In this document: piece by piece, positions 1-64,000 of the stretch
How the letters are laid out: each line of letters opens with the position of its first letter
Position numbering within the stretch: position 1 is the first letter of the stretch
From: Armatimonadaceae bacterium
Lineage (GTDB): Bacteria; Armatimonadota; Armatimonadia; Armatimonadales; Armatimonadaceae
Assembly (NCBI GenBank): GCA_030447685.1
Contig: JAUJOK010000006.1
Location: 31,948-95,947 of the forward strand
Direction of reading: 5' to 3'
Length of the DNA: 64,000 nt
Notes under the pieces: generated by a model
Seen by the model: the letters and a program-made list of their open reading frames with translations, nothing else
Databases searched by the model: none
What the model was told of the DNA's origin: nothing
Program-made: the position numbers and the translations under genes

Positions 1-223
1 TGACATTGGGCGCGGGCTTTACCCAATGCGGCACCAGACACTCATCGTAGTCCTGGCTGTACATCATGGCCGCCAGGCCGATCTGTTTGAGATTGCTCAG
101 GCAGGCGGTCTGCCTGGCTTTGGCGCGGGCCTGCGCGAAGACGGGGAAAAGGATAGCGGCCAGTACCGCTATTATGGCGATAACAACCAGCAGTTCGATA
201 AGTGTAAAACCACGTCGCCGCAT
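1..223 (-). CDS. DUF1559-type prepilin-like protein, N-terminal part (runs off window)
   Basis: Only the first 74 residues lie in the window. The start ATG (221-223) follows a strong AGGGAGG. The protein begins with a short basic leader MRRRG, then a type III prepilin cleavage site G/FTLIE with the conserved Glu+5, and a hydrophobic helix of about 20 residues. [20 protein letters not shown] and QDYDE come next. This is the N-terminus of the H-X9-DG/DUF1559 pseudopilins, which are highly multiplied in Armatimonadota and Planctomycetota. Family knowledge: prepilin peptidase cleaves the leader and the helix packs into pilus-like fibres. The substrate or role of this copy is unknown. The C-terminal domain is not visible. 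Confidence 0.9.
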
Positions 224-487
224 GAACCGGGAACCTCCCTCCAGGGGCAGGGTAAGAGCGAAGACAGCGCGCAAATCGTCCGTTCGGCTTCGGAAAAACC
301 GCAGGGCCTCACCGGCGTCCCGCAGCGGATCGGCCCGGAACGCACTCCTACGTTACCGCATATTTCGCCAAAAATCCACTTTTGGACTGCTTCGGGGAGG
401 CGGCAGGTGAGCTTAGCGGGTCGGCATGGGTAAAAAAGCCTGCCTGCGCCGCTCGAAGCGTCCGGGCCAGGGAAAGGTATCGGTACT

Positions 488-1636
488 ATGACGGTGCGGC
501 AGCTTTTGAAACGGGACGAACCGGAGACTCCGGATTCGCAGCAGGCGGCGGTGGAGATTATCGAAGACCCGGTGGCGGCGGCGAAGGCGGCGGGCCTGCG
601 CTATGTCACCGACACACGCCCCGGCATCCGGCGCGAGCGGGTCGGGGACGATTTTCAGTATATCGGGGTTGACGGTCAGCCGATTACCGACCCCGCCACT
701 CTGGACAGGATCAACGGGCTGGGTATTCCGCCCGCCTACACCGATGTCTGGATATGTCCGATAAAAAACGGCCATTTGCAGGCCACGGGGCGCGATGCGC
801 GCGGGCGCAAGCAGTATCGCTACCATGCGCGCTGGCGCGCAACCCGCGACGAGAACAAATACGGGCGCATGCTCTTGTTCGGCGAGGCGCTGCCGCGTAT
901 TCGTGAGCGTGTCGCCGAGGACCTGGCCCTGCCGGGAATGCCCCGCGAAAAGGTGCTCGCCACCGTCGTCCGTTTGCTGGAAACGACGATGATTCGCGTC
1001 GGCAACGAAGAATACGCGCGTCAAAACGACTCCTATGGCCTGACCACGATGCGAAACGAGCATGTGGACGTGCAGGGTTCCACGGTGCGGTTTCAGTTCC
1101 GGGGCAAAAGCGGCAAGCACCATGAGATAACGCTGCGCGACCGGCGTCTGGCGCGCATTGTCAAGCGCAGCCAGGAACTGCCCGGCCATGAGCTGTTTGA
1201 GTATGTGGATGCGGACGGGAATCCACATACGATCAGCTCCGACGATGTGAACGCTTATCTTCAGGAGATAACCGGCGAGCACTTCACCGCCAAAGATTTC
1301 CGCACCTGGGCGGGAACGCTGCTTTGCGCGCTGTGTCTGAAGGAGACGGAGACGGCGGAATCGGAAACGGCGGCAAAAAAGAACATTGTGGCGGCAATCA
1401 AGTCGGTGTCCGATCGGCTGGGAAACACGCCCGCCGTTTGCCGCAAGTGCTATGTCCATCCCGTCGTCATCGACTCCTATCTGGAAGGAACGATGATCGA
1501 GGCGCTCGGTCAGCATGTGGCCGAGGAGACGCAGGACGACCCGCACGCGCTGAACGCGGAAGAAGCCGCGGTCCTATCTTTCCTGCACCGGAACCTGGCG
1601 CAGACAGCCGAAGACAGCCCGCGCAAAGCGGCCTGA
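488..1636 (+). CDS. DNA topoisomerase IB (poxvirus/bacterial type)
   Basis: 382 residues, close to the usual length of bacterial topoisomerase IB. The enzyme relaxes supercoils by nicking one strand through a 3'-phosphotyrosine. The N-terminal domain (about residues 25-110) carries IPPAYTDVWICP and the YRYH segment. The catalytic domain shows RVGNEEYA (Arg about 170), GKSGK (Lys about 208), DFRTWAGT (Arg about 272), and the active-site segment VHPVVIDSYLEG with Tyr about 331. All five expected catalytic residues can be assigned by family pattern. It is transcribed alone on the plus strand and is followed at once by a hairpin with a T-tract. The ATG at 488 is preceded by an AGGGAAAGG stretch. 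Enzymes of this class sit in the accessory gene set of many bacteria, so a housekeeping role cannot be assumed. Confidence 0.95.
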   Translation: MTVRQLLKRDEPETPDSQQAAVEIIEDPVAAAKAAGLRYVTDTRPGIRRERVGDDFQYIGVDGQPITDPATLDRINGLGIPPAYTDVWICPIKNGHLQATGRDARGRKQYRYHARWRATRDENKYGRMLLFGEALPRIRERVAEDLALPGMPREKVLATVVRLLETTMIRVGNEEYARQNDSYGLTTMRNEHVDVQGSTVRFQFRGKSGKHHEITLRDRRLARIVKRSQELPGHELFEYVDADGNPHTISSDDVNAYLQEITGEHFTAKDFRTWAGTLLCALCLKETETAESETAAKKNIVAAIKSVSDRLGNTPAVCRKCYVHPVVIDSYLEGTMIEALGQHVAEETQDDPHALNAEEAAVLSFLHRNLAQTAEDSPRKAA

Positions 1637-1644
1637 GCAGAGAA

Positions 1645-1704
1645 AGCCCCCCTGCCCCCATTATTGGGTGAACGTCGCCTGAGAGGGGGCAGGGGGGCCT
1701 TTTT
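1645..1704 (+). terminator. Rho-independent terminator after topoisomerase IB (repeat family C, copy 3)
   Basis: The arm AGCCCCCCTGCCCCC pairs with GGGGGCAGGGGGGCCT and is followed by TTTTT. The loop holds ATTATTGGGTGAACGTCGCCTG, which recurs in the family C palindromes at 17722-17779 and 38188-38310, so this terminator is also a copy of a dispersed repeat. Confidence 0.75.
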
Positions 1705-1781
1705 ACGGCTTAAGCGCCACCTTGATACCGTTGTCCTTGTGGTGTTTGAAGATTTCGCAGCCTCACATGCGTCTGGCCCAT
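1703..1781 (-). pseudogene. Remnant of a zinc-dependent alcohol/formaldehyde dehydrogenase (C-terminus)
   Basis: The reverse strand reads MGQTHV from the ATG at 1779-1781. After a change of frame it reads CEIFKHHKDNGIKVALKP and a TAA at 1703-1705. Both pieces match the C-terminal part of zinc-dependent formaldehyde-dehydrogenase-like ADHs, where a GQTHV segment lies some tens of residues before a final (Y/C)EIFKHHKDN.IKV.LKP. The residues normally between them are missing. This looks like the scar of a large internal deletion, and it abuts the stop codon of the SRPBCC gene. The overlap with the terminator arm is only one or two bases. This rests on recalled family motifs, not an alignment. 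Confidence 0.55.
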
Positions 1782-1782
1782 T

Positions 1783-2502
1783 TTAAGAGTCGGAGGCGGT
1801 GGGAATGTCGCCTGTCTCCAGCACCTGCTTCAGGCGGCGCAGATCGTCTTCCACCTGCCGCGTCGGCTCCTCGCCGAAAAGCCTGGCGACGGCGGCTCCC
1901 AGCATTCCCCCCGGCGGATCGTATTCCAGCACGACGCGCACCTCGGTGCCGCGCCCGCCCGGCGCGGCCTCAAAGCGCACCGACCCGGCATTGTCCACAT
2001 CCGCGCCGGGAAGTGAGCGCCAGGCGATCAGCGCGTTTTCCTGCTCATTGATGATCTCGGCATCCCAGGTAACGGATTTTCCCGCCGGGCCTTTGGCGAC
2101 CCAGTGCGAGCGTCCACCGTCGCCGCTCGTGGTGACGGATTCCAGGTGATCCATAAAGCGGGGCAGGTTCTCGAACTGCCGCCAGAACGCATACACCTCC
2201 TCCGGCGGGCGGTTGATAGTCACGCTTTTTTCGACCTTGATACCCCGATGATGCGGAATGCTCGCCGATTCGCTGTCCAGCGTGCCCGCCGTGCTCAGAC
2301 GCAGCGCGCCGTAGAGATGGCTGTGCCCCGTCGCGCCCCGGTACGCCAGCACCCCGCCGACCAGCGCGACCAGCGCGCCCGCCGGAGAGCGGCGGCTCAG
2401 ACCATAAGCGGCCAGAAGCACGCCCCCGACCACCGAGATTACACGCTCCGGCACCCCGACATTCAAATGGGGATCGCTGTGCGTGGGAGAATCCGATGCC
2501 AT
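1783..2502 (-). CDS. SRPBCC-domain membrane protein with DUF2892-like N-terminus
   Basis: 239 residues in two parts. Residues about 15-62 form a YgaP/DUF2892-like double hydrophobic segment (NVGVPERVISVVGGVLLAAYG, then a second stretch ending LAYRGATGHSHLY). Residues about 88-225 form a START/SRPBCC domain of the polyketide-cyclase type (VEKSVTINRPPEEVYAFW, ENLPRFMDHLESV, GTEVRVVLEYDPPGG). The fusion is common in bacteria, and its ligand is usually unknown. The start is set by AGGAGGAAGAG just upstream of the ATG. It is the last gene of a minus-strand series of stress-related proteins starting near 6841. The fold is convincing. The function is not known beyond a likely role in binding a hydrophobic ligand at the membrane. 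Confidence 0.85.
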   Translation of the reverse strand: MASDSPTHSDPHLNVGVPERVISVVGGVLLAAYGLSRRSPAGALVALVGGVLAYRGATGHSHLYGALRLSTAGTLDSESASIPHHRGIKVEKSVTINRPPEEVYAFWRQFENLPRFMDHLESVTTSGDGGRSHWVAKGPAGKSVTWDAEIINEQENALIAWRSLPGADVDNAGSVRFEAAPGGRGTEVRVVLEYDPPGGMLGAAVARLFGEEPTRQVEDDLRRLKQVLETGDIPTASDS

Positions 2503-2518
2503 TCGCCTCTTCCTCCTG

Positions 2519-2701
2519 CTACTTGTTCATCAGCGGCGGTCGTCCCGCGCCATTGTGCTGCCCGATCTTCTTGTCATCCTGTAACGAGTTGGTGTTCTCG
2601 CCGTGGTGCTGGTCGGTCAGGTTCTGCTTCATCGTCTTCTGACCATCGTCATTGGCGCTCTTGACGGGCGCTTTGACGTTGTTTCCTCGTTTTTGCGACA
2701 T
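2519..2701 (-). CDS. Small hydrophilic protein, unknown function
   Basis: 60 residues, rich in Lys, Asn, Gln and Asp (MSQKRGNNVKAPVKSANDDG at the N-terminus), with no hydrophobic segment and low predicted order. The start has an excellent AAGGAGG seven bases upstream, and the gene ends 16 bp before the SRPBCC gene, so it is probably translated. Its composition resembles small stress- or spore-associated hydrophilic peptides, but I recognise no family. Confidence 0.65.
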   Translation of the reverse strand: MSQKRGNNVKAPVKSANDDGQKTMKQNLTDQHHGENTNSLQDDKKIGQHNGAGRPPLMNK

Positions 2702-2788
2702 AACAAGCCTCCTTGTTCCGGTGTTTCGATAGTTTCTTTTACCCCCTCGCGCTCTCCCTAAACGGAGAGCGGCGGAGCATCGGTCTGC

Positions 2789-3133
2789 TCAGGCGTCGTC
2801 GCGGCCATGCACCTGGGAGGGCGGATAGGTAGCCTCGACGGCGGTAAACGGCTCGGTGATCTTGTAGGCATGTGACGCGCCTCTGGGAACCATCCAGGAA
2901 TCGCCCGGCTCCAGGAGCACCATCTGGCCTTCCGTGTGCAGTTCGGCGCGGCCTGAGATGACGTAGCCGACGGTCTCGTAGTCACGGGCGACGGCGGGCC
3001 GGGGATCGACGCTGGGCGGCGTCTCTTCCCATAAGCGCATCGAGACGTTCTTGCCGCTGGCGAGATATTTCTGCCCCATCTCGCCCTTCGGAGAATGCCG
3101 GGACTGCACCTTCATAACCGTGGTGTCACTCAT
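2789..3133 (-). CDS. Cupin-domain protein
   Basis: 114 residues forming one small cupin barrel. Motif 1 appears as YETVGYVISGRAELHTEG and motif 2 as PGDSWMVPRGASHAYKI. The metal ligands are only partly kept (His and Glu are present, the first His pair is absent), so it may not be an oxygenase. The ATG overlaps the TGA of the upstream 17M-like gene (ATGA at 3130-3133) and is preceded by AGGAGA, which indicates translational coupling. Such small cupins often act as sugar or ligand sensors or stress-induced proteins. The function here is unassigned. Confidence 0.85.
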   Translation of the reverse strand: MSDTTVMKVQSRHSPKGEMGQKYLASGKNVSMRLWEETPPSVDPRPAVARDYETVGYVISGRAELHTEGQMVLLEPGDSWMVPRGASHAYKITEPFTAVEATYPPSQVHGRDDA

Positions 3134-3801
3134 ACCAGTCTCCTGTCCGCCTGGGCGCGCTCTTCGGCGGATTGCGGCGCGGGGGCGGCGTCGGGAGCAG
3201 CATCTTCTTCTTCGTTCACATCCGGGGTCGGACGGAGCGGCACTTTGTCGATGTTTGCTGCGTGCTGCAAAGCCGACGACATGCGCCGGTCGATGTCCCT
3301 CCCGCCGTGCCGATGCAGAACCGCCTGGGCCGTCTCCACTTCCTGATCGCTTTCGGCGTTCACGGCCACCAGGACGCCGCCCTGGCGGATGCCTTCGGCG
3401 TAGTAGCTCAGGTCATTGGGATGAATGCCGACGCTGCTCAGGCCGCCCGCCAGTCCGCCCGCCGCCGCGCCGACCCCCGCGCCCAGAGCCGCCGACCCCA
3501 GCGCGCTCGCCAGGGAACCCGCCGCGATAACCGGGCCGATGCCGGGAATCACCAGCGCGCCCAGCCCGACCAGCAGACCCAGCGTGCCGCCGAGCACCGT
3601 GCCGACCGTCGCGCCCTGCCCGGCCCCTTCCGCCACGGCATCATTCACCACATCGGTCGGCGTCTCGGTTTCCAGTTCGTCCCCTTCATTGCGGGCGACC
3701 AGGCTGATCGCCTCCAGCGTAAAGCCTTCCAGCATCAGTTCATCGACGACGTTCTGCGCCTGCGCAAGGTCGTCAAACAGACCGACTACGGTTCTCGCCA
3801 T
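3130..3801 (-). CDS. General stress protein 17M-like (Gly/Ala-rich membrane-associated)
   Basis: The start is taken at MARTVVGLFDDLAQAQNVVD (ATG 3799-3801) because CAGGAGA lies just upstream. An in-frame ATG 42 bases earlier lacks a ribosome site. About 223 residues. The N-terminal 50 residues match the general-stress 17M / YflT-type domain (VVGLFDDLAQAQNVVDEL, FTLEAISLVAR). A long Gly/Ala-rich hydrophobic core follows (IPGIGPVIAAGSLASALGSA), then a short domain containing YAEGIRQGGVLVAV and a charged tail. It is paralogous to the first half of the next gene upstream (3949-5052). The protein probably associates with membranes through its Gly-zipper-like core. The biochemical role is unknown. 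Confidence 0.8.
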   Translation of the reverse strand: MARTVVGLFDDLAQAQNVVDELMLEGFTLEAISLVARNEGDELETETPTDVVNDAVAEGAGQGATVGTVLGGTLGLLVGLGALVIPGIGPVIAAGSLASALGSAALGAGVGAAAGGLAGGLSSVGIHPNDLSYYAEGIRQGGVLVAVNAESDQEVETAQAVLHRHGGRDIDRRMSSALQHAANIDKVPLRPTPDVNEEEDAAPDAAPAPQSAEERAQADRRLV

Positions 3802-3874
3802 TGCTTTTCTCCTGTCTTTCCGCTCCCGCCGCCATCCGCTCACGGTCTGCTGCCACCGCCCGCCCCAAAAAGCA

Positions 3875-3917
3875 CGGCACGGAAGCGGAAAGACAGAATC
3901 TTCCCGCTCCCGTGCCG
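3875..3917 (-). terminator. Probable terminator after the YsnF-like gene at 3949
   Basis: On the minus strand, CGGCACGGGAGCGGGAAG pairs imperfectly with CTTTCCGCTTCCGTGCCG, and GCTTTTTGG follows. It separates the 3949-5052 gene from the 17M-like gene. Confidence 0.5.
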
Positions 3918-3948
3918 CTTACTTGCCTGCCCGCTGCGTTCTCTTCGC

Positions 3949-5052
3949 TTAGCTGTTGGAACGCGGCGTTGTCGTTGTGGTGGCAGTGGTGGTGGGCGTC
4001 GAGAGTACCGTCTCGTCATCCACCTCCTGAACATCGACATCGGTGCGGCGAACCGTGTCACGGATGGTTTCGGTGTGCTGTGTCGCCTCTTTGTTGACGA
4101 CTACCTCTTCGACTACGCGCGCCTGCTTGGCAACAACGGCCTCCTCGGCGGTTTCGCGCAGTTCAATCGTACCCTCTTTGAAGGCATCCATATCCGCCGC
4201 CGCGACGGGCCGATTCACCGGATGGCGCTCGACATGGACATGCTCTTCGCGCAGCGTCACCTGCTCCTCGACGGGCTGCTCGGTAATTCGGGTATAGACC
4301 CGCACGCGGCCCCGCTCCACCTCGCGCTTGCCGACCTGAAGCTCCTCCTGAACGACCGGGATGGCTACCTGCTCCGCCGCGTTCAGAGTCTGTGGGGCTG
4401 CGGTGGACGCTGCTGCTGCCACGTTTTGCGTGGTCGCGGGCGCGCTCTGGTAGGTCTGACGCTCGCGGATAATCTCTTCGTGCGTCAGCGGCTGCGCCTG
4501 CGGATTGAAGCCCGTGTAGCCGCTTGACCGAAGCTGCGTGCTGCGCTGGTCAATATCCACCGCGCCGCTTCGATCCAGAATAGCGACGGCTGTCTGCACA
4601 TGCTCGTCGGGGACGCTCGCCGTGACCAGCGTGCCTCCGCGCCGAACCCCCTCCGCGTAGTGGCCGGCATCCTCATCGGGAACTCCCAGCCCCGTCAGAC
4701 CGCCGATAACGCCGCCGCCCATCGCACCGAGCGTCGCGCCCGACAGGGTCGCCGCAAGCGGCCCCATCGCCAGCACCGGCCCGATACCCGGAATGGCGAG
4801 CGCCGCCAGGCTGGCCGCCAGCCCGGTCAGGCCGCCGATAACCGCGCCCTGTCCCGCGCCCGCCACGGCCCCGGTGGCCGCCCCGGCAGCCGCATCACCT
4901 GCGTTATGGCCGCTGCTGCTGTGCCCCGATTTCGCGGCGCTTTCATGGGCGACTATACTGATATGATCGCGGCTGACACCGGCGCTTTCCAGTTGACTGA
5001 CGGCGCTTTGCGCCTCGTGGAAGCTGTCAAAAAGACCCACAACTGTTTTCAT
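3949..5052 (-). CDS. Stress protein: 17M-like domain fused to YsnF/AvaK (DUF2382) domain
   Basis: 367 residues. Residues 1-50 repeat the 17M-like module (MKTVVGLFDSFHEAQSAVSQ, DHISIVAH). A Gly/Ala-rich hydrophobic core follows (IPGIGPVLAMGPLAATLSG), then YAEGVRRGGTLVTASV. Residues about 215-340 form a DUF2382 (YsnF/AvaK) domain: EELQVGKREVERGRVRVYTR, VEEQVTLREEHVHVERHPV, EEAVVAKQARVVEEVVVNKE. A Thr-rich tail (TTTATTTTT) ends the protein. The start follows AAAGG. It overlaps the upstream YsnF-like gene by ATGA (5049-5052). DUF2382 proteins are linked to desiccation, salt and oxidative stress in Bacillus, Anabaena and Deinococcus. The mechanism is unknown. Confidence 0.88.
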   Translation of the reverse strand: MKTVVGLFDSFHEAQSAVSQLESAGVSRDHISIVAHESAAKSGHSSSGHNAGDAAAGAATGAVAGAGQGAVIGGLTGLAASLAALAIPGIGPVLAMGPLAATLSGATLGAMGGGVIGGLTGLGVPDEDAGHYAEGVRRGGTLVTASVPDEHVQTAVAILDRSGAVDIDQRSTQLRSSGYTGFNPQAQPLTHEEIIRERQTYQSAPATTQNVAAAASTAAPQTLNAAEQVAIPVVQEELQVGKREVERGRVRVYTRITEQPVEEQVTLREEHVHVERHPVNRPVAAADMDAFKEGTIELRETAEEAVVAKQARVVEEVVVNKEATQHTETIRDTVRRTDVDVQEVDDETVLSTPTTTATTTTTPRSNS

Positions 5053-5954
5053 GCGTTTTCTTGCCTTTCAAGGGGAGCAGTTCGCTGCTGCTCCGGGGTA
5101 TAGTCTTGCCCCTGCCGGATCTGACTGTCCGGCAACGGGTCAAGCGTGTCATGGTCCCCGCCGCCAGCGACGGGAACCCGGTCCACGGTTATCTCCTCGC
5201 GCCGAAGCGTTACCTGCTGCGGCGCGTGGAATTCCTGCTGCGTGCGCGTGACGCGAAGCTCTTCGCGCAGCATCAAACGTTTCTCAACAACGAGCACCTC
5301 TTCTAAAAGGGGAATGATCATCGTATTCCCCTCATGGCGCACCGGCGGCGGCCCGCCCTCCACGATCCGGTTTATCGGCACCCGCTCCACCTGCACCTCC
5401 TGGCGAAGAAGCGGCTCGTCCACAGTCTCCTCGCGCAGGGCGACGGTTTTGTGGACGCGCACCACGCCGGTATCGACGACGTGCTTTTGAACGTCCACCT
5501 CTTCGCCGATAAGCGGCACGACGACCGATTCAACCGTGTTTGCCAGTGTCGTTGGCCGCACGGTAGTAGTGGGCGGCACCGTAGTGGCGACAGGCGGCGC
5601 GGCAGCGGGCGACGAGGTCGCGGCGGCTTGAGCCGCTGCCGCTGCTGGATCGCCGCCGGAAAAATCCGGCACGGCCATGATCGTGGTTTCTTCGGCAGCG
5701 TCCGCCGTTACCGCCGTCGTTCCGGCATAGGCTTCCAGCGCCTCGCGGGTAAACGGCAGGTAGTACATGCCGTCGGGGCGGTGCTCCAGCGTCCGGGCAG
5801 GCAGAAGCAATACCGGGCCGCCGTTATCCACGCGAACCAGTACCTGTGGGACGCTGACGCCACCCGCCGCAAGAAAGGGATGGGCGGGTTCCAGGCTTCC
5901 CGTCCAGCCTCCTTCACCCACCACGATCTGACTGTCGCCGCCGCCCGGAACCAT
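5049..5954 (-). CDS. YsnF/AvaK (DUF2382) domain stress protein
   Basis: 301 residues. The N-terminal 80 residues (QVLVRVDNGGPVLLLPA, YYLPFTREALEAY) resemble the PRC-barrel-like/DUF2171-type module often placed before DUF2382. An Ala/Pro/Thr linker follows (residues about 95-140). The DUF2382 domain runs from about 145 to 270 with its three-strand repeat: VVVPLIGEEVDVQKHVVDTG, VRVHKTVALREE, LLRQEVQVERVPINR, LEEVLVVEKRLMLREELRV. It begins two bases after the stop of the upstream small membrane-protein gene and overlaps the downstream gene by ATGA, so the three are one operon. Family data suggest a structural stress-protection role. No enzyme motif is visible. Confidence 0.85.
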   Translation of the reverse strand: MVPGGGDSQIVVGEGGWTGSLEPAHPFLAAGGVSVPQVLVRVDNGGPVLLLPARTLEHRPDGMYYLPFTREALEAYAGTTAVTADAAEETTIMAVPDFSGGDPAAAAAQAAATSSPAAAPPVATTVPPTTTVRPTTLANTVESVVVPLIGEEVDVQKHVVDTGVVRVHKTVALREETVDEPLLRQEVQVERVPINRIVEGGPPPVRHEGNTMIIPLLEEVLVVEKRLMLREELRVTRTQQEFHAPQQVTLRREEITVDRVPVAGGGDHDTLDPLPDSQIRQGQDYTPEQQRTAPLERQENA

Positions 5955-5956
5955 CG

Positions 5957-6316
5957 TTAGCGTCCCCCACCACTGCCGCTGCTGCTGTTAGCTCCTGCCG
6001 GTCCGGGGGGATTCGATACGCCGCCACCGCTGTTACCGCGCTGCTGCGGCCCCGATGGGTTCATCTCGTCCGATGTCGCGTTTCGGCCCGACTGCTGGGC
6101 AGCGGCGGGCTGCCGATTCTGTTCCTGCTCCGGGCGGTTCATCGCGCGTGACAGCAGATAGGCGAGCGCCGCGAGCACCAGCACAATAGGGATGATTCGG
6201 GCAAGCGGGTTTCCGCGCCGCTGCGGCTGATCGTAGACGCGCACCGAGGATGCAGGCGTCGCCGTCGCGCCTCCCTTGCGTCCTTCTTCAGTCGGATCGA
6301 TGTTTTGTTCCGGCAT
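5957..6316 (-). CDS. Small single-pass membrane protein, unknown
   Basis: 119 residues: a short hydrophilic N-terminus, one clear transmembrane helix at about residues 38-58 (LARIIPIVLVLAALAYLLSR), and a Ser/Gly/Pro/Gln-rich disordered tail. The start follows AAGGAAG. It is the first gene of the operon containing the two YsnF-like proteins. I recognise no family. The position suggests a membrane partner of those proteins, which is inference. Confidence 0.7.
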   Translation of the reverse strand: MPEQNIDPTEEGRKGGATATPASSVRVYDQPQRRGNPLARIIPIVLVLAALAYLLSRAMNRPEQEQNRQPAAAQQSGRNATSDEMNPSGPQQRGNSGGGVSNPPGPAGANSSSGSGGGR

Positions 6317-6458
6317 GATAAAACTTCCTTATTCCATTAAATAAACAGGAGGCGATTCGATAAAGCTTTCTGCCCCTTGCGCGGATGTCCTGCCTGCGCC
6401 GGGCACCGCAGTCTTGTTCCCGGATAACAATCCACGGAAACCGACCGGGCAGAAGAAA

Positions 6459-6494
6459 GGTATGCCAAGACGTGAGTCCCGGCATACCGTTTTT
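6459..6494 (-). terminator. Hairpin terminator after the 6506-6841 gene
   Basis: GGTATGCC pairs perfectly with GGCATACC. On the minus strand CTTTCTTC follows, while on the plus strand GTTTTT follows, so it could act in either direction. Confidence 0.5.
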
Positions 6495-6505
6495 CGTCGC
6501 TCTGC

Positions 6506-6841
6506 TCACCGGTCGGCTTTGCCGGTAAGCAGGTTCCAAAACTCATAATCGAGTTCTTTTTTAGAAACGTAGTAGTGGCCCGCCTCGGCCTCGCGGCTTC
6601 CCGCCGCAAGAAACTCTCCCGCCGAAAGGTCGTTCAGATCGATGTACGTATCGCCCTGATGCAGCGGCGTGCCGTTCGCCAGGATCGGAATCTGCCGAAG
6701 CTGATCATCGCGCAATTGCGAGAGCCGTCCGTGCAGCTCTTTAATATCGTAGGCGAGTATGCGGTCGTCTCGTGTTTCCTCATGGCCCTTCAGGTCCGCA
6801 TCGAACTCGTCCGGTTTTTCCTCAACTTTGCCCTGCGACAT
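6506..6841 (-). CDS. Conserved-looking hypothetical protein
   Basis: 111 residues, acidic, with no signal peptide or membrane segment. The N-terminal half is charged and helical (KELHGRLSQLRDDQLRQIPI). The second half contains LHQGDTYIDLNDLSAGEFLA and a closing KKELDYEFWNLLTG. The start is well supported by GGGAGGAAC. The hairpin after the stop isolates it from the YsnF operon. The function is unknown. Its place beside stress genes is suggestive only. Confidence 0.7.
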   Translation of the reverse strand: MSQGKVEEKPDEFDADLKGHEETRDDRILAYDIKELHGRLSQLRDDQLRQIPILANGTPLHQGDTYIDLNDLSAGEFLAAGSREAEAGHYYVSKKELDYEFWNLLTGKADR

Positions 6842-6922
6842 GGTGGTAGTTCCTCCCGGTAGTTTCTTCCCCGGCCCGAAGGCGGCGAAACGAACGTTAC
6901 CTACCCCCTGTCCCCCTCCCTA

Positions 6923-7030
6923 AAGGGAAGGGGAGGTCGTTTATCGGTGGGCGGTGACGCCGATCCGGGGACACATAAGGGAAGGGGAGGTCGTTTATCG
7001 GTGGGCGGTGACGCCGATCCGGGGACACAT
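6923..7030. repeat. Perfect 54-bp tandem duplication over the 3' end of nth
   Basis: Two identical 54-bp units at 6923-6976 and 6977-7030. The inner unit encodes the last 11 codons of nth (MCPRIGVTAHR) and its stop. The outer unit repeats the same codons and stop downstream. The reading frame of nth is not damaged. Confidence 0.95.
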
Positions 7031-7606
7031 ATCCAGGACGGGGCAGGTGGAGCAGCGGGGCAGGTTTCCGGTGCAGATGAATTTACCGAAGGGCATCACG
7101 AGGCGATTGAGGTCGATCCAGTAGGGAAGCGGCACCTTCGTTTCCAGCGCCGCCAGGCTCTCCTCCGGGGTGCGCGTGCGGACATAGCCCCAGCGGTTGG
7201 CAACTCGGTGGACATGCACATCCACGCCGATGCGGGGCTGGCCGCAGGCGATACCCAGCGTCAGGTTCGCGCACTTGGGGCCGACCCCGCGCAGTGACAT
7301 AAGCGCGTCGAAGTCGCAGGGGAGGTCGCCGCCGAACTCTTCGATACTGCGCCGCGCGATCTCATGGATTTGCGCCGCCTTGTTTTCGTAGTAGTTGCTG
7401 CGGGTGATTAGCGCGGCAATCTCGGCGGGCGTCAGCGCGGCAGCTTCGGCGGGCGTGCGGGCGCGCGCGAATAACTGCCGCGCGACCGGCAGCATTACCT
7501 CGTCCGTGGTTCGGATGGAGATAATGCAGGCGACGAGTATCTCGAAGGGAGTATTGAAGCCGTCCTTGAAAAGCTCGAAAAGTCCGGCCTTCGGGTAGCC
7601 CTCCAC
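6995..7606 (-). CDS. nth: Endonuclease III (DNA glycosylase / AP lyase)
   Basis: 203 residues from a GTG at 7604-7606. The protein removes oxidised pyrimidines and cleaves AP sites. The helix-hairpin-helix is SLRGVGPKCANL with the catalytic Lys, followed by the catalytic Asp in VDVHVHRV. The [4Fe-4S] loop is complete: CTGNLPRCSTCPVLDMC has the C-X6-C-X2-C-X5-C spacing. The frame stays open upstream of the GTG and reads KRPFDLTLALPRIEAAVEG, which looks like the true N-terminal helix of this subfamily. Yet no ATG, GTG or TTG occurs between the GTG and the stop of the upstream aldo/keto reductase (7718-7720), so the start is uncertain. The 3' end lies in a 54-bp tandem duplication. Confidence 0.93.
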   Translation of the reverse strand: MEGYPKAGLFELFKDGFNTPFEILVACIISIRTTDEVMLPVARQLFARARTPAEAAALTPAEIAALITRSNYYENKAAQIHEIARRSIEEFGGDLPCDFDALMSLRGVGPKCANLTLGIACGQPRIGVDVHVHRVANRWGYVRTRTPEESLAALETKVPLPYWIDLNRLVMPFGKFICTGNLPRCSTCPVLDMCPRIGVTAHR

Positions 7607-7717
7607 CGCCGCCTCGATACGGGGAAGGGCGAGCGTCAGGTCAAAAGGCCGCTTCGCCGCTTCCCCGTTTTGTGTTGCTGCTGCGTCGTCCGTCGTTTCG
7701 CTCCCCCGTACGCCAGT

Positions 7718-8629
7718 TTAATAGTCCACCATGACCGGCTCGTCGTGCTGCTTCCAGCCCATAACCGCGGTATCGTGCAGCCAGAACAGCGGCCCCTGCC
7801 CGTTCTTGCTTTCGTCGGCGTCCTTCTCCACCAGCGGGCGCACTTCCTCGATAAGAATCTGCTCCTCGCGCTCGCTGAGCGGCTGGAAGTTGGCGGCGAT
7901 ATCGACGATCTGATCGATCTGCACCGGAACGTCCATACCGACGATAGCCAGCGATACGCCGGGCAGACCGAGCGGATAGCGCAGCGCCAGATCGACGCTG
8001 GCGAACTGCCCGTGCCCCAGCACCTTCATGGCGACGACACCGGTATTGCGCTCGACCGCCTTGGGCAGCAGAAAGGTTTCCGGGCTGGTAACGAGCCTAT
8101 CCGCCATGCCCAGCGCCACCAGCACCGTATCGAACGGGTACTGCGAGATAGCGTGGCCCAGAAGCTCCGGGCGCGCGTGCCCGGTGATGCCGATAAAGCG
8201 CACCAGTCCCTCATCGCGGGCCTGCTCCAGCGCCGCGCACGCGCCGTCGGGAGCGAGCGCCTGCTCCAGGTCCGCCCAGGCATTGACGGCATGCACCTGA
8301 ATCAGGTCCACATGGTCGGTTTGCAGCTTTCGGAGCGACTCCTTCAGCTCGTTCAGAACGCCCTGCTTGCTGCGGTTGTTCACTTTGGTCGCCAGGAAAA
8401 CTTCGTCCCGGCGCGTCTTCATCACCTCACCGACCTTCTCCTCGCTGCCATAGTCCGGCGAGGTGTCCAGGTAGGTGATTCCCCGGTCAATCGCGTGGTT
8501 CAGGCAGCGAATCGCCTGCTCGGTGTTGATATTTTTTTCTTTTCCCAGCGGAGCGGTGCCGTATCCGATCAGGGGAACGGTGACGCCGGTCCTGCCCAGG
8601 GGGCGCGCGGGGGATAAAACGGTGGACAT
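7718..8629 (-). CDS. Aldo/keto reductase
   Basis: 303 residues. The start is placed at MSTVLSPARPLGRTG (ATG 8627-8629) because AAGGAGG precedes it. An upstream in-frame ATG lacks a site. The (beta/alpha)8 NAD(P)H-dependent oxidoreductase tetrad is visible: Asp and Tyr in YLDTSPDYG, Lys in FLATKV, His in LIQVHA. Cofactor-loop features follow near GVVAMKVLGHG. It ends 111 bp before the nth start and may share its transcript. A second, Tat-exported member of the family lies at 13076-14095. The substrate is unknown. Confidence 0.92.
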   Translation of the reverse strand: MSTVLSPARPLGRTGVTVPLIGYGTAPLGKEKNINTEQAIRCLNHAIDRGITYLDTSPDYGSEEKVGEVMKTRRDEVFLATKVNNRSKQGVLNELKESLRKLQTDHVDLIQVHAVNAWADLEQALAPDGACAALEQARDEGLVRFIGITGHARPELLGHAISQYPFDTVLVALGMADRLVTSPETFLLPKAVERNTGVVAMKVLGHGQFASVDLALRYPLGLPGVSLAIVGMDVPVQIDQIVDIAANFQPLSEREEQILIEEVRPLVEKDADESKNGQGPLFWLHDTAVMGWKQHDEPVMVDY

Positions 8630-8814
8630 GAGAAACCTCCTTGGTGCAGGGCGGCTATCCATCAGCGGATGCCGCGCCGCCCCGTCAATGCGGTGTTACC
8701 CGGCGCAGGCAGGGTATTCAAACCCGTTCCGGCGGCGCTGCCCCGGCGCGATTCATAGAGAAACATGATATTATTGCTGTAGTAAGGCTCTTTATCGACC
8801 CTGGGCCGTTCCTT

Positions 8815-8930
8815 GCCCGTCGAATAAATTCGCGGCTACGAAAAGCACAAAGTCCGCCTTCGTGGACTGAAGAATGCAGCCTGCGAAGGCAGGCTTTGTA
8901 CTCTTACAGCCTCGGATTTATCCGATGGTG
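8815..8930. repeat. Dispersed palindromic repeat family A, copy 1
   Basis: The left end CCCGTCGAATAAATTCGCGGCTA and the right end CAGCCTCGGATTTATCCGATGGTG form imperfect inverted ends around a GC-rich core (TCCGCC..., GCCTGCGAAGGCAGGC). It fills most of the 319-bp space between the divergent aldo/keto reductase and GH9 genes. The rest of that space (8630-8814) shows no gene. Related copies lie at 12905, 33972 and 40435. Confidence 0.85.
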
Positions 8931-8948
8931 CTAAAAGCTGGAGGATTT

Positions 8949-11591
8949 ATGACGGACCCCTTTCGCCTTTCCCGCTGGGTTCTGGCCGCATGGCTGCTGC
9001 TGCTGGTAACGACGGGAGCAGCGGCGGCGGCGGACACTGCCGCTGCCGCTGCCGCTGCCCCCGTCCCGGCGGAACAAGCGGGCGCGGCGCGCATCGTCCA
9101 TTGCGCGCCGGTCGCACCCGATATTCTGGCGCTGACGATACGCGCGCAGCGCGTGGAGCACGGTCGGCAGGTGCGCTATACGCCCGCCGCCGATGACCGC
9201 GTGGAAGAGCACGGCCAGCATCTGTGGGTGATGCGCGGCGGCAAGTTTCTGGGAACGCTGGTGGGCAAAGATCGCGGCCTGCTGTGGACAGCGGATCGGC
9301 TGGAAGGCAAGCCGCTCGATACGGCATGGGCCGAGCGCCCCACCAGCTACCGGCTGTCGTCACCGGACGATAATGGCTACAAGGGCGGCAAGAGGCCCGA
9401 AGCGGTGTATCGGAAGACGCGGCCAACGGATCTGGCGCAGATCGGGCAATGGCGCTTTGAAGCGCCTCAGGAGCATACGATCTTCCTGCGCCTGCCGCGC
9501 CCCCTGCAAATCGGGCGGCGCTACAACCTGACCTTCGGCAAAAAAACATTCAGCAGGCAAAGCTTCGTATACAACCCCCGGGCCATGCGCAGCGAAGCCG
9601 TCCACATCAGCCATGTCGGTTTCCGGCCCGACGACCCCGCCAAAGTCGCTTTTCTTTCCTGCTGGATGGGCACGGGCGGCGCGCTGCGCTATGCCGAGGG
9701 AACCCGGTTTCTGGTGCTGGACGCGCGCACGGGCATGATGGTTCATGACGGAAAGGTGAGCCTTTCCAAAAGCGCCGACGCCGCCGAGGACGCGGGCAAG
9801 CGCAACTACAACGGCGTCGATGTGTACCGGATGGATTTCAGCGAACTGCGCCGTCCCGGTATCTTCCGTATTTATGTCGAAGGCGTCGGCTGTTCTTACC
9901 CTTTCCCGATCCGCAGCGAGGTCTGGAACGACGCCTTTGGGGTGGCGGCGCGCGGCTTTTATCATCAGCGCAGCGGAATCGCCCTCGGCCCGCCGTATAC
10001 CAAGTATGTCCGCCCTCGCCCCTTCCACCCCGAAGACGGCGTCCGCGTGCGCGCTTCTACGACGACGCTGATGGATACGAAAAACGGGCTGCGGACGACC
10101 GCCGCCGATAACTTTAAAGAACTGATAGCCGGGGCGACGCAGCAGACGGTGCCGGACGCCTGGGGCGGCTATATGGATGCCGGGGACTGGGACCGGCGCA
10201 TACAGCATCTGAGCGTCCCCCGTCTGCTGCTGGACCTTTATACGCTGTTCCCGGCCTATTTCGACGAGCTATCGCTGAATATTCCGGAGTCGGGCAAGGA
10301 CGGTCTGCCGGATATTCTGCATGAGGCGCTGTTCGGCCTGGACTTTTACCGCCGCCTGCAAACCGAAAGCGGCGGCATCCGGGGCGGCATCGAATCTTCC
10401 GAGCATCCCCGGCTGGGCGAGGCAAGCTGGCAGGAATCGCTGAACGTCTTCGCCTACGCGCCGGATGTCTGGTCGAGCTACCTGTACGCCGGGGTGGCGG
10501 CGCGGGCGGCGCTGACCCTGCAAACCCGCGTGCCGGAGCGGGCGGCGCAGTATCGTGACAGTGCCCTGCGCGCGATGACCTGGGCCGAGGCCGAGCTGCC
10601 CAAACGGGCGGATAAAAAAGACCCCCATGAGGTCGCGGACGCGCGCAATCTGGCCGCCGCCGAACTGTACCGGCTGACCGGCGACGACCGCTGGCACCAA
10701 CTGTTCCTGCAAACCACGGTCTTCAAGGACGCTGCCGCGCCGCTGGCGCTGTGGCAAAAGCACGAGCAGCGTGATGCGGCCTGGGTATATGCGCGCACCA
10801 CCGGGCGGCCTATAGAGGCAGCGGTAAAAGCCAACGCCGAAGCGGCGCTGCGCCGCGAAGCTGACGACCGCGCGACAACGGCGAACACGACCGGTTTTCA
10901 TTGGACAAAGGATGCTAACGCGCCCGCCGGTTTCGGACGCCTGACCGTTCCCGATGCGATCAGTCTGGTGCGCGCCCATGCGCTTACCGGCGAGGAGCGG
11001 TATCTGCACGCCGCGCTGCTGGCCTGCCAGACGGGCCTGGGGGCGAATCCGCTGAACCTTTCCTATACGACCGGCCTCGGCCACCGCAGCCCGGAAAACC
11101 CGCTGCATATCGATTCGCGCGTTTCGAATCAGCCGCCGCCGCCGGGTCTGACGGTTTACGGGCCGCTGGACGCCCAGCTAAACGCCGACGCCGATTTTCG
11201 CAAGGTGGTGGAGCCGTTCGTGTTTCCGGCAATCGCCGACTGGCCGACGATGGAATCCTACTGGGATGTCTTCTGGTACCCGCCGATCACCGAATACACG
11301 GTGCATGAGACGCACCGAATACACAAAAGAAAGGTGCATCTCTTGCGGTTGGTGCTCTCGTTGATAACGATGACGCTGCTGGCTGCTGGGAAATTGCACA
11401 CGCTAATATCTCTACTTTTTTTATTGCGCGGTGCTAACCGGTTTGTGGGTGTACCTGTTGGAACGTCTCTGGGATATTGTTCACATGCCGAGACAATGGC
11501 GGCGCCTTTAGCCCTGATTCTCAGCATGGTAACTTTTTTAATGCCTTTAATATTCCGGCGCTTATACGAGCACATTAAGAAAAGACGGTAA
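8949..11591 (+). CDS. Glycoside hydrolase family 9-type exported glycosidase with C-terminal hydrophobic tail
   Basis: 880 residues from the ATG at 8949, which follows GGAGG. An earlier in-frame ATG lies inside repeat A. A signal peptide is clear (RWVLAAWLLLLVTTGAAAAA). Residues about 160-320 resemble the Ig-like N-terminal domain of GH9 enzymes (HISHVGFRPDDPAKVAFLS, PGIFRIYVEGVG). The (alpha/alpha)6 domain starts near 325. It shows the GH9 nucleophile-assisting motif DAGDWDRR (about 411), SYTTGLGHRSPENPLH (about 700), and near 785 the WYPPITEYTVHE segment where the family ends. A further 90 residues with two hydrophobic helices and a basic end (RRLYEHIKKRR) follow and have no counterpart in the family as I know it. 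The DNA there is less GC-rich. The protein likely degrades beta-glucans outside the cytoplasm. Confidence 0.85.
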   Translation: MTDPFRLSRWVLAAWLLLLVTTGAAAAADTAAAAAAAPVPAEQAGAARIVHCAPVAPDILALTIRAQRVEHGRQVRYTPAADDRVEEHGQHLWVMRGGKFLGTLVGKDRGLLWTADRLEGKPLDTAWAERPTSYRLSSPDDNGYKGGKRPEAVYRKTRPTDLAQIGQWRFEAPQEHTIFLRLPRPLQIGRRYNLTFGKKTFSRQSFVYNPRAMRSEAVHISHVGFRPDDPAKVAFLSCWMGTGGALRYAEGTRFLVLDARTGMMVHDGKVSLSKSADAAEDAGKRNYNGVDVYRMDFSELRRPGIFRIYVEGVGCSYPFPIRSEVWNDAFGVAARGFYHQRSGIALGPPYTKYVRPRPFHPEDGVRVRASTTTLMDTKNGLRTTAADNFKELIAGATQQTVPDAWGGYMDAGDWDRRIQHLSVPRLLLDLYTLFPAYFDELSLNIPESGKDGLPDILHEALFGLDFYRRLQTESGGIRGGIESSEHPRLGEASWQESLNVFAYAPDVWSSYLYAGVAARAALTLQTRVPERAAQYRDSALRAMTWAEAELPKRADKKDPHEVADARNLAAAELYRLTGDDRWHQLFLQTTVFKDAAAPLALWQKHEQRDAAWVYARTTGRPIEAAVKANAEAALRREADDRATTANTTGFHWTKDANAPAGFGRLTVPDAISLVRAHALTGEERYLHAALLACQTGLGANPLNLSYTTGLGHRSPENPLHIDSRVSNQPPPPGLTVYGPLDAQLNADADFRKVVEPFVFPAIADWPTMESYWDVFWYPPITEYTVHETHRIHKRKVHLLRLVLSLITMTLLAAGKLHTLISLLFLLRGANRFVGVPVGTSLGYCSHAETMAAPLALILSMVTFLMPLIFRRLYEHIKKRR

Positions 11592-11680
11592 CTCTGTATT
11601 AAGGCGGCGACAAGGAAAACGTCTAAGCAGGGCAACAACCAATAAGAGCCTGCTGCGTCAAGTATATTATTACCCAAAAA

Positions 11681-11712
11681 AGCGGGGACGGGATAATAAT
11701 CCCGCCCCCGCT
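11681..11712 (-). terminator. Terminator after the A-type Fe-S carrier gene
   Basis: The hairpin AGCGGGGACGGGA...TCCCGCCCCCGCT is followed on the minus strand by TTTTTTGGG. On the plus strand CTTTCTTT follows, so it may also end GH9 transcripts. Confidence 0.75.
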
Positions 11713-11733
11713 TTCTTTCGGAAAGTAAGACGC

Positions 11734-12168
11734 TTAGTGGCTGCCGCAGGAGCCGCAGCCGCCGGTCAGGGTCTGGCCGGATTCATCATCCTCGGTGGAG
11801 AACGAAGAGCCGCAGCCGCAGGCCTTGACGGCGTTCGGGTTCTCGACCTTGAAGCCGCCGCCCATCGCCGTCTCGACATAGTCCACCACGGAGCCGGTGA
11901 TATACTTCAGGCTCATCGGGTCAATAACGACACGGATGGCCTTGTCTTCAAAGAAGGCATCGCCCTCTTCCACGTTCTCGTCCAGCGCCATGCCGTACTG
12001 AAGGCCGGAACAGCCGCCGCCCGCCACATAGATACGCAGCGACACGTCGGTCGGGTTGCCCTGCTGCTCCAGAATGTCCCGGACTTCCTGGGCCGCGCGG
12101 TCGGTAAGGGTAATGGGGCTGTCGGTCGTCGTTGTCGTCGCCGGAGCCTCGATTGTCGGTGCCGCCAT
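11734..12168 (-). CDS. erpA: A-type iron-sulfur cluster carrier (HesB/IscA/ErpA family)
   Basis: 144 residues from MAAPTIEAPATTTT (ATG 12166-12168, AGGAGGA upstream). The domain from about residue 22 contains the three cluster cysteines in GGGCSGLQYGM and ACGCGSSF, plus the family segments LTDRAAQEVRDIL and YITGSVVDYVE. It assembles or transfers [2Fe-2S]/[4Fe-4S] clusters to target proteins. Unusual additions are a Thr-rich N-terminal extension and a Cys/Gly tail GGCGSCGSH that adds two further cysteines and a final His. It is monocistronic, with its own promoter (12244-12272) and terminator. The symbol erpA is by family resemblance; iscA-type naming is equally possible. Confidence 0.9.
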   Translation of the reverse strand: MAAPTIEAPATTTTTDSPITLTDRAAQEVRDILEQQGNPTDVSLRIYVAGGGCSGLQYGMALDENVEEGDAFFEDKAIRVVIDPMSLKYITGSVVDYVETAMGGGFKVENPNAVKACGCGSSFSTEDDESGQTLTGGCGSCGSH

Positions 12169-12243
12169 GTTGTCGTAATTCCTCCTACCGGCTGGAGCCG
12201 GGGTAATTCCAAGCAAAATCTTTGGCTTCTTTACGCCAATCCT

Positions 12244-12272
12244 ATTATACCGCGCCGCAAGCCTCGGGGCAA
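12244..12272 (-). promoter_or_regulatory. Sigma70-type promoter for the Fe-S carrier gene
   Basis: On the minus strand, TTGCCC (12272-12267), a 17-bp spacer, and a perfect TATAAT (12249-12244). This predicts a 5' leader of about 70 nt before the ATG at 12168. Confidence 0.6.
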
Positions 12273-12280
12273 CCCGCAAT

Positions 12281-12428
12281 GCCCCGTCCCTGAAGGAACG
12301 GGCTGTTCGTATCAGAAAAGCCCCGTGAGCGGGGCTGGGAGACACGGGAACCTGCGCCGGTTAAAATCATCAGCCCCATTTATGGGGCTTCTCCGTACGA
12401 AACAGACCGTTCCTTTAGGGACGGGGCC
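12281..12428. repeat. Dispersed palindromic repeat family B, copy 1
   Basis: Outer inverted ends CCCCGTCCCTGAAGGAACGG and CCGTTCCTTTAGGGACGGGG enclose two hairpins, AGCCCCGTGAGCGGGGCT and AGCCCCATTTATGGGGCT. It starts two bases beyond the stop codon of the DUF5335 gene. Copy 2 is at 41965-42106. Confidence 0.9.
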
Positions 12429-12430
12429 GA

Positions 12431-12805
12431 TTACTGCTCTTCCCGACGGAAGCGCAGATAGGTAATCGGCGGGTCTTCCGACGCTGTTATTTCCAGCACT
12501 TCGTCCGGGTTGACCTCCGCGCTCATCACGCCCGCCCCGGTCTTATGGAAAACGCGCTGCGGATTGGTGACGGTGTGCGTCAGATGGTCGTCCGTTTCGG
12601 TACCGGCCATGATCTGGATGGTGTTCGCGCCGCTTCCCTTGTCCTCGAACGTGATGCCGACGAACGGCAGCGCCCGTGTCTGTGTCTGCGGGCCGTCCGT
12701 GCGGGGCGCGACCGTCTCGATAGAAACCATCACCCCCTGCCGCGCCTTGCTGAAATCGTCGAAAAACTCGGCCCAGCCCTCGCGGGCGATGTCGTGCGTT
12801 GCCAT
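12431..12805 (-). CDS. DUF5335 family protein
   Basis: 124 residues. It matches my recollection of the DUF5335 family: N-terminal EGWAEFFDDFSKARQGVMVS, a central LPFVGITFEDKG, the conserved DDHLTHTVTNPQRV, and a C-terminal DPPITYLRFR. The start ATG follows AGGAGGC. No catalytic motif is evident. The family is small, cytoplasmic and uncharacterised. The 3' end directly abuts repeat B, which may act as its terminator or stability hairpin. Confidence 0.85.
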   Translation of the reverse strand: MATHDIAREGWAEFFDDFSKARQGVMVSIETVAPRTDGPQTQTRALPFVGITFEDKGSGANTIQIMAGTETDDHLTHTVTNPQRVFHKTGAGVMSAEVNPDEVLEITASEDPPITYLRFRREEQ

Positions 12806-12904
12806 TGGAAGAAAGCCTCCTGCTGCTGCTATCTGCCTTCTCTTTTCCGGCAGCGTCCTCTTCGAAACCTGCGTAGGAAATAATCACGCCCAGTCACTCT
12901 TCAG

Positions 12905-13012
12905 CACCATCGGATAAATCCGAGGCTGTAAAGGTACGAAGCCTGCGAAGGCCGCACAGCACGGTGCTGCGGACTTTGTGTTTTCCATAGCCGCGATTTT
13001 AATCGACGGGCA
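12905..13012. repeat. Dispersed palindromic repeat family A, copy 2
   Basis: It starts CACCATCGGATAAATCCGAGGCTG and ends TAGCCGCGATTTTAATCGACGGGCA, the same two types of ends as copy 1 in reverse order, with GCCTGCGAAGGCCGCACAGC in the core. It lies upstream of the DUF5335 start. Confidence 0.85.
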
Positions 13013-13021
13013 CAAAAACAA

Positions 13022-13052
13022 CAAAGCCCCCTCCAATGCGGAGGGGGCTTTG
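13022..13052 (-). terminator. Terminator after the Tat-exported aldo/keto reductase
   Basis: The perfect stem CAAAGCCCCCTCC...GGAGGGGGCTTTG is followed on the minus strand by TTGTTTTTGTG. Confidence 0.85.
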
Positions 13053-13075
13053 AGAAGACGAAAGCGGCACACGCG

Positions 13076-14095
13076 CTAAACGACCGGACCGAAGTGCGCC
13101 CCCCACCGCTCAGCGATATTACGGCCCGTGGGCACCAGCGCCGCGCGCTCTTTTTCCGTAAGCGGCTTGAACTGCCTGGCCCAGGCCAGGTTCTGATGCA
13201 GCTCCTCGCGGCTCGCCATGCCCAGCACCGCCAGCGACACGCGCGGCAGCGACAGCGCGTAACGAAAAGCCGTCCGCAGATGCTCCGGGGGCATCATACG
13301 GTTGCTCATCTCCTTGCTTTGCCAGTTCGCCCCTCCGAATACCTTCATCGCTACCAGACCCGTGTTCTTTTTCGCCGCCACGGGAAACACCTTCTGCTCG
13401 AAGTTGTACGTGTGCCGATCCGCGAAGTTGACGGCGCACATGATCACGTCGATGTCGTACTCCGCCAGCGCCCGCAGGAACTTGCCGGGGCGGTGGTGGC
13501 CGCTGATACCGACAAAGCGGGTCAGACCATCGCGCTTGGCCTTCATCAGTGCGGGAAAGACACCATCTTTACCCAGCGCCCGGTCGAGATCGATGTCGCC
13601 GAGGGAATGAACATAGACCAGATCGGCGTGATCGGTTTGAAGCTCTTTGAGATTCTTTTGCAGCAGGCGCAGGGCATCATCACCGCCCGATTCGTGGCAT
13701 TTGGTGACGACGAAAACGCCTTTGCGGCGGTTCTTGAGAACATGGCCCAGTTGTACCTGCGCGCGGCCATAGCCGGTATGCGAGGGAGCCGTGTCCATAT
13801 AGTTCACGCCCAGGCGAATCGCCTCCTCGAACAGCTCCGCGCCGTTGCGGACGCTGCGCCGAATGCCCGTCGAGGCGGTGCCGAAGCCCAGAATCGGCAC
13901 GCGTACGCCGGTTTTGCCCAGCACGCGCCGGGGCAGTGCCGCCGCCGCTTCGGCCTCCTCGTCGCTTGCGGCCAGCCCCACGCCCAGCGCCGCGCCCGCT
14001 GCCGCCGTGAAAAACGCCCGCCGTGTCAAGGGAGGCGTCTCCTCCTCTTCTTCGGGAAGACCCTGCCACTCCTCGCTCGCTTCCATTAAATCCAT
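13076..14095 (-). CDS. Tat-exported aldo/keto reductase
   Basis: 339 residues. A Tat-type signal appears after a long acidic N-region: LTRRAFFTAAAGAALGVGLA (residues about 23-43). The barrel begins at LPRRVLGKTGVRVPILGFGT. Tetrad residues: Asp in YMDTAPSHTGYG, where the Tyr sits two residues later than usual, Lys in VFVVTKCH, and His in LVYVHS. It is clearly related to the cytoplasmic paralogue at 7718-8629 (shared LQTDHADLVYVHS and GVVAMKV-like segments). Export of folded, cofactor-loaded AKRs by Tat is common in Planctomycetota and Armatimonadota. The substrate is unknown. Confidence 0.9.
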   Translation of the reverse strand: MDLMEASEEWQGLPEEEEETPPLTRRAFFTAAAGAALGVGLAASDEEAEAAAALPRRVLGKTGVRVPILGFGTASTGIRRSVRNGAELFEEAIRLGVNYMDTAPSHTGYGRAQVQLGHVLKNRRKGVFVVTKCHESGGDDALRLLQKNLKELQTDHADLVYVHSLGDIDLDRALGKDGVFPALMKAKRDGLTRFVGISGHHRPGKFLRALAEYDIDVIMCAVNFADRHTYNFEQKVFPVAAKKNTGLVAMKVFGGANWQSKEMSNRMMPPEHLRTAFRYALSLPRVSLAVLGMASREELHQNLAWARQFKPLTEKERAALVPTGRNIAERWGAHFGPVV

Positions 14096-14148
14096 ATCTC
14101 GCTTTCACCCCTGCCTTAAGTACAGCTATCGTACCCTATATACCGCTG

Positions 14149-14793
14149 TTATGCGCCGCGTAATGCCTGCCGCATTGCGCGCTGTTCTTTGCGCTGGTCG
14201 GTCAGGATTTTGACGGCGAGACGACGCACCTCGGCGTGCGGGGCGCGGCGACGCACCGGTTCGGACATCTGAATCGCCCCTTCGTGGTGGTGCGACATTT
14301 CTGCCACGAAAGCGCGGTCGAACGCCGCGCCGGAAAGCCGCGCCATCTTTTCCATCGTATCCTGCATGCGCGGATCGGGCTTTGCCCGGCGGTCCATCCG
14401 ATACCAGCGCGATAGATAGACCCGCATCTGCTCGTTTTCTTTCGTCTGCACGGATACCATTTTCTGGGCCAGGCGGCGAAGCGCGGGGTTCTGAAGTTTG
14501 CCCAGAGCCATGCGGGCCATATCGACGCCGGACTGGTGATGGTCCTGCATCATAGTCAGAAATGCCCGTTCCAGAGCCGCGCCCCGCAGGCCGCGCAGTT
14601 GGCGTACGTCATCCATCATTTCGTGATGGTCGGGCCGCTGGGACTACGGGGCGTGCCGGGGGCGCTTCGGCTGGCCGTGGTGCGCTTCATGCTGCGCGGC
14701 GCGCACGGGCGGCGCGAACATCCCCAGCAGCAGAACCGCGCCGCAGAGGGACAGCCGCGAAAGATGGTCAGCAGGGGCGCGTTTCCTATTCAT
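14149..14793 (-). pseudogene. Exported DUF305 protein interrupted by an in-frame TAG
   Basis: The intact DUF305 domain (14149-14619, 156 residues) contains two half-repeats with MMQDHHQSGVDMA and EMSHHHEGAIQMS, the His/Met metal-site motifs of this ferritin-like family. Upstream, in the same frame, an ATG at 14791-14793 begins a good signal peptide (LSRLSLCGAVLLLGMFAPPV, then RAAQHEAHHGQ). That frame is interrupted once, by TAG at 14644-14646 (codon 50), and then reads SQRPDHHEMMDDVRQLRG into the domain. Without read-through, the domain would be translated from the ATG at 14619 as a leaderless cytoplasmic protein. DUF305 proteins are usually exported and occur with copper-handling genes, which fits the operon on the other strand. 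Confidence 0.8.
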
Positions 14794-14945
14794 CCCCGAG
14801 GAGCCTTTCATTGTTTTCTAAAGGTAGAAGTACCATTACCGGCATCGTCTGAAACCGGCCCTGGGGGTAACCGGGTCGTACGCATGAAGCCCTTGACGAA
14901 AAATACCCACAGGGGGCACCCGGATAATCAACCGGCGAACTCTTC

Positions 14946-15368
14946 ATGCGAATGCTGCGCTCGCGGTTCGCCATTATTATACTGGGTGCCTGGTTCCTGG
15001 CAATTTTTGCCGGGCCGGTCGCGGCCTGCGTCCCTGTGGGCGAGACGATGCCGGGCGTCGGCGGCGGCGGCAGCGCCTGCTGCTGCGGCGGCGCGGACGC
15101 AATGCAAAGCCACCAGGCCGCGACAGCAGCCATCGCCGACGCGGATTCCTGCGCCTGCGCGATGACGCCCAGCGTTCCCGCCCCAGATGCGGGCGCACAC
15201 CCGATTGCGCTGCCGGTGCTGGTCGCGGCGGTGCGGCCCGTACCAGCTGTTCTGCGCGTACCGACAGTTCGCGTTGCCGCCACCGCGCCGCGCACGTCTT
15301 TTACCGTTACCCCGCCGCGCCTCCTGCCCCTTGCGTCCGATGCGGGCCGCGCCCCGCCTTTCGCCTGA
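14946..15368 (+). CDS. Small exported Cys-rich protein, unknown
   Basis: 140 residues with a clear signal peptide (FAIIILGAWFLAIFAGPVAA). A Cys/His/Met-bearing stretch follows (CVPVGETMPG, SACCCGGADAMQSH, SCACAM), with an Ala/Pro/Val-rich remainder. Six cysteines in about 50 residues after the cleavage site suggest metal binding. The ribosome site is weak, and the large overlapping reverse ORF is a GC artefact. It is the first gene of the plus-strand NosL-like cluster and is divergent from DUF305. I recognise no family. Confidence 0.55.
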   Translation: MRMLRSRFAIIILGAWFLAIFAGPVAACVPVGETMPGVGGGGSACCCGGADAMQSHQAATAAIADADSCACAMTPSVPAPDAGAHPIALPVLVAAVRPVPAVLRVPTVRVAATAPRTSFTVTPPRLLPLASDAGRAPPFA

Positions 15369-15377
15369 ACGTCCCCA

Positions 15378-15456
15378 ATTCGTGTCCTGTAGACACTTCG
15401 TCGCGACACGAATAACAAGCACGTTTTACGGCGAAAGGAGACAGAAGCCTCCTTTC
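15378..15456 (+). promoter_or_regulatory. Structured leader upstream of the NosL-like operon
   Basis: Two hairpins lie in the 148-bp gap before 15517: ATTCGTGTC/GACACGAAT (15378-15413, with an inner TGTC/GACA) and GAAAGGAG/CTCCTTTC (15433-15456, 8-nt loop). The second could mask a purine-rich region. No known riboswitch class is recognised. Confidence 0.35.
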
Positions 15457-15516
15457 TCCCTGGTACCGACATCTTCGCCGCCGCCTGAGCGGCATCTACC
15501 CTGGAGGAATCGACTC

Positions 15517-16023
15517 ATGAATCGCACGTCTTTTGTTTCGCGCCGCCGAATGCTCGCGGGCAGCCTCGCCGCCTTTGTTTCCCTTGGCATGTCCAGTTTT
15601 CTTGCCGGTCGCCCGGCGCAGGCCCATGAGGCCAAGTGCCCCTACTGCAAGCTGGATGTCGTGCAGGACACCCCGACGATGGATAACGAGGTGGCGCTGC
15701 GCTATGGCCGCAAGCGCATCGAATACCGCTGCGTCTACTGCGCGCTTGCCGAGGCCAAAAGCGCGTTCAAGGGCGACCTGAGCATCCTCGCGCCCAGCGA
15801 GATCAAGGGAAAGCCCGTGGTGATTACCCGCAAGAACGGCAACTGGTCGGCTCCGAGCGGCACGGTCTTTGTCGGCGAGAAGGCGAACCATCGCCATTGC
15901 CAGACGACCTACCGCGCCTTCACCAGCAAGGCCGCCTTCCAGGCGCATGTTCAGAAGAACAAAGCCCTTCTGAAGAATGCCAAGCCGCTGACGCTGGCTC
16001 AGATCGTCGAGATAGCGAAGTAA
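15517..16023 (+). CDS. Tat-exported NosL-like Cys/His metal-binding protein
   Basis: 168 residues from the ATG at 15517 (CTGGAGGA upstream). The N-terminus has a twin-arginine-like SRRRMLAGSLAAFVSLGMSS. The mature part shows CPYC (about 41-44), then YRCVYCALAEAK, then NHRHCQTTYRAF, a C-X2-C / C-X2-C / H-X-H-C array. A closing segment NAKPLTLAQIVEIAK follows. NosL is a copper-binding lipoprotein accessory to nitrous-oxide reductase with a related CPxCGM core. No nos genes are visible here. The same three-part array recurs at the C-terminus of the next gene, so the two are paralogous domains. The likely role is binding or delivery of a soft metal (copper) outside the cytoplasm, by inference. 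Confidence 0.75.
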   Translation: MNRTSFVSRRRMLAGSLAAFVSLGMSSFLAGRPAQAHEAKCPYCKLDVVQDTPTMDNEVALRYGRKRIEYRCVYCALAEAKSAFKGDLSILAPSEIKGKPVVITRKNGNWSAPSGTVFVGEKANHRHCQTTYRAFTSKAAFQAHVQKNKALLKNAKPLTLAQIVEIAK

Positions 16024-16043
16024 GGAAACAAAGAGGCACACGA

Positions 16044-17687
16044 ATGAACACAACGCCGTTGCAAAAACGGGCGCGGGTGTTGACGGCGGCGGCAGGATTG
16101 GCTTTCGGGTTTTTCCTGCCTGCTGCCTCCGCGCAGCAGCAGGCCCCGAATCCGCACGCCGGACACAAGCCGGAGGCAGGCCGCAAGACCGCTCCCGCCG
16201 CCGTGCGCGCGCTGCCGCCCCTGCCCGATAACCTGCCGGGATGGATGCGTAACAAGCAGGCCAACCATATCTTCTACAAGCGGGGGCCGTACAACCACGA
16301 CATCTACAATATCCGCCCGCTGGCTTATGACCTGAACGCTGTCGCCGTGGGTCATAGCATGGCCTACGAGGATTTAGTCACGGGGAAAGCGGATCGACTG
16401 GAAACGGCGACCTATACGCGCATCAATCAGGTTTTGAAAAACCCGCCGAAGCTGATGCCCGATGAGCGGATGATTTCGCCGACATTCGCCCGCCGCTACG
16501 GGGTGCTGGAACAGGTCTTCGACTGGACCCATATCCTGCACGCGCAGACGGTGGACGTGCTGGCGAGCACGAAGCTGACCCAAAAAGAGAAGGACGCCGA
16601 GATCGAGCGGCTCTGGGCGTTCTACTTTGAAAGCGTCCCCTACGCCATTACGCCGCTGCCGATGAACATGGCCTATCTGGACAGCCAGCCCTACAGCGGG
16701 GCGTTTAGAAAGAAATACCCGAAGGTCAATGGCCTGTTCTGGGGTTACCACTGGCTTCAGGGCGCGATGTACGACATGCTCTACAACAAAACACTGGCGC
16801 AGCAGCGGGCGGCCTACGCGGTCGTCGGCGAGCAGTACCGCAAAACGGAGCTGTACAAAACGACGCGCCCGTTCATGCCGATGTTCGCCGAGGTCAGCCC
16901 GACCTTCTCGGCGAAGTTCCCGCACATCGCCAATGCGTTCGACAACCTGCATATGCTCCACGATATGGTCAACGACATCCTGGCTTCGGATTGGATGACC
17001 GAGCGGCAGAAGGACGAGCAGATACAGCGCGCCCTCTATCTGGTGTCGGCGCACGCGCACCCGGACGAGAAGCCGGGGCAGGGCAAAGCGGCAAGCGGTC
17101 TGCACGACCACCGGCATCTTTCCGGAATGCCGGGCATGGGCATGATGAAAGGCGCGACCACCGAGGTGATGTACATGCCGGAGATGGGCTGGATGCGCAT
17201 GGACGACTGCCATCACTGCTCCATGCCGCTTGTCGGGAGCAAGCCGGGCTTCCGTCCCGCCCAGGTCAGCGCCGACGGCTGGACGATGCGCGTGCGTTGC
17301 GCCCTGTGCGCCCGCGATATGTCGGCGGAAACCAAAGGACAGGCTATCCTGGACCTGCCCACCGAAGACCCGGCGCGCAGCGTCGTCCTGATCTCCGACG
17401 ACCAGGGCAATCTTACGCTGGCGGGAGAGCCGATGCCGGGCCTGGTCTTTCTGGAGGACGAGGGCAGCCACGCGCACTGCGATGCCTGGTCGCAGGCGTT
17501 CACGTCGCGCGCCGCCTTCGACGCTTACGTAAAGGCGAACCCCAAATACGCCGACACCAAGCCGCTGACGCTGGCTGAGTGGTCGGAGCGCGCGGGTAAA
17601 AAACCGGACACCTATGTAAAGCCGCAGGGGCCGGTCGAGAATCCTTACGCGGATAAGACGGCGAAGAAGGGTGCGGTGAAACGATGA
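16044..17687 (+). CDS. Exported two-domain protein: unknown helical domain plus NosL-like domain
   Basis: 547 residues. The signal peptide is AGLAFGFFLPAASAQQQ, followed by a His-containing linker (NPHAGHKPEAGR). Residues about 60-350 form a large, mostly helical domain that I do not recognise, with repeated His/Met/aromatic positions (FDWTHILHAQTVDVL, FWGYHWLQGAMYDMLYN, NLHMLHDMVNDILAS). A His/Met linker follows (GLHDHRHLSGMPGMGMMKG). Residues about 388-530 are NosL-like: DDCHHCSMPL, VRCALCARD, EGSHAHCDAWSQAF, and TKPLTLAEWSERA. The last part parallels the preceding gene residue for residue in spacing. It starts 20 bp after that gene and overlaps the next by ATGA. It is probably a periplasmic metalloprotein; a catalytic role is possible. 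Confidence 0.75.
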   Translation: MNTTPLQKRARVLTAAAGLAFGFFLPAASAQQQAPNPHAGHKPEAGRKTAPAAVRALPPLPDNLPGWMRNKQANHIFYKRGPYNHDIYNIRPLAYDLNAVAVGHSMAYEDLVTGKADRLETATYTRINQVLKNPPKLMPDERMISPTFARRYGVLEQVFDWTHILHAQTVDVLASTKLTQKEKDAEIERLWAFYFESVPYAITPLPMNMAYLDSQPYSGAFRKKYPKVNGLFWGYHWLQGAMYDMLYNKTLAQQRAAYAVVGEQYRKTELYKTTRPFMPMFAEVSPTFSAKFPHIANAFDNLHMLHDMVNDILASDWMTERQKDEQIQRALYLVSAHAHPDEKPGQGKAASGLHDHRHLSGMPGMGMMKGATTEVMYMPEMGWMRMDDCHHCSMPLVGSKPGFRPAQVSADGWTMRVRCALCARDMSAETKGQAILDLPTEDPARSVVLISDDQGNLTLAGEPMPGLVFLEDEGSHAHCDAWSQAFTSRAAFDAYVKANPKYADTKPLTLAEWSERAGKKPDTYVKPQGPVENPYADKTAKKGAVKR

Positions 17688-18568
17688 TAGGGAGAAGAAA
17701 AGCCGCCCACGCATCCTCTTTCTCCCCCTCTCCCGCAGGCGACGCTCGCCCCGCAGCGTGGGAGAGGGGGCCGGGGGGTGACGGCCAGAGGGGCTACCTC
17801 CTAACACTGCTCGCCCTGCTCTTTTTAGCCGTCCCCGCGCGGGCCGTGGATCACAACAACATCGATGCGGGCCGTCCACTCTCGTTCGATGATGCGGAAG
17901 CGGTAGCGTACCGGGAACGCGCGCTGGAGTTCGGCATCGGCCTGCATTTTCCGCGCGGCAGTTCCGCCGGGCTGGGATTGACCGCCGAATACCTGTACGG
18001 CTTCGCCCTGAACTCGCACCTGAGCGTGGATTTCGACCCCTCTATCGGCGGGCGAACAGGCTCCGAGGACCGGCGGCTCGACATCGGCGATGTGGGTATC
18101 GGCGTGCTGCATAACTTCAACCGCGAATACGGCGGCACGCCCGCCCTATCCCTGCGCGGCGATGTATTCCTGCCCACGGGACGCGGCAGCAGCAACACGG
18201 AGTTCCGTTTGCGCGGGATTTTAAGCAAAGCGGCGCGGCAGTACGACCGGCTGCATGTGAACGTGGACTTAGGTATATCTTCCCGCCCGGAAAGCGGGCA
18301 GCGGCGCTTCCGCCCCGGCGTTACCCTGGGCTATACCGTGCCGCTCGGTTATCCCACCCGTTTCGACCGCACCGGACTGGCGGAAATATCGCTGCAAAGC
18401 GCGGAGGAAAGCGGCAAAGGCCCGGCGCTGTCGGTCGGGGCGGGAATGCGCCAGCAAGTGACCGTGCGCTCGGTGATGGATGTGGGCGTGCAGTCGGATG
18501 TGGCCGGATTTCACGGGGCGGAGCGCGAAGCGCTGCGTGTCGTCGCCGGTTACTCGACGGCTTTTTGA
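17684..18568 (+). CDS. Outer-membrane beta-barrel-like protein (MetA-pathway/phenol type)
   Basis: 294 residues. The first 36 are encoded largely by a palindromic repeat (family C copy at 17722-17779). The real signal peptide follows (GYLLTLLALLFLAVPARA). The mature protein is a series of short amphipathic strands: EFGIGLHFPRGSSAGLGLTA, DIGDVGIGVLHNFNREYG, ALSLRGDVFLPTGRG, LHVNVDLGISSRP, and a terminal VVAGYSTAF ending in Phe, as in many outer-membrane proteins. Alternating pattern and length fit the transporter-like barrels of PF13557. The ATG overlaps the upstream stop (ATGA at 17684-17687). It may provide passage or an anchor for the exported metal proteins, by inference. Confidence 0.7.
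   Translation: MIGRRKAAHASSFSPSPAGDARPAAWERGPGGDGQRGYLLTLLALLFLAVPARAVDHNNIDAGRPLSFDDAEAVAYRERALEFGIGLHFPRGSSAGLGLTAEYLYGFALNSHLSVDFDPSIGGRTGSEDRRLDIGDVGIGVLHNFNREYGGTPALSLRGDVFLPTGRGSSNTEFRLRGILSKAARQYDRLHVNVDLGISSRPESGQRRFRPGVTLGYTVPLGYPTRFDRTGLAEISLQSAEESGKGPALSVGAGMRQQVTVRSVMDVGVQSDVAGFHGAEREALRVVAGYSTAF
17722..17779. repeat. Palindromic repeat family C, copy 1 (inside a coding region)
   Basis: CCCCCTCTCCC and GGGAGAGGGGG flank GCAGGCGACGCTCGCCCCGC. The repeat is translated in frame as the N-terminal segment before the signal peptide of the barrel protein. It shares its core with 1645-1704 and 38188-38310. Confidence 0.75.
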
Positions 18569-18580
18569 AAAGGAATGATT

Positions 18581-18985
18581 ATGAAACGAAATAGTATGAC
18601 CAGACTATCCCTGACTCTGGCGGCTGTGGCTGCCACGGTATCGCTCGCAGTGGGCACGCCCTCGGTCAAGGGGCAGAAAAAAGAGACGGAGCGGACTGTC
18701 TTCCTGACGCCGGGCGGGATGTACACGAAAGCCGACATCAAGGCCAACGGCGGAAAGACGGTATCGGAGAAGTACCCGGACTTCATGCCGTCGCACGATG
18801 CCAATCCGAAGCGGGGCGAAATCCTTTGCCCGATCAGCAAAACCAAAGCCAACCCGAAGCTCACCTGGATTGTCGGCGGTAAAACGTACCGGTTCTGCTG
18901 CCCGCCCTGCATCACCGAGTTCGTCGCCAAAGCCAAGAAGAATCCGAAGGCGATAAAACCGCCGCAGGCCTACGTCAAAAAATAG
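18581..18985 (+). CDS. Exported TRASH/YHS-like Cys-rich protein
   Basis: 134 residues. The ATG at 18581 is chosen because AAAGGA lies about seven bases upstream; the ATG at 18575 overlaps that site. The signal peptide is LSLTLAAVAATVSLAVG. The mature part has LCPISKTKANPKLTWIVGG, then KTYRFCCPPCITEFVAKAKK. That is a C-P-x-S ... C-C-P-P-C pattern like YHS/TRASH metal-binding modules, in which a Cys pair after an aromatic-rich strand binds copper or other soft metals. It sits six bases after the barrel gene in the same operon as the two NosL-like proteins, giving a third exported Cys-ligand protein in the cluster. Confidence 0.75.
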   Translation: MKRNSMTRLSLTLAAVAATVSLAVGTPSVKGQKKETERTVFLTPGGMYTKADIKANGGKTVSEKYPDFMPSHDANPKRGEILCPISKTKANPKLTWIVGGKTYRFCCPPCITEFVAKAKKNPKAIKPPQAYVKK

Positions 18986-18997
18986 GACGTCCTGCTT

Positions 18998-19384
18998 ATG
19001 TTCGGTGGATTGGCGAATCTGGTGGCGGCGGCGCACGGCCTAATCGCCGCCTTTATTCTGGTGAGCGCGCTCGCCGCCGTTGTGGGCCGCCTCCACCGTC
19101 ACCGGCGCTGGGAGATAGCTTTCTACCTATTGCTCGCGCCGGTGATTCTCTTTGATTTCCTCCCTGACGGCTGTCCGGTAACGGTCTGGGAGAACCATCT
19201 GCGCGAACTGGACCGGCCCGGCTCCGGCTATCGCGACTCCTTTATCGCGCACTATCTGCCGTTCGTGCCGATGCACTTGTACAACTACTTCATCGTTGCC
19301 CTGGTCGTCGCCGCGATCCTGGCCGCGCCGTTCTGGCGCTGGCAGGATCGGCGGCGCAGCGGCGGCGTCAGGGCGCAGCAGTGA
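18998..19384 (+). CDS. DUF2784-like inner-membrane protein
   Basis: 128 residues with three or four hydrophobic segments (ANLVAAAHGLIAAFILVSAL; IAFYLLLAPVILFDFLPDG; YFIVALVVAAILAAPFW). The segment GCPVTVWENHLRELDRPGSG followed by FIAHYL matches the conserved CPLT.WEN.LR and FI..YL features of DUF2784. It begins 12 bases after the TRASH-like gene and closes the operon. Its last codons overlap the convergent lipoprotein gene by 17 bp. The role in the cluster is unknown. Confidence 0.75.
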   Translation: MFGGLANLVAAAHGLIAAFILVSALAAVVGRLHRHRRWEIAFYLLLAPVILFDFLPDGCPVTVWENHLRELDRPGSGYRDSFIAHYLPFVPMHLYNYFIVALVVAAILAAPFWRWQDRRRSGGVRAQQ

Positions 19385-20357
19385 TGGTGATGGGAAACGG
19401 CGGGCTTGCCACGGAACTATTGTGGGTGACGGTGATGCTGGTCGTTCCCACTGCCTTGCCCCCTACCGTCACCGCGTTGTCGTTGTCTGTCGCGGGCAGT
19501 ATCTCCACGGAAGCCGGGTCCGCCGCCTGCCAGGTCAGGCTGTTCGGCGCGACCGCCACCTGCTGATTTCCCGAAAAAGCGCGGGCGATCAGCGTGATGG
19601 GCAGGCGGTCCCTGGTAAGCGTACTGGCGGTGCCCTGAATCTCCAGGCGGGTAATCGCGGGCGTGGGAGGCGCGGCGGCGGTAAACGTGACCGTCAGCGG
19701 CGGGCTGGTCAGATTGTCCTTGTACTGGACGGTGACATCGGTAGTTCCTGCCGCGCTGCCGCGCAGCGCCGCCGCGTCATTGCTGGAGGGCACCGCTTCA
19801 AAGGCGGCCACGGCGGCATTGGCGATGCGGAAGCGGAGTTCGCCCGGCCCCACCGTCACCGGCTGATCGTTGACGTAAACGCGGGCAATCAGAGTGATGG
19901 TGCTGCCGACCCTCGCGGCGGGCGCCGAAGCGTAGAGTTCGACCCGGTTCGGCCCCGGCGGCGGCACGTTATCCTGCGTGATGGTAACGACGAACGGCTC
20001 GCTCGCAAACACGCCCCGGTGCCGCACCCGAACCGTTGCCGTTCCCACAGCAAGGCCCGTGATGGTTGCGGCAGCCTGGTTCTGGCTTACCGTCAGCCGC
20101 GCCTTCTGCGGGTCCGAAATCTCCCAGGTCAGATCGGCGGGGGCCACGGAAACCGGCGTATTCCCGGCAAAAGCCTGCACGGTCAGGGTAACGGACTGCC
20201 CGATGGCGACGCTGCTCCCCGCCGAACTCTGGATAACGATTCGGGAGATAACGCCGGAGGGTCCGTTGCCGTTCCCACCGCCGCCGCCGCCGCCGCCGCA
20301 TCCGCTGATAAGGCCCATGAGAGCCGCCAAAACTGCCGCCAAAAACAATCGCCTCAT
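19368..20357 (-). CDS. Lipoprotein with three Ig-like (Big_2-type) domains
   Basis: 329 residues from MRRLFLAAVLAALMGLISGC (ATG 20355-20357, AGGA about nine bases upstream). The frame stays open further 5' only because of a local duplication. LISGC is a lipobox and a Gly linker follows. Three repeats of about 95 residues then come, each with a (S)VTLTVQAF-type strand, an LTW or LRFRI strand, and a GTATVRV / GTTDVTVQY / GTTSITVTH closing strand. This is bacterial Ig-like group 2. No catalytic module is present, so a surface adhesive or structural role is likely. The 3' end overlaps the DUF2784 gene on the other strand. Confidence 0.88.
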   Translation of the reverse strand: MRRLFLAAVLAALMGLISGCGGGGGGGGNGNGPSGVISRIVIQSSAGSSVAIGQSVTLTVQAFAGNTPVSVAPADLTWEISDPQKARLTVSQNQAAATITGLAVGTATVRVRHRGVFASEPFVVTITQDNVPPPGPNRVELYASAPAARVGSTITLIARVYVNDQPVTVGPGELRFRIANAAVAAFEAVPSSNDAAALRGSAAGTTDVTVQYKDNLTSPPLTVTFTAAAPPTPAITRLEIQGTASTLTRDRLPITLIARAFSGNQQVAVAPNSLTWQAADPASVEILPATDNDNAVTVGGKAVGTTSITVTHNSSVASPPFPITITAAP

Positions 20358-20538
20358 TTGTCGTGTCCTTACCCGCATCAGTGTTCCAGTTGACGTATGC
20401 GCTGGTCCAGACTCGCGCCATCTCGTTGATGAGAGCTTGTTCTGCGCCTTACTCGCTGCCGCCAAAAACAATCGCCTCATTTGTCGTGTCCTTACCCGCA
20501 TCAGCGTTCCAGTTGACGAATGCGCTGTTCCAGATCGG
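20333..20538. repeat. Near-perfect direct repeat (about 80 bp, offset 123 bp)
   Basis: 20333-20412 and 20456-20536 share GCCGCCAAAAACAATCGCCT and the following 50 bases with a few substitutions. The block includes the start of the lipoprotein gene and the last codons of the 20501 gene. Bases 20413-20455 look like a shortened copy of the 20540-20600 coding sequence. Confidence 0.85.
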
Positions 20539-22228
20539 CAATGTCCTGCGCCATCTGATTTAGCTGCCGTATCTTCTGGTTCAGCTTGTTCTGCGCTTCC
20601 CGATGCGTGGCGGCATCGTTCCTGTAATCGTTCTCGTCACTTTGCAGTTGGGCGACCTTTCGGTTGTAGGCCGCCACGGCGGCGGCATCGCTCCGGTTGA
20701 TACCGGCGGCCTCGTTCTTGGCCTGGCGGAACACGTTATCCAGCTTCGCGCTGCGGTCGTCCAGCACGTCCGCCTGCTTTTGCCAGGCCGCTCTCTCCTC
20801 GTCCACCTGCTGCTTCAAGGCGTCGCGCTGCTGCCTCATCGTATCGCGCTCACTGCGAAGCTGCGCTAACTGCGGGTTGACCGTCGGCGTCGTCACTGGC
20901 GGGCGCGATGGCTGCGGATTGGACGGCGGCGGCGTCACCGGATTGGACGGCGGACGCGACGGCGTAGACACCGGCGGGCGCGGGTTCTGCGGCTGCGGTC
21001 GCGTCGCCGCTGGCGGGCGGGGGTTCTGCGGCTGCGGCACCGGCGGGCGAGCGGGCGGGATCGTCGGCAGCGCGGCAGGCGTCCTGCTGCCTCCTCCGCC
21101 TCCACCGCCACCACTGCCACTGCCGCCCCCACCCATCGGCGGTATTGGCTGAAGCGGCGACGGCGCGCCGCCGCGCGTATTTCCCTGAGCCGTCTGCACC
21201 GCATCCACGGGAATATTGATAGTGCCTGCCGGGAAGGCGCGGCCATCAGGCATCGCGACGACGACTGGAAGCTGGCCGTCGCCCGCTTCTCGGGGGATGC
21301 GAACGCGAATGCGGTCCGGCTTCCAGCCCATCAGCGTGCCCTGCTCCCCGCCGACCAGGACCGTGCCGGGGTCCTGCCCCAGCGCCTTGACCGGATCACG
21401 GATGGTAAACTCCGCGCCGCGCTTGACGGTGCCGCCCGCCAGGGGTCGGGGGTCTTTCACGGCGACGGCGGCCCACCCGACCTGAACCTCGGTTTTACAC
21501 TTATATTTGGGCATGAGCGGCCCCAGAAAAGGCAGAAGGCCGACGCGCTGCACGGAAAGCCTTATCTTCTGCTGATCGTACTGCTTGGGAACCGTGAAGG
21601 TCAGGTACTGGCGATTGTTTACCGAAATGCGGGTCAGCAGGTTGCGCGCCTCGGCATTGAGCACATTTTCCGCGCCGCGCGGCCTGCCCAGCTTCGCCTC
21701 CACCGCATCCTTGTCGTTGATCAAAACCCGCGCGCCCTGCAGGAATTTACCGGCGACGGTCAACTGCCCATCGGCGGCGACCCGGGAGGACAACGGCTCC
21801 GCGATAACACTGCCCCGCCACACGTTCTCGAACATCAGCACGGCCAGGTTAAAGGCGACAACCAACGCGATCAGACCCAGCAGCAGGCCCTTGCCATTCT
21901 GCACCAGCGCGCCGAAAAAGCCGGTCAGCGTTGCGGGAATGGGAGGGCGGCAGTAGATGACCGCCCGCTCGGACGGCGCGGGGCGCACGTCGCCCGATTC
22001 CGACGCTACCACAGACCCCACTCCCGATGCGGGCACCAGTCGCCGGGTTCCGGCGGCGGCACGGAGACACGCACCGTGGCCGGTTCCAGCAGCAGGTCTT
22101 TGCTGCGTCCGGGCCGCAGGTCGCAGTACAGCCAGTCGTTGCCCTCGTTCCCCCACCGTGCCCTCGGCGGCGGGCTGCTGGGCACGGCAGCCCGGCACGA
22201 CCTCGATAACGGGATGCAACAGCTTCAT
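20501..22228 (-). CDS. Pro-rich, coiled-coil single-pass membrane protein, unknown
   Basis: About 575 residues from MKLLHPVIEV (ATG 22226-22228); another in-frame ATG is nine codons upstream. In order: an N-terminal part of about 90 residues, a transmembrane helix near residue 115 (GLLLGLIALVVAFNLAVLMF), a beta-rich region with two internally similar halves (VAADGQLTVAGKFLQGARVL; GGTVKRGAEFTIRDPVKALG), a Gly/Ser then Pro-rich linker (PQPQNPRPP repeats), and a C-terminal coiled coil of about 150 residues ending LEQRIRQLER. Residues about 28-75 read as R/A/G-rich noise. The neighbouring frame there gives NDWLYCDLRPGRSKDLLLEP, so two compensating frameshifts are suspected. The function is unknown. 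Confidence 0.7.
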   Translation of the reverse strand: MKLLHPVIEVVPGCRAQQPAAEGTVGERGQRLAVLRPAARTQQRPAAGTGHGACLRAAAGTRRLVPASGVGSVVASESGDVRPAPSERAVIYCRPPIPATLTGFFGALVQNGKGLLLGLIALVVAFNLAVLMFENVWRGSVIAEPLSSRVAADGQLTVAGKFLQGARVLINDKDAVEAKLGRPRGAENVLNAEARNLLTRISVNNRQYLTFTVPKQYDQQKIRLSVQRVGLLPFLGPLMPKYKCKTEVQVGWAAVAVKDPRPLAGGTVKRGAEFTIRDPVKALGQDPGTVLVGGEQGTLMGWKPDRIRVRIPREAGDGQLPVVVAMPDGRAFPAGTINIPVDAVQTAQGNTRGGAPSPLQPIPPMGGGGSGSGGGGGGGGSRTPAALPTIPPARPPVPQPQNPRPPAATRPQPQNPRPPVSTPSRPPSNPVTPPPSNPQPSRPPVTTPTVNPQLAQLRSERDTMRQQRDALKQQVDEERAAWQKQADVLDDRSAKLDNVFRQAKNEAAGINRSDAAAVAAYNRKVAQLQSDENDYRNDAATHREAQNKLNQKIRQLNQMAQDIADLEQRIRQLER

Positions 22229-22362
22229 AGTAGCGGGAACCTCATGCGGCAGCAAACCTGGCGCTTGCTTGCGTGGAACCTATTTTCGCGATGAATGGGG
22301 AATTATCCTGCGAATGACTGCCTGTCCGCCGTGTGAGATTTTTCGCTGCTGCCGGGATTTGC

Positions 22363-23302
22363 TCAGGCCCGAGCCGTTTCCGTAACCGCCGCCGTTGTGC
22401 CTTCGAGTTTCGGTTTATCGGGGTCGAGCGAGGGGATGGCGGTAAGAAGACGCTTGGTGTACTCCTCGCGCGGGTTATCGAAGACTTCGTCCACGGTGCC
22501 GCGCTCGACGATCTTACCGTTTTCCATCACCACGACGGCATCGGCCAGATATTCCACGACGCCGAGGTTGTGGGTGATGAAAAGATAGGTCAGGCCGCGC
22601 TCGCGCTGCAAGCGGCGCAGCAGGTTGAGTATCTGGCTCTGGATCGAGACATCGAGCGCGCTGGTCGGTTCGTCCAGAACGATAAAGGACGGGTCGACCG
22701 ACAACGCGCGGGCGATGGCGATACGCTGGCGCTGTCCGCCGGAAAACTCGTGCGGATAGCGATCCAGCGCCTCCGGGGGCATACCGACCTGCTTGAGCAG
22801 GGCCAGGCATCGCTCCTCGCGCTCCGCCGCCGACCCGCCCATGCGGTGCACGATCATCCCCTCGGTCAGCGTTTCGCGCACGGTCATGCGGGCGTTCAGG
22901 GAGGCGTAGGGGTCCTGGAAGACGCGTTTCGCGCACGGTCATGCGGGCGTTCAGGGAGGCGTAGGGGTCCTGGAAGACGACCTGCATCTCGCGCCGCAGG
23001 GCGCGGCGCTCCCCCCCGCTGCGCGCCGAAAACGGCTTGCCCTGGTACAGAATCTCGCCGTCCGTGGGTTCAAGCAGGTCGAGCAGCATCAGGCTGACGG
23101 TGGATTTGCCGGAGCCGGATTCGCCGACAAGCGCGACAGTGGTGCCGCGCGGCACATCGAAGGAGACATCATCCACCGCCCTTTTATAAGCGCGCGGCGC
23201 GAACAGTCCTTTGCGCAGCGGAAAGTATTTCTTCAGGCCGCGCACCGAAACCAGCGGCGCTTCACCGTCCTTGGCCCAGGGATTCGCAGGGGTTGCTGTC
23301 AT
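22363..23302 (-). pseudogene. Oligopeptide ABC transporter ATP-binding protein (OppF-type), frameshifted by a 55-bp duplication
   Basis: The 5' part (23302 to about 22924) encodes GLKKYFPLRKG, Walker A GESGSGKST and the Q-loop VVFQDPYASLNARMTVRET. The 3' part in the shifted frame (22887-22363) carries the signature FSGGQRQRIAIARAL, Walker B FIVLDEPTSALD, and the H-loop FITHNLGVVEY. A perfect 55-bp tandem duplication at 22869-22978 changes the frame (55 = 3x18+1). Removing one copy joins the two parts into a normal protein of about 290 residues. The ATG overlaps the oppD-like gene (ATGA). As sequenced, the product would stop well after Walker A but before the signature motif, so the transporter would lack one ATPase. 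Confidence 0.9.
22869..22978. repeat. Perfect 55-bp tandem duplication within the OppF-type gene
   Basis: Two identical units, 22869-22923 and 22924-22978, each GCGTTTCGCGCACGGTCATG... to ...GAAGAC, duplicate the Q-loop codons (QDPYASLNARMTVRET). Confidence 0.97.
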
Positions 23303-24351
23303 CGCGCCGCCTCCACGGTCGGGTCCGGGGCGACCGGCTCTTTGGCAATCGGCGCGGCTCCACGCGCGGGCCTGTCAGCGATCTCCGGGTCGTACAGATG
23401 GCAGCGAACAGGCCTATCCGAGTCGGCGGGATGGTACTTGGGCGGAACCTGAGCGCAGGTGTCCCAGCGGTACGCGCAGCGCGGCTCGAAGCGGCAGGCG
23501 GGCGGCCACGCGGTCGGCGGGGGCACGATACCTTCCAGTGTCGCCAGATCCTGGCCGCGCCGCCCGCGCGCGGGCAGACTGGCGAACAGGCCGCGCGCGT
23601 AGGGATGGCGCGGCTCGTGGAAGATGGCGGACGTCGGGCCATATTCGACGATCTGCCCGGCGTACATCACCGCTACCTCCTCGGAGGTCTCGGCGACAAT
23701 CCCGAGGTCATGGGTTATCAGCAGCACGCCCATGTTCTGCTCGCGCTGAAGGTCGCGAATCAGGGCAAGAATCTGCGCCTGCACGGTCACGTCGAGCGCC
23801 GTCGTCGGTTCGTCGGCGATCAGCAGTTTCGGCTCGTTGGACAGCGCAATCGCGATCATGACGCGCTGGCGCATCCCCCCGGAAAGCTCGTGCGGGTACT
23901 GGCGCAGCGCCTGCGCGGGGTCCTGCAAACCGACACGCGCCAGCAAATCTTTAGCGCGCTGCCGTGCCTGCGCTCCGGTAAACTTGCCGTGCATAGTCAT
24001 CGCCTCAACCAACTGATAACCGATGGTGAAGGTCGGATTCAGGCTGGTCATCGGCTCCTGAAAGATCATCGCGATGTCGTCGCCGCGCACGCGCCGCATC
24101 TGGTCCCAGGTTAAATCTAAAAGGTCGCGTCCCTCAAACAGAATGCGCCCGCCCTCGATATAGCCCGCCGGCTCCGGCACCAGTTGAAGCAGCGAAAGCG
24201 CGGTGATGGACTTGCCGCAGCCCGATTCGCCGACAATCGCCAGTGTCTTCCCCTGCTCCACCTGGAAGCTGACACCGTCCACGGCTTTGGCGATGCCGCG
24301 CGGGGTGTGGAAATAGGTCCGCAGGTTCTCGACCTGGAGTAGTGGCGGCAT
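23299..24351 (-). CDS. Oligopeptide/dipeptide ABC transporter ATP-binding protein (OppD-type)
   Basis: 350 residues. Walker A is GESGCGKSI, the Q-loop IAMIFQEPMTSLNP, the signature HELSGGMRQRVMIAIAL, Walker B LLIADEPTTALDVT, and the H-loop LLITHDLGIVAE. The C-terminal oligopeptide-transporter extension has the four Cys that bind an Fe-S cluster in this family (PACRFEPRCAYRWDTCAQ, VRCHLY). It lies three bases after the OppC-type permease gene and overlaps the broken OppF-type gene. It powers import of peptides or similar oligomers together with the permeases encoded upstream. Confidence 0.95.
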   Translation of the reverse strand: MPPLLQVENLRTYFHTPRGIAKAVDGVSFQVEQGKTLAIVGESGCGKSITALSLLQLVPEPAGYIEGGRILFEGRDLLDLTWDQMRRVRGDDIAMIFQEPMTSLNPTFTIGYQLVEAMTMHGKFTGAQARQRAKDLLARVGLQDPAQALRQYPHELSGGMRQRVMIAIALSNEPKLLIADEPTTALDVTVQAQILALIRDLQREQNMGVLLITHDLGIVAETSEEVAVMYAGQIVEYGPTSAIFHEPRHPYARGLFASLPARGRRGQDLATLEGIVPPPTAWPPACRFEPRCAYRWDTCAQVPPKYHPADSDRPVRCHLYDPEIADRPARGAAPIAKEPVAPDPTVEAAR

Positions 24352-24353
24352 CG

Positions 24354-25379
24354 TTAAGAACTCCGGAGCCGGGGATCGACGGCGTCACGAAGCGCGTCCC
24401 CGAAGATATTAAAAGCGAGCACCAGGACAAACAGCGCGGTCGCCGCCGAGGTCAGATTCCACCAGATGACCGGGTCGCGCGCCAGTTCGTCGCGGGCGGC
24501 GTCGATCATGTTGCCCCAGCTTCCGATCTCCGCGCCCACCCCGACGCCCAGATACGACAGAATGGCTTCGGAAAGAATCAGGCCGGAAAAGCCGAGCGTG
24601 ACGGAGATAATGACGACCGGCAGCAGGTTGGGCAGAATGTGCCGCGCCAGGATACGCGCGTTGCTGACCCCCAGAGCGCGCGCGGCGCGCACATAGTCCC
24701 GGTCGCGGTGCTTGAGCGTTTCGCCGCGCGTCAGGCGGCACAGACCGACCCAGCGCGTAATGCCCAGCGCAAGGCAAATCTGCAGCAGGCCGCGCCCCAG
24801 AACCAGAATCAGGGCGATCAGCAGCAGGATGCTGGGGACCGACGAAAGAACCGTGTAGGTATACTGGACGGCATCATCGGTGCGCCTGCCGAAGTAGCCC
24901 GCCAGCAGACCCAGGCAGAGCGCGAGCGGCGTAGCGATAAGGCTGGTCAGTCCCCCGATAATGAAGGCGGTCCGGCAGCCTTTGAGCGTCCGGTACAGAA
25001 CATCGTCGCCGACGCCGTCGGTGCCCAGCAGGTGCGTCCCCGGCGCTTTGAGCGGCGACGGGATCGGCTCGCCGGTCGTCATGCGAGCACCCGGCGCGGA
25101 GTAGGTCTTCTCTTTTTCTTTTTCAAAGACACGGTCTAAAAGAGTGCGGCGCGTTTGCGTCTTCGGGTCCGTCGAGCCGATGCTGTCCAACAGGGCGACA
25201 AAGCCGTACAGGCAGATTACTCCCAGCGCCGTAAGCGCGATCTTGTTGCGCCCGATGCGCCGGTAGGCTTCGGCCCAGAGCGGCTGGCGGCGCGCGCGCA
25301 CGACCACAAAGATCAGCGCGGCAGTCACGAGCAGCGGCACGAGATTGTAAAAAAGGTCCGATTGAAAGAAACGACCCAA
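24354..25379 (-). CDS. ABC transporter permease (OppC-type)
   Basis: 341 residues from a TTG start at 25379 with AAGGGG upstream. The N-terminal OppC region has helix ALTALGVICLYGFVALLD, then a periplasmic loop with LGTDGVGDDVLYRTLKGCR. The BPD_transp_1 core has LIATPLALCLGLLAGYF, SVPSILLLIALILVLG, the EAA-type cytoplasmic loop YVRAARALGVSNARILARH, and two final helices. The FGDALRDAVDPRLR end is typical. The periplasmic loop after the first helix is unusually long and charged (RVFEKEKEKTYSAPGAR). Co-transcribed with the OppB-type gene 16 bp upstream. Confidence 0.95.
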   Translation of the reverse strand: MGRFFQSDLFYNLVPLLVTAALIFVVVRARRQPLWAEAYRRIGRNKIALTALGVICLYGFVALLDSIGSTDPKTQTRRTLLDRVFEKEKEKTYSAPGARMTTGEPIPSPLKAPGTHLLGTDGVGDDVLYRTLKGCRTAFIIGGLTSLIATPLALCLGLLAGYFGRRTDDAVQYTYTVLSSVPSILLLIALILVLGRGLLQICLALGITRWVGLCRLTRGETLKHRDRDYVRAARALGVSNARILARHILPNLLPVVIISVTLGFSGLILSEAILSYLGVGVGAEIGSWGNMIDAARDELARDPVIWWNLTSAATALFVLVLAFNIFGDALRDAVDPRLRSS

Positions 25380-25395
25380 AGCGAAGCGCCCCTTC

Positions 25396-26337
25396 CTATT
25401 CCAGCCGCACGCGCGGGTCTACCAGCGCATACGCAATGTCGGTAAGAATCAGGCCGACGATATACAAAATGCTGCCCAGATACACCATTGCCCGGACGAC
25501 GGCAAAGTCCTGGCTGTTGATGGCGTCAATGAGATAGCTGCCCAGGCCCGGAATGCCAAAGAAATTCTCCAGCACCAGACTGCCTAGGATCAGCGCGGGG
25601 ATGGCCGCGACCGTGGAGGTGATAATCGGGATCAGGGCGTTCTTCAAAACGTGCCGGAGCAGAACCGCGCGCTCGCCGACCCCCTTGGCGCGAGCCGTTC
25701 GCACATAATCCTGATTGATCTCATCCAGTAGAAAGGTGCGAAACAGCCGCGTCTCCGACCCCAGACCGGCCAGAACGCCGATGACGACCGGCAGCAGCAC
25801 GAACTTCCAGGCGGCGATTCCGGTCTGGAAGCCGGCAATCGGCCCGTACTTCAGTATCTTGCCGAGCAGATACTGAAGCCCGATGACATAGACGATGAAA
25901 ACGATGCTCATCAGCAGTACGCACAAAAACGTGCCGAAGTAGTCTACGTAGGTCCCCCGGAAGTAGGCGACGGCGACGGCGAAGCTGATCGCCGCCGTCA
26001 GTCCGGTCAGAAACACCAGCGAGGCGACCAGACCCGACGGCCCGGCCCCCTGCTTGATGCGGTTCCAGATCGGCTCGCCGGTTGCGTCGGACTTGCCGAA
26101 GCGGAACACCAGCAGACCGGTGACATGGTTCTTGAACTGCACGGAAAGCGGCTTATCGTAGCCGTGATCCTTCAGCCACTGCTGAATCTGCTCCTGCGTC
26201 GGGTTTCGGGTGGACAGGTTGCGCCGGGCCAGGCTTTGCGGGGACGCGCTGGCGTAAAACAGGACGAATGTCAGCAGCGCGACCCCGACCAGTATCGGAA
26301 CGGCGTACAAAATGCGCCGCAGCACGTAGCGCAGCAT
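25396..26337 (-). CDS. ABC transporter permease (OppB-type)
   Basis: 313 residues. OppB-type N-terminus LRYVLRRILYAVPILVGVAL, a periplasmic region including RNPTQEQIQQWLKDHGYDKP, membrane helices in the remainder, the EAA-type loop YVRTARAKGVGERAVLLRHV, and the family end DIAYALVDPRVRLE. The start ATG overlaps the stop of the substrate-binding-protein gene (TGATG). It forms the channel with the OppC-type partner. Confidence 0.95.
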   Translation of the reverse strand: MLRYVLRRILYAVPILVGVALLTFVLFYASASPQSLARRNLSTRNPTQEQIQQWLKDHGYDKPLSVQFKNHVTGLLVFRFGKSDATGEPIWNRIKQGAGPSGLVASLVFLTGLTAAISFAVAVAYFRGTYVDYFGTFLCVLLMSIVFIVYVIGLQYLLGKILKYGPIAGFQTGIAAWKFVLLPVVIGVLAGLGSETRLFRTFLLDEINQDYVRTARAKGVGERAVLLRHVLKNALIPIITSTVAAIPALILGSLVLENFFGIPGLGSYLIDAINSQDFAVVRAMVYLGSILYIVGLILTDIAYALVDPRVRLE

Positions 26338-28370
26338 CAGTGCGAAGCCTTTCCGTTATTATTGCTGTCCGCTGCCGCCGCCGCTTCGGGCGCATCCGCG
26401 CGCCGCACCCGCCGGTTCTGCCGCTGCCGGACCACCGAGACCGCCGGTATCGCGCCGACGACCAGCAGACCGGCGATGGCGATAAGCGGCAGGTAGTTGG
26501 GGCGGTTCCACGCGCGCTGCATTTGTGCGCGCTTTTCCACATCCACGGCGCGGTATTTGGTGGTGTCGTTGGCGATGGGGTGCGACTTGACATTCAGGAG
26601 CCAGTCATAGTGCAGGGACAGGTCCTCGTCGTGGTTGATATACACCCAGGGAACGTCTTCCACCGCGATAGCGCGCATCTGCCGCAGCACCGCGAGGCGT
26701 TCCGGCCCATCCTCAAGCGCGCGCATCTTCACGAAAAGCTTGTTGTATTCCGGGTTGTCGTAGCCGGAGGCATTGGGGCCGGGGCGCTTATTCGGACCGT
26801 ACAGCAGGAAGACGAAGTTTTCCGGGTCGGGATAGTCGGCGAACCATCCGTAGCGGATAAACTGGAACTGCCCCTTGTTCACCTTGTCCTGAAACACATT
26901 GGAGCGCGTGGACCGCGACTCGACCTTCACGCCCAGACGTTCGATCTGCTTGGTAACCAGTCCGACAAGCTGACGCCCGGCGGGCGTGGTGGCGCTGTTA
27001 TCGAAGTTGAGAATCAGTCTCTGACCGGTCTTCTTGTCCGCCCCATTCGGATACCCGGCTTCCGCCAGTAGCTGCTTCGCCCGGGTCAGGTCCGGGTCGT
27101 AGCGCCGGTATGGGTTCTTGTACTCCGGCTCGTACCCGAAGACGCCGGGCGGAATAATGGACTCTGCCTGCCTGCCGATGCCCTGCGAAAACAGATCGAT
27201 AAACGCCTGCGAATCGATGGCCAGGGAGATGGCCTGCCGTAGCTTGCGCTTTTCCGGGGTGTAGCCGCCGACCACCGGGTCTTTCATGTTGAACGCAATA
27301 TAATAGATGTTCGCCTGCACGTCCCGCTTAAGCTGTACGCCTTTGCGCTTCATCTCCTCGGTCAGCATTCCCGCTTTGGCGATTACCTGCTGGTAGTTCG
27401 TGTTGCCCACTCCGGCGGCATCCAGATAGCCCTGCTGAAACAGGTTCCAGCTCGTGACGGCCTCTTTGTTGATATTGAAGACGACCTTCTGGGCCAGCGG
27501 AAGCTGCTTTCCGGCATCCCTCAGCAGACCCGCCTCGCGGTCGCCCGGCTGCCCTTCCGTCGGGTAAAATTCGGGGTGACGGTTCGGGTTGGCGATCAGG
27601 ACGATCCGCTGCTTGGGCCGGTACTCGCTCATAAGGTACGGCCCGCTGCCGACCGGATGCTGCAAAGCGAACTGCTCGCCGTACTTTTCCACCGCCTCGC
27701 GCGGGATCGGGGTCGTAAAGTGCATCGCCATGAGAAAGCGAAGCTGCGGGTAGGGCTGATTCAGCAGGACACGGAACGTGTACGGGTCGCGCGGGTCGGC
27801 CTGGACGCCGGGCAGCGAGGCATCATAGTGCGCCTTGCCCTTCTTCTCGAACTCAGCGGCGTACTCTTTCCACCCGACTACCTTGTCCTCGAAGAACGAA
27901 GCCACCGGGGAATGGACGCCGGGGTCGGCGATGCGCTTGAAGCTGTAAATGAAGTCATTGGCCGTGATCGCGCGCCCCTTGCCGCCGGGAAAGACCGGGT
28001 CATCCTGAAAGCGCAGGCCCTGCTTGATCGTAAACGTATACCGCTCGCCTTTTACCGTTTTGCCGTGCTTGTCCGTGAACACGTACGGCTCGCGCACCGG
28101 CTCCTTCGCGCCCAGATTCAGTTGCAGCACGAACGGGTCGCGCTTCAGGTAGTGATACTGAAAATAGGACGGGTAGATCAGGTCCGTGACCTGGGCTTCA
28201 TCGACGGTATACGTGACGCTGGGGTCCAGTGACTTCGGATCGTCGCTCAGCGTCCGGTACAGGACATTGCTCGTGGACTCTCCCGCCGGATACGGGTTGT
28301 TGTTACACCCCGCAAGGGTCAAAGCAAAAACGGCGAGGGTGGCGATAAAAGACACGTTTCTCATGGGCAT
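26337..28370 (-). CDS. Oligopeptide ABC transporter substrate-binding lipoprotein (SBP_bac_5)
   Basis: 677 residues from the ATG at 28368-28370; MRNV three codons in is an alternative. Lipoprotein signal FIATLAVFALTLAGC. The type II periplasmic-binding fold shows LYRTLSDDPKSLDPSVTYTV, YTFTIKQGLRFQDDP, TANDFIYSFKRIADP, RKLRQAISLAIDSQAFIDLF, and FIRYGWFADYPDPENFVFLL. The C-terminus is unusual for the family: after the fold come a membrane helix (LPLIAIAGLLVVGAIPAVSV) and a basic tail, so the receptor could be anchored at both ends. The long upstream in-frame extension to 28964 lies inside the SDR gene and is not coding. Confidence 0.92.
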   Translation of the reverse strand: MPMRNVSFIATLAVFALTLAGCNNNPYPAGESTSNVLYRTLSDDPKSLDPSVTYTVDEAQVTDLIYPSYFQYHYLKRDPFVLQLNLGAKEPVREPYVFTDKHGKTVKGERYTFTIKQGLRFQDDPVFPGGKGRAITANDFIYSFKRIADPGVHSPVASFFEDKVVGWKEYAAEFEKKGKAHYDASLPGVQADPRDPYTFRVLLNQPYPQLRFLMAMHFTTPIPREAVEKYGEQFALQHPVGSGPYLMSEYRPKQRIVLIANPNRHPEFYPTEGQPGDREAGLLRDAGKQLPLAQKVVFNINKEAVTSWNLFQQGYLDAAGVGNTNYQQVIAKAGMLTEEMKRKGVQLKRDVQANIYYIAFNMKDPVVGGYTPEKRKLRQAISLAIDSQAFIDLFSQGIGRQAESIIPPGVFGYEPEYKNPYRRYDPDLTRAKQLLAEAGYPNGADKKTGQRLILNFDNSATTPAGRQLVGLVTKQIERLGVKVESRSTRSNVFQDKVNKGQFQFIRYGWFADYPDPENFVFLLYGPNKRPGPNASGYDNPEYNKLFVKMRALEDGPERLAVLRQMRAIAVEDVPWVYINHDEDLSLHYDWLLNVKSHPIANDTTKYRAVDVEKRAQMQRAWNRPNYLPLIAIAGLLVVGAIPAVSVVRQRQNRRVRRADAPEAAAAADSNNNGKASH

Positions 28371-28558
28371 GGCTATTTTCGATAAGATCGGCAGACAAAA
28401 GTCGAAAGGCGATTCGCAGGCGGCGAGTCCTCGGCGGTGAGGCGGATACATCGGAGGGCAAAATGCTGGAACTATGGACGTTCTTACGCGCAATTTCGCC
28501 GTTGCGTTCCCCGACTCCTGTATTGTACCGCTGGTATTCGGTTTTGGCTCCCCTGCCC

Positions 28559-29335
28559 CTAAAAGCCAAAGGCCAGGAAGCCGCCGTCCACGGCGATGCA
28601 CTGGCCGGTAATGTGAGACGCCACGGGAAGGCACAAAAACGCCGCCAGGCCGGATATATGCTGCGGCTCTGCCACCCGGCCCAGCGGCGTTCTCGCCAGC
28701 ACGCTTTCCCGAAACTCCGGCTTGTCCAGCACCACGCTGGCGAGCGGCGTCTGCGTGTACCAGGGGTTTACGGCGTTGACACGGATACCGTCCGACGCCC
28801 ATTCCACGGCCAGATAGCGCGTTAGCTGATCCAGAGCGGCCTTGGTCATCGCATACGGAGCGCCGGAATGGACGGAAACCGAACCGGCCACCGAGCCGAT
28901 GTTGACGATGCTGCCGCCGCCACCGCTCGCGCTTTCCCGCAGCAGCGGATACGCCGCGCGGCACATTTCCCAGGCCGAGCCGAGATTGGTTCGCAGAAGA
29001 AAGTCGTACTCCTCCGGCGCATATTCCACAGAGGATTTGCGGATATTGGTGCCGACATTGTTGACCAGGATGTCCAGGCCGCCCAGAACGTCGCCTGCCG
29101 CCTCCAGAACGGCGCGGCGACCCTCCGGCGTGGTCACATCCGCCGCGATTCCGTGCGCCGCGCCGCCCTTTTCCCGCGCTTCTTTCAAACAGGCGTCAAC
29201 ATCCTCCGCGCTGCGGGCCACAATCAGGACAGCCGCCTCCAGTCCCAGCAGTTCGTCGGCGATTGCGCGGCCAATGCCCTTTGTCGCCCCGGTAACGAGG
29301 GCGCGCTTTCCTGCCAGTGTCCAGCGTTCATTCAT
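28559..29335 (-). CDS. Short-chain dehydrogenase/reductase (tropinone-reductase-like)
   Basis: 258 residues, classical SDR length. Cofactor motif TGATKGIGRAIA, NNVG after DILV, catalytic Ser in IVNIGSVAGS, Tyr and Lys in YAMTKAAL, and the C-terminal GQCIAVDGGFLAFGF. The order and wording (RKSSVEYAPEEYDFLLRTNL) fit the tropinone-reductase-like SDR subgroup, many members of which act on sugar acids or unknown ketones. The ribosome site is weak. It is separated from the transporter operon by 188 bp with no visible gene. The substrate is unknown. Confidence 0.93.
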   Translation of the reverse strand: MNERWTLAGKRALVTGATKGIGRAIADELLGLEAAVLIVARSAEDVDACLKEAREKGGAAHGIAADVTTPEGRRAVLEAAGDVLGGLDILVNNVGTNIRKSSVEYAPEEYDFLLRTNLGSAWEMCRAAYPLLRESASGGGGSIVNIGSVAGSVSVHSGAPYAMTKAALDQLTRYLAVEWASDGIRVNAVNPWYTQTPLASVVLDKPEFRESVLARTPLGRVAEPQHISGLAAFLCLPVASHITGQCIAVDGGFLAFGF

Positions 29336-29370
29336 AGTTCTTTGTCAGGGATTGCGGCAGTTCTCTGCTT

Positions 29371-29493
29371 TTACTGGATGATTACCACGGCGTCGCCGCC
29401 CCGGATTCGGATGGTGACGGTGGCGGTTTGGCCGGTGCCGTTGACGGTAAACGTGATGGTGACGGTGCCGGGGGTGATTGTTCCACCGTAGCG
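29371..29493 (-). pseudogene. C-terminal fragment of an Ig-like repeat protein
   Basis: The reverse strand reads GTITPGTVTITFTVNGTG, then QTATVTIRIRGGDAVVIIQ and TAA at 29371-29373. A TGA lies about 12 codons upstream and there is no start. The strand pattern resembles the ends of bacterial Ig-like domains. It is a relic only. Confidence 0.45.
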
Positions 29494-29649
29494 TATCAGA
29501 AAGCCGGGTCACGTTGCAGTCCTTTTCCGCGCAAAACCACTGCTAAAATCGGCGGCATACAGGCAGCCTGCCGCTATATGAGAGGTCATTCAGTTTCTTT
29601 CTGGTTCTGTTATACTTGCGGCAACGGAGCCAATCGGGTTGTTCGGGAC

Positions 29650-30350
29650 GGCTCTCGAAGTGAAGGATTTTCGCCCAGACGCGCCGCGTTTGCACGCTGT
29701 GCGGTTACAAGAGCTTTCCGACTGGGGCAAAAACTACGGCAAGGAACTGGCACTGGGCTTCCCCCACCTTCTGCGTCACTTCGCTCCTTGCGCCTTTAGC
29801 CGGAGAGGGGCAAAAGGGGGGAACCTGCGACGTGCATCTGTTGTCGGCGGTCAGTCATGGCCTGGGACTGACACTATTGCAAGAAGCGGTTTCCGGCAGA
29901 CCAATCAGGTGGAGAACTAAGTGACGTGGTGACGATATCACCAGCCGTCCCACCATAGTGGACAAGGAGATTCGTGCATGACTGCTATGCTTCTTTGCTG
30001 CTGCGGTTCCCGGAAGGTAATGAGCACGGTGCAAGGCTTGAAGAGTCTTGTGGCGTCAAGCGCCGATGTGCCTGCCGGGTATCTGGACTTCCCCCACGTC
30101 GCTCAGGTGTTCTGCCTGAGGCGGCGCGTGCAGCGCCGATGTGCCTGCCGGGTATAAGAAGAGGCGGCGGCAAGCGGCGGCGGCAAGCGGCAGGAAGAGA
30201 CGATCTATGGCCTTACCAGTTTGTCGCCGCAAGAGGCCACAAGCGTCTCCTGTCGCTGCTGCGCGCTGGCTGCCACTATGTACGCGATGTCACCTTTGAT
30301 GCTCCCAGGTGCGCTGCGGCGCTGCTGGCAGCCATCAGGAATCGGCCTGA
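29650..30350 (+). pseudogene. Decayed ISAs1-family transposase
   Basis: Pieces of one protein appear in order but in changing frames. LQELSDWGKNYGKELALGF matches the N-terminal helix of ISAs1 transposases. VHLLSAVSHGLGLTLLQEAV matches the strand after the first catalytic Asp. YLDFPHVAQVFCLRRRV, ETIYGLTSLSPQEAT, RLLSLLRAG and HYVRDVTFDAPRCAA...LLAAIRN match the C-terminal region around the last catalytic Glu. Large stretches in between are missing or scrambled, and internal repeats (AGCGCCGATGTGCCTGCCGGGTAT at about 30060 and 30132) are present. No terminal inverted repeats were found. Assignment is from recalled family motifs. Confidence 0.6.
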
Positions 30351-30593
30351 TGGACAAGAACATACCACGCGGCACAGCCCACCGCTGGGTATACGGAAAA
30401 CTGAATGACCCTGAGAGAGAGGTCGGGAAGGAATGCGCCGCATCAGGTGAGAATAAGTGACCCAATATCACCACCGTGAGTTCGTGCATGACGACTGCTG
30501 CTGCGGTTCCCGTACACCGGCGCTGCTGCGCTGACGGCGCTTGGCAAAGAACTGGACACGTCGCCCGCCGCACCCTGCGAAGAAGCGCGATTT

Positions 30594-31364
30594 ATGACTG
30601 TACGCTGCGCGCCAGGAAGACGGCTATCTGGAGCGGGCTATCTGGACAGCGACGAGGTTCTGGCGGCGCGGCGTGCCGTCACCGATAGGCTCGCCGCCGA
30701 TGGCCTGCTGGACGACCGATATCCGAGCATCGAGGCGGTCGCGGGACAGGGCGTGGGGGTGAAGTTCAAGCCCGACCTGGCGCACGACAACGCGCCGCTG
30801 CACACGCTGCTGTATACGGGCCGGATGATGGACTTCTACGAAAAGCTCCTGGGCGGCCCCGTCCGCCACTTCGATACCTGGATGCGCGCCGTCGCGCCAG
30901 GAACAGGCACCGCGCCGCATTGTGACATCGTCTTCATGGGGCGCGGCACCACCAACCTGTATACGTCGTGGACGCCGCTGGGCGACATCTCGCTGGAGAT
31001 AGGCGGGGTGATGATCCTGGAAAACTCGCACAAGCACGAGCGCCTGCGGTCGGGCTACGGCACCAAAGATGTGGATGAGGTCTGCACGAACCACAACATC
31101 GGATGGGGCGGCCACCTGACCCAGAACCCGGTGCGGCTGCGCGAGCGGTTCGGCGGGCGCTGGCTCACCAACGAGTACCGTGCGGGCGACCTGCTGGTTT
31201 TCAGCATGTTTACCGTGCATGGCAGCCTGGACAACCAGAGCGACCGCATTCGTCTGTCGTCGGACACGCGCTATCAGTTGGCGTCGGACCCGGTGGATGA
31301 ACGATGGATCGGCCCCGCGCCTATCGCGCACGGCCCCGCCGCCAAGCGCGGGCGCATCTGCTGA
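30594..31364 (+). CDS. Phytanoyl-CoA dioxygenase (PhyH) family protein, 5' end damaged
   Basis: 256 residues. From GYLDSDEVLAARRAVTDRLA onward it follows the PhyH Fe(II)/2-oxoglutarate oxygenase family. The iron ligands are His and Asp in TAPHCDIVFMG and the distal His in FTVHGSLDN; the oxoglutarate Arg lies in IRLSSDTRYQ. The first 15 residues (MTVRCAPGRRLSGAG) look out of frame. The neighbouring frame reads RQEDGYLER, the expected N-terminal piece (normally ...EDGYL...G.L), so a shift near 30620-30640 is likely. It sits directly behind the transposase relic, which may have truncated it. The substrate is unknown. Confidence 0.75.
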   Translation: MTVRCAPGRRLSGAGYLDSDEVLAARRAVTDRLAADGLLDDRYPSIEAVAGQGVGVKFKPDLAHDNAPLHTLLYTGRMMDFYEKLLGGPVRHFDTWMRAVAPGTGTAPHCDIVFMGRGTTNLYTSWTPLGDISLEIGGVMILENSHKHERLRSGYGTKDVDEVCTNHNIGWGGHLTQNPVRLRERFGGRWLTNEYRAGDLLVFSMFTVHGSLDNQSDRIRLSSDTRYQLASDPVDERWIGPAPIAHGPAAKRGRIC

Positions 31365-31377
31365 AGCCGCCGCCGCT

Positions 31378-31569
31378 GCCGCCCCGGATATGATTATCGA
31401 TGAGACCACCTATGAGCGCGTCAAGCCCTACGTGACGGTCGAGCCGCAGGGCAGGGTGGATTTGAAGGGCAAGGCCGAACCGGTCGCCTGCTTCAAGGTG
31501 CTGGAATGGCATGAGGCGGGCGCAGTCGCACCCGCCCCCGAACCGCAGCTATGTGAGAACCATGTATGA
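31378..31569 (+). pseudogene. C-terminal fragment of a class III adenylate/guanylate cyclase
   Basis: The frame reads DMIIDETTYERVKPYVTVEP then QGRVDLKGKAEPVACFKVLE. This is the final strand region of class III cyclase domains (family pattern: I..ETY..V......P.G...LKGK.EPV..Y.V). The catalytic core is absent. It starts right after the PhyH stop, so the two were probably joined by deletion. Confidence 0.6.
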
Positions 31570-31889
31570 ATGCAGAGGCGACAGAAGTCCTAACACAGAT
31601 GCTCAGCACCGCTAAGAACTTCCTTGAGGGCAACACTCCCCTGGAAGATAATGAGCGGCTGGAGTTTCTTTTTGCTCCTTTGCGCATTCTTTTTGCTTTG
31701 AAGCCATTGCTGACGCATTGCGAACAAGCAATATTCCGCACGTATGAGCTGTGTTTTTTCCTTTTAGGCTCAATAATAGGCGGATTAGCGATGGAGTTAG
31801 ATGCTGTAATCAATCAAGCCTCGGGCTTGCTGCGGCGGCTAGAACTCAAGTTGGGCATCATCAGGTGCGTCCCGATGCGCCGTGGCTGA
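31566..31889 (+). CDS. Hypothetical protein
   Basis: 107 residues, overlapping the cyclase fragment stop by ATGA. It is largely helical, with RLEFLFAPLRILFALKPLLT and a hydrophobic YELCFFLLGSIIGGLAMEL. The region is less GC-rich than its surroundings. The sequence CGAACAAGCAATATTCCG within it is repeated just after its stop (about 31892), another sign of rearrangement. I recognise no family, and it may itself be a fragment. Confidence 0.4.
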   Translation: MNAEATEVLTQMLSTAKNFLEGNTPLEDNERLEFLFAPLRILFALKPLLTHCEQAIFRTYELCFFLLGSIIGGLAMELDAVINQASGLLRRLELKLGIIRCVPMRRG

Positions 31890-32169
31890 CTCGAACAAGC
31901 AATATTCCGGCACCGTGCGCGCAGAAATCAAGCGCGTCACCGCTTGGGTGATCGAAAGGCTGGGCGGAAACGAGCAGAAGATATTGTTTCCATCTCATCA
32001 ATGCTGATATGATGCGCCTCAGCGATCTCGCGCAGCAGAGCGTCCATGCGCGCGGCGATTGCAAGAGCGATGCCCAGACCAGATGGTTGAGCATCGTGCT
32101 GAGAAGTTAATCAAGGCTTGCCTCAAGCCTTTCGAAAGGCTTATCCCGCGCCGCAAGCGGCGATTCTGA
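31890..32169. other. Non-coding or decayed stretch
   Basis: No complete gene. A short plus frame reads GTVRAEIKRVTAWVIERLGG before a stop. The reverse strand at 32000-32100 gives a helix-like ARMDALLREIAEAHHISIDE without start or stop. These look like relics of small genes. Confidence is low. Confidence 0.3.
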
Positions 32170-32439
32170 GCGGTTTTCGTAAAAATCGACCTGGATAACG
32201 AGCAAGAAACGCTGCATGCCATATCCCAAAACTTTCGAGATCGGGAAGCGAGAGGGATACCGGTGCTAACGCCTGATGGTTTTGAAATCACTATGATGGT
32301 TCAGGTCGGAGCCGAGGCCATGCCTCTCTACGTCAAAACAAACAATACAAACGGTGCAGCTCGACATCTTTTGGTGAAGAAACTCAACCCTCAACGTCAT
32401 AACATAGCCCAGAGCATCTTCACGACCGAGCTACCTTAG
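32170..32439 (+). pseudogene. Orphan ORF without start codon
   Basis: The frame is open from TGA (32167-32169) to TAG (32437-32439): AVFVKIDLDNEQETLHAISQ, then FRDREARGIPVLTPDGFEIT, then a tail ending IAQSIFTTELP. The composition looks coding and less GC-rich than its neighbours. The only ATGs lie two thirds of the way back from the stop. It is likely the 3' part of an acquired gene. I recognise no family. Confidence 0.4.
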
Positions 32440-32622
32440 CATTGCCCTCCCTGCCCCCTAAGTTTGGGTAATCTTGACACAGTAAAAGCGAAAGCCGCGT
32501 GTCAGACCTTTTTGCAATATGGAAAGCTACCTTATTTGGCTGGCTATCCCGCCGCCTTGCTTGCTGTTCTACTCCTATGGATTTGGGTTGCGAAGCGAAA
32601 GAAGTAGATTCCCTCGCTTGCG

Positions 32623-32670
32623 GTGTCAAGTATATTATCGCCCAAGTTTGGGCAATAATGTACTTGACAC
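32623..32670. repeat. Inverted repeat with TTGACA ends
   Basis: GTGTCAAGTATATTATCGCCCAA pairs with TTGGGCAATAATGTACTTGACAC with two mismatches, both pairable as G-U in RNA. Partial copies occur at 11656-11677 (GCGTCAAGTATATTATTACCC) and 32460-32481 (AAGTTTGGGTAATCTTGACA). The surrounding 32440-32682 shows no gene. Confidence 0.7.
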
Positions 32671-32682
32671 AGCAGGCGTTAG

Positions 32683-32823
32683 TCAGGGCGTGCTTTGTGT
32701 TTGGTACATCTGCCTAAGCTGACGCTCCCGAATCTCGACCAACCGCTTGGTTTCCCACTTCTTGGCGAAAAACGCAAGCGTTAGAACGACGATGGCTAAA
32801 ATCAAAAACTCGATGGGATGCAT
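32683..32823 (-). CDS. Small membrane protein, doubtful
   Basis: 46 residues: MHPIEFLILAIVVLTLAFFA followed by a basic amphipathic segment (KKWETKRLVEIRERQLRQMY). One transmembrane helix. An in-frame ATG at 32874 would add 17 residues. Neither start has a ribosome site, so expression is uncertain. Confidence 0.35.
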   Translation of the reverse strand: MHPIEFLILAIVVLTLAFFAKKWETKRLVEIRERQLRQMYQTQSTP

Positions 32824-32930
32824 GGAGAACCAGGGGCGTCCCGTTTGCTCACGGTCTTTGTGTCTTTGTGGCATGGCAGCGTAACGGGGCGAGGTTCAGA
32901 ACCCCTAAACTTGGGGGCAAGGGAGGCCTC

Positions 32931-33920
32931 TTAATGTCCCCCCGCTTTCAAATGATCGATAAACGTGCCGTCGATACTTTCCAGGCGCGGCCCCAGCTTC
33001 GCGACCACCTGCGCGGCGGCGTAGGCGGCGATGCGGCCCGTCACATCGAGCGACAGCCCCTGGGTCAGCCCGTACAGCAGGCCCGCCGCGTACATATCCC
33101 CGGCCCCGGTCGTATCCACCGCCTGCACGGGGAAGACCGGAATCTCGTAGCGCGTCTCGCCCTGCTGGATCAATGACCCCTTGTCATCCATCGTTACCAC
33201 GGCGATGTCGCTGAGCTGCGCCAGCGCGCGCACGGCATCGAACGGGTTGTCGGCGTCGGTCAGCATCTGCGCCTCCTGATAGTTACCGAACAAAACGTCC
33301 ACATGCTCGCGCAGGAGATGAAGAAAGTCTTCCTTGTGGCGGCTGACACAGAACGGGTCGGAAAGGCTCAGCGCGACTTTGACACCCGCTTTGTTGGCCT
33401 CGCGCATGGCGTGCAACACGGCTTCCTTCTGATTTTCCGTGTCCCACAGATAGCCGGTCACATACAGATAGCGGCTGGAGCGCAAATCTTCGACATTAAC
33501 ATCCTCGCGGCGCAGGCTGCGCGACTGGCCCAGGTAGGTGCACATCGTCCGCTCGGCGTCCGGCGTAATCAGAATCAGCGAGATACCGGTCGGCCCGTCG
33601 CCGACACCCAGGTTCGGCTTGACACCCTGCTTGAGCAGCCCTTCGCCGTACAGATCGCCGTGCTCGTCGCGGCCCACCCGGCTGGTATAGCAGGCCCGCC
33701 CGCCCAGCAGGGCCAGACCGATCATCGTGTTCGCCCCGGAGCCGCCCGCCTCGGTATTGACGATATGGGTGTAGATGCGCGGGACGATCTCGCGCTGCTG
33801 CTCCTCTTCCAGGAGCATCATCGTGCCCTTGGGCAGATTCAACTCGGTCAGGGCCTCATCGCGTACCTCGGCCTGAATATCGAACAGGGCGTTGCACATG
33901 CCGAAAACGTCAAACTGCAT
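32931..33920 (-). CDS. PfkB-family carbohydrate/adenosine kinase
   Basis: 329 residues from the ATG at 33918-33920 (AAAGGA upstream; a TTG one codon earlier is less likely). Ribokinase fold: N-terminal FDVFGMCNALFDIQAEV, substrate-site GGSGANTMIGLALLGG, and the PfkB signature DTTGAGDMYAAGLLYG with the catalytic Asp. The N-terminal wording (GN.L.D) and ALSLSDPFCVSRHKEDFLHL recall the adenosine-kinase branch that includes uncharacterised bacterial enzymes. It phosphorylates a nucleoside or sugar with ATP. A TATAAT at 33963-33958 with a poor -35 box inside repeat A could be its promoter. Confidence 0.9.
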   Translation of the reverse strand: MQFDVFGMCNALFDIQAEVRDEALTELNLPKGTMMLLEEEQQREIVPRIYTHIVNTEAGGSGANTMIGLALLGGRACYTSRVGRDEHGDLYGEGLLKQGVKPNLGVGDGPTGISLILITPDAERTMCTYLGQSRSLRREDVNVEDLRSSRYLYVTGYLWDTENQKEAVLHAMREANKAGVKVALSLSDPFCVSRHKEDFLHLLREHVDVLFGNYQEAQMLTDADNPFDAVRALAQLSDIAVVTMDDKGSLIQQGETRYEIPVFPVQAVDTTGAGDMYAAGLLYGLTQGLSLDVTGRIAAYAAAQVVAKLGPRLESIDGTFIDHLKAGGH

Positions 33921-33971
33921 CAACTATCCTTCTTTCGTTCTTCCATGATTCCACCGGATTATACAGCAGTC

Positions 33972-34121
33972 CACCGTCGAATGAATTCGAGGCTGACAGT
34001 GCACGAAGTCCGCAGCACCGTGCTGTGCGGCCTGCGCGGACTGATTCTTGAGCCTGTGAAGGTCGCACAGCGCGTCGCTGCAGGCTTTGTACATTCGTAG
34101 CCTCGGATTTATCCGATGGTG
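33972..34121. repeat. Dispersed palindromic repeat family A, copy 3
   Basis: Left end CCACCGTCGAATGAATTCGAGGCTG, right end GTAGCCTCGGATTTATCCGATGGTG. A longer core contains CCGCAGCACCGTGCTGTGCGG, itself a palindrome. It lies between purM (3' end) and the PfkB kinase (5' end). Confidence 0.85.
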
Positions 34122-34146
34122 TTCGGCCACACAACCAGCCCCGGTC

Positions 34147-35190
34147 TTACATGATCTGGACTTCGTGGCTGCCCCGGACGACCTGGCCGATAATGGCGGC
34201 GTTCTCGCCCGCGCGGTTCAGCCGCTCGATCAGGCTCAGCGCCACATCGCCGGGCGCGATAACCACCATGCCGATACCCATGTTGAACGTCCGGTACATC
34301 TCATTGTCCGGTACGCTGCCCGCTTCCTGGATCAGCCGGAAGATCGGGGCAGGCTCCCACTGGCGTCGCTCCACAATCGCCTGGCAGTCCACGGGCAGCA
34401 CGCGGGGAATATTATCGTAGAAGCCGCCGCCGGTGATATGCGCCAGCGCGTGAATCTCGAACTCCTCCAGAAGCGGCAGCAAAGCGGGCGCGTAGCAGCG
34501 ATGCGGGGCCAGCAGCTCCTCGCCCAGCGTCCGGTTCAGTTCGGGAAAAAACCGATCCAGGCGAAATCCGGCCTTTTCCTGAAGCACATAGCGCGCCAGG
34601 CTGTAACCGTTCGTGTGCAGACCATCCGAGGCGATGCCGATAAGCGCATCTCCCACGGACACTTTGCGCCCGTCGATGATGCGGCCCCGTTCCACCAGCC
34701 CGACGATGCACCCGGCAAGGTCGTATTCGCCCTCCGCGTACATGCCGGGCAGTTCCGCCGTCTCCCCGCCGACAAGCGCGCACCCGACCGCGCGGCAGCC
34801 TTCGGCCAGTCCCTTCACCACGTCGGCGGCGATTTCGGGCTGAAGCCTGCCGGTGCCGAAATAATCGAGGAAGAACAGGGGCCGCGCGCCCTGCACCAGA
34901 ATATCATTGACACAGTGCCAGACCAGGTCGCGCCCGATGGTGTCGTGCTGGTTCATCTGGAACGCCACTTTGAGCTTCGTCCCGACACTGTCTATCGAGG
35001 ACACCAGCACCGGTTCCGTCAGTCCCTCGGTACGCAGCGCGAACATGCCGCCGAAGCTGCCCACATCGGCCAGAACATCGGGCGTGAACGTCGAGCGCAG
35101 GTGCTCCTTCATCCGCAGCACGGCTTCGTTCCCGGCGTTGATGTCCACCCCGGCGTCGGCATACGTTGTCGGTTCGGTTTCTTCCGGCAT
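34147..35190 (-). CDS. purM: Phosphoribosylformylglycinamidine cyclo-ligase
   Basis: 347 residues from MPEETEPTTYADAGVDINAG (ATG 35188-35190, AAGGAGTAG upstream; the frame stays open 20 codons further). AIR synthetase closes the imidazole ring in purine synthesis using ATP. Family segments in order: VSSIDSVGTKLKVAF, GRDLVWHCVNDILVQGARPL, FFLDYFGTGRLQPE, LVGGETAELPGMY, YDLAGCIVGLVER, GIASDGLHTNGYSLAR, HITGGGFYDNIPRVLP, and FNMGIGMVVI. No other purine gene is nearby. The gene starts two bases after the kinase-like gene at 35193. Confidence 0.96.
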   Translation of the reverse strand: MPEETEPTTYADAGVDINAGNEAVLRMKEHLRSTFTPDVLADVGSFGGMFALRTEGLTEPVLVSSIDSVGTKLKVAFQMNQHDTIGRDLVWHCVNDILVQGARPLFFLDYFGTGRLQPEIAADVVKGLAEGCRAVGCALVGGETAELPGMYAEGEYDLAGCIVGLVERGRIIDGRKVSVGDALIGIASDGLHTNGYSLARYVLQEKAGFRLDRFFPELNRTLGEELLAPHRCYAPALLPLLEEFEIHALAHITGGGFYDNIPRVLPVDCQAIVERRQWEPAPIFRLIQEAGSVPDNEMYRTFNMGIGMVVIAPGDVALSLIERLNRAGENAAIIGQVVRGSHEVQIM

Positions 35191-35192
35191 AT

Positions 35193-36413
35193 CTACTCCT
35201 TGGGTCGAAACGGCGGGTAAATCGGCATCCGCATCTCCGGCTCCGGCCACAGCGCGCGCAGCGCTTCGCTCAGCATCCGGGCCGTCTCACGCATCACGGC
35301 AAGGCAGCCGGATCGGTCGGCAAGGTCCGTGAACGTTTCCAGCCGGAGCAGGTGGCGCTGCCGCTGCGTCGCGATCCCCCACTGATCGTCTTTTTCCAGC
35401 GCCGGTTTCAATCCCCAGCTAAGGCTCGTCACCGTCCAGCTTGCGCAGGCATGGCAGAGCGCCGTATAAAACAGAGAATCGTCCGCCGCTTCCGGGCAGC
35501 CTGCGATCAACTCGGCGCGGTAGGCGGCTTCCAGACGCGGCACCAGGCCCGGCGGCACGCGGTTGACGCACCAGCAGGTCGGGAAGGGGACCCGCAAATA
35601 CGCGGCGTCCAGCAGAGCGTGCCGAAAGCCCGCGAACTCGAAATCGAAGAAGCGCAGATAGTCGCCGGGAACAAGCCGATGGTTATCCGGGCAGGTATCG
35701 CCGGGGGAAAAGCTTAGAAACGGCCCCGGTTCGTCCAGCGTGCGCCCGATGACGGCTGCCTCCTCATCAAAACCGGCAGCGACCGGGACACCTAACGCCT
35801 GAGCCTGTTCCCGAAACCGCCCGACGTTTTCACGCAGCCAGCGCGTCCCTTCCGGCTCGCGCGTCTTTTCTGCTCCTCCAATGCTGTTGCGGATGCGCCG
35901 CCATTCGTCCTCGCGCCCCACGGTGGCCGCGTGCAGCCTGCCCAGCGACGCGGCGTAGCTTGTCAGCGCGGTTTCCGCCGCTTCCGGGTCGTCGCCCAGA
36001 AGAACGTCCGCAAGCGATGCGCCCGTTCCCAGGTCTTCGAGGAGGAACAAGCCTGCCGCCCGGTCGCCGCCGAGGAGCCGCGCGTTCAGTGGGGTTTGCG
36101 CCAGGCATTCGTTCAGAAACCGGTTGCCTGCCCATTCGTTGTAGAAGCGCCAGGCCGTGCCGTTGGGCACATCTTTGTCGGGATCGTAAGCGTTCTCCGC
36201 CTCGCCCACCGATGCTTTGACAATAACGCTTTCCGGCACGCCCAGAGACGGGGCCTCAGTCACGCGGCAGCGCAGAACGCGGTTGCGGTATTTTTCCCGC
36301 AGCGCCTCGCCGCTTTCGAGCCGAACCGTTCCGCCGAACGTCTGAGACAGCGTCTTTTCGGCGGCGGCAACCAGTGCTTCTAAGTATTTGGTATCGTCGT
36401 TGTTTTCGGTCAT
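35193..36413 (-). CDS. Aminoglycoside-phosphotransferase/choline-kinase-like protein
   Basis: 406 residues from MTENNDDTKYLEALVAAAEK (ATG 36411-36413). The kinase-like fold is recognisable: an N-lobe strand with Lys in ESVIVKASVG, GLFLLEDLGTG in the hinge, the catalytic loop LSFSPGDTCPDNHRLV (Asp and Asn kept, the usual His-Gly replaced by Pro-Gly), and the metal-binding Asp in RFFDFEFAGF. Such proteins phosphorylate small molecules. The substrate is not evident. It lies between the Uma2 gene (5 bp gap) and purM (2 bp gap), so it is in one operon with them. Confidence 0.8.
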   Translation of the reverse strand: MTENNDDTKYLEALVAAAEKTLSQTFGGTVRLESGEALREKYRNRVLRCRVTEAPSLGVPESVIVKASVGEAENAYDPDKDVPNGTAWRFYNEWAGNRFLNECLAQTPLNARLLGGDRAAGLFLLEDLGTGASLADVLLGDDPEAAETALTSYAASLGRLHAATVGREDEWRRIRNSIGGAEKTREPEGTRWLRENVGRFREQAQALGVPVAAGFDEEAAVIGRTLDEPGPFLSFSPGDTCPDNHRLVPGDYLRFFDFEFAGFRHALLDAAYLRVPFPTCWCVNRVPPGLVPRLEAAYRAELIAGCPEAADDSLFYTALCHACASWTVTSLSWGLKPALEKDDQWGIATQRQRHLLRLETFTDLADRSGCLAVMRETARMLSEALRALWPEPEMRMPIYPPFRPKE

Positions 36414-36418
36414 AGGGA

Positions 36419-37060
36419 TCAGGAGCCTATCGAGCGGCGTGCCCACTCGCGCAGGCTCCGGAGCCAGGCCGTACGCTTGAGCGTCCGGGCCGTCTCCGCA
36501 AAGCCGGAAAGAATAACGCCCGTGAGGCCGGGAAAGGCAAGGCTTTCTCCGCGCTCGACATATCCCGCTTCCCCTTGAAGCGCAAAGACCTGCACCGTCT
36601 CGCCATCGTCGCGCCAGATCTCCGGCACGCCGATGCTGGCATACAGCGGGAACTTATCCAATGAGGGATGGGTAATGTCGATCTCGATTACCAAATCCGG
36701 CGGCGGGTCAACGCCGAGGTCGATCTGCGCGGCGTCGGCATCGATAGCGTCGGCGTTCTGGATATAGAAACACGAGTCCGGCTCAAAGCCACGCAGCAAA
36801 TCTTCCCGCCGGAAGGTGGTCGAGCCAAGGTTTTGAATATCCTGGTTCCGCTCTTCGGCCAGCACCTCGACCAGCAAAGAAAGAATGCGGTTTCGTCGTT
36901 CGTGTTCGGGCAACGGACTCATAATCTCCAAGGTTCCCCGATCATAGGTAAAGCGCGGCGCGCTGCTGTTGGCGAAGTCGGCCAACAGGCATTCGTAGGT
37001 TTGCCAGCTTACGTTGTGCAGAACGGTGTTCTGGCTGGGTGGATTCAGAATGGTCGCCAT
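36419..37060 (-). CDS. Uma2-family (DUF820) restriction-endonuclease-like protein
   Basis: 213 residues. Typical Uma2 order: SWQTYECLLADF, FTYDRGTLEIMSPLPEHE, then the nuclease-like core with GFEPDSCFYI, DPPPDLVIEIDITHPSLDK (Asp...Glu-X-Asp in place of the usual E-X-K/S) and YASIGVPEIWR. GAGGAATT precedes the ATG. The family is heavily expanded in cyanobacteria and related phyla, and its biological role is unknown. Confidence 0.92.
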   Translation of the reverse strand: MATILNPPSQNTVLHNVSWQTYECLLADFANSSAPRFTYDRGTLEIMSPLPEHERRNRILSLLVEVLAEERNQDIQNLGSTTFRREDLLRGFEPDSCFYIQNADAIDADAAQIDLGVDPPPDLVIEIDITHPSLDKFPLYASIGVPEIWRDDGETVQVFALQGEAGYVERGESLAFPGLTGVILSGFAETARTLKRTAWLRSLREWARRSIGS

Positions 37061-37111
37061 AATACGAGAATTCCTCGCAACTCGATATGCCCTTCAGAGC
37101 TATTTTACACG

Positions 37112-40100
37112 CTATCGGCGCGGCGTTACCAGAAAGGTCTTTATCTCGAAGGGCCGGTATTCGAAGGTGAGGGTGTTGCGCGTGTGCGGTACGGCAGTGG
37201 GGTTTTCCTCGACCAGATTGACGGCGAACGCGGCGGAAATCTCGAAGCCAAGCGTCAGCGTCGCTGTGCCGCGCGTGTTCATCGCCTCGTACAGGCGAAT
37301 AACGATGCCGTCGCCGTCCTCGGCTTTTTTGACCGTCTCGATAATGACGCGCGTGTCGTCCACCGTGGCAAAGGTGTAGGAAGTCGGCAGCATTCCGCCG
37401 CCGCGCGCCGGGACGAAGCGCGACAGCAGCGGGTAGTTCAGCGCGTAGGCTTCGTCCACCGTTTCCATGCGCCAGTCGCCGTCGTGGGGCAGCAGGGCGT
37501 AGGTGAACGAGTGCTGGCCCAAATCTGCGCCGGGGTCGGGCGCAATCGCCCCTTTGAGCAGGGTCAGGCGCAGGACATTGTCGCGAATGTCATAGCCGTA
37601 TTTGCTGTCGTTCAGCAGGCTGACCCCGTAGTCGCCTTCGGACAGATCGGCCCACTTATGCCCGCACACTTCGAAGCGCGCCCAGTCCCACGACGTATTC
37701 GCGTGCGTCGGACGCTCGACCACGCCGAACTGTATCTCGTAGGTCGCGCGGGCGGCATTGACCGCCACCGGAAAGGCGGCTTTTAGCAGCATCTGCCGCT
37801 CCTGCCAGTCCACCTCCGTTTCGAACTCCACCCGCGCCGAATGGGCATAGAGAAAAATACGCTGCGTCAGGGATGACTTCAGGAACCGCCGCCGGACCTC
37901 GATTCCGGCGCGCACCGGCCCGTCCTCGACCACGGCCATACTTTCCACCGTTCCGATGTCGCGCAGGGCGTAGGCTTTGCTCTGGTAAAAAATGTCGATG
38001 TCCCATGCATCGTAGCGCAGGGGCTTGTCCTCGAACAGAACGAGCGCGTTCCCGGTCGAACCCGGCGCGATCACTTCCCGCTCGACCACTTCATCGCCTT
38101 CTCCGGGCAGCTTGTGGATCAGGGAAGCGATCTCGCCCGCCGCGTCCAGCGTGACGCGCACGTATTCATTTTCGAGGGTTGCCGCCTGGCCCCCTCCCCC
38201 CTGCCCCTTCCCCCACGCTGTGGGAGAGGGGGAGCCAGAGGTGAGAACGGCGGGGGCATTTCCGGCACCCCCCGCAGGCGACGGTCGCCCATTATTGGGG
38301 GCGGGGGGGGCTTCTGCCAATTCCGCCCACACGGTAGACGCTTCCGGCGGGCCGCCCGCACGGTACACCGTCAGTGTATCGTAGCCCATCGGGGCGACCG
38401 AGGAGACGCTGACGAGATAGGTACGCTCGCCCTCCGCCTCGGAAAGAAGCGGGGCGGGCACGGGCGCGTTCGCGGCGTCGGTGAACTCCACATCGCCCAG
38501 GTCGGCGGGCAGGGTGACGCGGACGGCGTCCCCGGCGCGCAGGGTGTCGGTCGGGTTGAACAGGACGACGGAATCACGGCGCACGTCCACCGCACCCGCG
38601 AGAGCGTCCAGCGCGCCGTTCAATGCCTCGCCGCCGATGCGCGCCGCCTCCGCGTAATCCCGCGCCGCCTCTTCATAGACGGGGGCAATGGATGAGCCGG
38701 GCAGAATATCGTGGAACTGGTTCAAAAGAATCCGCTCCCACCCGGCGTTCAGACTTTCGCCCGAATAGGCCGTTTCCAGTTCCACCAGCGCCAGCGCGGA
38801 AAAGAGTTCGGCGTTGTGGTACAAAATCTCGCTGCGCCGGTTTGCCTTTTTCATACGCGCCTGCGACGTGTACGTTCCGCGATGGTATTCCAGATATAGC
38901 TCGCCGACCCAGCGCGGCAAAAGCGGATTGTCATTAACCCGCGCCGCCAGCCGGTCGAAATACGCTTCCGCGCCCCCGAACGCGCAGCGCGGGAAACCGG
39001 CAAGGGAGCTAAAACGCCGTCCCGCCTCGATCATGCGCCGCGTGGGGCCGCCGCCGCCATCGCCGAAGCCGAACAGGTTCAGCAGTTCGTCGTTGACATC
39101 TTTCTGGCGGTACTCGTCCCAGGCTCCGCGCACTTCCCGCGCCGTCATCTGCCCATTGTAGGTGTAGAAACGCTGGTTAGATTCGGGTGTGGTGACGAAG
39201 TGCGTCAAAACCTCGGTGCCGTCGATGCCGCGCCAGGTGAACGTGTCGGCGGGCATCCGGTTGAACTGGCTCCAGGAGATTTTCGTGGTCAGGAAATACT
39301 CCATGCCGCAGCCCCGGATAATCTGCGGCAGCGCGGCGGGATAGCCGAACACATCGGGCAGCCACAAAACGCGCGTGGTTTTGCCGAACTCGCGCTGGAA
39401 GAAGCGATTGCCGAAAAGTATCTGCCGGATCAGGCTTTCGCCGCCGGGAACGTTGCAGTCGGCTTCGACCCACATGCCGCCGGTCACTTCCCAGCGCCCC
39501 TCGGCGACCCGTTCCTTTATCTGCTCATACAGCGCCGGATACCGTTCACGGGCGTACTGATACAACTGCGGCTGGCTTTGCGTGAAGACGTACTCGGGGA
39601 ACTCGTCCATAAGCCGCAGCGCGGTGGCGAAGGTGCGCCCGCACTTTTTGCGCGTGTTTTCCAGCGTCCACAGCCAGGCGACATCGATATGGGCGTGGCC
39701 GGACAGCGTCATCGCCGGTTCGCGCGCGGCATCGGCGGGGAAGGTATCGTAAAAGGCGTCCCTTAATGCCTCGCGCGCCGTGGACAGGGAAGCGTAGAAG
39801 GCATCGCTGTTGCTGGCCGCTGCGCCGCTTTGCGTGTAATCGAGCGCGTTCATCGCCGCGTCGAGACCCAGCAGCAGTCCCTGGTACTCGCGGCTGTTTT
39901 CCGGCAGAATGTCCAGAGCTTCCACGGCGACGGCCATATCGTGGAAAAGGGCGTACGCGGTTCGGTCGACTCGAACCAGATCGGCGGCGCGGATTTCGAA
40001 GACACCGCCGCGCGACGGGGCGTAAGCTTCTATGGCGAAGGTGTGCGCCTCGCCGCCCGCCGCCGATTCATACAGAAGCATATCCTGGTGGTTGTAATCG

Positions 40101-40418
40101 AGCGCCTGGGCGGGCTGGCCGTCCAGGAAGAGCAGCGGTTCCGCGCCTTTAATTTCGATCCACAATCCTACCCGCTCTCCGGCCCACGATTCCGGCACGG
40201 TGAACCGCCCGCGCAGCCACGCCGCCGCCTCGGCATCCTGCCAGGAATGCCCGACACCCACCTCAGTCCAGTCGGCGTCGGCAAGTTCCGGCGTCTCTCT
40301 CCCCTTCAACGCTGCCTTGATAAAAACGCAGCGGCGCGAGCGGGACGCGCTCCCGATAGATCGCCGCCTCGACATCCCGCAGCCGCTGCTGCGCCCGCTC
40401 CTTGACATAAAACAACAC
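37112..40418 (-). CDS. Alpha-mannosidase, GH38 (5' frameshift; in-frame repeat insertion)
   Basis: A GH38 enzyme of about 1100 residues. Catalytic features: zinc ligands in GHAHIDVAWLW, nucleophile Asp in LWLPDVFGYPAALPQI, a His in LLNQFHDILPGSSI, and GGMWVEADCNVPGGESL. The intact ORF begins with ATG 40408, but its first 33 residues (MSRSGRSSGCGMSRRRSIGS...) are out-of-frame noise. The adjacent frame from GTG 40418, preceded by AAGGA, reads YVKERAQQRLRDVEAAIYRE then RVPLAPLRFYQG, the proper family N-terminus, and must shift frame near 40300-40317. Around 38188-38310 a palindromic repeat is inserted in frame, adding about 41 Pro/Gly-rich residues (EAPPAPNNGRPSPAGGAG...) before the C-terminal beta domains. 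It likely releases mannose from alpha-mannosides. No signal peptide is seen. Confidence 0.88.
38188..38310. repeat. Palindromic repeat family C, copy 2 (in frame inside the alpha-mannosidase gene)
   Basis: GGCCCCCTCCCCCCTGCCCC at one end and GCCCATTATTGGGGGCGGGG at the other, with inner CCCCACGCTGTGGG and GCAGGCGACGGTCGCCC. The core matches the copies at 1645-1704 and 17722-17779. It is translated without a stop. Confidence 0.85.
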
Positions 40419-40434
40419 TGGTTTTTATTCCTTG

Positions 40435-40552
40435 TGCCGCCCGTCGAATAAATTCGCGGCTAATGCACAAAATCGGCCAGCCGATTGAAGAATCAGTCCG
40501 CGAAGGCGGACTTTCGTGTCTTTCGTAGCCGCGAATTTATTCGACGGGCACA
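40435..40552. repeat. Dispersed palindromic repeat family A, copy 4 (most symmetrical)
   Basis: CCCGTCGAATAAATTCGCGGCTA and its exact reverse complement TAGCCGCGAATTTATTCGACGGG bound 118 bp. It lies between the mannosidase start and the endonuclease IV remnant, and the right end supplies the last codons and TAA of that remnant. Confidence 0.92.
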
Positions 40553-41422
40553 ATGACAGGCGGTGACTGCTGTGACGCCAATTGCCGCAAATACCACATA
40601 TTGATCCGGTGCATGGTTTCCGATTCGGGCGTTTCAACGATAACGGGCAGCCCCTCCGGCAGGCGCGGGTCGGACAGCAGCGCGGCGAAGCCGTCTTTGC
40701 CGATGCAGCCCCTGCCGATATGGGCGTGCCGGTCCACGCGCGAGCCGAGGCCCTTCAGGGCGTCGTTGGCGTGCAGGCAGCACAGTCGCTTCAGCCCTAC
40801 CTTCTCGTCAAAAAGGGTCAGCGTCGCCTGCACGGCGTCGGGGGTGCACAGGTCGTAACCGGCGACGAAAATATGGCAGGTATCCATGCAGACGCGCAGG
40901 CGGTGGTCTTCTTCCACAGCGGCGAATATCTGACCGAAATGGTCGAAGGTGGCCCCAAGACCGGTGCCCTGCCCTGCCGTGGTTTCCAGCGCGACCTGCA
41001 CCCGAAAGTCCGGTATCTGTTGGTGGAGCCAGTTCAGCGATTCGCACAGCCCCGCGCGATGCCCGCTTCTTCGCCCGCGCCGGTGTGCGCGCCCATGTGG
41101 GTGACGACGAAATCCAGGCCGAGCGTCTCCGCACGACGCATCTCGTCCAGAAAAGCCTCGCGCGATTTTTGCAGCAGCGCGTCTTCCTTGGCGGCCAGGT
41201 TAATGAGATAGGAGTCGTGGGCGATGAGGGATAGATTCCCGTCTTTTCGACGGCGCGGCGGAATGCGCGTACCGCCGCCGTGTCCAGCGGGGCGGACTTC
41301 CATTGGCGCGGCGAAGCGGTAAATAGCTGAATAGCGTCACAGCCGATAGCATAGCCGCCGGTAACGGCCTTGTGCAGCCCGCCCGCCGTGCCCATGTGCG
41401 CCCCGAACCGAAGCAGCGCCAA
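40537..41422 (-). pseudogene. nfo: Endonuclease IV with two frameshifts
   Basis: Three frames together give one AP endonuclease (TIM barrel, Zn-dependent). Frame 1: [20 protein letters not shown] to KTGIYP. Frame 2 (41303-41034 ORF): [36 protein letters not shown]. Frame 3 (41001-40537 ORF): [67 protein letters not shown]. The shifts fall near 41225-41232 and 41048-41056. All zinc-ligand motifs (H, E, D, H, D-x-H) are still present over the three frames. A TTG at 41420-41422 with GGAGG nine bases upstream is the likely native start. The final codons come from repeat A. Confidence 0.88.
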
Positions 41423-41902
41423 CCCTACTCGCCTCCGGGCAGGGGACTTCAGCAGGTTCGCCATCTCGATAGCCGCGCCCGCCGCCTCCGCGCCTTTGTT
41501 TCCGGCCTTGGTTCCGGCGCGCTCAATCGCCTGCTCGATACTTTCGACGGTGATGACGCCGAAGGTGACGGGAACGCCGGACTGAAGCGCGGCCTGCCCG
41601 ATTCCGCTGGTGCACTGCCCGGCGATATAGTCGAAGTGGGGCGTGGAGCCGCGTATGAGGCAGCCCAGACAGATCACGGCGTCGTAGCGGCCCGACCGCG
41701 CCAGGCGCTGCGCCACAATCGGTATCTCGAACGTCCCCGGCACGCGCGCCACATCCACGGTTTCCATGTCCGCATCATGACGCCGGAGCGTGTCGAGCGC
41801 GCCGTCCAGCAGGCGTTCGGTAATAAAGTCGTTCCACCGGGACACGACGACGCCGAAGCGCAGGCCGGTGGCGATAAGATTTCCTTCGAAAAAGTTCGAC
41901 AT
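40808..41902 (-). CDS. ribH: 6,7-dimethyl-8-ribityllumazine synthase, reading through in frame into endonuclease IV
   Basis: Residues 1-155 (41902 to about 41438) are a full lumazine synthase: [52 protein letters not shown] with the catalytic His, [32 protein letters not shown]. It condenses the pyrimidine intermediate with dihydroxybutanone phosphate. There is no stop after [13 protein letters not shown]. The frame continues into the first 70 residues of endonuclease IV and then into out-of-frame sequence to 40808. Normally ribH would stop near 41440 and nfo start at TTG 41422. It lies downstream of ribBA with a family B repeat between. Confidence 0.9.
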
Positions 41903-41964
41903 GAGTGCAGCAGTTCTCCCCGCAAGGTTCGCCTCAATAGGGGATGGTTCCTGCCTCGTTTCGA

Positions 41965-42106
41965 CCCGTCCCTGAAGGAACGGGCTGTTTAGAAGCAGAA
42001 AAGCCCCGTAAACGGGGCTAACGTCTCGCAGCCGTGAACCGTTCGAGACCAGCCCCGTTTACGGGGCTTCTCCTTCGAAACAGCCCGTTCCTTTAGGGAC
42101 GGGGCC
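41965..42106. repeat. Dispersed palindromic repeat family B, copy 2
   Basis: CCCGTCCCTGAAGGAACGGGCTGTTT and AAACAGCCCGTTCCTTTAGGGACGGG enclose AGCCCCGTAAACGGGGCT and AGCCCCGTTTACGGGGCT, plus GTCTCG/CGAGAC and CGGTTCACG pairings. It starts five bases beyond the ribBA stop. Confidence 0.92.
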
Positions 42107-42111
42107 AGCCG

Positions 42112-43368
42112 TCACGCGGCGGCGTCTTCGGGGCGGGTATCGGCAGCGAGCAGGTGGCCCATCTTTTCGCGCTTGGTTTGCAGGTAGCGGGCGTTGTGGG
42201 GATTCGGGGCGACGCGCAGCGGTATCTCTTCGACTATCTCCAGGTCGTAACCTTCCAGACCCCGGCGCTTGGCCGGGTTGTTGGTCATCAGACGCATCTG
42301 GCGAAGGCCCAGGTCCACCAGAATCTGCGCGCCGATGCCGTAGTCGCGCAGGTCGGCCTTCATCCCCAACAGTTCGTTGGCCTCGACCGTATCCGCGCCC
42401 TGATCCTGAAGCTCATAGGCGCGCATCTTGTTTAAGAGTCCGATACCGCGCCCTTCCTGCTCGATATACAGCAGGACGCCGCGCCCCGCTTCGCCTATCT
42501 TTTGCAGCGCAAGGTGAAGCTGGTCGCCGCAGTCGCAGCGCAGCGAGTCCAGCAGGTCGCCGGTAACACAGGAAGAGTGGATACGGGCGAGGGTCGGCGT
42601 GCCGTCCGAAACATCGCCCATCACGAAGGCGACGTACTCACTGTCGTCCACGTCGGACGTATAGGCGTACGCGACGAACTCGCCGTATTTGGTGGGGATT
42701 TTGGCCGTGGCCCGCTTGTGAATCAGGTTCTCGGTGCGCCGCCGGTACTTTATCAGGTCGGCAATCGTCACCAGCTTGAGGCCGAAGCGATGCGCGAGTT
42801 CGGTAAGTTCGGGGACACGCGCCATTTCGCCGCTGTCGCCCATGATCTCGCAGATAACGCCGACCGGCTGCAATCCGGCAAGCCGGGTCAGGTCCACGGC
42901 GGCCTCGGTGTGGCCCGCGCGTTTGAGGACGCCACCCCGGCGGGCCATGAGGGGGTTGACATGGCCGGGCCGGTTGAAGTCGGCGGGGCGGGCGTCGGGG
43001 TCGGCCAGCTTCCGCATGGTCAGCGCACGGTCGGCGGCGCTGCTGCCAGTGGTGGTTCCTTCGCGGGCATCCACGGTGACGGTGAAAGCCGTCCGCATGC
43101 TTTCGCTGTTTTCACGCACCATCAGGTCAAGCTGCAACGCTTGCAGACGCTCTTCGGTCATCGGCACGGTGATAATGCCGCTGGCGTGGCGGATCATCCT
43201 GGTAATGGCTTCGAGGGTGACGAATTCGGCGGCCATGACGAAGTCACCTTCGTTTTCCCGGTCCTCGTCATCGACGAGGATCACCATCTTGCCGCTGCGA
43301 ATGTCCTCAATGGCATCTTCGATGCGCGCAAAAGGACTCTCACCCGTTGCCATCGCCGCGTTTACCAC
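42112..43368 (-). CDS. ribBA: Bifunctional 3,4-dihydroxy-2-butanone-4-phosphate synthase / GTP cyclohydrolase II
   Basis: 418 residues from GTG 43368; an ATG five codons in (43353), with GGTGG upstream, is an equally good start. Residues about 12-205: DHBP synthase (MVILVDDEDRENEGDFVMAA, RHASGIITVPMTEERL, the acidic loop and RPGHVNPL). Residues about 210-400: GTP cyclohydrolase II with the zinc site CVTGDLLDSLRCDCGDQL, EQEGRGIGLLNKM, DLRDYGIGAQIL and LMTNNPAKRRGLEGYDLEI. It supplies both branches of riboflavin synthesis. It belongs to the minus-strand run ribD, ribE, ribBA, ribH. No FMN riboswitch was recognised before any of these genes. Confidence 0.97.
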   Translation of the reverse strand: MVNAAMATGESPFARIEDAIEDIRSGKMVILVDDEDRENEGDFVMAAEFVTLEAITRMIRHASGIITVPMTEERLQALQLDLMVRENSESMRTAFTVTVDAREGTTTGSSAADRALTMRKLADPDARPADFNRPGHVNPLMARRGGVLKRAGHTEAAVDLTRLAGLQPVGVICEIMGDSGEMARVPELTELAHRFGLKLVTIADLIKYRRRTENLIHKRATAKIPTKYGEFVAYAYTSDVDDSEYVAFVMGDVSDGTPTLARIHSSCVTGDLLDSLRCDCGDQLHLALQKIGEAGRGVLLYIEQEGRGIGLLNKMRAYELQDQGADTVEANELLGMKADLRDYGIGAQILVDLGLRQMRLMTNNPAKRRGLEGYDLEIVEEIPLRVAPNPHNARYLQTKREKMGHLLAADTRPEDAAA

Positions 43369-43477
43369 CGTTGGGTCTCCCGGGCAGGTTGAGAGATGAG
43401 CGTTGAGCGTTGAGAGCAGGGAATCCGTCTTTCCAAACTCTCAACTCTCAACCCAGGACTCTCAACTCGCGAAGCGT

Positions 43478-44215
43478 TCACCACGGCTCGGTTTCCGTTT
43501 CCGTGGCGATATAGCCGGAGCGGGTCAGCAGGTCCATCGAGACATCGCCGCGCCGGTCGGAGGCCGACTCCCGGTCGGAGGCCGACTGGCGATCACCGGA
43601 GACAGACGTTCGGCCCGCGCCGACGCCGTAGCCGTCCAGCATCTTCTCCACATACTTGCCCAGAATATCGCACTCGATGTTGACGATGTCGCCTGCCCGC
43701 TTATCCTTCAGGTTCGTCGCTTCCCAGGTGTGCGGAATGATGGAGACGGCGAATGTCCGGTCTTCGGATTCGGCGACGGTCAGAGAAATGCCGTCCACGG
43801 ATACCGAGCCTTTGGTGACGATATAGCGCATCAACTCCGGCACGGCGTCGATATAGATGAAGTAGGAGTTGCCGATGGGCCGCATCGAAGCGATACGCCC
43901 CGTGCCATCCACATGCCCCTGCACGATATGCCCGCCCAGCCGCCCGCCCACCGGCAGCGAGCGTTCCAGATTCACCGGATCGCCGCTTTGCAGCGCGCCC
44001 AGCGACGTTTTCCGCATCGTCTCATACACCGCATCGAACGTCACATGCGGCGGCGCGACGCTGGTTACAGTCAGGCAGACGCCGTTCACCGCCACCGAAT
44101 CGCCCACCGCCACATCTTCGGCGATACACCCGGCGGCCACCGTCAGTCGCGCCGCTTCCTGTTCCCGCTCGATATGGGCCACTTTTCCGACCGATTCAAT
44201 GATTCCCGTAAACAT
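43478..44215 (-). CDS. ribE: Riboflavin synthase alpha chain
   Basis: 245 residues. Two homologous lumazine-binding halves: MFTGIIESVGKVAHIEREQE, DSVAVNGVCLTV, GGRLGGHIVQGHVDGTGRI; then VTKGSVSVDGISLTVAESED and SIIPHTWEATNL. The last about 40 residues beyond the usual end contain a small tandem repeat (DRQSASDRESASDRR, 18-bp unit CGGTCGGAGGCCGACT..) of no known role. It overlaps ribD by 20 bp. Dismutates two lumazines to riboflavin. Confidence 0.96.
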   Translation of the reverse strand: MFTGIIESVGKVAHIEREQEAARLTVAAGCIAEDVAVGDSVAVNGVCLTVTSVAPPHVTFDAVYETMRKTSLGALQSGDPVNLERSLPVGGRLGGHIVQGHVDGTGRIASMRPIGNSYFIYIDAVPELMRYIVTKGSVSVDGISLTVAESEDRTFAVSIIPHTWEATNLKDKRAGDIVNIECDILGKYVEKMLDGYGVGAGRTSVSGDRQSASDRESASDRRGDVSMDLLTRSGYIATETETEPW

Positions 44216-45347
44216 TCGCTTCCTTTACCTCCCCCTCCAGGGCCACATCCGGCCCGAAACGCCGAAACTTCAGGCTTGCGAGTTCGATTGCCTTGCTCAT
44301 CGCCGTCCGCCCCGCGCCTTCGACGGGGGTCTTAGCAGCGCGCCCGCCAATGATTTTGGGCGCGATAAAAAACAACGCTTTATCCACCAACCCGGCCTCC
44401 CAGAACGAGGCAGCCAGTTCGCCGCCGCCTTCCAGAAGCACCGATAACGCTCCCCGCTCGGCAAGCAGTCTTGCCGCCGCCGCCGCATCCACCTGGCCTG
44501 TGCCGTTCGCAGGCAGGGTTACGACCTCCGCGCCCGCCGCTTCCAGCCGCGCGCGCTTCGTTTTATCCGCCCCGTCCACCGTCACCACCAATGTACCCGC
44601 AGACGGCACCTTCGATACCCGCACGGCGCGCGATTCCGGCGGCGTGCGAAGTCTGCTGTCTATTATGACGCGCAAAGGGTCATGGCCGTTCCCGCGCGGC
44701 AGGCGGGCAGTCAGCTCCGGGTCGTCGGCTAAGACCGTGCCCACCCCCACCACGATGGCATCCGCGCGATCCCGCAGCCGATGCACATAGGATCGCGCCG
44801 CCTCGCCCGTCACCCATTTCGAACTGCCTGTTTCCGTCGCTATCTTGCCGTCGAGCGTCATCGCCGCCTTGTGGACGATATACGGCAGGCCGGTCTGGCG
44901 ATGCTTTATATACGCCCGGTTCATCGCCCGCGCCGCCGCTTCCTCCACGCCCACCGTTACGGCGACACCCGCCGCGCGCAACTGCGCGAAGCCCTGCCCG
45001 GAGACACGCGCATCCGGGTCGGTCATGGCTCCGACCACGCGCGCAACGCCCGCCGCCACACACCGCGCCGTACAGGGCGTCCGTCCCCCGCCGGTAAACG
45101 AGCATGGCTCCAGCGTGACATACAGCGTCGCGCCGCGCGCCGCTTCCCCGGAGGCGGCGGCGGCGGCGGCGAAGGCAGCCGTCTCCGCGTGCGGTTCGCC
45201 CTTTCGCAGGTGGAATCCCTCCCCCACGACCTGCCCGTTCTTTACCAGCACGGCCCCGACCATCGGGTTCGGATGAGTGCGTCCGCGCCGCGCCAAACGC
45301 AGCGCCCGGCGCATATAACGAATGTCGTCCGCACCGCTTTCGCTCAT
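44196..45347 (-). CDS. ribD: Bifunctional riboflavin deaminase/reductase
   Basis: 383 residues. The N-terminal deaminase domain (about 8-150) has the zinc ligands HAE (GEPHAETAAF) and the pair in EPCSFTGGGRTPC. The loop is one residue longer than in the Escherichia coli enzyme. The C-terminal reductase domain (about 155-370) shows VHKAAMTLDGKIAT, ADAIVVGVGTVLADDPELTA, and LLEGGGELAASF. It carries out steps 2 and 3 of riboflavin synthesis. It starts eight bases after the small membrane-protein gene, so the rib genes appear to be co-transcribed with rpe and the pseudokinase. Confidence 0.96.
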   Translation of the reverse strand: MSESGADDIRYMRRALRLARRGRTHPNPMVGAVLVKNGQVVGEGFHLRKGEPHAETAAFAAAAAASGEAARGATLYVTLEPCSFTGGGRTPCTARCVAAGVARVVGAMTDPDARVSGQGFAQLRAAGVAVTVGVEEAAARAMNRAYIKHRQTGLPYIVHKAAMTLDGKIATETGSSKWVTGEAARSYVHRLRDRADAIVVGVGTVLADDPELTARLPRGNGHDPLRVIIDSRLRTPPESRAVRVSKVPSAGTLVVTVDGADKTKRARLEAAGAEVVTLPANGTGQVDAAAAARLLAERGALSVLLEGGGELAASFWEAGLVDKALFFIAPKIIGGRAAKTPVEGAGRTAMSKAIELASLKFRRFGPDVALEGEVKEANVYGNH

Positions 45348-45355
45348 CGCACGTA

Positions 45356-45769
45356 TCAGGCCGCGCCGCCGCCGCTGCCGGGCTTCGTGTCCTCATTGTC
45401 CCGCTTCTGGTCCTCGATCTCGTCCTGGATGATTTTGTAAACGATGTCGCGCTGGGCGCGCCGGTAGGCTACCAGCGATTCCAGCCAGTCCAGAAGCGCG
45501 ATGCACATCAAAGAAAGAGCAAGAAAGATACAGGCGATCCAGTAGACGATTTCGCGAAAGGCCGCCGTCCGCGCCGAGGCGTTGGCGCGAAAATCGAGGA
45601 ACGTGCCCAGCAGAACCAGGCCGAACAGAAGATTAAGCAGGAACAGGCCGACGGTGCGAAACAGCCGCGAGCGCCCGGAAAGCGCGCCGTACTTACTTGG
45701 ATAACCGACCACGGTGTATGTGCAGGAAGCCGCGAAAAGCACGGCGAGAACGATCTGAAAAGCGTTCAT
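45356..45769 (-). CDS. Small membrane protein, unknown
   Basis: 137 residues. Three hydrophobic helices (AFQIVLAVLFAASCTYTVVG; VGLFLLNLLFGLVLLGTFLD; IVYWIACIFLALSLMCIALL) and a charged cytoplasmic tail (IIQDEIEDQKRDNEDTKPG). It overlaps rpe by ATGA (45766-45769), so it is translated with it. I recognise no family. The conserved-looking operon position between rpe and ribD gives no obvious function. Confidence 0.75.
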   Translation of the reverse strand: MNAFQIVLAVLFAASCTYTVVGYPSKYGALSGRSRLFRTVGLFLLNLLFGLVLLGTFLDFRANASARTAAFREIVYWIACIFLALSLMCIALLDWLESLVAYRRAQRDIVYKIIQDEIEDQKRDNEDTKPGSGGGAA

Positions 45770-46491
45770 GCCTGCGCCCGCGCGGCAGCAGCGGCGGCAG
45801 TGGCAGCGGACTGAAGGGCCTCAATGCCCCCCTTCGGCCCTGTCGCGTGCTGGAACACGAACGAACCGGCCACCAGCACGTCCGCGCCGTCCCGCACCAG
45901 GCCGGGCGCGGTCGTGTCATCCACGCCCCCATCCACGGAGATAAGGAAGTTCGCCCCGGCGCGCTCGCGCAGGGAGCGCAGTTCGCGTACTTTGGCCGCT
46001 GCCGCAGGCAGGAACTTCTGGCCGCCGAAGCCGGGATTCACGGTCATTACCAGAACGATGTCCACATCGAAAAGGACGTACGGCAGGAAGTCCAGCGAGG
46101 TAGCCGGATTGACGGCGACGCCCGCCCGGCAGTTCAGAGCGCGCACCTGGGCGAGCGTCCGCTGCAAATGCGGCGTCGCCTCCACATGCACCGTCAGGTG
46201 ATCCGCGCCCGCTTCGGCGAAGCGGGAAATGAAATCTTCCGGGCGCTCGACCATCAGGTGAACATCTAAAGGCAGGCGGCATCGGGGGCGCAAAGCGCGC
46301 ACCAGATCGGCTCCGAAGGTCAGGTTAGGCACGAAGTGGCCGTCCATCACATCCAGATGCAGCCAGTCCGCGCCCGCCGCCGCGCAGGCCGCCGCGCCCT
46401 CGGCAAAGCCCCCCCAGTCAGCGCTCAAAAGCGAGGGGGCAATCCGTGTGTTTCCCTCCGAATCGCCTTTCGCCGACCCGGAGAAGGTCAT
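45766..46491 (-). CDS. rpe: Ribulose-phosphate 3-epimerase
   Basis: 241 residues. TIM-barrel epimerase of the pentose-phosphate pathway; it interconverts ribulose-5-P and xylulose-5-P. IAPSLLSADWGGFAEG, DWLHLDVMDGHFVPNLTFG (metal His and catalytic Asp), LDVHLMVERPEDFI, VLVMTVNPGFGGQKFLP, ISVDGGVDDTTAPGLV. It overlaps the pseudokinase stop by ATGA and the next gene likewise. Its product feeds ribulose-5-P to RibBA, a possible reason for its place before the rib genes. Confidence 0.96.
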   Translation of the reverse strand: MTFSGSAKGDSEGNTRIAPSLLSADWGGFAEGAAACAAAGADWLHLDVMDGHFVPNLTFGADLVRALRPRCRLPLDVHLMVERPEDFISRFAEAGADHLTVHVEATPHLQRTLAQVRALNCRAGVAVNPATSLDFLPYVLFDVDIVLVMTVNPGFGGQKFLPAAAAKVRELRSLRERAGANFLISVDGGVDDTTAPGLVRDGADVLVAGSFVFQHATGPKGGIEALQSAATAAAAAARAQA

Positions 46492-48545
46492 ATCGTCAGT
46501 TCCCGGCGCATTTCATCGTTGTCATAAAGCTTGATGGTAATGCTGCCCTTTTTGCCGAATGCCTCGACCTCTTCTTCAACCCTTTCCCCGGACTGGCGCA
46601 GCTCATCGTATACGGTGCGGGTACCTTCCATGTCGGTGATGTCGATACGGATACGGTGGCTCTGGTCGTCACGCGGAATTTTGTAGATGATCGTAAAGAT
46701 ACGTCCCTGTGTAGCGTCCACCGTGCCGCCACCGCTGCCACCGGTGCCGGATTCGACAGACGGCGTCTCGACGGGGAACGGCTCTTCCACAGGCTCAATC
46801 GGCGGCGGCGCCGGCTCCTCGCCTTTTGACACCACCAGGTCGATCTTTTGACCGCGCGGCTTGGTTTCCCCCGGTTCAGGCTTCTGACTCAGCACGTTGC
46901 CTTTCTGCACCAGCACATCGAACTCACGCTCGATCAGGCCGACGCGCAGCCCGCTCTTTTCCAGGGTCGCCCGCGCCTTTTCGACGGACATGTCCCGCAC
47001 ATCCGGGATTTCGACCAGCTTCGGCCCGCGACTGACCCACACGGAAACCGGCCTGCCCTCGCGTATATGCCGTCCCGCCTTTGGATTCATCATGTAGATG
47101 GTACCGGCGGGTTCCAGTTCGCGGACAGCCTCTTCCACCACTTCGATGCTGAACTTGCGCTCTTTGGCAAGCGCGCGGGATTCATCCAGAGACTTGCCTA
47201 CCAGATTCGGCACGATCACGTCCTTGGGAGCGCGGAAATAGAACTGGCTCATATAAGCCAGCCCGAGGCATCCGGCCAGCACCAGGGCTAAAAGGAACAG
47301 GTTCAGCGCGCCCAGCCAGCGGGTGTCCTGCGGTTCCGGCTCCGGCGCGTGGGGGACAGCAGCAGCAGCGGCAGGGGCAGGACGCTTCGCACGCTCTTTG
47401 GGGGTCGGTGTCGGCATAACGATTGTAGCCTCCGCCTCGGATATTCGGCGGGGCGCGATAATAGTCCCCATCTCCTCAGGCGCTTCGGTTTCGAGGGGCG
47501 CGGCTGCGGCAGCAGCGCCGGGCGCAGCAGCGGCACCAACAGCAGCAGCAGCGACGGGCGCGGCGCGGTCGAGCGGCGACCAGGAAAGCGACTTTCCATG
47601 GCGCAGGGCATCGCGAACCGCGCGCAGGTCGGTAAGCATCTCCGATGCCGAGCCGTAGCGATCCTGGGGCCGCTTGCCCAGCGCGCGGTGAACAACGCCT
47701 TCCAGAGCGCGGGGGACGCCGGGGTTCAGCACGCGCGGCGAAGGGATCGGCTCCTGAGCATGCCGCAGAACGATCTGCATGGGGCCGTCCCCGTTATACG
47801 GCATATTGCCGGTGAGCATCTCAAAAAGAGTGACTCCCAGCGCATACAGGTCGCCGGACACGGTGGGGGTGCGGTTTTGCGAGACATCGGGAGCGGAATA
47901 CGGCACCGTCCGCAGCAGCGTGTTCGCATCGGACAGAAGCGGCTGTACCAGCGCCGTTCCCAGCCCGGTCAGCTTGACCTGGCCTTCGGGACCGATCAGC
48001 ACGTTCTGCGGGCGCAGGTCGCCATGGATAACGCCGCGCGCATGGGCGTATTCCAGCGCCTCGGCAAGCGCGATAGCCACGTCCGTCGCCGCTGTCAGCG
48101 AAAAGGGGGCGACACGCCGGATACGCTCCTTCAGGTCGATGCCGCGCACATACTCCTCGGCCAGAAACATCGTGCCGTCCGGGTCCTGACCCACATCATA
48201 CACCCGCGTCAGGCTGGCATGGCTGAGGGAGACGACCGCTCCCAGACCGGCGCGCAGACGCTCCAGAACCAGGGGCTGCTGGGCATGAACCGGCAGCAGC
48301 GTTTTCACGGCGACGATACGATTCAGCGCCCGGTCGCGCGCCCGAAAAGCCTCCAAAAGCGGCCCTTCGCCGATGGCTTCCAGCACCTCGTAACGCCCGT
48401 TGATGACGCGGCTGCTGCTACTGCCGCCGCCGCCGCCGCCGCCGCCACCGTTCGTGCCCGTTCCCGCACCGCCGTTGCCGTTGCCGTTGCGGGCACCGTC
48501 ACCGGTAACGTGTCCTACCGTACCGGATGATGTTTTGTTATCCAC
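46488..48545 (-). CDS. Serine/threonine kinase-like receptor with two PASTA domains (predicted pseudokinase)
   Basis: About 685 residues from GTG 48545 (GGGGAGGGGAGCAG upstream, overlapping the previous stop); the longer frame to 48662 lies in that gene. A Gly/Ser-rich N-terminus precedes the kinase domain (about 47-300): VAVKTL keeps the Lys, and HGDLRPQNVL keeps the catalytic Asp (175) and Asn. The DFG motif is Gly-Leu-Gly (194-196, VKLTGLG), and the glycine loop is incomplete (IGEGPLLEAF). An Ala/Pro linker, a transmembrane helix (about 418-440, FLLALVLAGCLGLAYM) and two PASTA repeats (VIVPNLVGKSLDESRALAKE; VEIPDVRDMSVEKARATLEK) follow, then about 100 residues with a beta-type segment (RIDITDMEGTRTVYDELRQS). 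PASTA domains usually bind peptidoglycan or muropeptides. Without DFG Asp, phosphotransfer is doubtful. Confidence 0.88.
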   Translation of the reverse strand: MDNKTSSGTVGHVTGDGARNGNGNGGAGTGTNGGGGGGGGGSSSSRVINGRYEVLEAIGEGPLLEAFRARDRALNRIVAVKTLLPVHAQQPLVLERLRAGLGAVVSLSHASLTRVYDVGQDPDGTMFLAEEYVRGIDLKERIRRVAPFSLTAATDVAIALAEALEYAHARGVIHGDLRPQNVLIGPEGQVKLTGLGTALVQPLLSDANTLLRTVPYSAPDVSQNRTPTVSGDLYALGVTLFEMLTGNMPYNGDGPMQIVLRHAQEPIPSPRVLNPGVPRALEGVVHRALGKRPQDRYGSASEMLTDLRAVRDALRHGKSLSWSPLDRAAPVAAAAVGAAAAPGAAAAAAPLETEAPEEMGTIIAPRRISEAEATIVMPTPTPKERAKRPAPAAAAAVPHAPEPEPQDTRWLGALNLFLLALVLAGCLGLAYMSQFYFRAPKDVIVPNLVGKSLDESRALAKERKFSIEVVEEAVRELEPAGTIYMMNPKAGRHIREGRPVSVWVSRGPKLVEIPDVRDMSVEKARATLEKSGLRVGLIEREFDVLVQKGNVLSQKPEPGETKPRGQKIDLVVSKGEEPAPPPIEPVEEPFPVETPSVESGTGGSGGGTVDATQGRIFTIIYKIPRDDQSHRIRIDITDMEGTRTVYDELRQSGERVEEEVEAFGKKGSITIKLYDNDEMRRELTI

Positions 48546-48849
48546 CTGCTCCCCTCCCCCGTCGGGCACCCGTTTTCCCGGTTCGTTCCCTCCGCGCGGA
48601 ACGCGGCTGCGCGGGAACCGCCGGGGTGACAGCGGCAGCGGCATTGCGCGCGGAGGGAGCATCCCGCACTGCCTGCGGGTCCCGCCCCTGCCTGCTTACA
48701 AAGCGCAGTGCCATTGCCGCCGCCGATACCAGCAAAAACAGGCCGTACAGCGGTGTCAGGTCCGGCAGTCCCCATCCCAGATACGGCGACCAGAATGCCA
48801 GTCCCACCAGCGCGAACCACCCGCAGATTACGTAATCTCGAACTATCAT
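48538..48849 (-). CDS. Small two-helix membrane protein, unknown
   Basis: 103 residues. Two hydrophobic helices (VICGWFALVGLAFWSPYLGW; LTPLYGLFLLVSAAAMALRF) followed by an Arg/Ala-rich cytoplasmic tail. The stop overlaps the GTG of the pseudokinase gene. No ribosome site precedes the ATG, and a TATAAT touches it (TATAATG), so the start is uncertain. No family recognised. Confidence 0.6.
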   Translation of the reverse strand: MIVRDYVICGWFALVGLAFWSPYLGWGLPDLTPLYGLFLLVSAAAMALRFVSRQGRDPQAVRDAPSARNAAAAVTPAVPAQPRSARRERTGKTGARRGRGAGG

Positions 48850-48884
48850 TATAACAAGCTTTAATAGTTATATCCTAAAATGGC

Positions 48885-50006
48885 CTATGGTGTGCAATCC
48901 CGCGCCTGCGCTGCCAGTCCCGCCCGCACGATTTCTTCGTCCAGGCCACGTACCAGCTCGGTTTTTCCCAGCGCCTTCAGCAGAACGAAGGTCGTCTGCC
49001 CGGCTTCCGTTTTTTTATCGCGGTTCAGCAAACTCAGAAGCGTATCTGCGGGAACATCCGGCGGAACCGCGCACGGAAGCCTCTGCGCGCGCAGCGCCTC
49101 AATCAGCAGGGGCCGCACGGATGAAGGCGTGATACCCGCCTGCTCGCCGATACAGGCCGCCGCCGCCATTCCTATAGCCACCGCCTCGCCGTGCCGAAAG
49201 CGCCGGTAGCGTGTCGCCGCTTCCAGCGCGTGGCCTATCGTGTGGCCGTAGTTCAAGATCGCCCGCAGCCCGGTCTCCTCGCGCTCATCCGCCGCCACTA
49301 CCTCGGCTTTAATCCGGCAGGAGCGTTCGATGCAACGAGACAATGCGGCGGCATCAAGGTTACGCAGGTCGCCCGCCTGCTCGGTTGTAAAGCGAAGCAG
49401 GTCGGGGTCGCGGATCGCGCCGTACTTGACCACCTCGGCCATACCGGAGCGTATTTCGCGCGGCGGGAGCGTGCGAAGCGTATCGGTATCGGCAAGCACG
49501 GCGCGCGGCTGATGGAACGCGCCGATCAGATTTTTGCCGTCGCGATAGTCCACACCGGTTTTGCCGCCGACGGACGAATCCACCATCGCCAGCAGCGTCG
49601 TCGGGATCTGCACGTAATCCATGCCGCGCAGATAGGAGGCAGCGACGAATCCGGCCACATCACCGACCACGCCGCCGCCCAGCGCGACGATCAGGGTCTT
49701 GCGGTCGGCCTGCACGTCATACAGCGCCCGATACAGACGCTCCACGGTCGCCAGTGTTTTGAACCGCTCGCCGCTGGCAAAAGTCGCCACCTGAACGTCA
49801 AGACGCGAACGCTGGAGCGCGTCCAATAGAGTCTCCGCATACCGGGCGGCAATCGGAGGCTGGGTGATGACGACGATGCGCCCGGCACGCGGCCCTTTTG
49901 CGGCGGATACCAGCGGCGCTATCAGCTCTCCCGCCCGCGCCAGCAGGCCCGGCCCGATGTGAATCGGGTAGTCGCGCCCGCCGCCCAGCGGCACGGTCAG
50001 CGTCAT
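48885..50006 (-). CDS. aroB: 3-dehydroquinate synthase
   Basis: 373 residues from MTLTVPLGGGRDYPIHIGPG (ATG 50004-50006), overlapping the aroK stop by ATGA. A GTG seven codons upstream is in frame but lies within aroK. NAD-binding VALGGGVVGDVAGFVAASYL, DSSVGGKTGVDYRDGKNLIG, and the zinc ligands in LNYGHTIGHALEA and FRHGEAVAIGM. Second step of the shikimate pathway, forming dehydroquinate from DAHP. Paired with aroK as in many bacteria. Confidence 0.96.
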   Translation of the reverse strand: MTLTVPLGGGRDYPIHIGPGLLARAGELIAPLVSAAKGPRAGRIVVITQPPIAARYAETLLDALQRSRLDVQVATFASGERFKTLATVERLYRALYDVQADRKTLIVALGGGVVGDVAGFVAASYLRGMDYVQIPTTLLAMVDSSVGGKTGVDYRDGKNLIGAFHQPRAVLADTDTLRTLPPREIRSGMAEVVKYGAIRDPDLLRFTTEQAGDLRNLDAAALSRCIERSCRIKAEVVAADEREETGLRAILNYGHTIGHALEAATRYRRFRHGEAVAIGMAAAACIGEQAGITPSSVRPLLIEALRAQRLPCAVPPDVPADTLLSLLNRDKKTEAGQTTFVLLKALGKTELVRGLDEEIVRAGLAAQARDCTP

Positions 50007-50566
50007 GTTGTCGTCCCGCTGCTGCACCGAGCATCCTTCCCCGGCGTCGTTTTGCGCTCGATCTCCCGGACGATTGCCTGGAGCGAGCGATCCGACGTAT
50101 CCACGATAAGATGGGCCGCGGCCTGGTACAGCGGCCCGCGCTCGCCGAGCATTTGCAGCACATGGGCCAGTGGGTCAGCCATCCCCGCCGCCAGCAAAGG
50201 CCGCTCCTGCGCGCGGTGGCGCGTCCGGGCAACCACCACATCCGGGCGGGCCGTCAGCCATATTACCACTCCGGCCCCGCGCAGCGCCGCGACGTTTTCC
50301 GGGCGCAGGATCGCCCCGCCTCCGGTCGCGATCACCTGCCGCTGCCCGGCGCAAACGCCGAGCACGATCTGAGTTTCACGGTCACGGAACTTCGCCTCGC
50401 CTTCTTCCGCGAAGAGGGTAGGTATATCCCGCCCCGCCGTCCGTGAAATAACCTCGTCCGTATCCACGAAGCGCCAGTCGCGCCGCCCGGCAAGAGCGCG
50501 TCCGACGGTGCTTTTGCCGCTGCCCATGAATCCAATCAGCGTGATGTTGCACGGTTCACCGGTCAT
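50003..50566 (-). CDS. aroK: Shikimate kinase
   Basis: 187 residues from MTGEPCNITLIGFMGSGKST (ATG 50564-50566). The frame is open upstream but not coding-like. P-loop GFMGSGKST, shikimate-binding FVDTDEVISRTAGRDI and FRDRE, Walker-B-like VIATGGGAILRP, and lid Arg in AQERPLL. Phosphorylates shikimate with ATP. Translationally coupled to aroB. Confidence 0.95.
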   Translation of the reverse strand: MTGEPCNITLIGFMGSGKSTVGRALAGRRDWRFVDTDEVISRTAGRDIPTLFAEEGEAKFRDRETQIVLGVCAGQRQVIATGGGAILRPENVAALRGAGVVIWLTARPDVVVARTRHRAQERPLLAAGMADPLAHVLQMLGERGPLYQAAAHLIVDTSDRSLQAIVREIERKTTPGKDARCSSGTTT

Positions 50567-50666
50567 GTTTCGGAAACTTTCCGTGGATTGGTTCCACAGG
50601 CGGAGCCTAAACTCCTGCCTGCGCGCTGCCGGGCTGCTGCCCCGCAGGGCGCAGTGCGTAATGTGG

Positions 50667-50699
50667 AAAGGCCGGGATGCACGCGGCATCCCGGCCTTT
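50667..50699 (-). terminator. Terminator of the pilus operon
   Basis: AAAGGCCGGGATGC pairs with GCATCCCGGCCTTT around a five-base loop. It lies 31 bp after the pilQ stop, with TTT at the end of the stem on the minus strand. Confidence 0.75.
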
Positions 50700-50729
50700 G
50701 GGGCTGCTTACACCGCACCGGCGGCGACG

Positions 50730-52418
50730 CTACGGCGTCGGCGGCGCTTGAATCGCTCCCGTGGTTCCGGTCGAAGCATCATCGATGATCGTCGGCGTCA
50801 GGAACACCAGCGTCTCGGTTCCGGACACCGTCCGCTCACGAGAACGGAACAAGCTGCCAATAATCGGCAGGTCGGACAGTATTGGCACCCGGTTGGTCGC
50901 CCGGGCATCGGACCGGGTGATGAACCCGCCCAGCACCATCGTTTCGTTGTTGCGGATACGGCGTGTCGCTCCCACCGTGCGGTTCCGAATCTGCGCACCG
51001 ATGGTTCCGGCTGGGCCGGGGACAAGGGTGAAGCTCGATAACTGCGGCTGCACGAACAGCGAGATCGAGTTGTCACCATTGATTCTCGGCTGCACCACCA
51101 ACCCGTTAACCGACGGAATGTCTCTTTGTGTTGTTTGGGTAATAACGTTGCCGTTGCCGGTAACAATCTGGGATTGTTGGAAAGTCGGCACGATATCGGA
51201 TATGGTAACAAAGCCGATACCATTGTTTACGGTAGTGACAATGGGCGACTGGACCACGTTGATATTGGTACGTGTCAAAGCGGCGCGCAGGGCCGCAACG
51301 GCATTACCAGACGCATATGCAAGGGAAATGGAACCGCCGCTACCCACGGACGTTGTGGCGATATCCAGGTTTCCGGCAGGACGAATCCGCCAGTCAATAC
51401 CGAAGCTATCAAGCTCCTGAATACCAACGTCAATGAACTCAACCTTGATGAGAACCTGACGCGGCGGCACATCCAGAAGCCGGACGAGGTCCTGGAACGC
51501 CGCAATCCCTTCCGGGTCGCCCGTTACCAGAACGGAGTTGTCGGCATCATAAGCGATGACATTGGTAACACCTTCGGGGAGCAGCGCATTGCCCGCGCCG
51601 CCGCCCGCCTGGCCGCCGCCCAGACCGCCGCCACCGCCAGCCAGACCGCCGCCGCCGCCGCCCTGGCCGCCGAAGCCGCCGCCACCGGCCAGTCCCCCGC
51701 CAAAGCCGCCACCACCGCCACCACCGGGATACCCCTGCCGGCCTGCGGAATAGCCGTTGTTTGCGGCGGAAAGATCGCCGCCGCCGCCGCCGCCATTCAG
51801 GATAATCGGCAACGGCTGCGCGGAGGGCTTGGGATTCATGACCGCATCCGCATCCAGTTCATCCGCATGCAGGTACGTGGAATCGTATAGAGTGTTTTTG
51901 AGCACACTGGGCTGCATGAAGTTCAGCCGTATCTTGACGGTCTGCTTCGGACCCGAAACACGCGCCGGAGCGGGAGCAATTGCGGGGACGACCACAGCCT
52001 GGCTGACATCCGCACTGTTCAATCGAGGAGATGCGGCGGCAGCGGCGCTGCTGTCATTGGCAGTCAGCGGGCGCAGGTAGTAGATACCGTCTTCCTGCGA
52101 AACAACCGCCCGCGCCGTATTAGCGACCACGCGCAGCACTTTGCTCAAAGGCTGATCGGCCAGCGTCGTGGTGACCAGACCATAAGACTTTCCCGCCTCC
52201 GGGGGAACAATGCTGATGTTGGTGATCCCGGTCCTCATGGTCAGGATCTTGATAACATCTTCCAGGCGCGCATCACGCACGTCTAAGCTGACAAGCTGTT
52301 CATTGGACGCAGGAGCCGCGTACTGCTGTGCCCGAACCGGACCGGCAAAAAAAGCAGCCCCCAGTGTCCATAGCGCGATAGCGGCACTGTGGCTGCTCCA
52401 CCGCGAAGAGAGTCCCAT
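50730..52418 (-). CDS. pilQ: Type IV pilus secretin, PilQ-like
   Basis: 562 residues, AGGAGG before the ATG. Signal peptide (ALWTLGAAFFAGPVRA). Residues about 40-115 form an STN/N0-type domain (VSLDVRDARLEDVIKILTMR). A Gly-rich stretch at about 205-275 (GYPGGGGGGGFGGGLAGGGG type) follows, an N1-like domain (VLIKVEFIDVGIQELDSFGI), and the secretin domain to about 545 with VPTFQQSQIV..., IRNNETMVLGGFI, and the hallmark VPILSDLPIIGSLFRSRE. It forms the outer-membrane channel for the pilus. It lacks AMIN domains, and the Gly-rich insertion between N0 and N1 is peculiar to this operon. Confidence 0.92.
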   Translation of the reverse strand: MGLSSRWSSHSAAIALWTLGAAFFAGPVRAQQYAAPASNEQLVSLDVRDARLEDVIKILTMRTGITNISIVPPEAGKSYGLVTTTLADQPLSKVLRVVANTARAVVSQEDGIYYLRPLTANDSSAAAAASPRLNSADVSQAVVVPAIAPAPARVSGPKQTVKIRLNFMQPSVLKNTLYDSTYLHADELDADAVMNPKPSAQPLPIILNGGGGGGDLSAANNGYSAGRQGYPGGGGGGGFGGGLAGGGGFGGQGGGGGGLAGGGGGLGGGQAGGGAGNALLPEGVTNVIAYDADNSVLVTGDPEGIAAFQDLVRLLDVPPRQVLIKVEFIDVGIQELDSFGIDWRIRPAGNLDIATTSVGSGGSISLAYASGNAVAALRAALTRTNINVVQSPIVTTVNNGIGFVTISDIVPTFQQSQIVTGNGNVITQTTQRDIPSVNGLVVQPRINGDNSISLFVQPQLSSFTLVPGPAGTIGAQIRNRTVGATRRIRNNETMVLGGFITRSDARATNRVPILSDLPIIGSLFRSRERTVSGTETLVFLTPTIIDDASTGTTGAIQAPPTP

Positions 52419-52442
52419 ACATGTCCTCCTGTCTACTCCACC

Positions 52443-52471
52443 ACACCGACCGTGCTATGCACGGTCGGTGT
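52443..52471 (-). other. Perfect hairpin between the STN-domain gene and pilQ
   Basis: ACACCGACCGTG and CACGGTCGGTGT with a five-base loop, not followed by a T-tract. It may be an mRNA stabiliser or attenuator controlling pilQ level. Confidence 0.5.
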
Positions 52472-52542
52472 CTGGTTCTTTAGTGTTTTTCAATAAACCG
52501 CCGAGTCATTGCCCGGCGTGGGCGCATAGTCATGTGCTGTGG

Positions 52543-53295
52543 TTAGCGGCCAAAGCCACCACCGCCGAAGCCGCCGCTGCCACCGCCAAAGCCGCCGCCG
52601 CCCTGGCCGCCGGTGCCGCCGCCGCCGCCCTGGCCGCCGAAGCAGCCGCCGCCGCCGCCCTGGCCGCCAAAGCCGCCGCCGCCCATGCTGCCGCCGCCAC
52701 CGAAGCCGCCGCCCATGCCGCCGCCGCCAAAGCCGCCGCCACCACCGCCACCACCCTGCTGCATGCCGGGATAGACGCTTAATATGACCGAACCGCCAAG
52801 CTGCTGAACGATCTCAGGGCCGACATACGTGAGATAGATTTTCGACGGCACGGAAGTGGCGCGCTGAGCGCCGGCATCCAGTCCCGCCGTTGGATCGACC
52901 GGGGTCTGTATTGCCCCCTGATCCTGCTGATTCTGGCGAAGCCGAACGATAAATACCCCGTTTTCCCGTGTATAGGTAAGCGGCGGGTTTGCCGAACGAA
53001 GCAGAAGCCGGAACGCGTTTTCAAAAGGCTGATCCTGGATTCGAAGAGTGACAAACCCCTGAATCCCCGGATCAAGCGTATACTGCGCCCGCGCAATGGT
53101 AAACAACTGCTCAAGCGCCGAACGAACCGGAGCATCACGCAGATCAAGCGAAATCGGCGGAAGAGGCGCATCACCGGTGCCGCCGCCGCCGCCGCCGCCG
53201 CCGCCCTGCGCCTGAGCACGGGCTGTTCCCGGCGTCAGCAAGGCTGCCGCGAGGCCCAGACCGAGCACCACGCCCATTCCTATAATTTTTTTCAT
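52543..53295 (-). CDS. Exported STN/secretin N0-domain protein with Gly-rich tail
   Basis: 250 residues from MKKIIGMGVVLGLGLAAALL (ATG 53293-53295, AAGGAGA upstream). Signal peptide, then a Gly run. One STN-like domain follows (ISLDLRDAPVRSALEQLFTI, VTLRIQDQPFENAFRLLLRS, YTRENGVFIVRL). Residues about 175-250 are a Gly/Phe/Met low-complexity tail (GGGGFGGGGMGGGFGGGGSM type). It has no secretin barrel, so it looks like a free-standing N0 module, perhaps a periplasmic partner of PilQ. It precedes pilQ in the operon. Confidence 0.8.
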   Translation of the reverse strand: MKKIIGMGVVLGLGLAAALLTPGTARAQAQGGGGGGGGGTGDAPLPPISLDLRDAPVRSALEQLFTIARAQYTLDPGIQGFVTLRIQDQPFENAFRLLLRSANPPLTYTRENGVFIVRLRQNQQDQGAIQTPVDPTAGLDAGAQRATSVPSKIYLTYVGPEIVQQLGGSVILSVYPGMQQGGGGGGGGFGGGGMGGGFGGGGSMGGGGFGGQGGGGGCFGGQGGGGGTGGQGGGGFGGGSGGFGGGGFGR

Positions 53296-53358
53296 CGTTT
53301 CTGTCTCCTTCCCGTTTTGGGAGGTTAGGATCGTTTGTTTTTGGCGTAGAAGAGGCAA

Positions 53359-54516
53359 TTACAGGCCGGGCGCGATGCCGCCGCCAGGGAAACCGCCGCC
53401 GCCGGGATAGCCGCCGCCGCCACCAGGAAAGCCACCGCCACCGGGGTAGCCGCCACCGCCACCGCCGGGATAGCCAGCCCCGCCATCACCCAGATCACCG
53501 CCGCCGGGGAAACCGCCGCCGGGAACGCGCGCCGCTCCGGGCGGAAGGCCAGTCAGCGGCACTTCGGTGCGGCGGCCATCTTCCGCACGCAGCGTCAGCC
53601 GGGTGGGAGCGATGGACTCAACCGTGAAATCGGCCAGACCTGCCACACCGCTCGATACCAGAGAACCGGGCTGAACCACCTGGGCCGGTCTTTCTCCAGG
53701 CACTCCGGTTTCCAGTATCGCGGACACAGCACCATTATACAGTATTCCCGCGACACGCCGCTGTACGGGCGGCAAGGGGCCTAAAGTCACCTCAGGTGCC
53801 TCTCGGGGCGTCACTCTGGGGCGGGGCACCGAAGCCAGGCGCAGCGGCACCGCAAAAGCGTACGCGGGCGGCCCCTGCGGCACTACTCGTCGGAAGAAGG
53901 AGACAAACGGGTCGGTGCGCGCAGCAACCGCTCTCATACCGGGCCGAACACCCGCCGGCTTATTGGCAGCCGTTGTGGGAGCAGCCGCCGCGGCGCCTCC
54001 GCCGAAGCCGCCGCTTTCTGGGAAACCGCCGTCGCCACCGGGATAACCACCTAAACCGCCGTCGCCACCGGGATAACCGCCCCCACCGTCAAAGCCCGTT
54101 GAGGCCGCCGCAGCAGCTCCCGCGCCTCGTTGCAAACCTGGCGGCGCGCCGGTAAAGGAGTTCGGCAGGGCTTTTCCGCCCGCAGCGGGCGTACCGGAAG
54201 CGGCAGTACCAGTTCCCGCACCGGCGGTGCCGCCTGTGCCAAAGCCGGGATAGCCTCCTGTCGCGCCCGGATCGGTGCCGGGATACCCACCCGCTACACC
54301 GGGATAACTGCCGTCCATTGCGCCCGGATACCCGCCCATCGCAGGATCCTCTAAGCCCGTCGTCGGCGCATCGGCGACGGTGCCTCCGCCCCCGCCGCCA
54401 CCCAGCGTCAGAAACAGAACCGCCGCGATACTAAGCAACAGCACAATCGCGATACCGATCTGGACACGCCGATCTTTTAATATTTCCGTACTTGCGGTTG
54501 AGCCTGTTCTTGCCAT
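53359..54516 (-). CDS. PilP-like inner-membrane pilus protein with Gly/Tyr/Pro-rich regions
   Basis: 385 residues. One N-terminal membrane helix (IGIAIVLLLSIAAVLFLTLG), then a Gly/Tyr/Pro-rich region (about 45-185, MGGYPGAMDGSYPGVAGGYP type). A compact periplasmic domain follows at about 200-330 (DPFVSFFRRVVPQGP, VAGILYNGAVSAILETG, AQVVQPGSLV, FTVESIAPTRLTLRAEDGR), with the HR-domain pattern of PilP/GspC. A second Gly-rich tail (GYPGGGGGGYPGGGGFPGGG) ends it. PilP links the PilNO dimer to the secretin. The assignment rests on the domain pattern and operon position. Confidence 0.75.
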   Translation of the reverse strand: MARTGSTASTEILKDRRVQIGIAIVLLLSIAAVLFLTLGGGGGGGTVADAPTTGLEDPAMGGYPGAMDGSYPGVAGGYPGTDPGATGGYPGFGTGGTAGAGTGTAASGTPAAGGKALPNSFTGAPPGLQRGAGAAAAASTGFDGGGGYPGGDGGLGGYPGGDGGFPESGGFGGGAAAAAPTTAANKPAGVRPGMRAVAARTDPFVSFFRRVVPQGPPAYAFAVPLRLASVPRPRVTPREAPEVTLGPLPPVQRRVAGILYNGAVSAILETGVPGERPAQVVQPGSLVSSGVAGLADFTVESIAPTRLTLRAEDGRRTEVPLTGLPPGAARVPGGGFPGGGDLGDGGAGYPGGGGGGYPGGGGFPGGGGGYPGGGGFPGGGIAPGL

Positions 54517-54587
54517 TACATAACCTGCCTTCGTATTCGCACTGTGCGTCGTATCATTTCACCGTTCAGGAAACCACTGCCGACAGC

Positions 54588-55337
54588 TTAAAGCGCCGGA
54601 GCGCCGCCGCCGCCGCCACCGGGATAGCCAGCCCCGCCATCGCCACCGGGATAGCCACCACCGCCGCCGAAACCGCCGCCGCCGCCGTCCTGCCCACCCG
54701 CCGACGGCACGGTGCCCTGCGCGGTGCCCCGGGTGAAAATGTAGCATGTTAATGAATACTGGGCGGTCAGAAAGGGAGAGTTCCCTGCAAGGGTCAAATT
54801 ATCGACTAAAACCAGTCGTTTGAAGCGGTTCCAGCGTTCCGCATGGTTCAAAACATTACGGAACGACCCAACCACACTGACATTTCCCAGAGGCAAGGTA
54901 ATCAAGCTCTCATTGGCGGCATTCGGGTCTGAAGGCGGCGCAGGAACTGAAATTGCCTGCTGAGCGATTCGGACGGACCGGTCGGCGCGAAGGAAGCGCA
55001 GCGTCAGCGGCCCGAGCGTATTCGTCTGCTCTTCCCAGCGCTGCTGCACGGCGTTCAAAAGGTTTGTCAGTTCAATTCTGGGCATATACCGGGCTTCATA
55101 GCGCGCATATTCCCGCCGCGCCGCCGCGACTTCCCTTTGAGCCGCCCTTCTCTGTTCCTCAACCTGGGGACGGCGCAGTGCGTTCACCTCGTTGGATTCA
55201 TACAGCGCGTTGGCAGCCGTCATCCTGTCCTGAAGAGGCCGGATAAGCCCGAAAAAGATACCTACCGCCGCCAGCACGGTAAGCACCGAGCCTATTATAG
55301 CGATCTGCGGAATCGTCAGCCTGGTTCTTGCTCTCAT
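54588..55337 (-). CDS. pilO: Type IV pilus inner-membrane protein, PilO-like
   Basis: 249 residues, GAGGAG before the ATG. N-terminal helix (IAIIGSVLTVLAAVGIFFGL), a coiled coil (about 38-100, VEEQRRAAQREVAAARREYA), then a ferredoxin-like domain (ISVPAPP; LITLPLGNVSVVGSFRNVLN HAERW; LVLVDNLTLAGN; FLTAQYSLTCYIFTRG). A Gly-rich tail of about 35 residues (GGGGGFGGGGGYPGGDGGAG) is absent from the family norm. It pairs with PilN in the alignment complex. Confidence 0.85.
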   Translation of the reverse strand: MRARTRLTIPQIAIIGSVLTVLAAVGIFFGLIRPLQDRMTAANALYESNEVNALRRPQVEEQRRAAQREVAAARREYARYEARYMPRIELTNLLNAVQQRWEEQTNTLGPLTLRFLRADRSVRIAQQAISVPAPPSDPNAANESLITLPLGNVSVVGSFRNVLNHAERWNRFKRLVLVDNLTLAGNSPFLTAQYSLTCYIFTRGTAQGTVPSAGGQDGGGGGFGGGGGYPGGDGGAGYPGGGGGGAPAL

Positions 55338-55381
55338 AACACGTTCTCCTCTGTGCCCTTTGGGCGCAGATAGCCACCCTG

Positions 55382-56287
55382 TTACCCGCCGGGATAGCCA
55401 CCCTCAGCGCCGGGATAGCCGCCGCCACCCAATTCAGCGCCAGGGTAGCCGCCAAGGCCACCCCCTCCGAAACCGCCGCCTGCCTGTCCGCCCGCCGCTC
55501 CGCCTGCCTGGGGCGGCGTCGGCGGCGTCACCGGCTGAATCAGGCGTCCCGTAATCGTAAAGGGAAACCCGCGTCGACCGGGAATCTGCTGCCCGGCACC
55601 ACCGCCGCCGCCGCCAGGATAGCCGCCACCGCCGCCAGGATAGCCGCCAGCGCCGCCAGCGCCAGGAAAATCACCACCGCCGGGGAAACTGCCAGCGCCG
55701 CCACCACCGGGATAACCACGCCCGCCGCCGCCGGGATAGCCGCCGCCGCCCAATTCAGCGCCCCCGCCACCGGCGGCGGTACCGCCACCCTGATTCTGCG
55801 GCGGCGCCCAGCCGGGAATACCGGCGACGCTGACCGCTTCCAGGTCCGGGTTGCCGAACATCGTGATCAGGAACCGGCCCACATCCGACGTTCTTTTGGC
55901 AAAAGCGTTGATCGAAAGCGTCTGCTGCTGCACGGCCATCGAGCTGTATTCAATATCCCGGTAGGTATATTCCGCCGCGCGGCGGAAAATCTTGGGGCGC
56001 AGGGTGTTATAAAAAAGCACAGCGTCGATGAAGTCGCGCTTGTTGCGGATCGGCGCGATGCTGTCCCGAATCGTCTGCGCCTCGGTTTCGAGTGTCGCGA
56101 CCTCCCCAGCCAGTCGTACCTGCTCGTTCGCCGCCGCTTCGCGTGCTTGCACCGTCGGCTTGAGGGTTAAAAACCATCCCAGCATCGCAGCCGTGACGAT
56201 GGCGAAACCAACCGAGAAGCCGATGATAGCCAGCCGCGTTTTGCGTCGTTCCGCGATATAAGCGGGCAGCAAATTAATTCGCAGCAT
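55382..56287 (-). CDS. pilN: Type IV pilus inner-membrane protein, PilN-like, with long Gly-rich region
   Basis: 301 residues. The N-terminus MLRINLLPAYIAERR carries the INLLP motif that binds PilM. One membrane helix (about 20-43), then a coiled coil and a short ferredoxin-like part (IRNKRDFIDAVLFYNTLRPK, VGRFLITMFGNPDLEAVSVA). Residues about 160-301 consist mainly of GGGGYPGGGG-type repeats, interrupted by a strand-like RRGFPFTITGRLIQPV, so the tail is nearly half the protein. The start follows GGGAG. Confidence 0.87.
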   Translation of the reverse strand: MLRINLLPAYIAERRKTRLAIIGFSVGFAIVTAAMLGWFLTLKPTVQAREAAANEQVRLAGEVATLETEAQTIRDSIAPIRNKRDFIDAVLFYNTLRPKIFRRAAEYTYRDIEYSSMAVQQQTLSINAFAKRTSDVGRFLITMFGNPDLEAVSVAGIPGWAPPQNQGGGTAAGGGGAELGGGGYPGGGGRGYPGGGGAGSFPGGGDFPGAGGAGGYPGGGGGYPGGGGGGAGQQIPGRRGFPFTITGRLIQPVTPPTPPQAGGAAGGQAGGGFGGGGLGGYPGAELGGGGYPGAEGGYPGG

Positions 56288-56365
56288 CTTATCTCCCTGT
56301 ACCCTTCTTTATTGTAAGACCGTGCAGAACGGCGGAAACTTCACCGGCAAAGCGAAAAGGAGCGA

Positions 56366-57862
56366 TCACTTTTTGTCCGGCCCCATCAAAGCGTCGCGTG
56401 TCGCCAGTCCGACCGCCACGGCGAACGCCGGGGCCACTTCCTGAAGCCGCTCGCTCGACATCTGGCGCGACGAAACCTTGATGGTAGCGAAAGGGTCAGC
56501 GACTACCGTAGGGATACCCAGTTGCGTTTCCAAAAACTGATCCAGATTCGGAATACGGGCAGAGCCGCCGCACAGCAGGATCTGATCTACCGTATCGCTG
56601 GGATAGCGCGAGCGGAAATAGTCCACCGACCGGCGCACTTCCGCCTCGAACTCTCCCAGTACCGGCAAAAGAGCGTCGAAGAGTTCTCGCCGCCGCCGCG
56701 TACGGGCGTCTTCCGGTATGGCCGCCGGCGGACCGGCAGCGGCGGCAGGCGCTGACCCGAACGGAGACGGGTCCGGCGCGGGCGGCGGCGTGGCAAAGGG
56801 ATTATAGCCGGGGTCGTCAGCGCTGCCGCCGCCGCCGCCGCCGATAGAACTCATCGAAGCCGTCGACGCCGGTTCATCATTCAGATCGAACGGGGAAGGA
56901 GACGCCGTCGTCTCTTCCGACAGGTCAAACGGCGATGCCGCCGGAGAAGGCGGGTCAGCGAAGGGCGACGCCGCAGTAGGATCGGCAAACGGCGTGCTCG
57001 GGGGAACTTCGGAGGAAAAATCAAACGGCGTGCGGCCCGCAGGCGCGGTATTCGCGGCATCATCCAGGCCAAAGTCGGGCGTCCCCCCGCCTGCGATAAG
57101 GTCAAGGAAGATAGCCGCGTTTTCGCGCTTTTCTTCTTCGGCGGTTTCCATTCCCAGACCCAGGTGATCGGAAATGGCGCGGGTAAAGTTGTCGCCCGCG
57201 ATAGGGATGGTGCGGGGAAAGCGTAAAATGCCGCTCTTGAAGATACCGACATCGGTGGCCGATGCGCCGATATTGACAACGACGACGTTCTTAGCGGCCA
57301 GGTCGGCCTTCGACAGATTGATCAGCGCCCGCCCGACAGCCAGCGGCTCTACATCCACGGCAACCGGGTTCAGCCCCGCCGCCTGGAGCGTCTCGATATG
57401 CGTCGCCACCATATCGCGCTGCGCGACCGCCAGCAGCACTTCCATATTGACGCTGTTGGGGTCCGCTGCGGCGACAGGATCATCGATGGGCTGATACGCC
57501 ATCTCCACATCGTTGGCGGCAAAGGGAATATGGCGCTCTACTTCCCATTTCATCGTTTCCGCCAGCTCTGCCGGGGTCATGCGGGGAACTTCGATAACGC
57601 GCACGACGACCGACGCCGCGCCCGTGGCGGCGGACACCGACCGCTTCGCGCCGATACCGCTCTTGGCCAGCAGCGCCTTGATGGCCGCGCCCAGCGCCTT
57701 GGGATCAGCAACGATTCCGCCCTGAATCGCACCCGGCGGCGTGTTCTCGATACCGAGCGCGCTGATCTGGAGATTGCTGCCCGCGCCGCGCGCTTCTACC
57801 GCCTTGATCGTTTGAGAACCTATATCGAGACCTACGAATGCCCCGCCGCTGGGTTTTGCCAA
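56366..57862 (-). CDS. pilM: Type IV pilus actin-like ATPase PilM with a large insertion
   Basis: 498 residues from TTG 57862, chosen because AAGGAAGG lies upstream. A GTG at 57883 would begin only about five bases from the predicted transcript start. Actin-like fold: FVGLDIGSQTIKAVEAR, VVVRVIEVPRMTPAELAETM, WEVERHIPF, VVVNIGASATDVGIFKSGIL, ILLCGGSARIPNLDQFLETQ. Between about 254 and 389 a low-complexity insertion carries repeated PFD/PFAD units (TPFDFSSE, TPFADPTA, SPFADPPS, SPFDLSEE, SPFDLNDE) and a Gly run. Standard PilM proteins of about 350 residues lack it. PilM is cytoplasmic and binds PilN. First gene of the pilus operon. Confidence 0.9.
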   Translation of the reverse strand: MAKPSGGAFVGLDIGSQTIKAVEARGAGSNLQISALGIENTPPGAIQGGIVADPKALGAAIKALLAKSGIGAKRSVSAATGAASVVVRVIEVPRMTPAELAETMKWEVERHIPFAANDVEMAYQPIDDPVAAADPNSVNMEVLLAVAQRDMVATHIETLQAAGLNPVAVDVEPLAVGRALINLSKADLAAKNVVVVNIGASATDVGIFKSGILRFPRTIPIAGDNFTRAISDHLGLGMETAEEEKRENAAIFLDLIAGGGTPDFGLDDAANTAPAGRTPFDFSSEVPPSTPFADPTAASPFADPPSPAASPFDLSEETTASPSPFDLNDEPASTASMSSIGGGGGGSADDPGYNPFATPPPAPDPSPFGSAPAAAAGPPAAIPEDARTRRRRELFDALLPVLGEFEAEVRRSVDYFRSRYPSDTVDQILLCGGSARIPNLDQFLETQLGIPTVVADPFATIKVSSRQMSSERLQEVAPAFAVAVGLATRDALMGPDKK

Positions 57863-57894
57863 TTTGCCGGTCCTTCCTTGCACGAATTCGCGCT

Positions 57895-57923
57895 ATTTTA
57901 GCATGCGCTCGGACGCTTGTCAA
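57895..57923 (-). promoter_or_regulatory. Sigma70-type promoter of the pilM operon
   Basis: Minus strand TTGACA (57923-57918), exactly 17 bp, TAAAAT (57900-57895). The predicted start of transcription is near 57888, giving a leader of about 26 nt to the TTG at 57862. Confidence 0.75.
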
Positions 57924-57966
57924 GGGACGAACAAGAGGAGCGGCGCCGAAACACCCCGAAGCCAAA

Positions 57967-57990
57967 CCTCTTCCTGTGCACAGGAAGAGG
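57967..57990 (-). terminator. Hairpin after the large 58006 gene
   Basis: The perfect 24-bp palindrome CCTCTTCCTGTGCACAGGAAGAGG lies 16 bp beyond the TAG at 58006-58008 and is followed by TTTGG on the minus strand. It is a probable terminator separating this gene from the pilM promoter. Confidence 0.55.
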
Positions 57991-58005
57991 GCCGCAAGGA
58001 TATGC

Positions 58006-61000
58006 CTATGGCGCGGGCGGTGCCCCGGAGAAGCTTCGCGACTCGAAGTTCGGGGCGATAGTCTGCCAGTACACGTCATAGGCCCGCCCACGCGGGCTGC
58101 TCCAGAACAGCCACACCCGCCCAGGCATCAGAGTCGGGTCCCGCATCTCGGCGCGATCCGGGAAGCCCGCACGTGGGTCGAACAGGTCGAGGAACGCCTG
58201 GGCCTGCCCCTCGTTCACCGAGCGCTGCATCGGAACCATCTGCGCCGACGCCTGCTCATTAATAAAGTTCAGGACGCCGGACGCCCCTCCGGATCGATCT
58301 GGCCCGAGTGCCCGACCATTGTCATCCAGCTCGATGGCCCGGAAGGTGACGTTGTATGGCAGCCCGTCGTAAATGGCTGAGACAAAGATGCGTCCGGTCT
58401 CGAAGTCCACATCATAAGGGACTGCCACCCCCTGCACGGTGAAGCTGGTCACGGCCACAGCTTGATTTCCGGCAGCGTTACGCGGCCCAAGCAGAATGGA
58501 CTCATTCTTACTCATCGCGCCAATGGCCTCCAGGTCGATGCCCACGCGGCGCGTGGCGTAGAAGAGCGTGGACGCTCGCCCCGCCTCCGCGCCCTTTTGC
58601 CAGACTATCCACTGCCGGTCTATCGTGAAGGGATCCGGGTTCGGTCGGCGTATAACCGTGCCCGTCGGGTTCCGGTTACCCGGATCGTTCAGCGTGCCGT
58701 ACAGCACGGTGCGATCCAGGAATGTCGATGCGCCCACGTCCGTCACCGTATCCTGCGTAATGCGGTGCGTCTGCGGCGTGTAGTCCGCCGTCACAATATC
58801 CGAGGAAGTAGGCGTGCCTTCTCCCCGGAAGCGCACGGTTCCCGCCGACGGGTCTACATACACCACGTTCAGCGTTCTGCGGCCATTGACGGTGCGCTCG
58901 AACGACTGGTACAGCAGTCCGGTTGCATCGTCATACTGCCACCCGAGTTGCTGCGATGTCGCCTGACCCTGCGGGCGGGTATTCCTCCGAATCGGCACTC
59001 GGGGGCCTCGTCCATTGGCCTGAATAAATACCTCCGGGAGCAAGGGCCGTTCCCTGCCGCCCAATCCGCGCGACCAGGCGATATGCTTACCTGCCCACAC
59101 CGGATCACGCGCGCCGCCCGAAAGACGCTCGCCTTCAATGCGCGGCAGCAGCACGGGTTCCAGCCGCGCTTGCGCTCCGGCATTGCGCGTGCGGTAGCGC
59201 GTCATATAGATGTCGGGGTTCTGATTTGCCCGCGATATGCCGGTGTAGAAGACATCCAACACCCATGCCGACAACCCTTCGGAATAGTGGGCGATAGCGC
59301 TCGGTTCCGACACCGACGAAAGCGCCGCCGGAATATTAAGCGCTGCTTCACGCCGCTGCGCCGGTGGGCCGCCGGGAACGCCGTTGTTGTTATTCGACGC
59401 ACTGTAGAACAACGACCAGCGACCGGGCGCGCCGCCGTAGTAGAACAGGAACAGCGTATCCCTTGCGGCGTTCTGCCCCGCGTTTCCGGTCGGAATAGTG
59501 ACAGCCTTCGGCGCGTAACGGCGGATGGTCGGATCAGCGTTGGGCAGATACTGCTGCGGCTGTCCGGCGGGAAGCCCCGCGTTGTCCAGCCCGACGTACC
59601 ACAGGGTGGTCACGGGCGCGCCGCCGGTGGTATTGGCCGAGTTAAGCCAGAACAGCGTAGCCGTTTCGGCAGTGGGGACGCCGTTCTGGTTTCTCTGCAC
59701 CTCGTGCAGCACGTAGGGCGACACATTGGACGATCCTGCCGCGCCCACGTTCATGGCTACCAGGTCGGTGAACCAATGCCCCTGGTTCCGCTTCGGGTTA
59801 TCTGTCGGCTCGCCCGGATTGGCGGCTACCCAGGTTCCCAGCGCCATATCCCATTGCAGCGAGGAGCGGAACAGCGAGAACGCGCTGCCGGGCCGCGTGC
59901 TTGCCGCCCCATTCACCGCGTTCCGGCTGAAGTACGTGTGCAGCGAGCCGTTCAATGCCGAACGGAACGCCGCAGGCGACAGGGCCGCCGCCTGACGCGC
60001 CGTTGCGTCGTCCAGAGAAGCGGCGGGCGGGTCGAGCAGCGGGAACGGATCGACAAACGGCAGCAGACCGCTGACGATGCTGGGCGGCGCGCTGCCCACC
60101 GTATCGGGCCGCTGTCCGGTCAGCGCGCTTTCCGTGACTGTCACCTTGAGCGCCGGGCTGGGCCGGGTGGACGGCAGGAAGTCCGGAACGAGCGTATTAT
60201 TGAGCGCCATCTTCCGCTGGGGCCGCAGTATTCCCTCGTACTCCCTGCCGGGAAGGATAGGGTTATTGCCGGGGTGCTGCAGGTTCGTTCCGGCATAAAG
60301 CGGCCCGGCGGGCAGCGGAATTGGGCCGCCCCCCTGAAGAATCGGGGCGGGCCGGTACTCGTTGGCGGCTCCCACTCCGGCAGTCGGAAGCGGCGTGTCG
60401 TAGTCCTCGAAGAAGACCAGCGGCCCGGAATAGACACCCGACGGCGTGCCGATGGGCACGGACACGCCGACGGCGGCCCGAGCGATAAGCGTCGCAGGCA
60501 CCGGCAGGTTCTCCGGGCTGTCCGGCAGGGCAAGCAGTGTCGGGTTGGTTATCCCCGCCTTTTGCTTGTGAAGCGTATGCCGTCCGCCGAAACTCAGCAA
60601 CTGCTGCTTGTATGCGGTCAGTTCCGTCGGGTAGGTGGTGGATGCTATCAGCGAGTTCCACACCGCATCGTAGGGAGCATCCAGCGATGTGAGGACCTGC
60701 GGCACCAATCCACCGCTGTTCACCCGTGGGTCTTTTCCGGCGGCGGAAAGGCCGAACCGGGAATCTACCGTATCCGACTGCAGGATGAGCGGAAGCGGGA
60801 GGCGGTAGTTGTTCTGCGGGACCATCGCGAACTGAGCCGCGCGCAGGTTCCACAGGTTGACGTTGCCTTCGTTCTGGACATGGTAGGTCCGGAAGAAGCC
60901 GCTGTACGGGTTGTTCAGGGGCGCTAACGGCGGCGGAGCGATTCCCAGGTTAAGCGGATTGCTTCCAACGCCGTATCCCATCAGGCCGTTTTGCTGCCCG

Positions 61001-62133
61001 AAGCCGTGCGCCAGCGCGCCGACATCGATCACGGATTCCTGCGTTCGCAGCCGTATATCCACCGGTACGCCAAACCAGACCTCGAAGACGCGGTAGGCCT
61101 CCTCGGTGTTGTTGGCCGTGTTTATCTGCGGGTTGTTCGGGTCCACGCCGAACTGGCTTACGACGTTCGCGGGGCCGTCCCACCGTCCGTTCTCGTTCTG
61201 GTCATAGTACACCATCAGGCGCACGGTATAGCCGAAGGGAACGATGGTCGGATTCTGCGTTGGTCTCAGTGTCCCCGTATTCGCTGTATCTGGATTAAGG
61301 ATAGTCAATCTACGCGAATCAACGCCGCGCGGCAGTTGTATCGGTCCTGGTGGGGCCGCGCTTTGAACCGTCGAGCCACCCTCTGCCGGGTTTGGCCGCT
61401 CGTAGGTGGAGGTCAGGTTGTTGATGGCGACCAGGTTCGCAGGCTGATGCACAGGAACCCGGACATTCAGCCGCACCCCGACGTTCGGCCCGGCAGCGGG
61501 TATGGTGCCGCCCGAACCCGTGCCTGCCTGGCTGAAGTTATTGCTTCCCGTACCCGGCAGCGTGCTCAGACCGGCGAGCGGATTGCCCCCTGCCGGAGCG
61601 ACGGCAGAGAGAGCGCTGCGCGCAATATCCGGGTAGTCCTGGCTGGGGTTGATGCCCGGCGCGACCACGCCGTTCGGATCCACCTCGCCGGTTCTTTTCC
61701 ACGGCTGCGCCTCGAACGGAGCCTGCTCCCACGGCAGGAAGTTAACGGTTCCGTCCACAGGCATTTCAGCCGGTTTCACAGGTTGGTTATTATTACCGTC
61801 CGCATCGGCGTTGGGCAACACGCGCGGCCAGTAGCGCCACAGCACATCGGCGCTGCCGATACGTATTCTGTCCAGACCGGGCAGGAGGCTGCGGTTCAAG
61901 ATACGCAGGTTCCGGTTCTGGGGGACAACATCGGTAGAGCCAGTGGAGCCGTGGCTGGTGAAGCCCATGCCCGCCGCTATCGGTATAAGGCACACGGCAC
62001 CAGGGTCGCTAGGAACTGCCGCCGCGCCGACACGCTGGTAGCGCTGGGGCGCGGCCCCGCTCGCTGGAGTGTTCAGGTAGGGGCGTATTATCACGGCGCA
62101 TAATGGTATTGCCATTCGCGAGCGCCATATCAT
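58006..62133 (-). CDS. Very large exported-type protein, C-terminal part, unknown
   Basis: An ORF of 1375 residues. Its first about 35 residues (MIWRSRMAIPLCAVIIRPYL...) overlap and are out of frame with the 62009-64000 ORF. From about SDPGAVCLIPIAAGMGFTSH the coding pattern is convincing, so this is most likely the continuation of that ORF after a frameshift at 62033-62090. The sequence is rich in Pro, Asn, Thr and Gly with beta-type segments: DIRLRTQESVIDVGALAHGF, FFRTYHVQNEGNVNLWNLRA, WVLDVFYTGISRANQNPDIY, LLYQSFERTVNGRRTLNVVY, and a closing RVWLFWSSPRGRAYDVYWQT. No catalytic motif and no membrane helix. Repeated propeller-like strands suggest a surface or extracellular structural protein. 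No family recognised. Confidence 0.7.
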   Translation of the reverse strand: MIWRSRMAIPLCAVIIRPYLNTPASGAAPQRYQRVGAAAVPSDPGAVCLIPIAAGMGFTSHGSTGSTDVVPQNRNLRILNRSLLPGLDRIRIGSADVLWRYWPRVLPNADADGNNNQPVKPAEMPVDGTVNFLPWEQAPFEAQPWKRTGEVDPNGVVAPGINPSQDYPDIARSALSAVAPAGGNPLAGLSTLPGTGSNNFSQAGTGSGGTIPAAGPNVGVRLNVRVPVHQPANLVAINNLTSTYERPNPAEGGSTVQSAAPPGPIQLPRGVDSRRLTILNPDTANTGTLRPTQNPTIVPFGYTVRLMVYYDQNENGRWDGPANVVSQFGVDPNNPQINTANNTEEAYRVFEVWFGVPVDIRLRTQESVIDVGALAHGFGQQNGLMGYGVGSNPLNLGIAPPPLAPLNNPYSGFFRTYHVQNEGNVNLWNLRAAQFAMVPQNNYRLPLPLILQSDTVDSRFGLSAAGKDPRVNSGGLVPQVLTSLDAPYDAVWNSLIASTTYPTELTAYKQQLLSFGGRHTLHKQKAGITNPTLLALPDSPENLPVPATLIARAAVGVSVPIGTPSGVYSGPLVFFEDYDTPLPTAGVGAANEYRPAPILQGGGPIPLPAGPLYAGTNLQHPGNNPILPGREYEGILRPQRKMALNNTLVPDFLPSTRPSPALKVTVTESALTGQRPDTVGSAPPSIVSGLLPFVDPFPLLDPPAASLDDATARQAAALSPAAFRSALNGSLHTYFSRNAVNGAASTRPGSAFSLFRSSLQWDMALGTWVAANPGEPTDNPKRNQGHWFTDLVAMNVGAAGSSNVSPYVLHEVQRNQNGVPTAETATLFWLNSANTTGGAPVTTLWYVGLDNAGLPAGQPQQYLPNADPTIRRYAPKAVTIPTGNAGQNAARDTLFLFYYGGAPGRWSLFYSASNNNNGVPGGPPAQRREAALNIPAALSSVSEPSAIAHYSEGLSAWVLDVFYTGISRANQNPDIYMTRYRTRNAGAQARLEPVLLPRIEGERLSGGARDPVWAGKHIAWSRGLGGRERPLLPEVFIQANGRGPRVPIRRNTRPQGQATSQQLGWQYDDATGLLYQSFERTVNGRRTLNVVYVDPSAGTVRFRGEGTPTSSDIVTADYTPQTHRITQDTVTDVGASTFLDRTVLYGTLNDPGNRNPTGTVIRRPNPDPFTIDRQWIVWQKGAEAGRASTLFYATRRVGIDLEAIGAMSKNESILLGPRNAAGNQAVAVTSFTVQGVAVPYDVDFETGRIFVSAIYDGLPYNVTFRAIELDDNGRALGPDRSGGASGVLNFINEQASAQMVPMQRSVNEGQAQAFLDLFDPRAGFPDRAEMRDPTLMPGRVWLFWSSPRGRAYDVYWQTIAPNFESRSFSGAPPAP

Positions 62134-64000
62134 ACTCGGCTCCAGACTGGTTCGGGTCTACGTCGACCGGGTTTATGGCTGCCGAATTCTTCTTTATATT
62201 TACGTTGGTGTCCGTGTTAGCGAACGGCCCTATCTGGTTCGCGAAGGAGCCATCTGTCGGCGTGACACTCGCCGGGTTGCCCAGTGTATCCGTAAAGAGA
62301 CCCTGCACCCCAAAAGGATTGGCGATTATGAACGCCGGGTTGAGGTCGTCCCGGATAACCCGTCCCAGAGGCCCGCCCGTCGGCGTGGTTATAACGCGCC
62401 GCTGCCGTCCGCCGCCGGGGCCGCCCGTGGGGATTGATACCCTCTGCTGTACTCTGACAGTAATCGGAGTACCCGGCGTCAGCGCACGGTTCGAATTTGC
62501 CGGGTCCAGCCGGTATTCCAGGAAGGCCATTCCGAGCCGAACCGGAGTGCCAGTATCACTCTGACCTCGGGGCGATGGCTGGGTCTCGAAAGCAGGATCA
62601 TACTCATAAAAAGCGGGCGGGACGCTCGGGTCCGGGTTCGTACCCGGTCGCTGAAGACGAACCGTCTGCTGTATTATAGGTACGGGCGAACCGTTTGCCG
62701 CTGTGGCAGTGATTTCGACGGTATCCGCGCCTGGCGTCGTACCGGATGTGGACGCGTTCAGGTCCCAGGCGACGATGTAAATCGTATCGCCCCACTCATA
62801 GTAGTTCGGCTGTCCTTGCGCGGCCAGGGACGTTGGGCCACCTGTCCTCTGGCTGCCGTCACGGTCGGGACGTGCAGATGGGGGCAAAGCCACATCACGC
62901 GTGCCGCCTCGGACAGCATCAAGCAGTCGCCCGAAATCCTCTGCCGTAAAAATGTCTACCTTCGGGCTGCCGGTGGCCCTCAAGTCGCTTTCGCCGGGCC
63001 GTATGGGGCGGGTCACAGGTACGCCGCCGCCGCCGGTGCCTAACCGCACCGGCGTAATGGCATACGTCAGACCATCCGGGCCACCGGCGAATATCCACAC
63101 CGCCCGCGAACCGATGGGGTTTATGTCATCGGGGTCGGGATTGACGTTCGAGACAGGCCCTTCAAATGGTAATTGAACCGTGCCCTGCTGGTTGGCGGGG
63201 TTTTCCGGGTCGTAGAAAAGCCCGTTGCCATCAAGCGGAAAGCCGCTGTCGCCGGTGTCGTCATCCGTAACGGTCAGCGGGCGCGGACGCAGAATCGGCG
63301 GCGCATCCGTAGCCGGATAGTTCTCCAAGGCCAGATCGAGACCGGGGAAGTAGGCGTTGGTCGCGACGGCGACGCCCGACGTGCCGCCCGGCCCCTGGAA
63401 CGTGTCCAGAAGGACGTGCCGGTTGTTTTTACGCAGCGGGTCGGTCGTCAGCGCCCAGCCCAAAGTCGCGCTCTCGTTGAAGGCCGCCTCGTCAAGGGGT
63501 TCCGTGTCCTCATCTTCCGTGTTGGTGCTGATCTCGTGCAGGAAGCCGCCCGCCGTGGTCACAAAGATCGTCGGATACGGGAACGTCGGGAGCGTCGGGT
63601 CCTCCTGCGTCGTCTGCGGGTCGCGAATATTCTGCGCTACCTGCCGTCCCCGGGGATCGTTCGTCGGGTTCGGGGGAGGCGTGCCGCGCGGCTGAAGCGG
63701 CCCGCCGGTAATCACCAGCGTACCGTCCACCCGGGACTGATCGCTCAAAAAGTCCATCGTGCGCGCCAGAATGGGGCGATCTTGCAGAGTGGCAGGCACA
63801 GCGGGATTCGCGGGGCGCAGCGCGTCCGGGTCGTCCGGTGGAATACTGCTGGAAAAGTTATCCGGGTTACCGGCCCCAAACTGTGGCCGGGGGCCGGGGA
63901 AATCCGCCTCATTTTCCGGCCAGCGCGTGAAGAGGCCGGTAGCGGGGTCAATATCTACCGCGAACAGACGTCCCACGCCGCCCACGAACACCGTCGGCAC
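62009..64000 (-). CDS. Very large exported-type protein, N-terminal part (runs off window), unknown
   Basis: Open from the window edge to TAG at 62009. The GTG at 64000 is only where the window begins. The first residues PTVFVGGVGRLFAVDIDPAT look like a PQQ/propeller-type strand. Further segments: TIFVTTAGGFLHEISTNTED, AVWIFAGGPDGLTYAITPVR, NYYEWGDTIYIVAWDLNAST and TPITVRVQQRVSIPTGGPGG. The last 25 residues (EHSSERGRAPALPACRRGGS) look like out-of-frame sequence; the other frame continues GAAPQRYQRVGAAAVPSDPG into the 58006-62133 ORF. Together they would encode more than 2000 residues. The neighbouring pilus operon makes a pilus-associated (PilY1-like) role conceivable, but that is only a guess. 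Confidence 0.65.
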   Translation of the reverse strand: MPTVFVGGVGRLFAVDIDPATGLFTRWPENEADFPGPRPQFGAGNPDNFSSSIPPDDPDALRPANPAVPATLQDRPILARTMDFLSDQSRVDGTLVITGGPLQPRGTPPPNPTNDPRGRQVAQNIRDPQTTQEDPTLPTFPYPTIFVTTAGGFLHEISTNTEDEDTEPLDEAAFNESATLGWALTTDPLRKNNRHVLLDTFQGPGGTSGVAVATNAYFPGLDLALENYPATDAPPILRPRPLTVTDDDTGDSGFPLDGNGLFYDPENPANQQGTVQLPFEGPVSNVNPDPDDINPIGSRAVWIFAGGPDGLTYAITPVRLGTGGGGVPVTRPIRPGESDLRATGSPKVDIFTAEDFGRLLDAVRGGTRDVALPPSARPDRDGSQRTGGPTSLAAQGQPNYYEWGDTIYIVAWDLNASTSGTTPGADTVEITATAANGSPVPIIQQTVRLQRPGTNPDPSVPPAFYEYDPAFETQPSPRGQSDTGTPVRLGMAFLEYRLDPANSNRALTPGTPITVRVQQRVSIPTGGPGGGRQRRVITTPTGGPLGRVIRDDLNPAFIIANPFGVQGLFTDTLGNPASVTPTDGSFANQIGPFANTDTNVNIKKNSAAINPVDVDPNQSGAEYDMALANGNTIMRRDNTPLPEHSSERGRAPALPACRRGGSS

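Follow-up and report, generated by a model that had tools for sequence, protein, structure and literature searches.

Glycine-rich segments with a lineage-specific wording shared among pilus-machine proteins of Armatimonadota

The operon and its proteins

This locus raises the question of why five consecutive proteins of a pilus machine all carry long Gly-rich segments, and why the segments of one genome resemble each other. The operon lies on the reverse strand of a 64,000-nucleotide stretch (the window) of an Armatimonadota genome and, as read from its open reading frames and Pfam profiles, has the order PilM-N-O-P-STN-Q. Two of the families expected of a Type IVa PilMNOPQ machine are present: PilM (56366..57883; PilM_2, E 1.5e-57), a cytoplasmic family and here without a Gly-rich tail, and the secretin PilQ (50730..52418), with Secretin (E 1.9e-28) and Secretin_N (E 1.6e-8) domains and an N0 domain recognised through a profile match with the STN protein. 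The PilN-like protein (55382..56287) gave no Pfam match and the PilO-like protein (54588..55337) matched PilO below the cut-off only; both were assigned from the gene order conserved in the phylum, PilN also through its own family profile. The STN protein (52543..53358; Pfam STN E 2.8e-6, just under the cut-off) has 271 residues if started at a TTG codon that may be too early, the protein database calling 250 residues on the same contig (P0001). Judged from its sequence, which matches the PilQ N-terminus with a profile probability of 99.9, it is a truncated paralogue of that region, a PilQ-derived half.

The AlphaFold model of the PilP-like protein (53359..54516) shows a membrane helix (residues 16–38), a Gly-rich linker, a beta domain (residues 250–321; 53554..53769) and a Gly-rich tail, thus providing both the anchor and the HR-type domain expected of this component. 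A Foldseek search with the domain placed the HR domain of GspC first (3oss_C, E 8.2e-3, TMt 0.79), and 2y4y_C appeared 24th (E 0.12, TMt 0.62), with ribosomal chains of poor TM-score ranking between. In the accessible text of PMC3169554 the HR domain is described as binding the N0 domain of the secretin.

The same genome holds a second pil cluster, in which PilM, PilN and PilO are devoid of Gly-rich segments and the secretin and an adjoining protein have short ones, that of the secretin without YPG wording. A gene that by eye resembles a motor ATPase adjoins this cluster (L090), and a third cluster includes a PilN-like reading frame (C84) absent from the called genes.

Gly-rich segments in the window

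All five reading frames and their Gly-rich regions, as claimed by a sequence-only reading of this DNA, are present in the sequence, although several details of that reading had to be corrected. PilN bears one segment at residues 156–245 (55553..55822) and a C-terminal tail at residues 255–301 (55385..55525). The C-terminal tail of PilO (residues 202–249; 54591..54734) measures about 48 residues instead of the 35 or so first given. PilP had been credited with two regions and has three long ones, at residues 61–114 and 131–180, which together with the stretch between them form the linker (53977..54336), and at the C-terminal tail (residues 321–385; 53362..53556). The STN protein ends in a tail (residues 187–271; 52546..52800) and has an additional short region at residues 39–73. 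The PilQ insert (residues 207–286; 51561..51800), formerly placed strictly between N0 and N1, lies inside the N1 region, since the match to Pfam Secretin_N begins no earlier than profile position 25 (residues 270–321) and the stretch preceding the insert aligns with the STN protein.

The best 40-residue windows of these segments contain 60–78% Gly, and charges are scarce (1–6% of each sign), a composition that, taken by itself, is compatible with a phase-separating low-complexity domain. The segments of PilP and of a further protein, A (see below), are predicted to be disordered, as the others probably are, and the hydrophobic N-termini of the segment-bearing proteins suggest that these are exported.

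The Gly-rich regions of the operon proteins are more than chance. In two relatives sampled at spaced positions and blind to Gly (G005, one contig, and G014), all five operon proteins are Gly-rich and a Gly-rich stretch of at least 30 residues is found in 5 of 330 and 7 of 303 genes. The figure for the window's genome (G000) is 13 of 463 with the operon and proteins A and B excluded, in a sample partly picked for Gly, some of its stretches having been chosen for Gly hits. Within the 5.0 Mb genome the exact motif YPGGGGG has 11 DNA sites, which without exception fall in the operon, gene A or gene B, and the reversed pattern has none; the looser pattern [FY]PG finds further places. For a poly-Gly pattern, which reads identically backwards, a reversed control is uninformative.

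Recurrence of the segments across the phylum

The sample comprised 80 of the 99 genomes of the phylum that matched PilM at E 1e-60, together with G008, G012 and G017; the other 19 were left out, some of them for too short a stretch. With genes cut by contig ends excluded, Gly-rich segments were found in 67/79 PilN, 53/77 PilO, 50/74 PilP, 63/64 STN and 46/61 PilQ proteins of these 83 genomes. The single STN protein without a tail is a 150-residue reading frame of G008, close to a contig end. Cytoplasmic PilM, used as internal negative control, has Gly-rich low-complexity sequence in only 6 of 80 cases.

The conservation of position with diverging DNA that the sequence-only reading proposed to look for was indeed observed: the segments occupy the same positions phylum-wide, and between congeners their amino acids are kept and their codons scrambled. 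In most congener comparisons conservation is higher in the folded parts than in the segments, whose identities are moreover inflated by the alignment of low-complexity sequence. Neither absence from close relatives nor near-identical DNA units lacking conservation, the two outcomes named as refutation, was encountered.

Segments of PilNOP and of PilQ were gained and lost together: both were present in 40 genomes, neither in 19 and one in 2, a state agreement of 59/61 with seven changes inferred on the PilM tree and a contrast correlation of 0.88, the thresholds of the presence and absence tests (60, 40 and 30 residues) having been fixed after the tables were viewed. The STN tail persists where the other operon proteins have none. 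Length co-variation under contrasts reached 0.39 for P-Q, 0.36 for N-Q, 0.26 for O-P and 0.22 for N-P (all p <0.04), with N-O (r -0.25) and all STN pairs not significant; being weaker under contrasts, it was dropped as an argument in favour of presence, absence and wording. GC drift was discarded as a cause, as segment length does not track PilM GC3 (rho -0.08 to 0.21), and so was a genome-wide poly-Gly drift, the load not differing between the 21 tail-bearing and the 15 tail-poor genomes (p 0.26).

A wording shared within each genome

The wording of the segments varies by lineage (YPGGGG, MMGGSGS, GGPPMPGG) and is common to PilN, PilO and PilP of one genome, like a dialect. For the N-O, N-P and O-P pairs the same-genome similarity exceeds that within the same family (p 0.0002 each, within-family permutation), also after deletion of all Gly residues (p 0.0002, 0.0055 and 0.0020, respectively). 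The choice between Met and aromatic residues co-varies among the segments (r 0.57–0.69, independent contrasts), and under contrasts the ratio of the folded parts shows no such co-variation; by plain rank, the Met ratio of the folded parts correlates with that of the PilO and PilP segments (0.40 and 0.59). In STN and PilQ this dialect is faint or absent, and their Met-versus-aromatic choice is uncoupled. They were also rejected as a dialect group of their own, on a small 4-mer excess (within-family p 0.0014) and a co-variation of r -0.05, and an aromatic C-terminal ending of STN was rejected as a signal, the last residue being aromatic in 34/63 proteins.

Protein A, predicted to be exported and encoded outside the operon, carries an insert in the same dialect as PilN, PilO and PilP. 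It was sought in 38 genomes selected to cover both kinds of operon, yielding 30 loci, which with 14 of the window's own class make 44; three of these lack a full PilNOP, and among the remaining 41 the insert occurs in 27/29 tail-bearing and 0/12 tail-less genomes, G039 and G012 breaking the rule. "Distant" means another contig in most of these draft genomes; where both share a contig, the distance is 43 kb (G014), about 30 kb (G149) or hundreds of kb or more (G039, G087). In the 31 genomes (14 families) with at least 25 Gly-rich residues on both sides, the dialect score of A was 0.317 against the same genome, 0.162 within the same family and 0.103 against other families, and the match persists beyond the window's class and when each family is represented by a single genome. 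The own operon is the best match in only 10 of the 31 genomes (chance 1 in 31 each), and continuous length co-variation of A with PilNOP gave p 0.055 under contrasts. A resemblance of A to BamE/SmpA, which we had presumed, was abandoned: Pfam gave no match and the best PDB fold match has E 0.27.

The dialect extends beyond the pilus, strongly in protein C, in protein B in some genomes, for which reason B was not retained as a general partner, and in further predicted-exported proteins of G006 and G014. It may therefore be an envelope-wide trait. Some strings are shared outright: in G009 PilO and C have GGGKSMPGAAGM in common, and in G089 RGGGMRGGGMRGGG occurs both in A and in the PilNOP segments.

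Proposed role of the segments and its alternatives

The common physical role proposed by the sequence-only reading is strengthened by the dialect within genomes and by the joint presence and absence; its form (mesh, condensate or wall binding) stays a proposal. The explanation that we favour, at slightly less than even confidence, is that matched, mutually cohesive Gly-rich chains make up a compliant mesh that lies between the secretin and the PilNOP platform. The segments are all expected to branch off at about the level of PilP-HR, PilQ-N0 and the periplasmic domains of PilN and PilO, and cohesion would come through Met, Phe or Tyr "stickers" spread on Gly spacers, the tails probably sticking to each other, or to some partner that all of them share, within the periplasm. 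Such a mesh could keep the secretin attached to the PilNOP cage and still allow stretch during pilus extension. As for the matching of dialects, a tail would occasionally be copied through DNA exchange inside the operon, and the remaining tails would be kept in step by selection that favours compatible partners. A bolder and more tentative reading, to which we give appreciably less than even credence, is a lineage-specific envelope "adhesive language". Tails with a length of dozens of residues, on proteins that are otherwise unrelated and whose genes lie in one operon or far apart, would co-evolve word for word as only those of the same dialect cohere, and dialect sharing would point to functional partners, in this case A, C, PilN, PilO and PilP around the secretin.

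The likeness could instead be a by-product of DNA exchange, with repeats spread by gene conversion and slippage and merely tolerated. Fresh DNA copies do exist, between PilN and PilO in G005 (60/60 bases), G137 and G019, between PilO and PilP in G019 and between PilP and STN in G067, as do tandem units within A of G006, and PilN-PilO pairs taken together show a codon excess (172/338 against 129.9 expected, 24 genomes). Within operons, 5/98 gene pairs reach p<0.003 and 8/98 p<0.01. At distant loci, however, shared residues use identical codons at chance level (281/635 against 283.8 expected) in near-identical stretches of 10–28 residues (47 pairs, two of them with an excess at p<0.01), and near-identical DNA at dispersed sites, the mark of a spreading repeat, was confined to a few pairs within operons. 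Recent repeat spread, an alternative already raised for neighbouring genes, is thus real in a few operon pairs, minor there overall and ruled out by the codon test as the main cause in distant genes. Amino acids conserved past synonymous scrambling, the sparing of most neighbouring PilM proteins, and presence and loss that are joint across genes and loci also speak against a by-product, which we regard as distinctly improbable.

Two further readings were weighed. The segments may be flexible spacers that let the machine span and stretch over a wide periplasm, the dialect reflecting one physical optimum per species and not contact between tails. The precedent is PilW of Thermus, whose gene lies between pilO and pilQ and which has an HR-like domain and a high Gly and Pro content; according to passages of a 2026 paper (PMC13039148), it is a proposed flexible bridge, and removal of 54 residues brings the inner platform about 7 nm nearer to PilQ. 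The PilP linker of the window stands in the same place. Most segments, however, are C-terminal tails (PilN, PilO, PilP, STN) with nothing tethered at their far end, and a pure spacer has no need of the strings shared by PilO and C or by A and PilNOP. We regard spacers as an unlikely explanation. That all tails bind a single envelope ligand differing between lineages (peptidoglycan, a surface polymer or the S-layer) would account for the dialect in distant predicted-exported proteins and for its absence from cytoplasmic PilM; the ligand is putative, the segments hold few charges for such a role, and we know of no binding motif for strings of this kind. This reading we consider improbable.

If mutually cohesive chains were the correct explanation, a core bacterial nanomachine would be held together in part by disordered tails that recognise one another, and specific information would reside in low-complexity sequence, which homology searches usually mask out. 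Dialect sharing would then offer a new route to the partners of envelope machines in a phylum with few cultured members. The system also allows a direct test of mutual recognition between bacterial low-complexity domains of matching sequence.

Comparison with known systems

A literature search found no paper on such Gly-rich pilus segments in Armatimonadota. The gene order is, we take it, that of the proteobacterial Type IVa pilus alignment complex, and the PilMNOPQ machines of Neisseria, Pseudomonas and Myxococcus share with this operon the PilM and secretin families and the HR-like fold of PilP (2y4y_C, see above). Unlike them, the present operon encodes a half-secretin (STN), its PilN, PilO and PilP bear long Gly-rich tails, the N1 region of its secretin has a Gly-rich insert, and its PilN and PilO are too diverged for Pfam.

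Low-complexity domains of the sticker-and-spacer type, such as those of annexin A11, the FG nucleoporins and the silk-type GPGG repeats, likewise carry little charge and have Tyr, Phe or Met scattered over a background of Gly and Pro. They are eukaryotic and, to our knowledge, unrelated in sequence, whereas the segments described here belong to the bacterial envelope and their wording changes concertedly in several genes.

In type II secretion, GspC with GspD (3oss_C) provides the closest PDB match of the PilP domain. GspC differs in its linker, which is rich in Pro, and in the PDZ domain that it has in most cases, and no Gly-rich tails are described for it in the accessible text of PMC3169554. 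A further close counterpart is PilW of Thermus thermophilus (PilMNOWQ), which resembles PilP in its HR-like domain, in its gene place between pilO and pilQ and in its Gly/Pro-rich flexible part (PMC13039148, in the passages cited), so that the absence of such regions from known members, as stated earlier, does not hold strictly. In those passages a single protein of this type is described for Thermus, whereas here five operon proteins and distant ones carry Gly-rich segments with shared lineage-specific wording, and the operon includes an additional, PilQ-derived STN protein.

Architecture and conservation of the operon

The operon lies on the minus strand of the window in the order PilM, PilN, PilO, a PilP-like protein, an STN-domain protein and the secretin PilQ, and the 26 named relatives retrieved with PilM are Armatimonadetes/Armatimonadota, Chthonomonas or Capsulimonas-type records. 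The Gly-rich segments described in the sequence-only reading are indeed present in all five proteins downstream of PilM. Structure prediction gave the PilP-like protein a membrane helix, a Gly-rich linker of low confidence and a beta domain modelled with confidence. The top PDB match of this model was the GspC HR domain from a structure of the GspC-GspD complex (E 8.2e-3, TM-score over target 0.79); Pseudomonas PilP was match number 24 (E 0.12, TM-score 0.62), after ribosomal chains with poor TM-scores. The N0 domain of the secretin is bound by HR domains (PMC3169554). Residues 50-191 of STN align to the PilQ N-terminus (residues 31-181; profile match, probability 99.9, E 6e-32) and the Gly-rich segment starts shortly past the aligned part in both proteins, so STN appears to be a truncated duplicate of secretin N0 and the beginning of N1, and the PilQ segment is an insertion within N1. 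The STN tails (C-terminus, window:52543-52560) often terminate in an aromatic residue accompanied by Arg (FGR, RNF, RGF, PRW); the final residue is aromatic in 34 of 63.

The operon was gathered from 83 genomes of 22 families. Among complete genes, a Gly-rich stretch of at least 20 residues was found in 67/79 PilN, 53/77 PilO, 50/74 PilP, 63/64 STN and 46/61 PilQ; PilM, the cytoplasmic neighbour, is mostly free of them (6/80). Where present, the segments keep constant positions: the C-terminal tails of PilN, PilO, PilP and STN, the PilP linker and the PilQ insert, with an additional inner segment in PilN of many genomes. Amino acid identity between congeners in these parts was 71-98% in the three best-sampled genera and 0.48-1.00 in five further groups, values that the alignment of low-complexity sequence inflates, and identical residues used the same codon at 38-77%, similar to or below most folded parts. 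Amino acids kept despite codon divergence argue, on these alignments, that the Gly-rich protein sequence is under purifying selection, usually laxer than in the folded parts. The earlier interpretation, a common physical role, is supported in part; the dialect described below is new, and cohesion is our proposal.

The segments also come and go together. With at least 60 residues in total required for PilN, PilO and PilP (PilNOP) and at least 40 for PilQ, 40 of the 61 genomes with complete genes carry both, 19 neither, two PilNOP alone and none PilQ alone. The PilNOP state changes seven times on the PilM tree (parsimony, 74 tips) and, under contrasts, varies together with the PilQ state (r 0.88, p 0.0002), the STN tail being kept throughout. 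Segment length is less telling than this joint presence: under contrasts P-Q (0.39), N-Q (0.36), O-P (0.26) and N-P (0.22) all reached p < 0.04, and N-O and the STN pairs did not.

A dialect shared in cis and in trans

Segment wording varies by lineage and is common to the genes of one genome: YPGGGG in the window's genome, FPGGGG in G006, MMGGSGSMMGG in G004, G008 and G010, and GGPPMPGG in G020. Four-residue-word similarity among PilN, PilO and PilP was 0.20-0.26 in the same genome, 0.11-0.17 within families and 0.08 between them (same-genome excess, within-family permutation p 0.0002), and the likeness persists with all Gly deleted (p 0.0002-0.0055). The choice of Met versus Phe/Tyr/Trp co-varies among the three under contrasts (0.57, 0.65 and 0.69; p 0.0014, 0.0096 and 0.0028); in the folded parts, this ratio shows no such link under contrasts (0.09-0.23, none p < 0.05), yet a plain rank correlation ties it to PilO (0.40) and PilP (0.59). 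STN and PilQ resemble each other more weakly, and PilN, PilO and PilP little.

A search of the window's genome found exact YPGGGGG outside the operon in two genes only, A and B, both with hydrophobic N-termini. Protein A (L092:4843-5733; G000:C82:48842-49732), predicted to be exported, has two folded parts flanking a 137-residue Gly-rich insert, which is predicted at low confidence and presumably disordered; no Pfam family or clear PDB fold match was found. It was matched in 38/38 further Armatimonadota genomes searched, and the insert is present in 47/47 database homologues. Records named Armatimonadaceae and Armatimonas are among the homologues of A and, with the relatives retrieved by PilM, place the window's genome in Armatimonadota. 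An insert of at least 30 residues occurs in 27/29 genomes with PilNOP tails versus 0/12 without (Fisher p 1e-8), G039 and G012 being exceptions to this rule. Across family means the insert correlates with the operon (rho 0.73, p 0.0012, 16 families); under contrasts it does so with PilNOP on a binary scale (r 0.77, p 0.0003), less clearly on a continuous one (r 0.42, p 0.055), and with the PilQ segment (0.50, p 0.0044). Dialect similarity of A to PilNOP fell from 0.317 in its own genome to 0.162 within the family and 0.103 beyond it (31 genomes from 14 families, p 0.0001). The excess persists among the 20 genomes that lie outside the class and when each family supplies a single genome (14; p 0.0001 each); the own operon was the best match in 10/31. 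A of G006 (L215, G006:C67:44361-44695) contains near-identical TTTCCGGGTGGCGGCGGTGG units coded unlike the operon's FPGGGG, the product of a recent tandem expansion inside the gene.

Protein C (L255:2874-4769, L259:2356-3828, L254:407-1495; no Pfam family found) carries one or two segments in the genome's dialect and adjoins a TatC-like gene, named by eye, in G006 and G014 (L255, L259); the copy in the window's genome is broken by a run of N. Its similarity to the operon within the class was 0.408 in the same genome, 0.292 in the genus and 0.170 in other genera (p 0.0001). Protein B (L091:5463-6530), with a PKD domain, follows the dialect only in part, carrying a YPG-type segment in the window's genome (G000), G014, G016 and G013 and other wording or none elsewhere. 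Further predicted-exported genes with similar wording occur in G006 and G014. FPGGGG segments are also present in a PQQ_2/BamB-type beta-propeller protein (G006, L256:1800-3836) and a weakly DUF4412-like protein (G014, L258:2149-3219). Other Gly-rich genes of these genomes are mostly off-dialect (means 0.02-0.08, that of the window's genome still including A and B; highest 0.21 and 0.18). A PASTA-type protein kinase, named by eye (window:46488-48662), has a Gly-rich stretch outside the YPG dialect ahead of its kinase domain. Two further pil- or secretion-type clusters of the window's genome (L090:436-7658, L093:4722-10055) were recognized by PilN family matches, other genes being named by eye; that at L090 has no Gly-rich segment in PilM, PilN or PilO. 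The secretin of that L090 cluster and an adjoining protein have short Gly-rich stretches, and YPG wording is absent from that of the secretin. What is new overall is a dialect that co-varies and is shared both within the operon and with genes at other loci.

DNA copying, and proposed cohesion or flexible bridging

Spread of repeat DNA between neighbouring genes, also considered in the sequence-only reading, accounts for some likeness inside operons: PilN and PilO of G005 share 60/60 bases, a fresh copy, and four further pairs (G137, G019, G067) exceed codon expectation (p<0.003; 98 pairs tested, 8 at p<0.01). Codons are scrambled, though, in many stretches of equal similarity (25/26 residues and 5/18 codons in G066; 24/25 residues and 6/18 codons in G008). 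Distant genes share codons no more often than chance predicts (281/635 observed, 283.8 expected; 2/47 pairs below p 0.01), even at 25/25 residues (G017 C and PilN) and for the rather specific GGGKSMPGAAGM common to C and PilO of G009. Composition alone partly predicts such best-matching low-complexity stretches; the cross-genome dialect comparisons control for it.

Gly makes up 37-56% of the segments, Met, Phe or Tyr are scattered through them, and each charge accounts for 1-6%; a Gly background with such residues and little charge is the make-up of a sticker-and-spacer chain. Judging by the protein families and the modelled PilP, each segment would emerge from its protein near the level of the PilP-HR/PilQ-N0 contact, where the periplasmic domains of PilN and PilO end. 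Mutual cohesion of the segments would most likely explain the dialect, because spacers need no matching, nor need a protein encoded at another locus follow suit. A common ligand bound by all segments accounts for the same data at the cost of one more unknown. For part of the function, a flexible bridge is a strong rival to cohesion, and its nearest precedent is Thermus PilW, likewise an HR protein with a Gly-rich flexible part. PilW is described as rich in Gly and Pro and proposed to act as such a bridge, and removal of 54 of its residues is reported to bring the platform about 7 nm nearer PilQ (PMC13039148).
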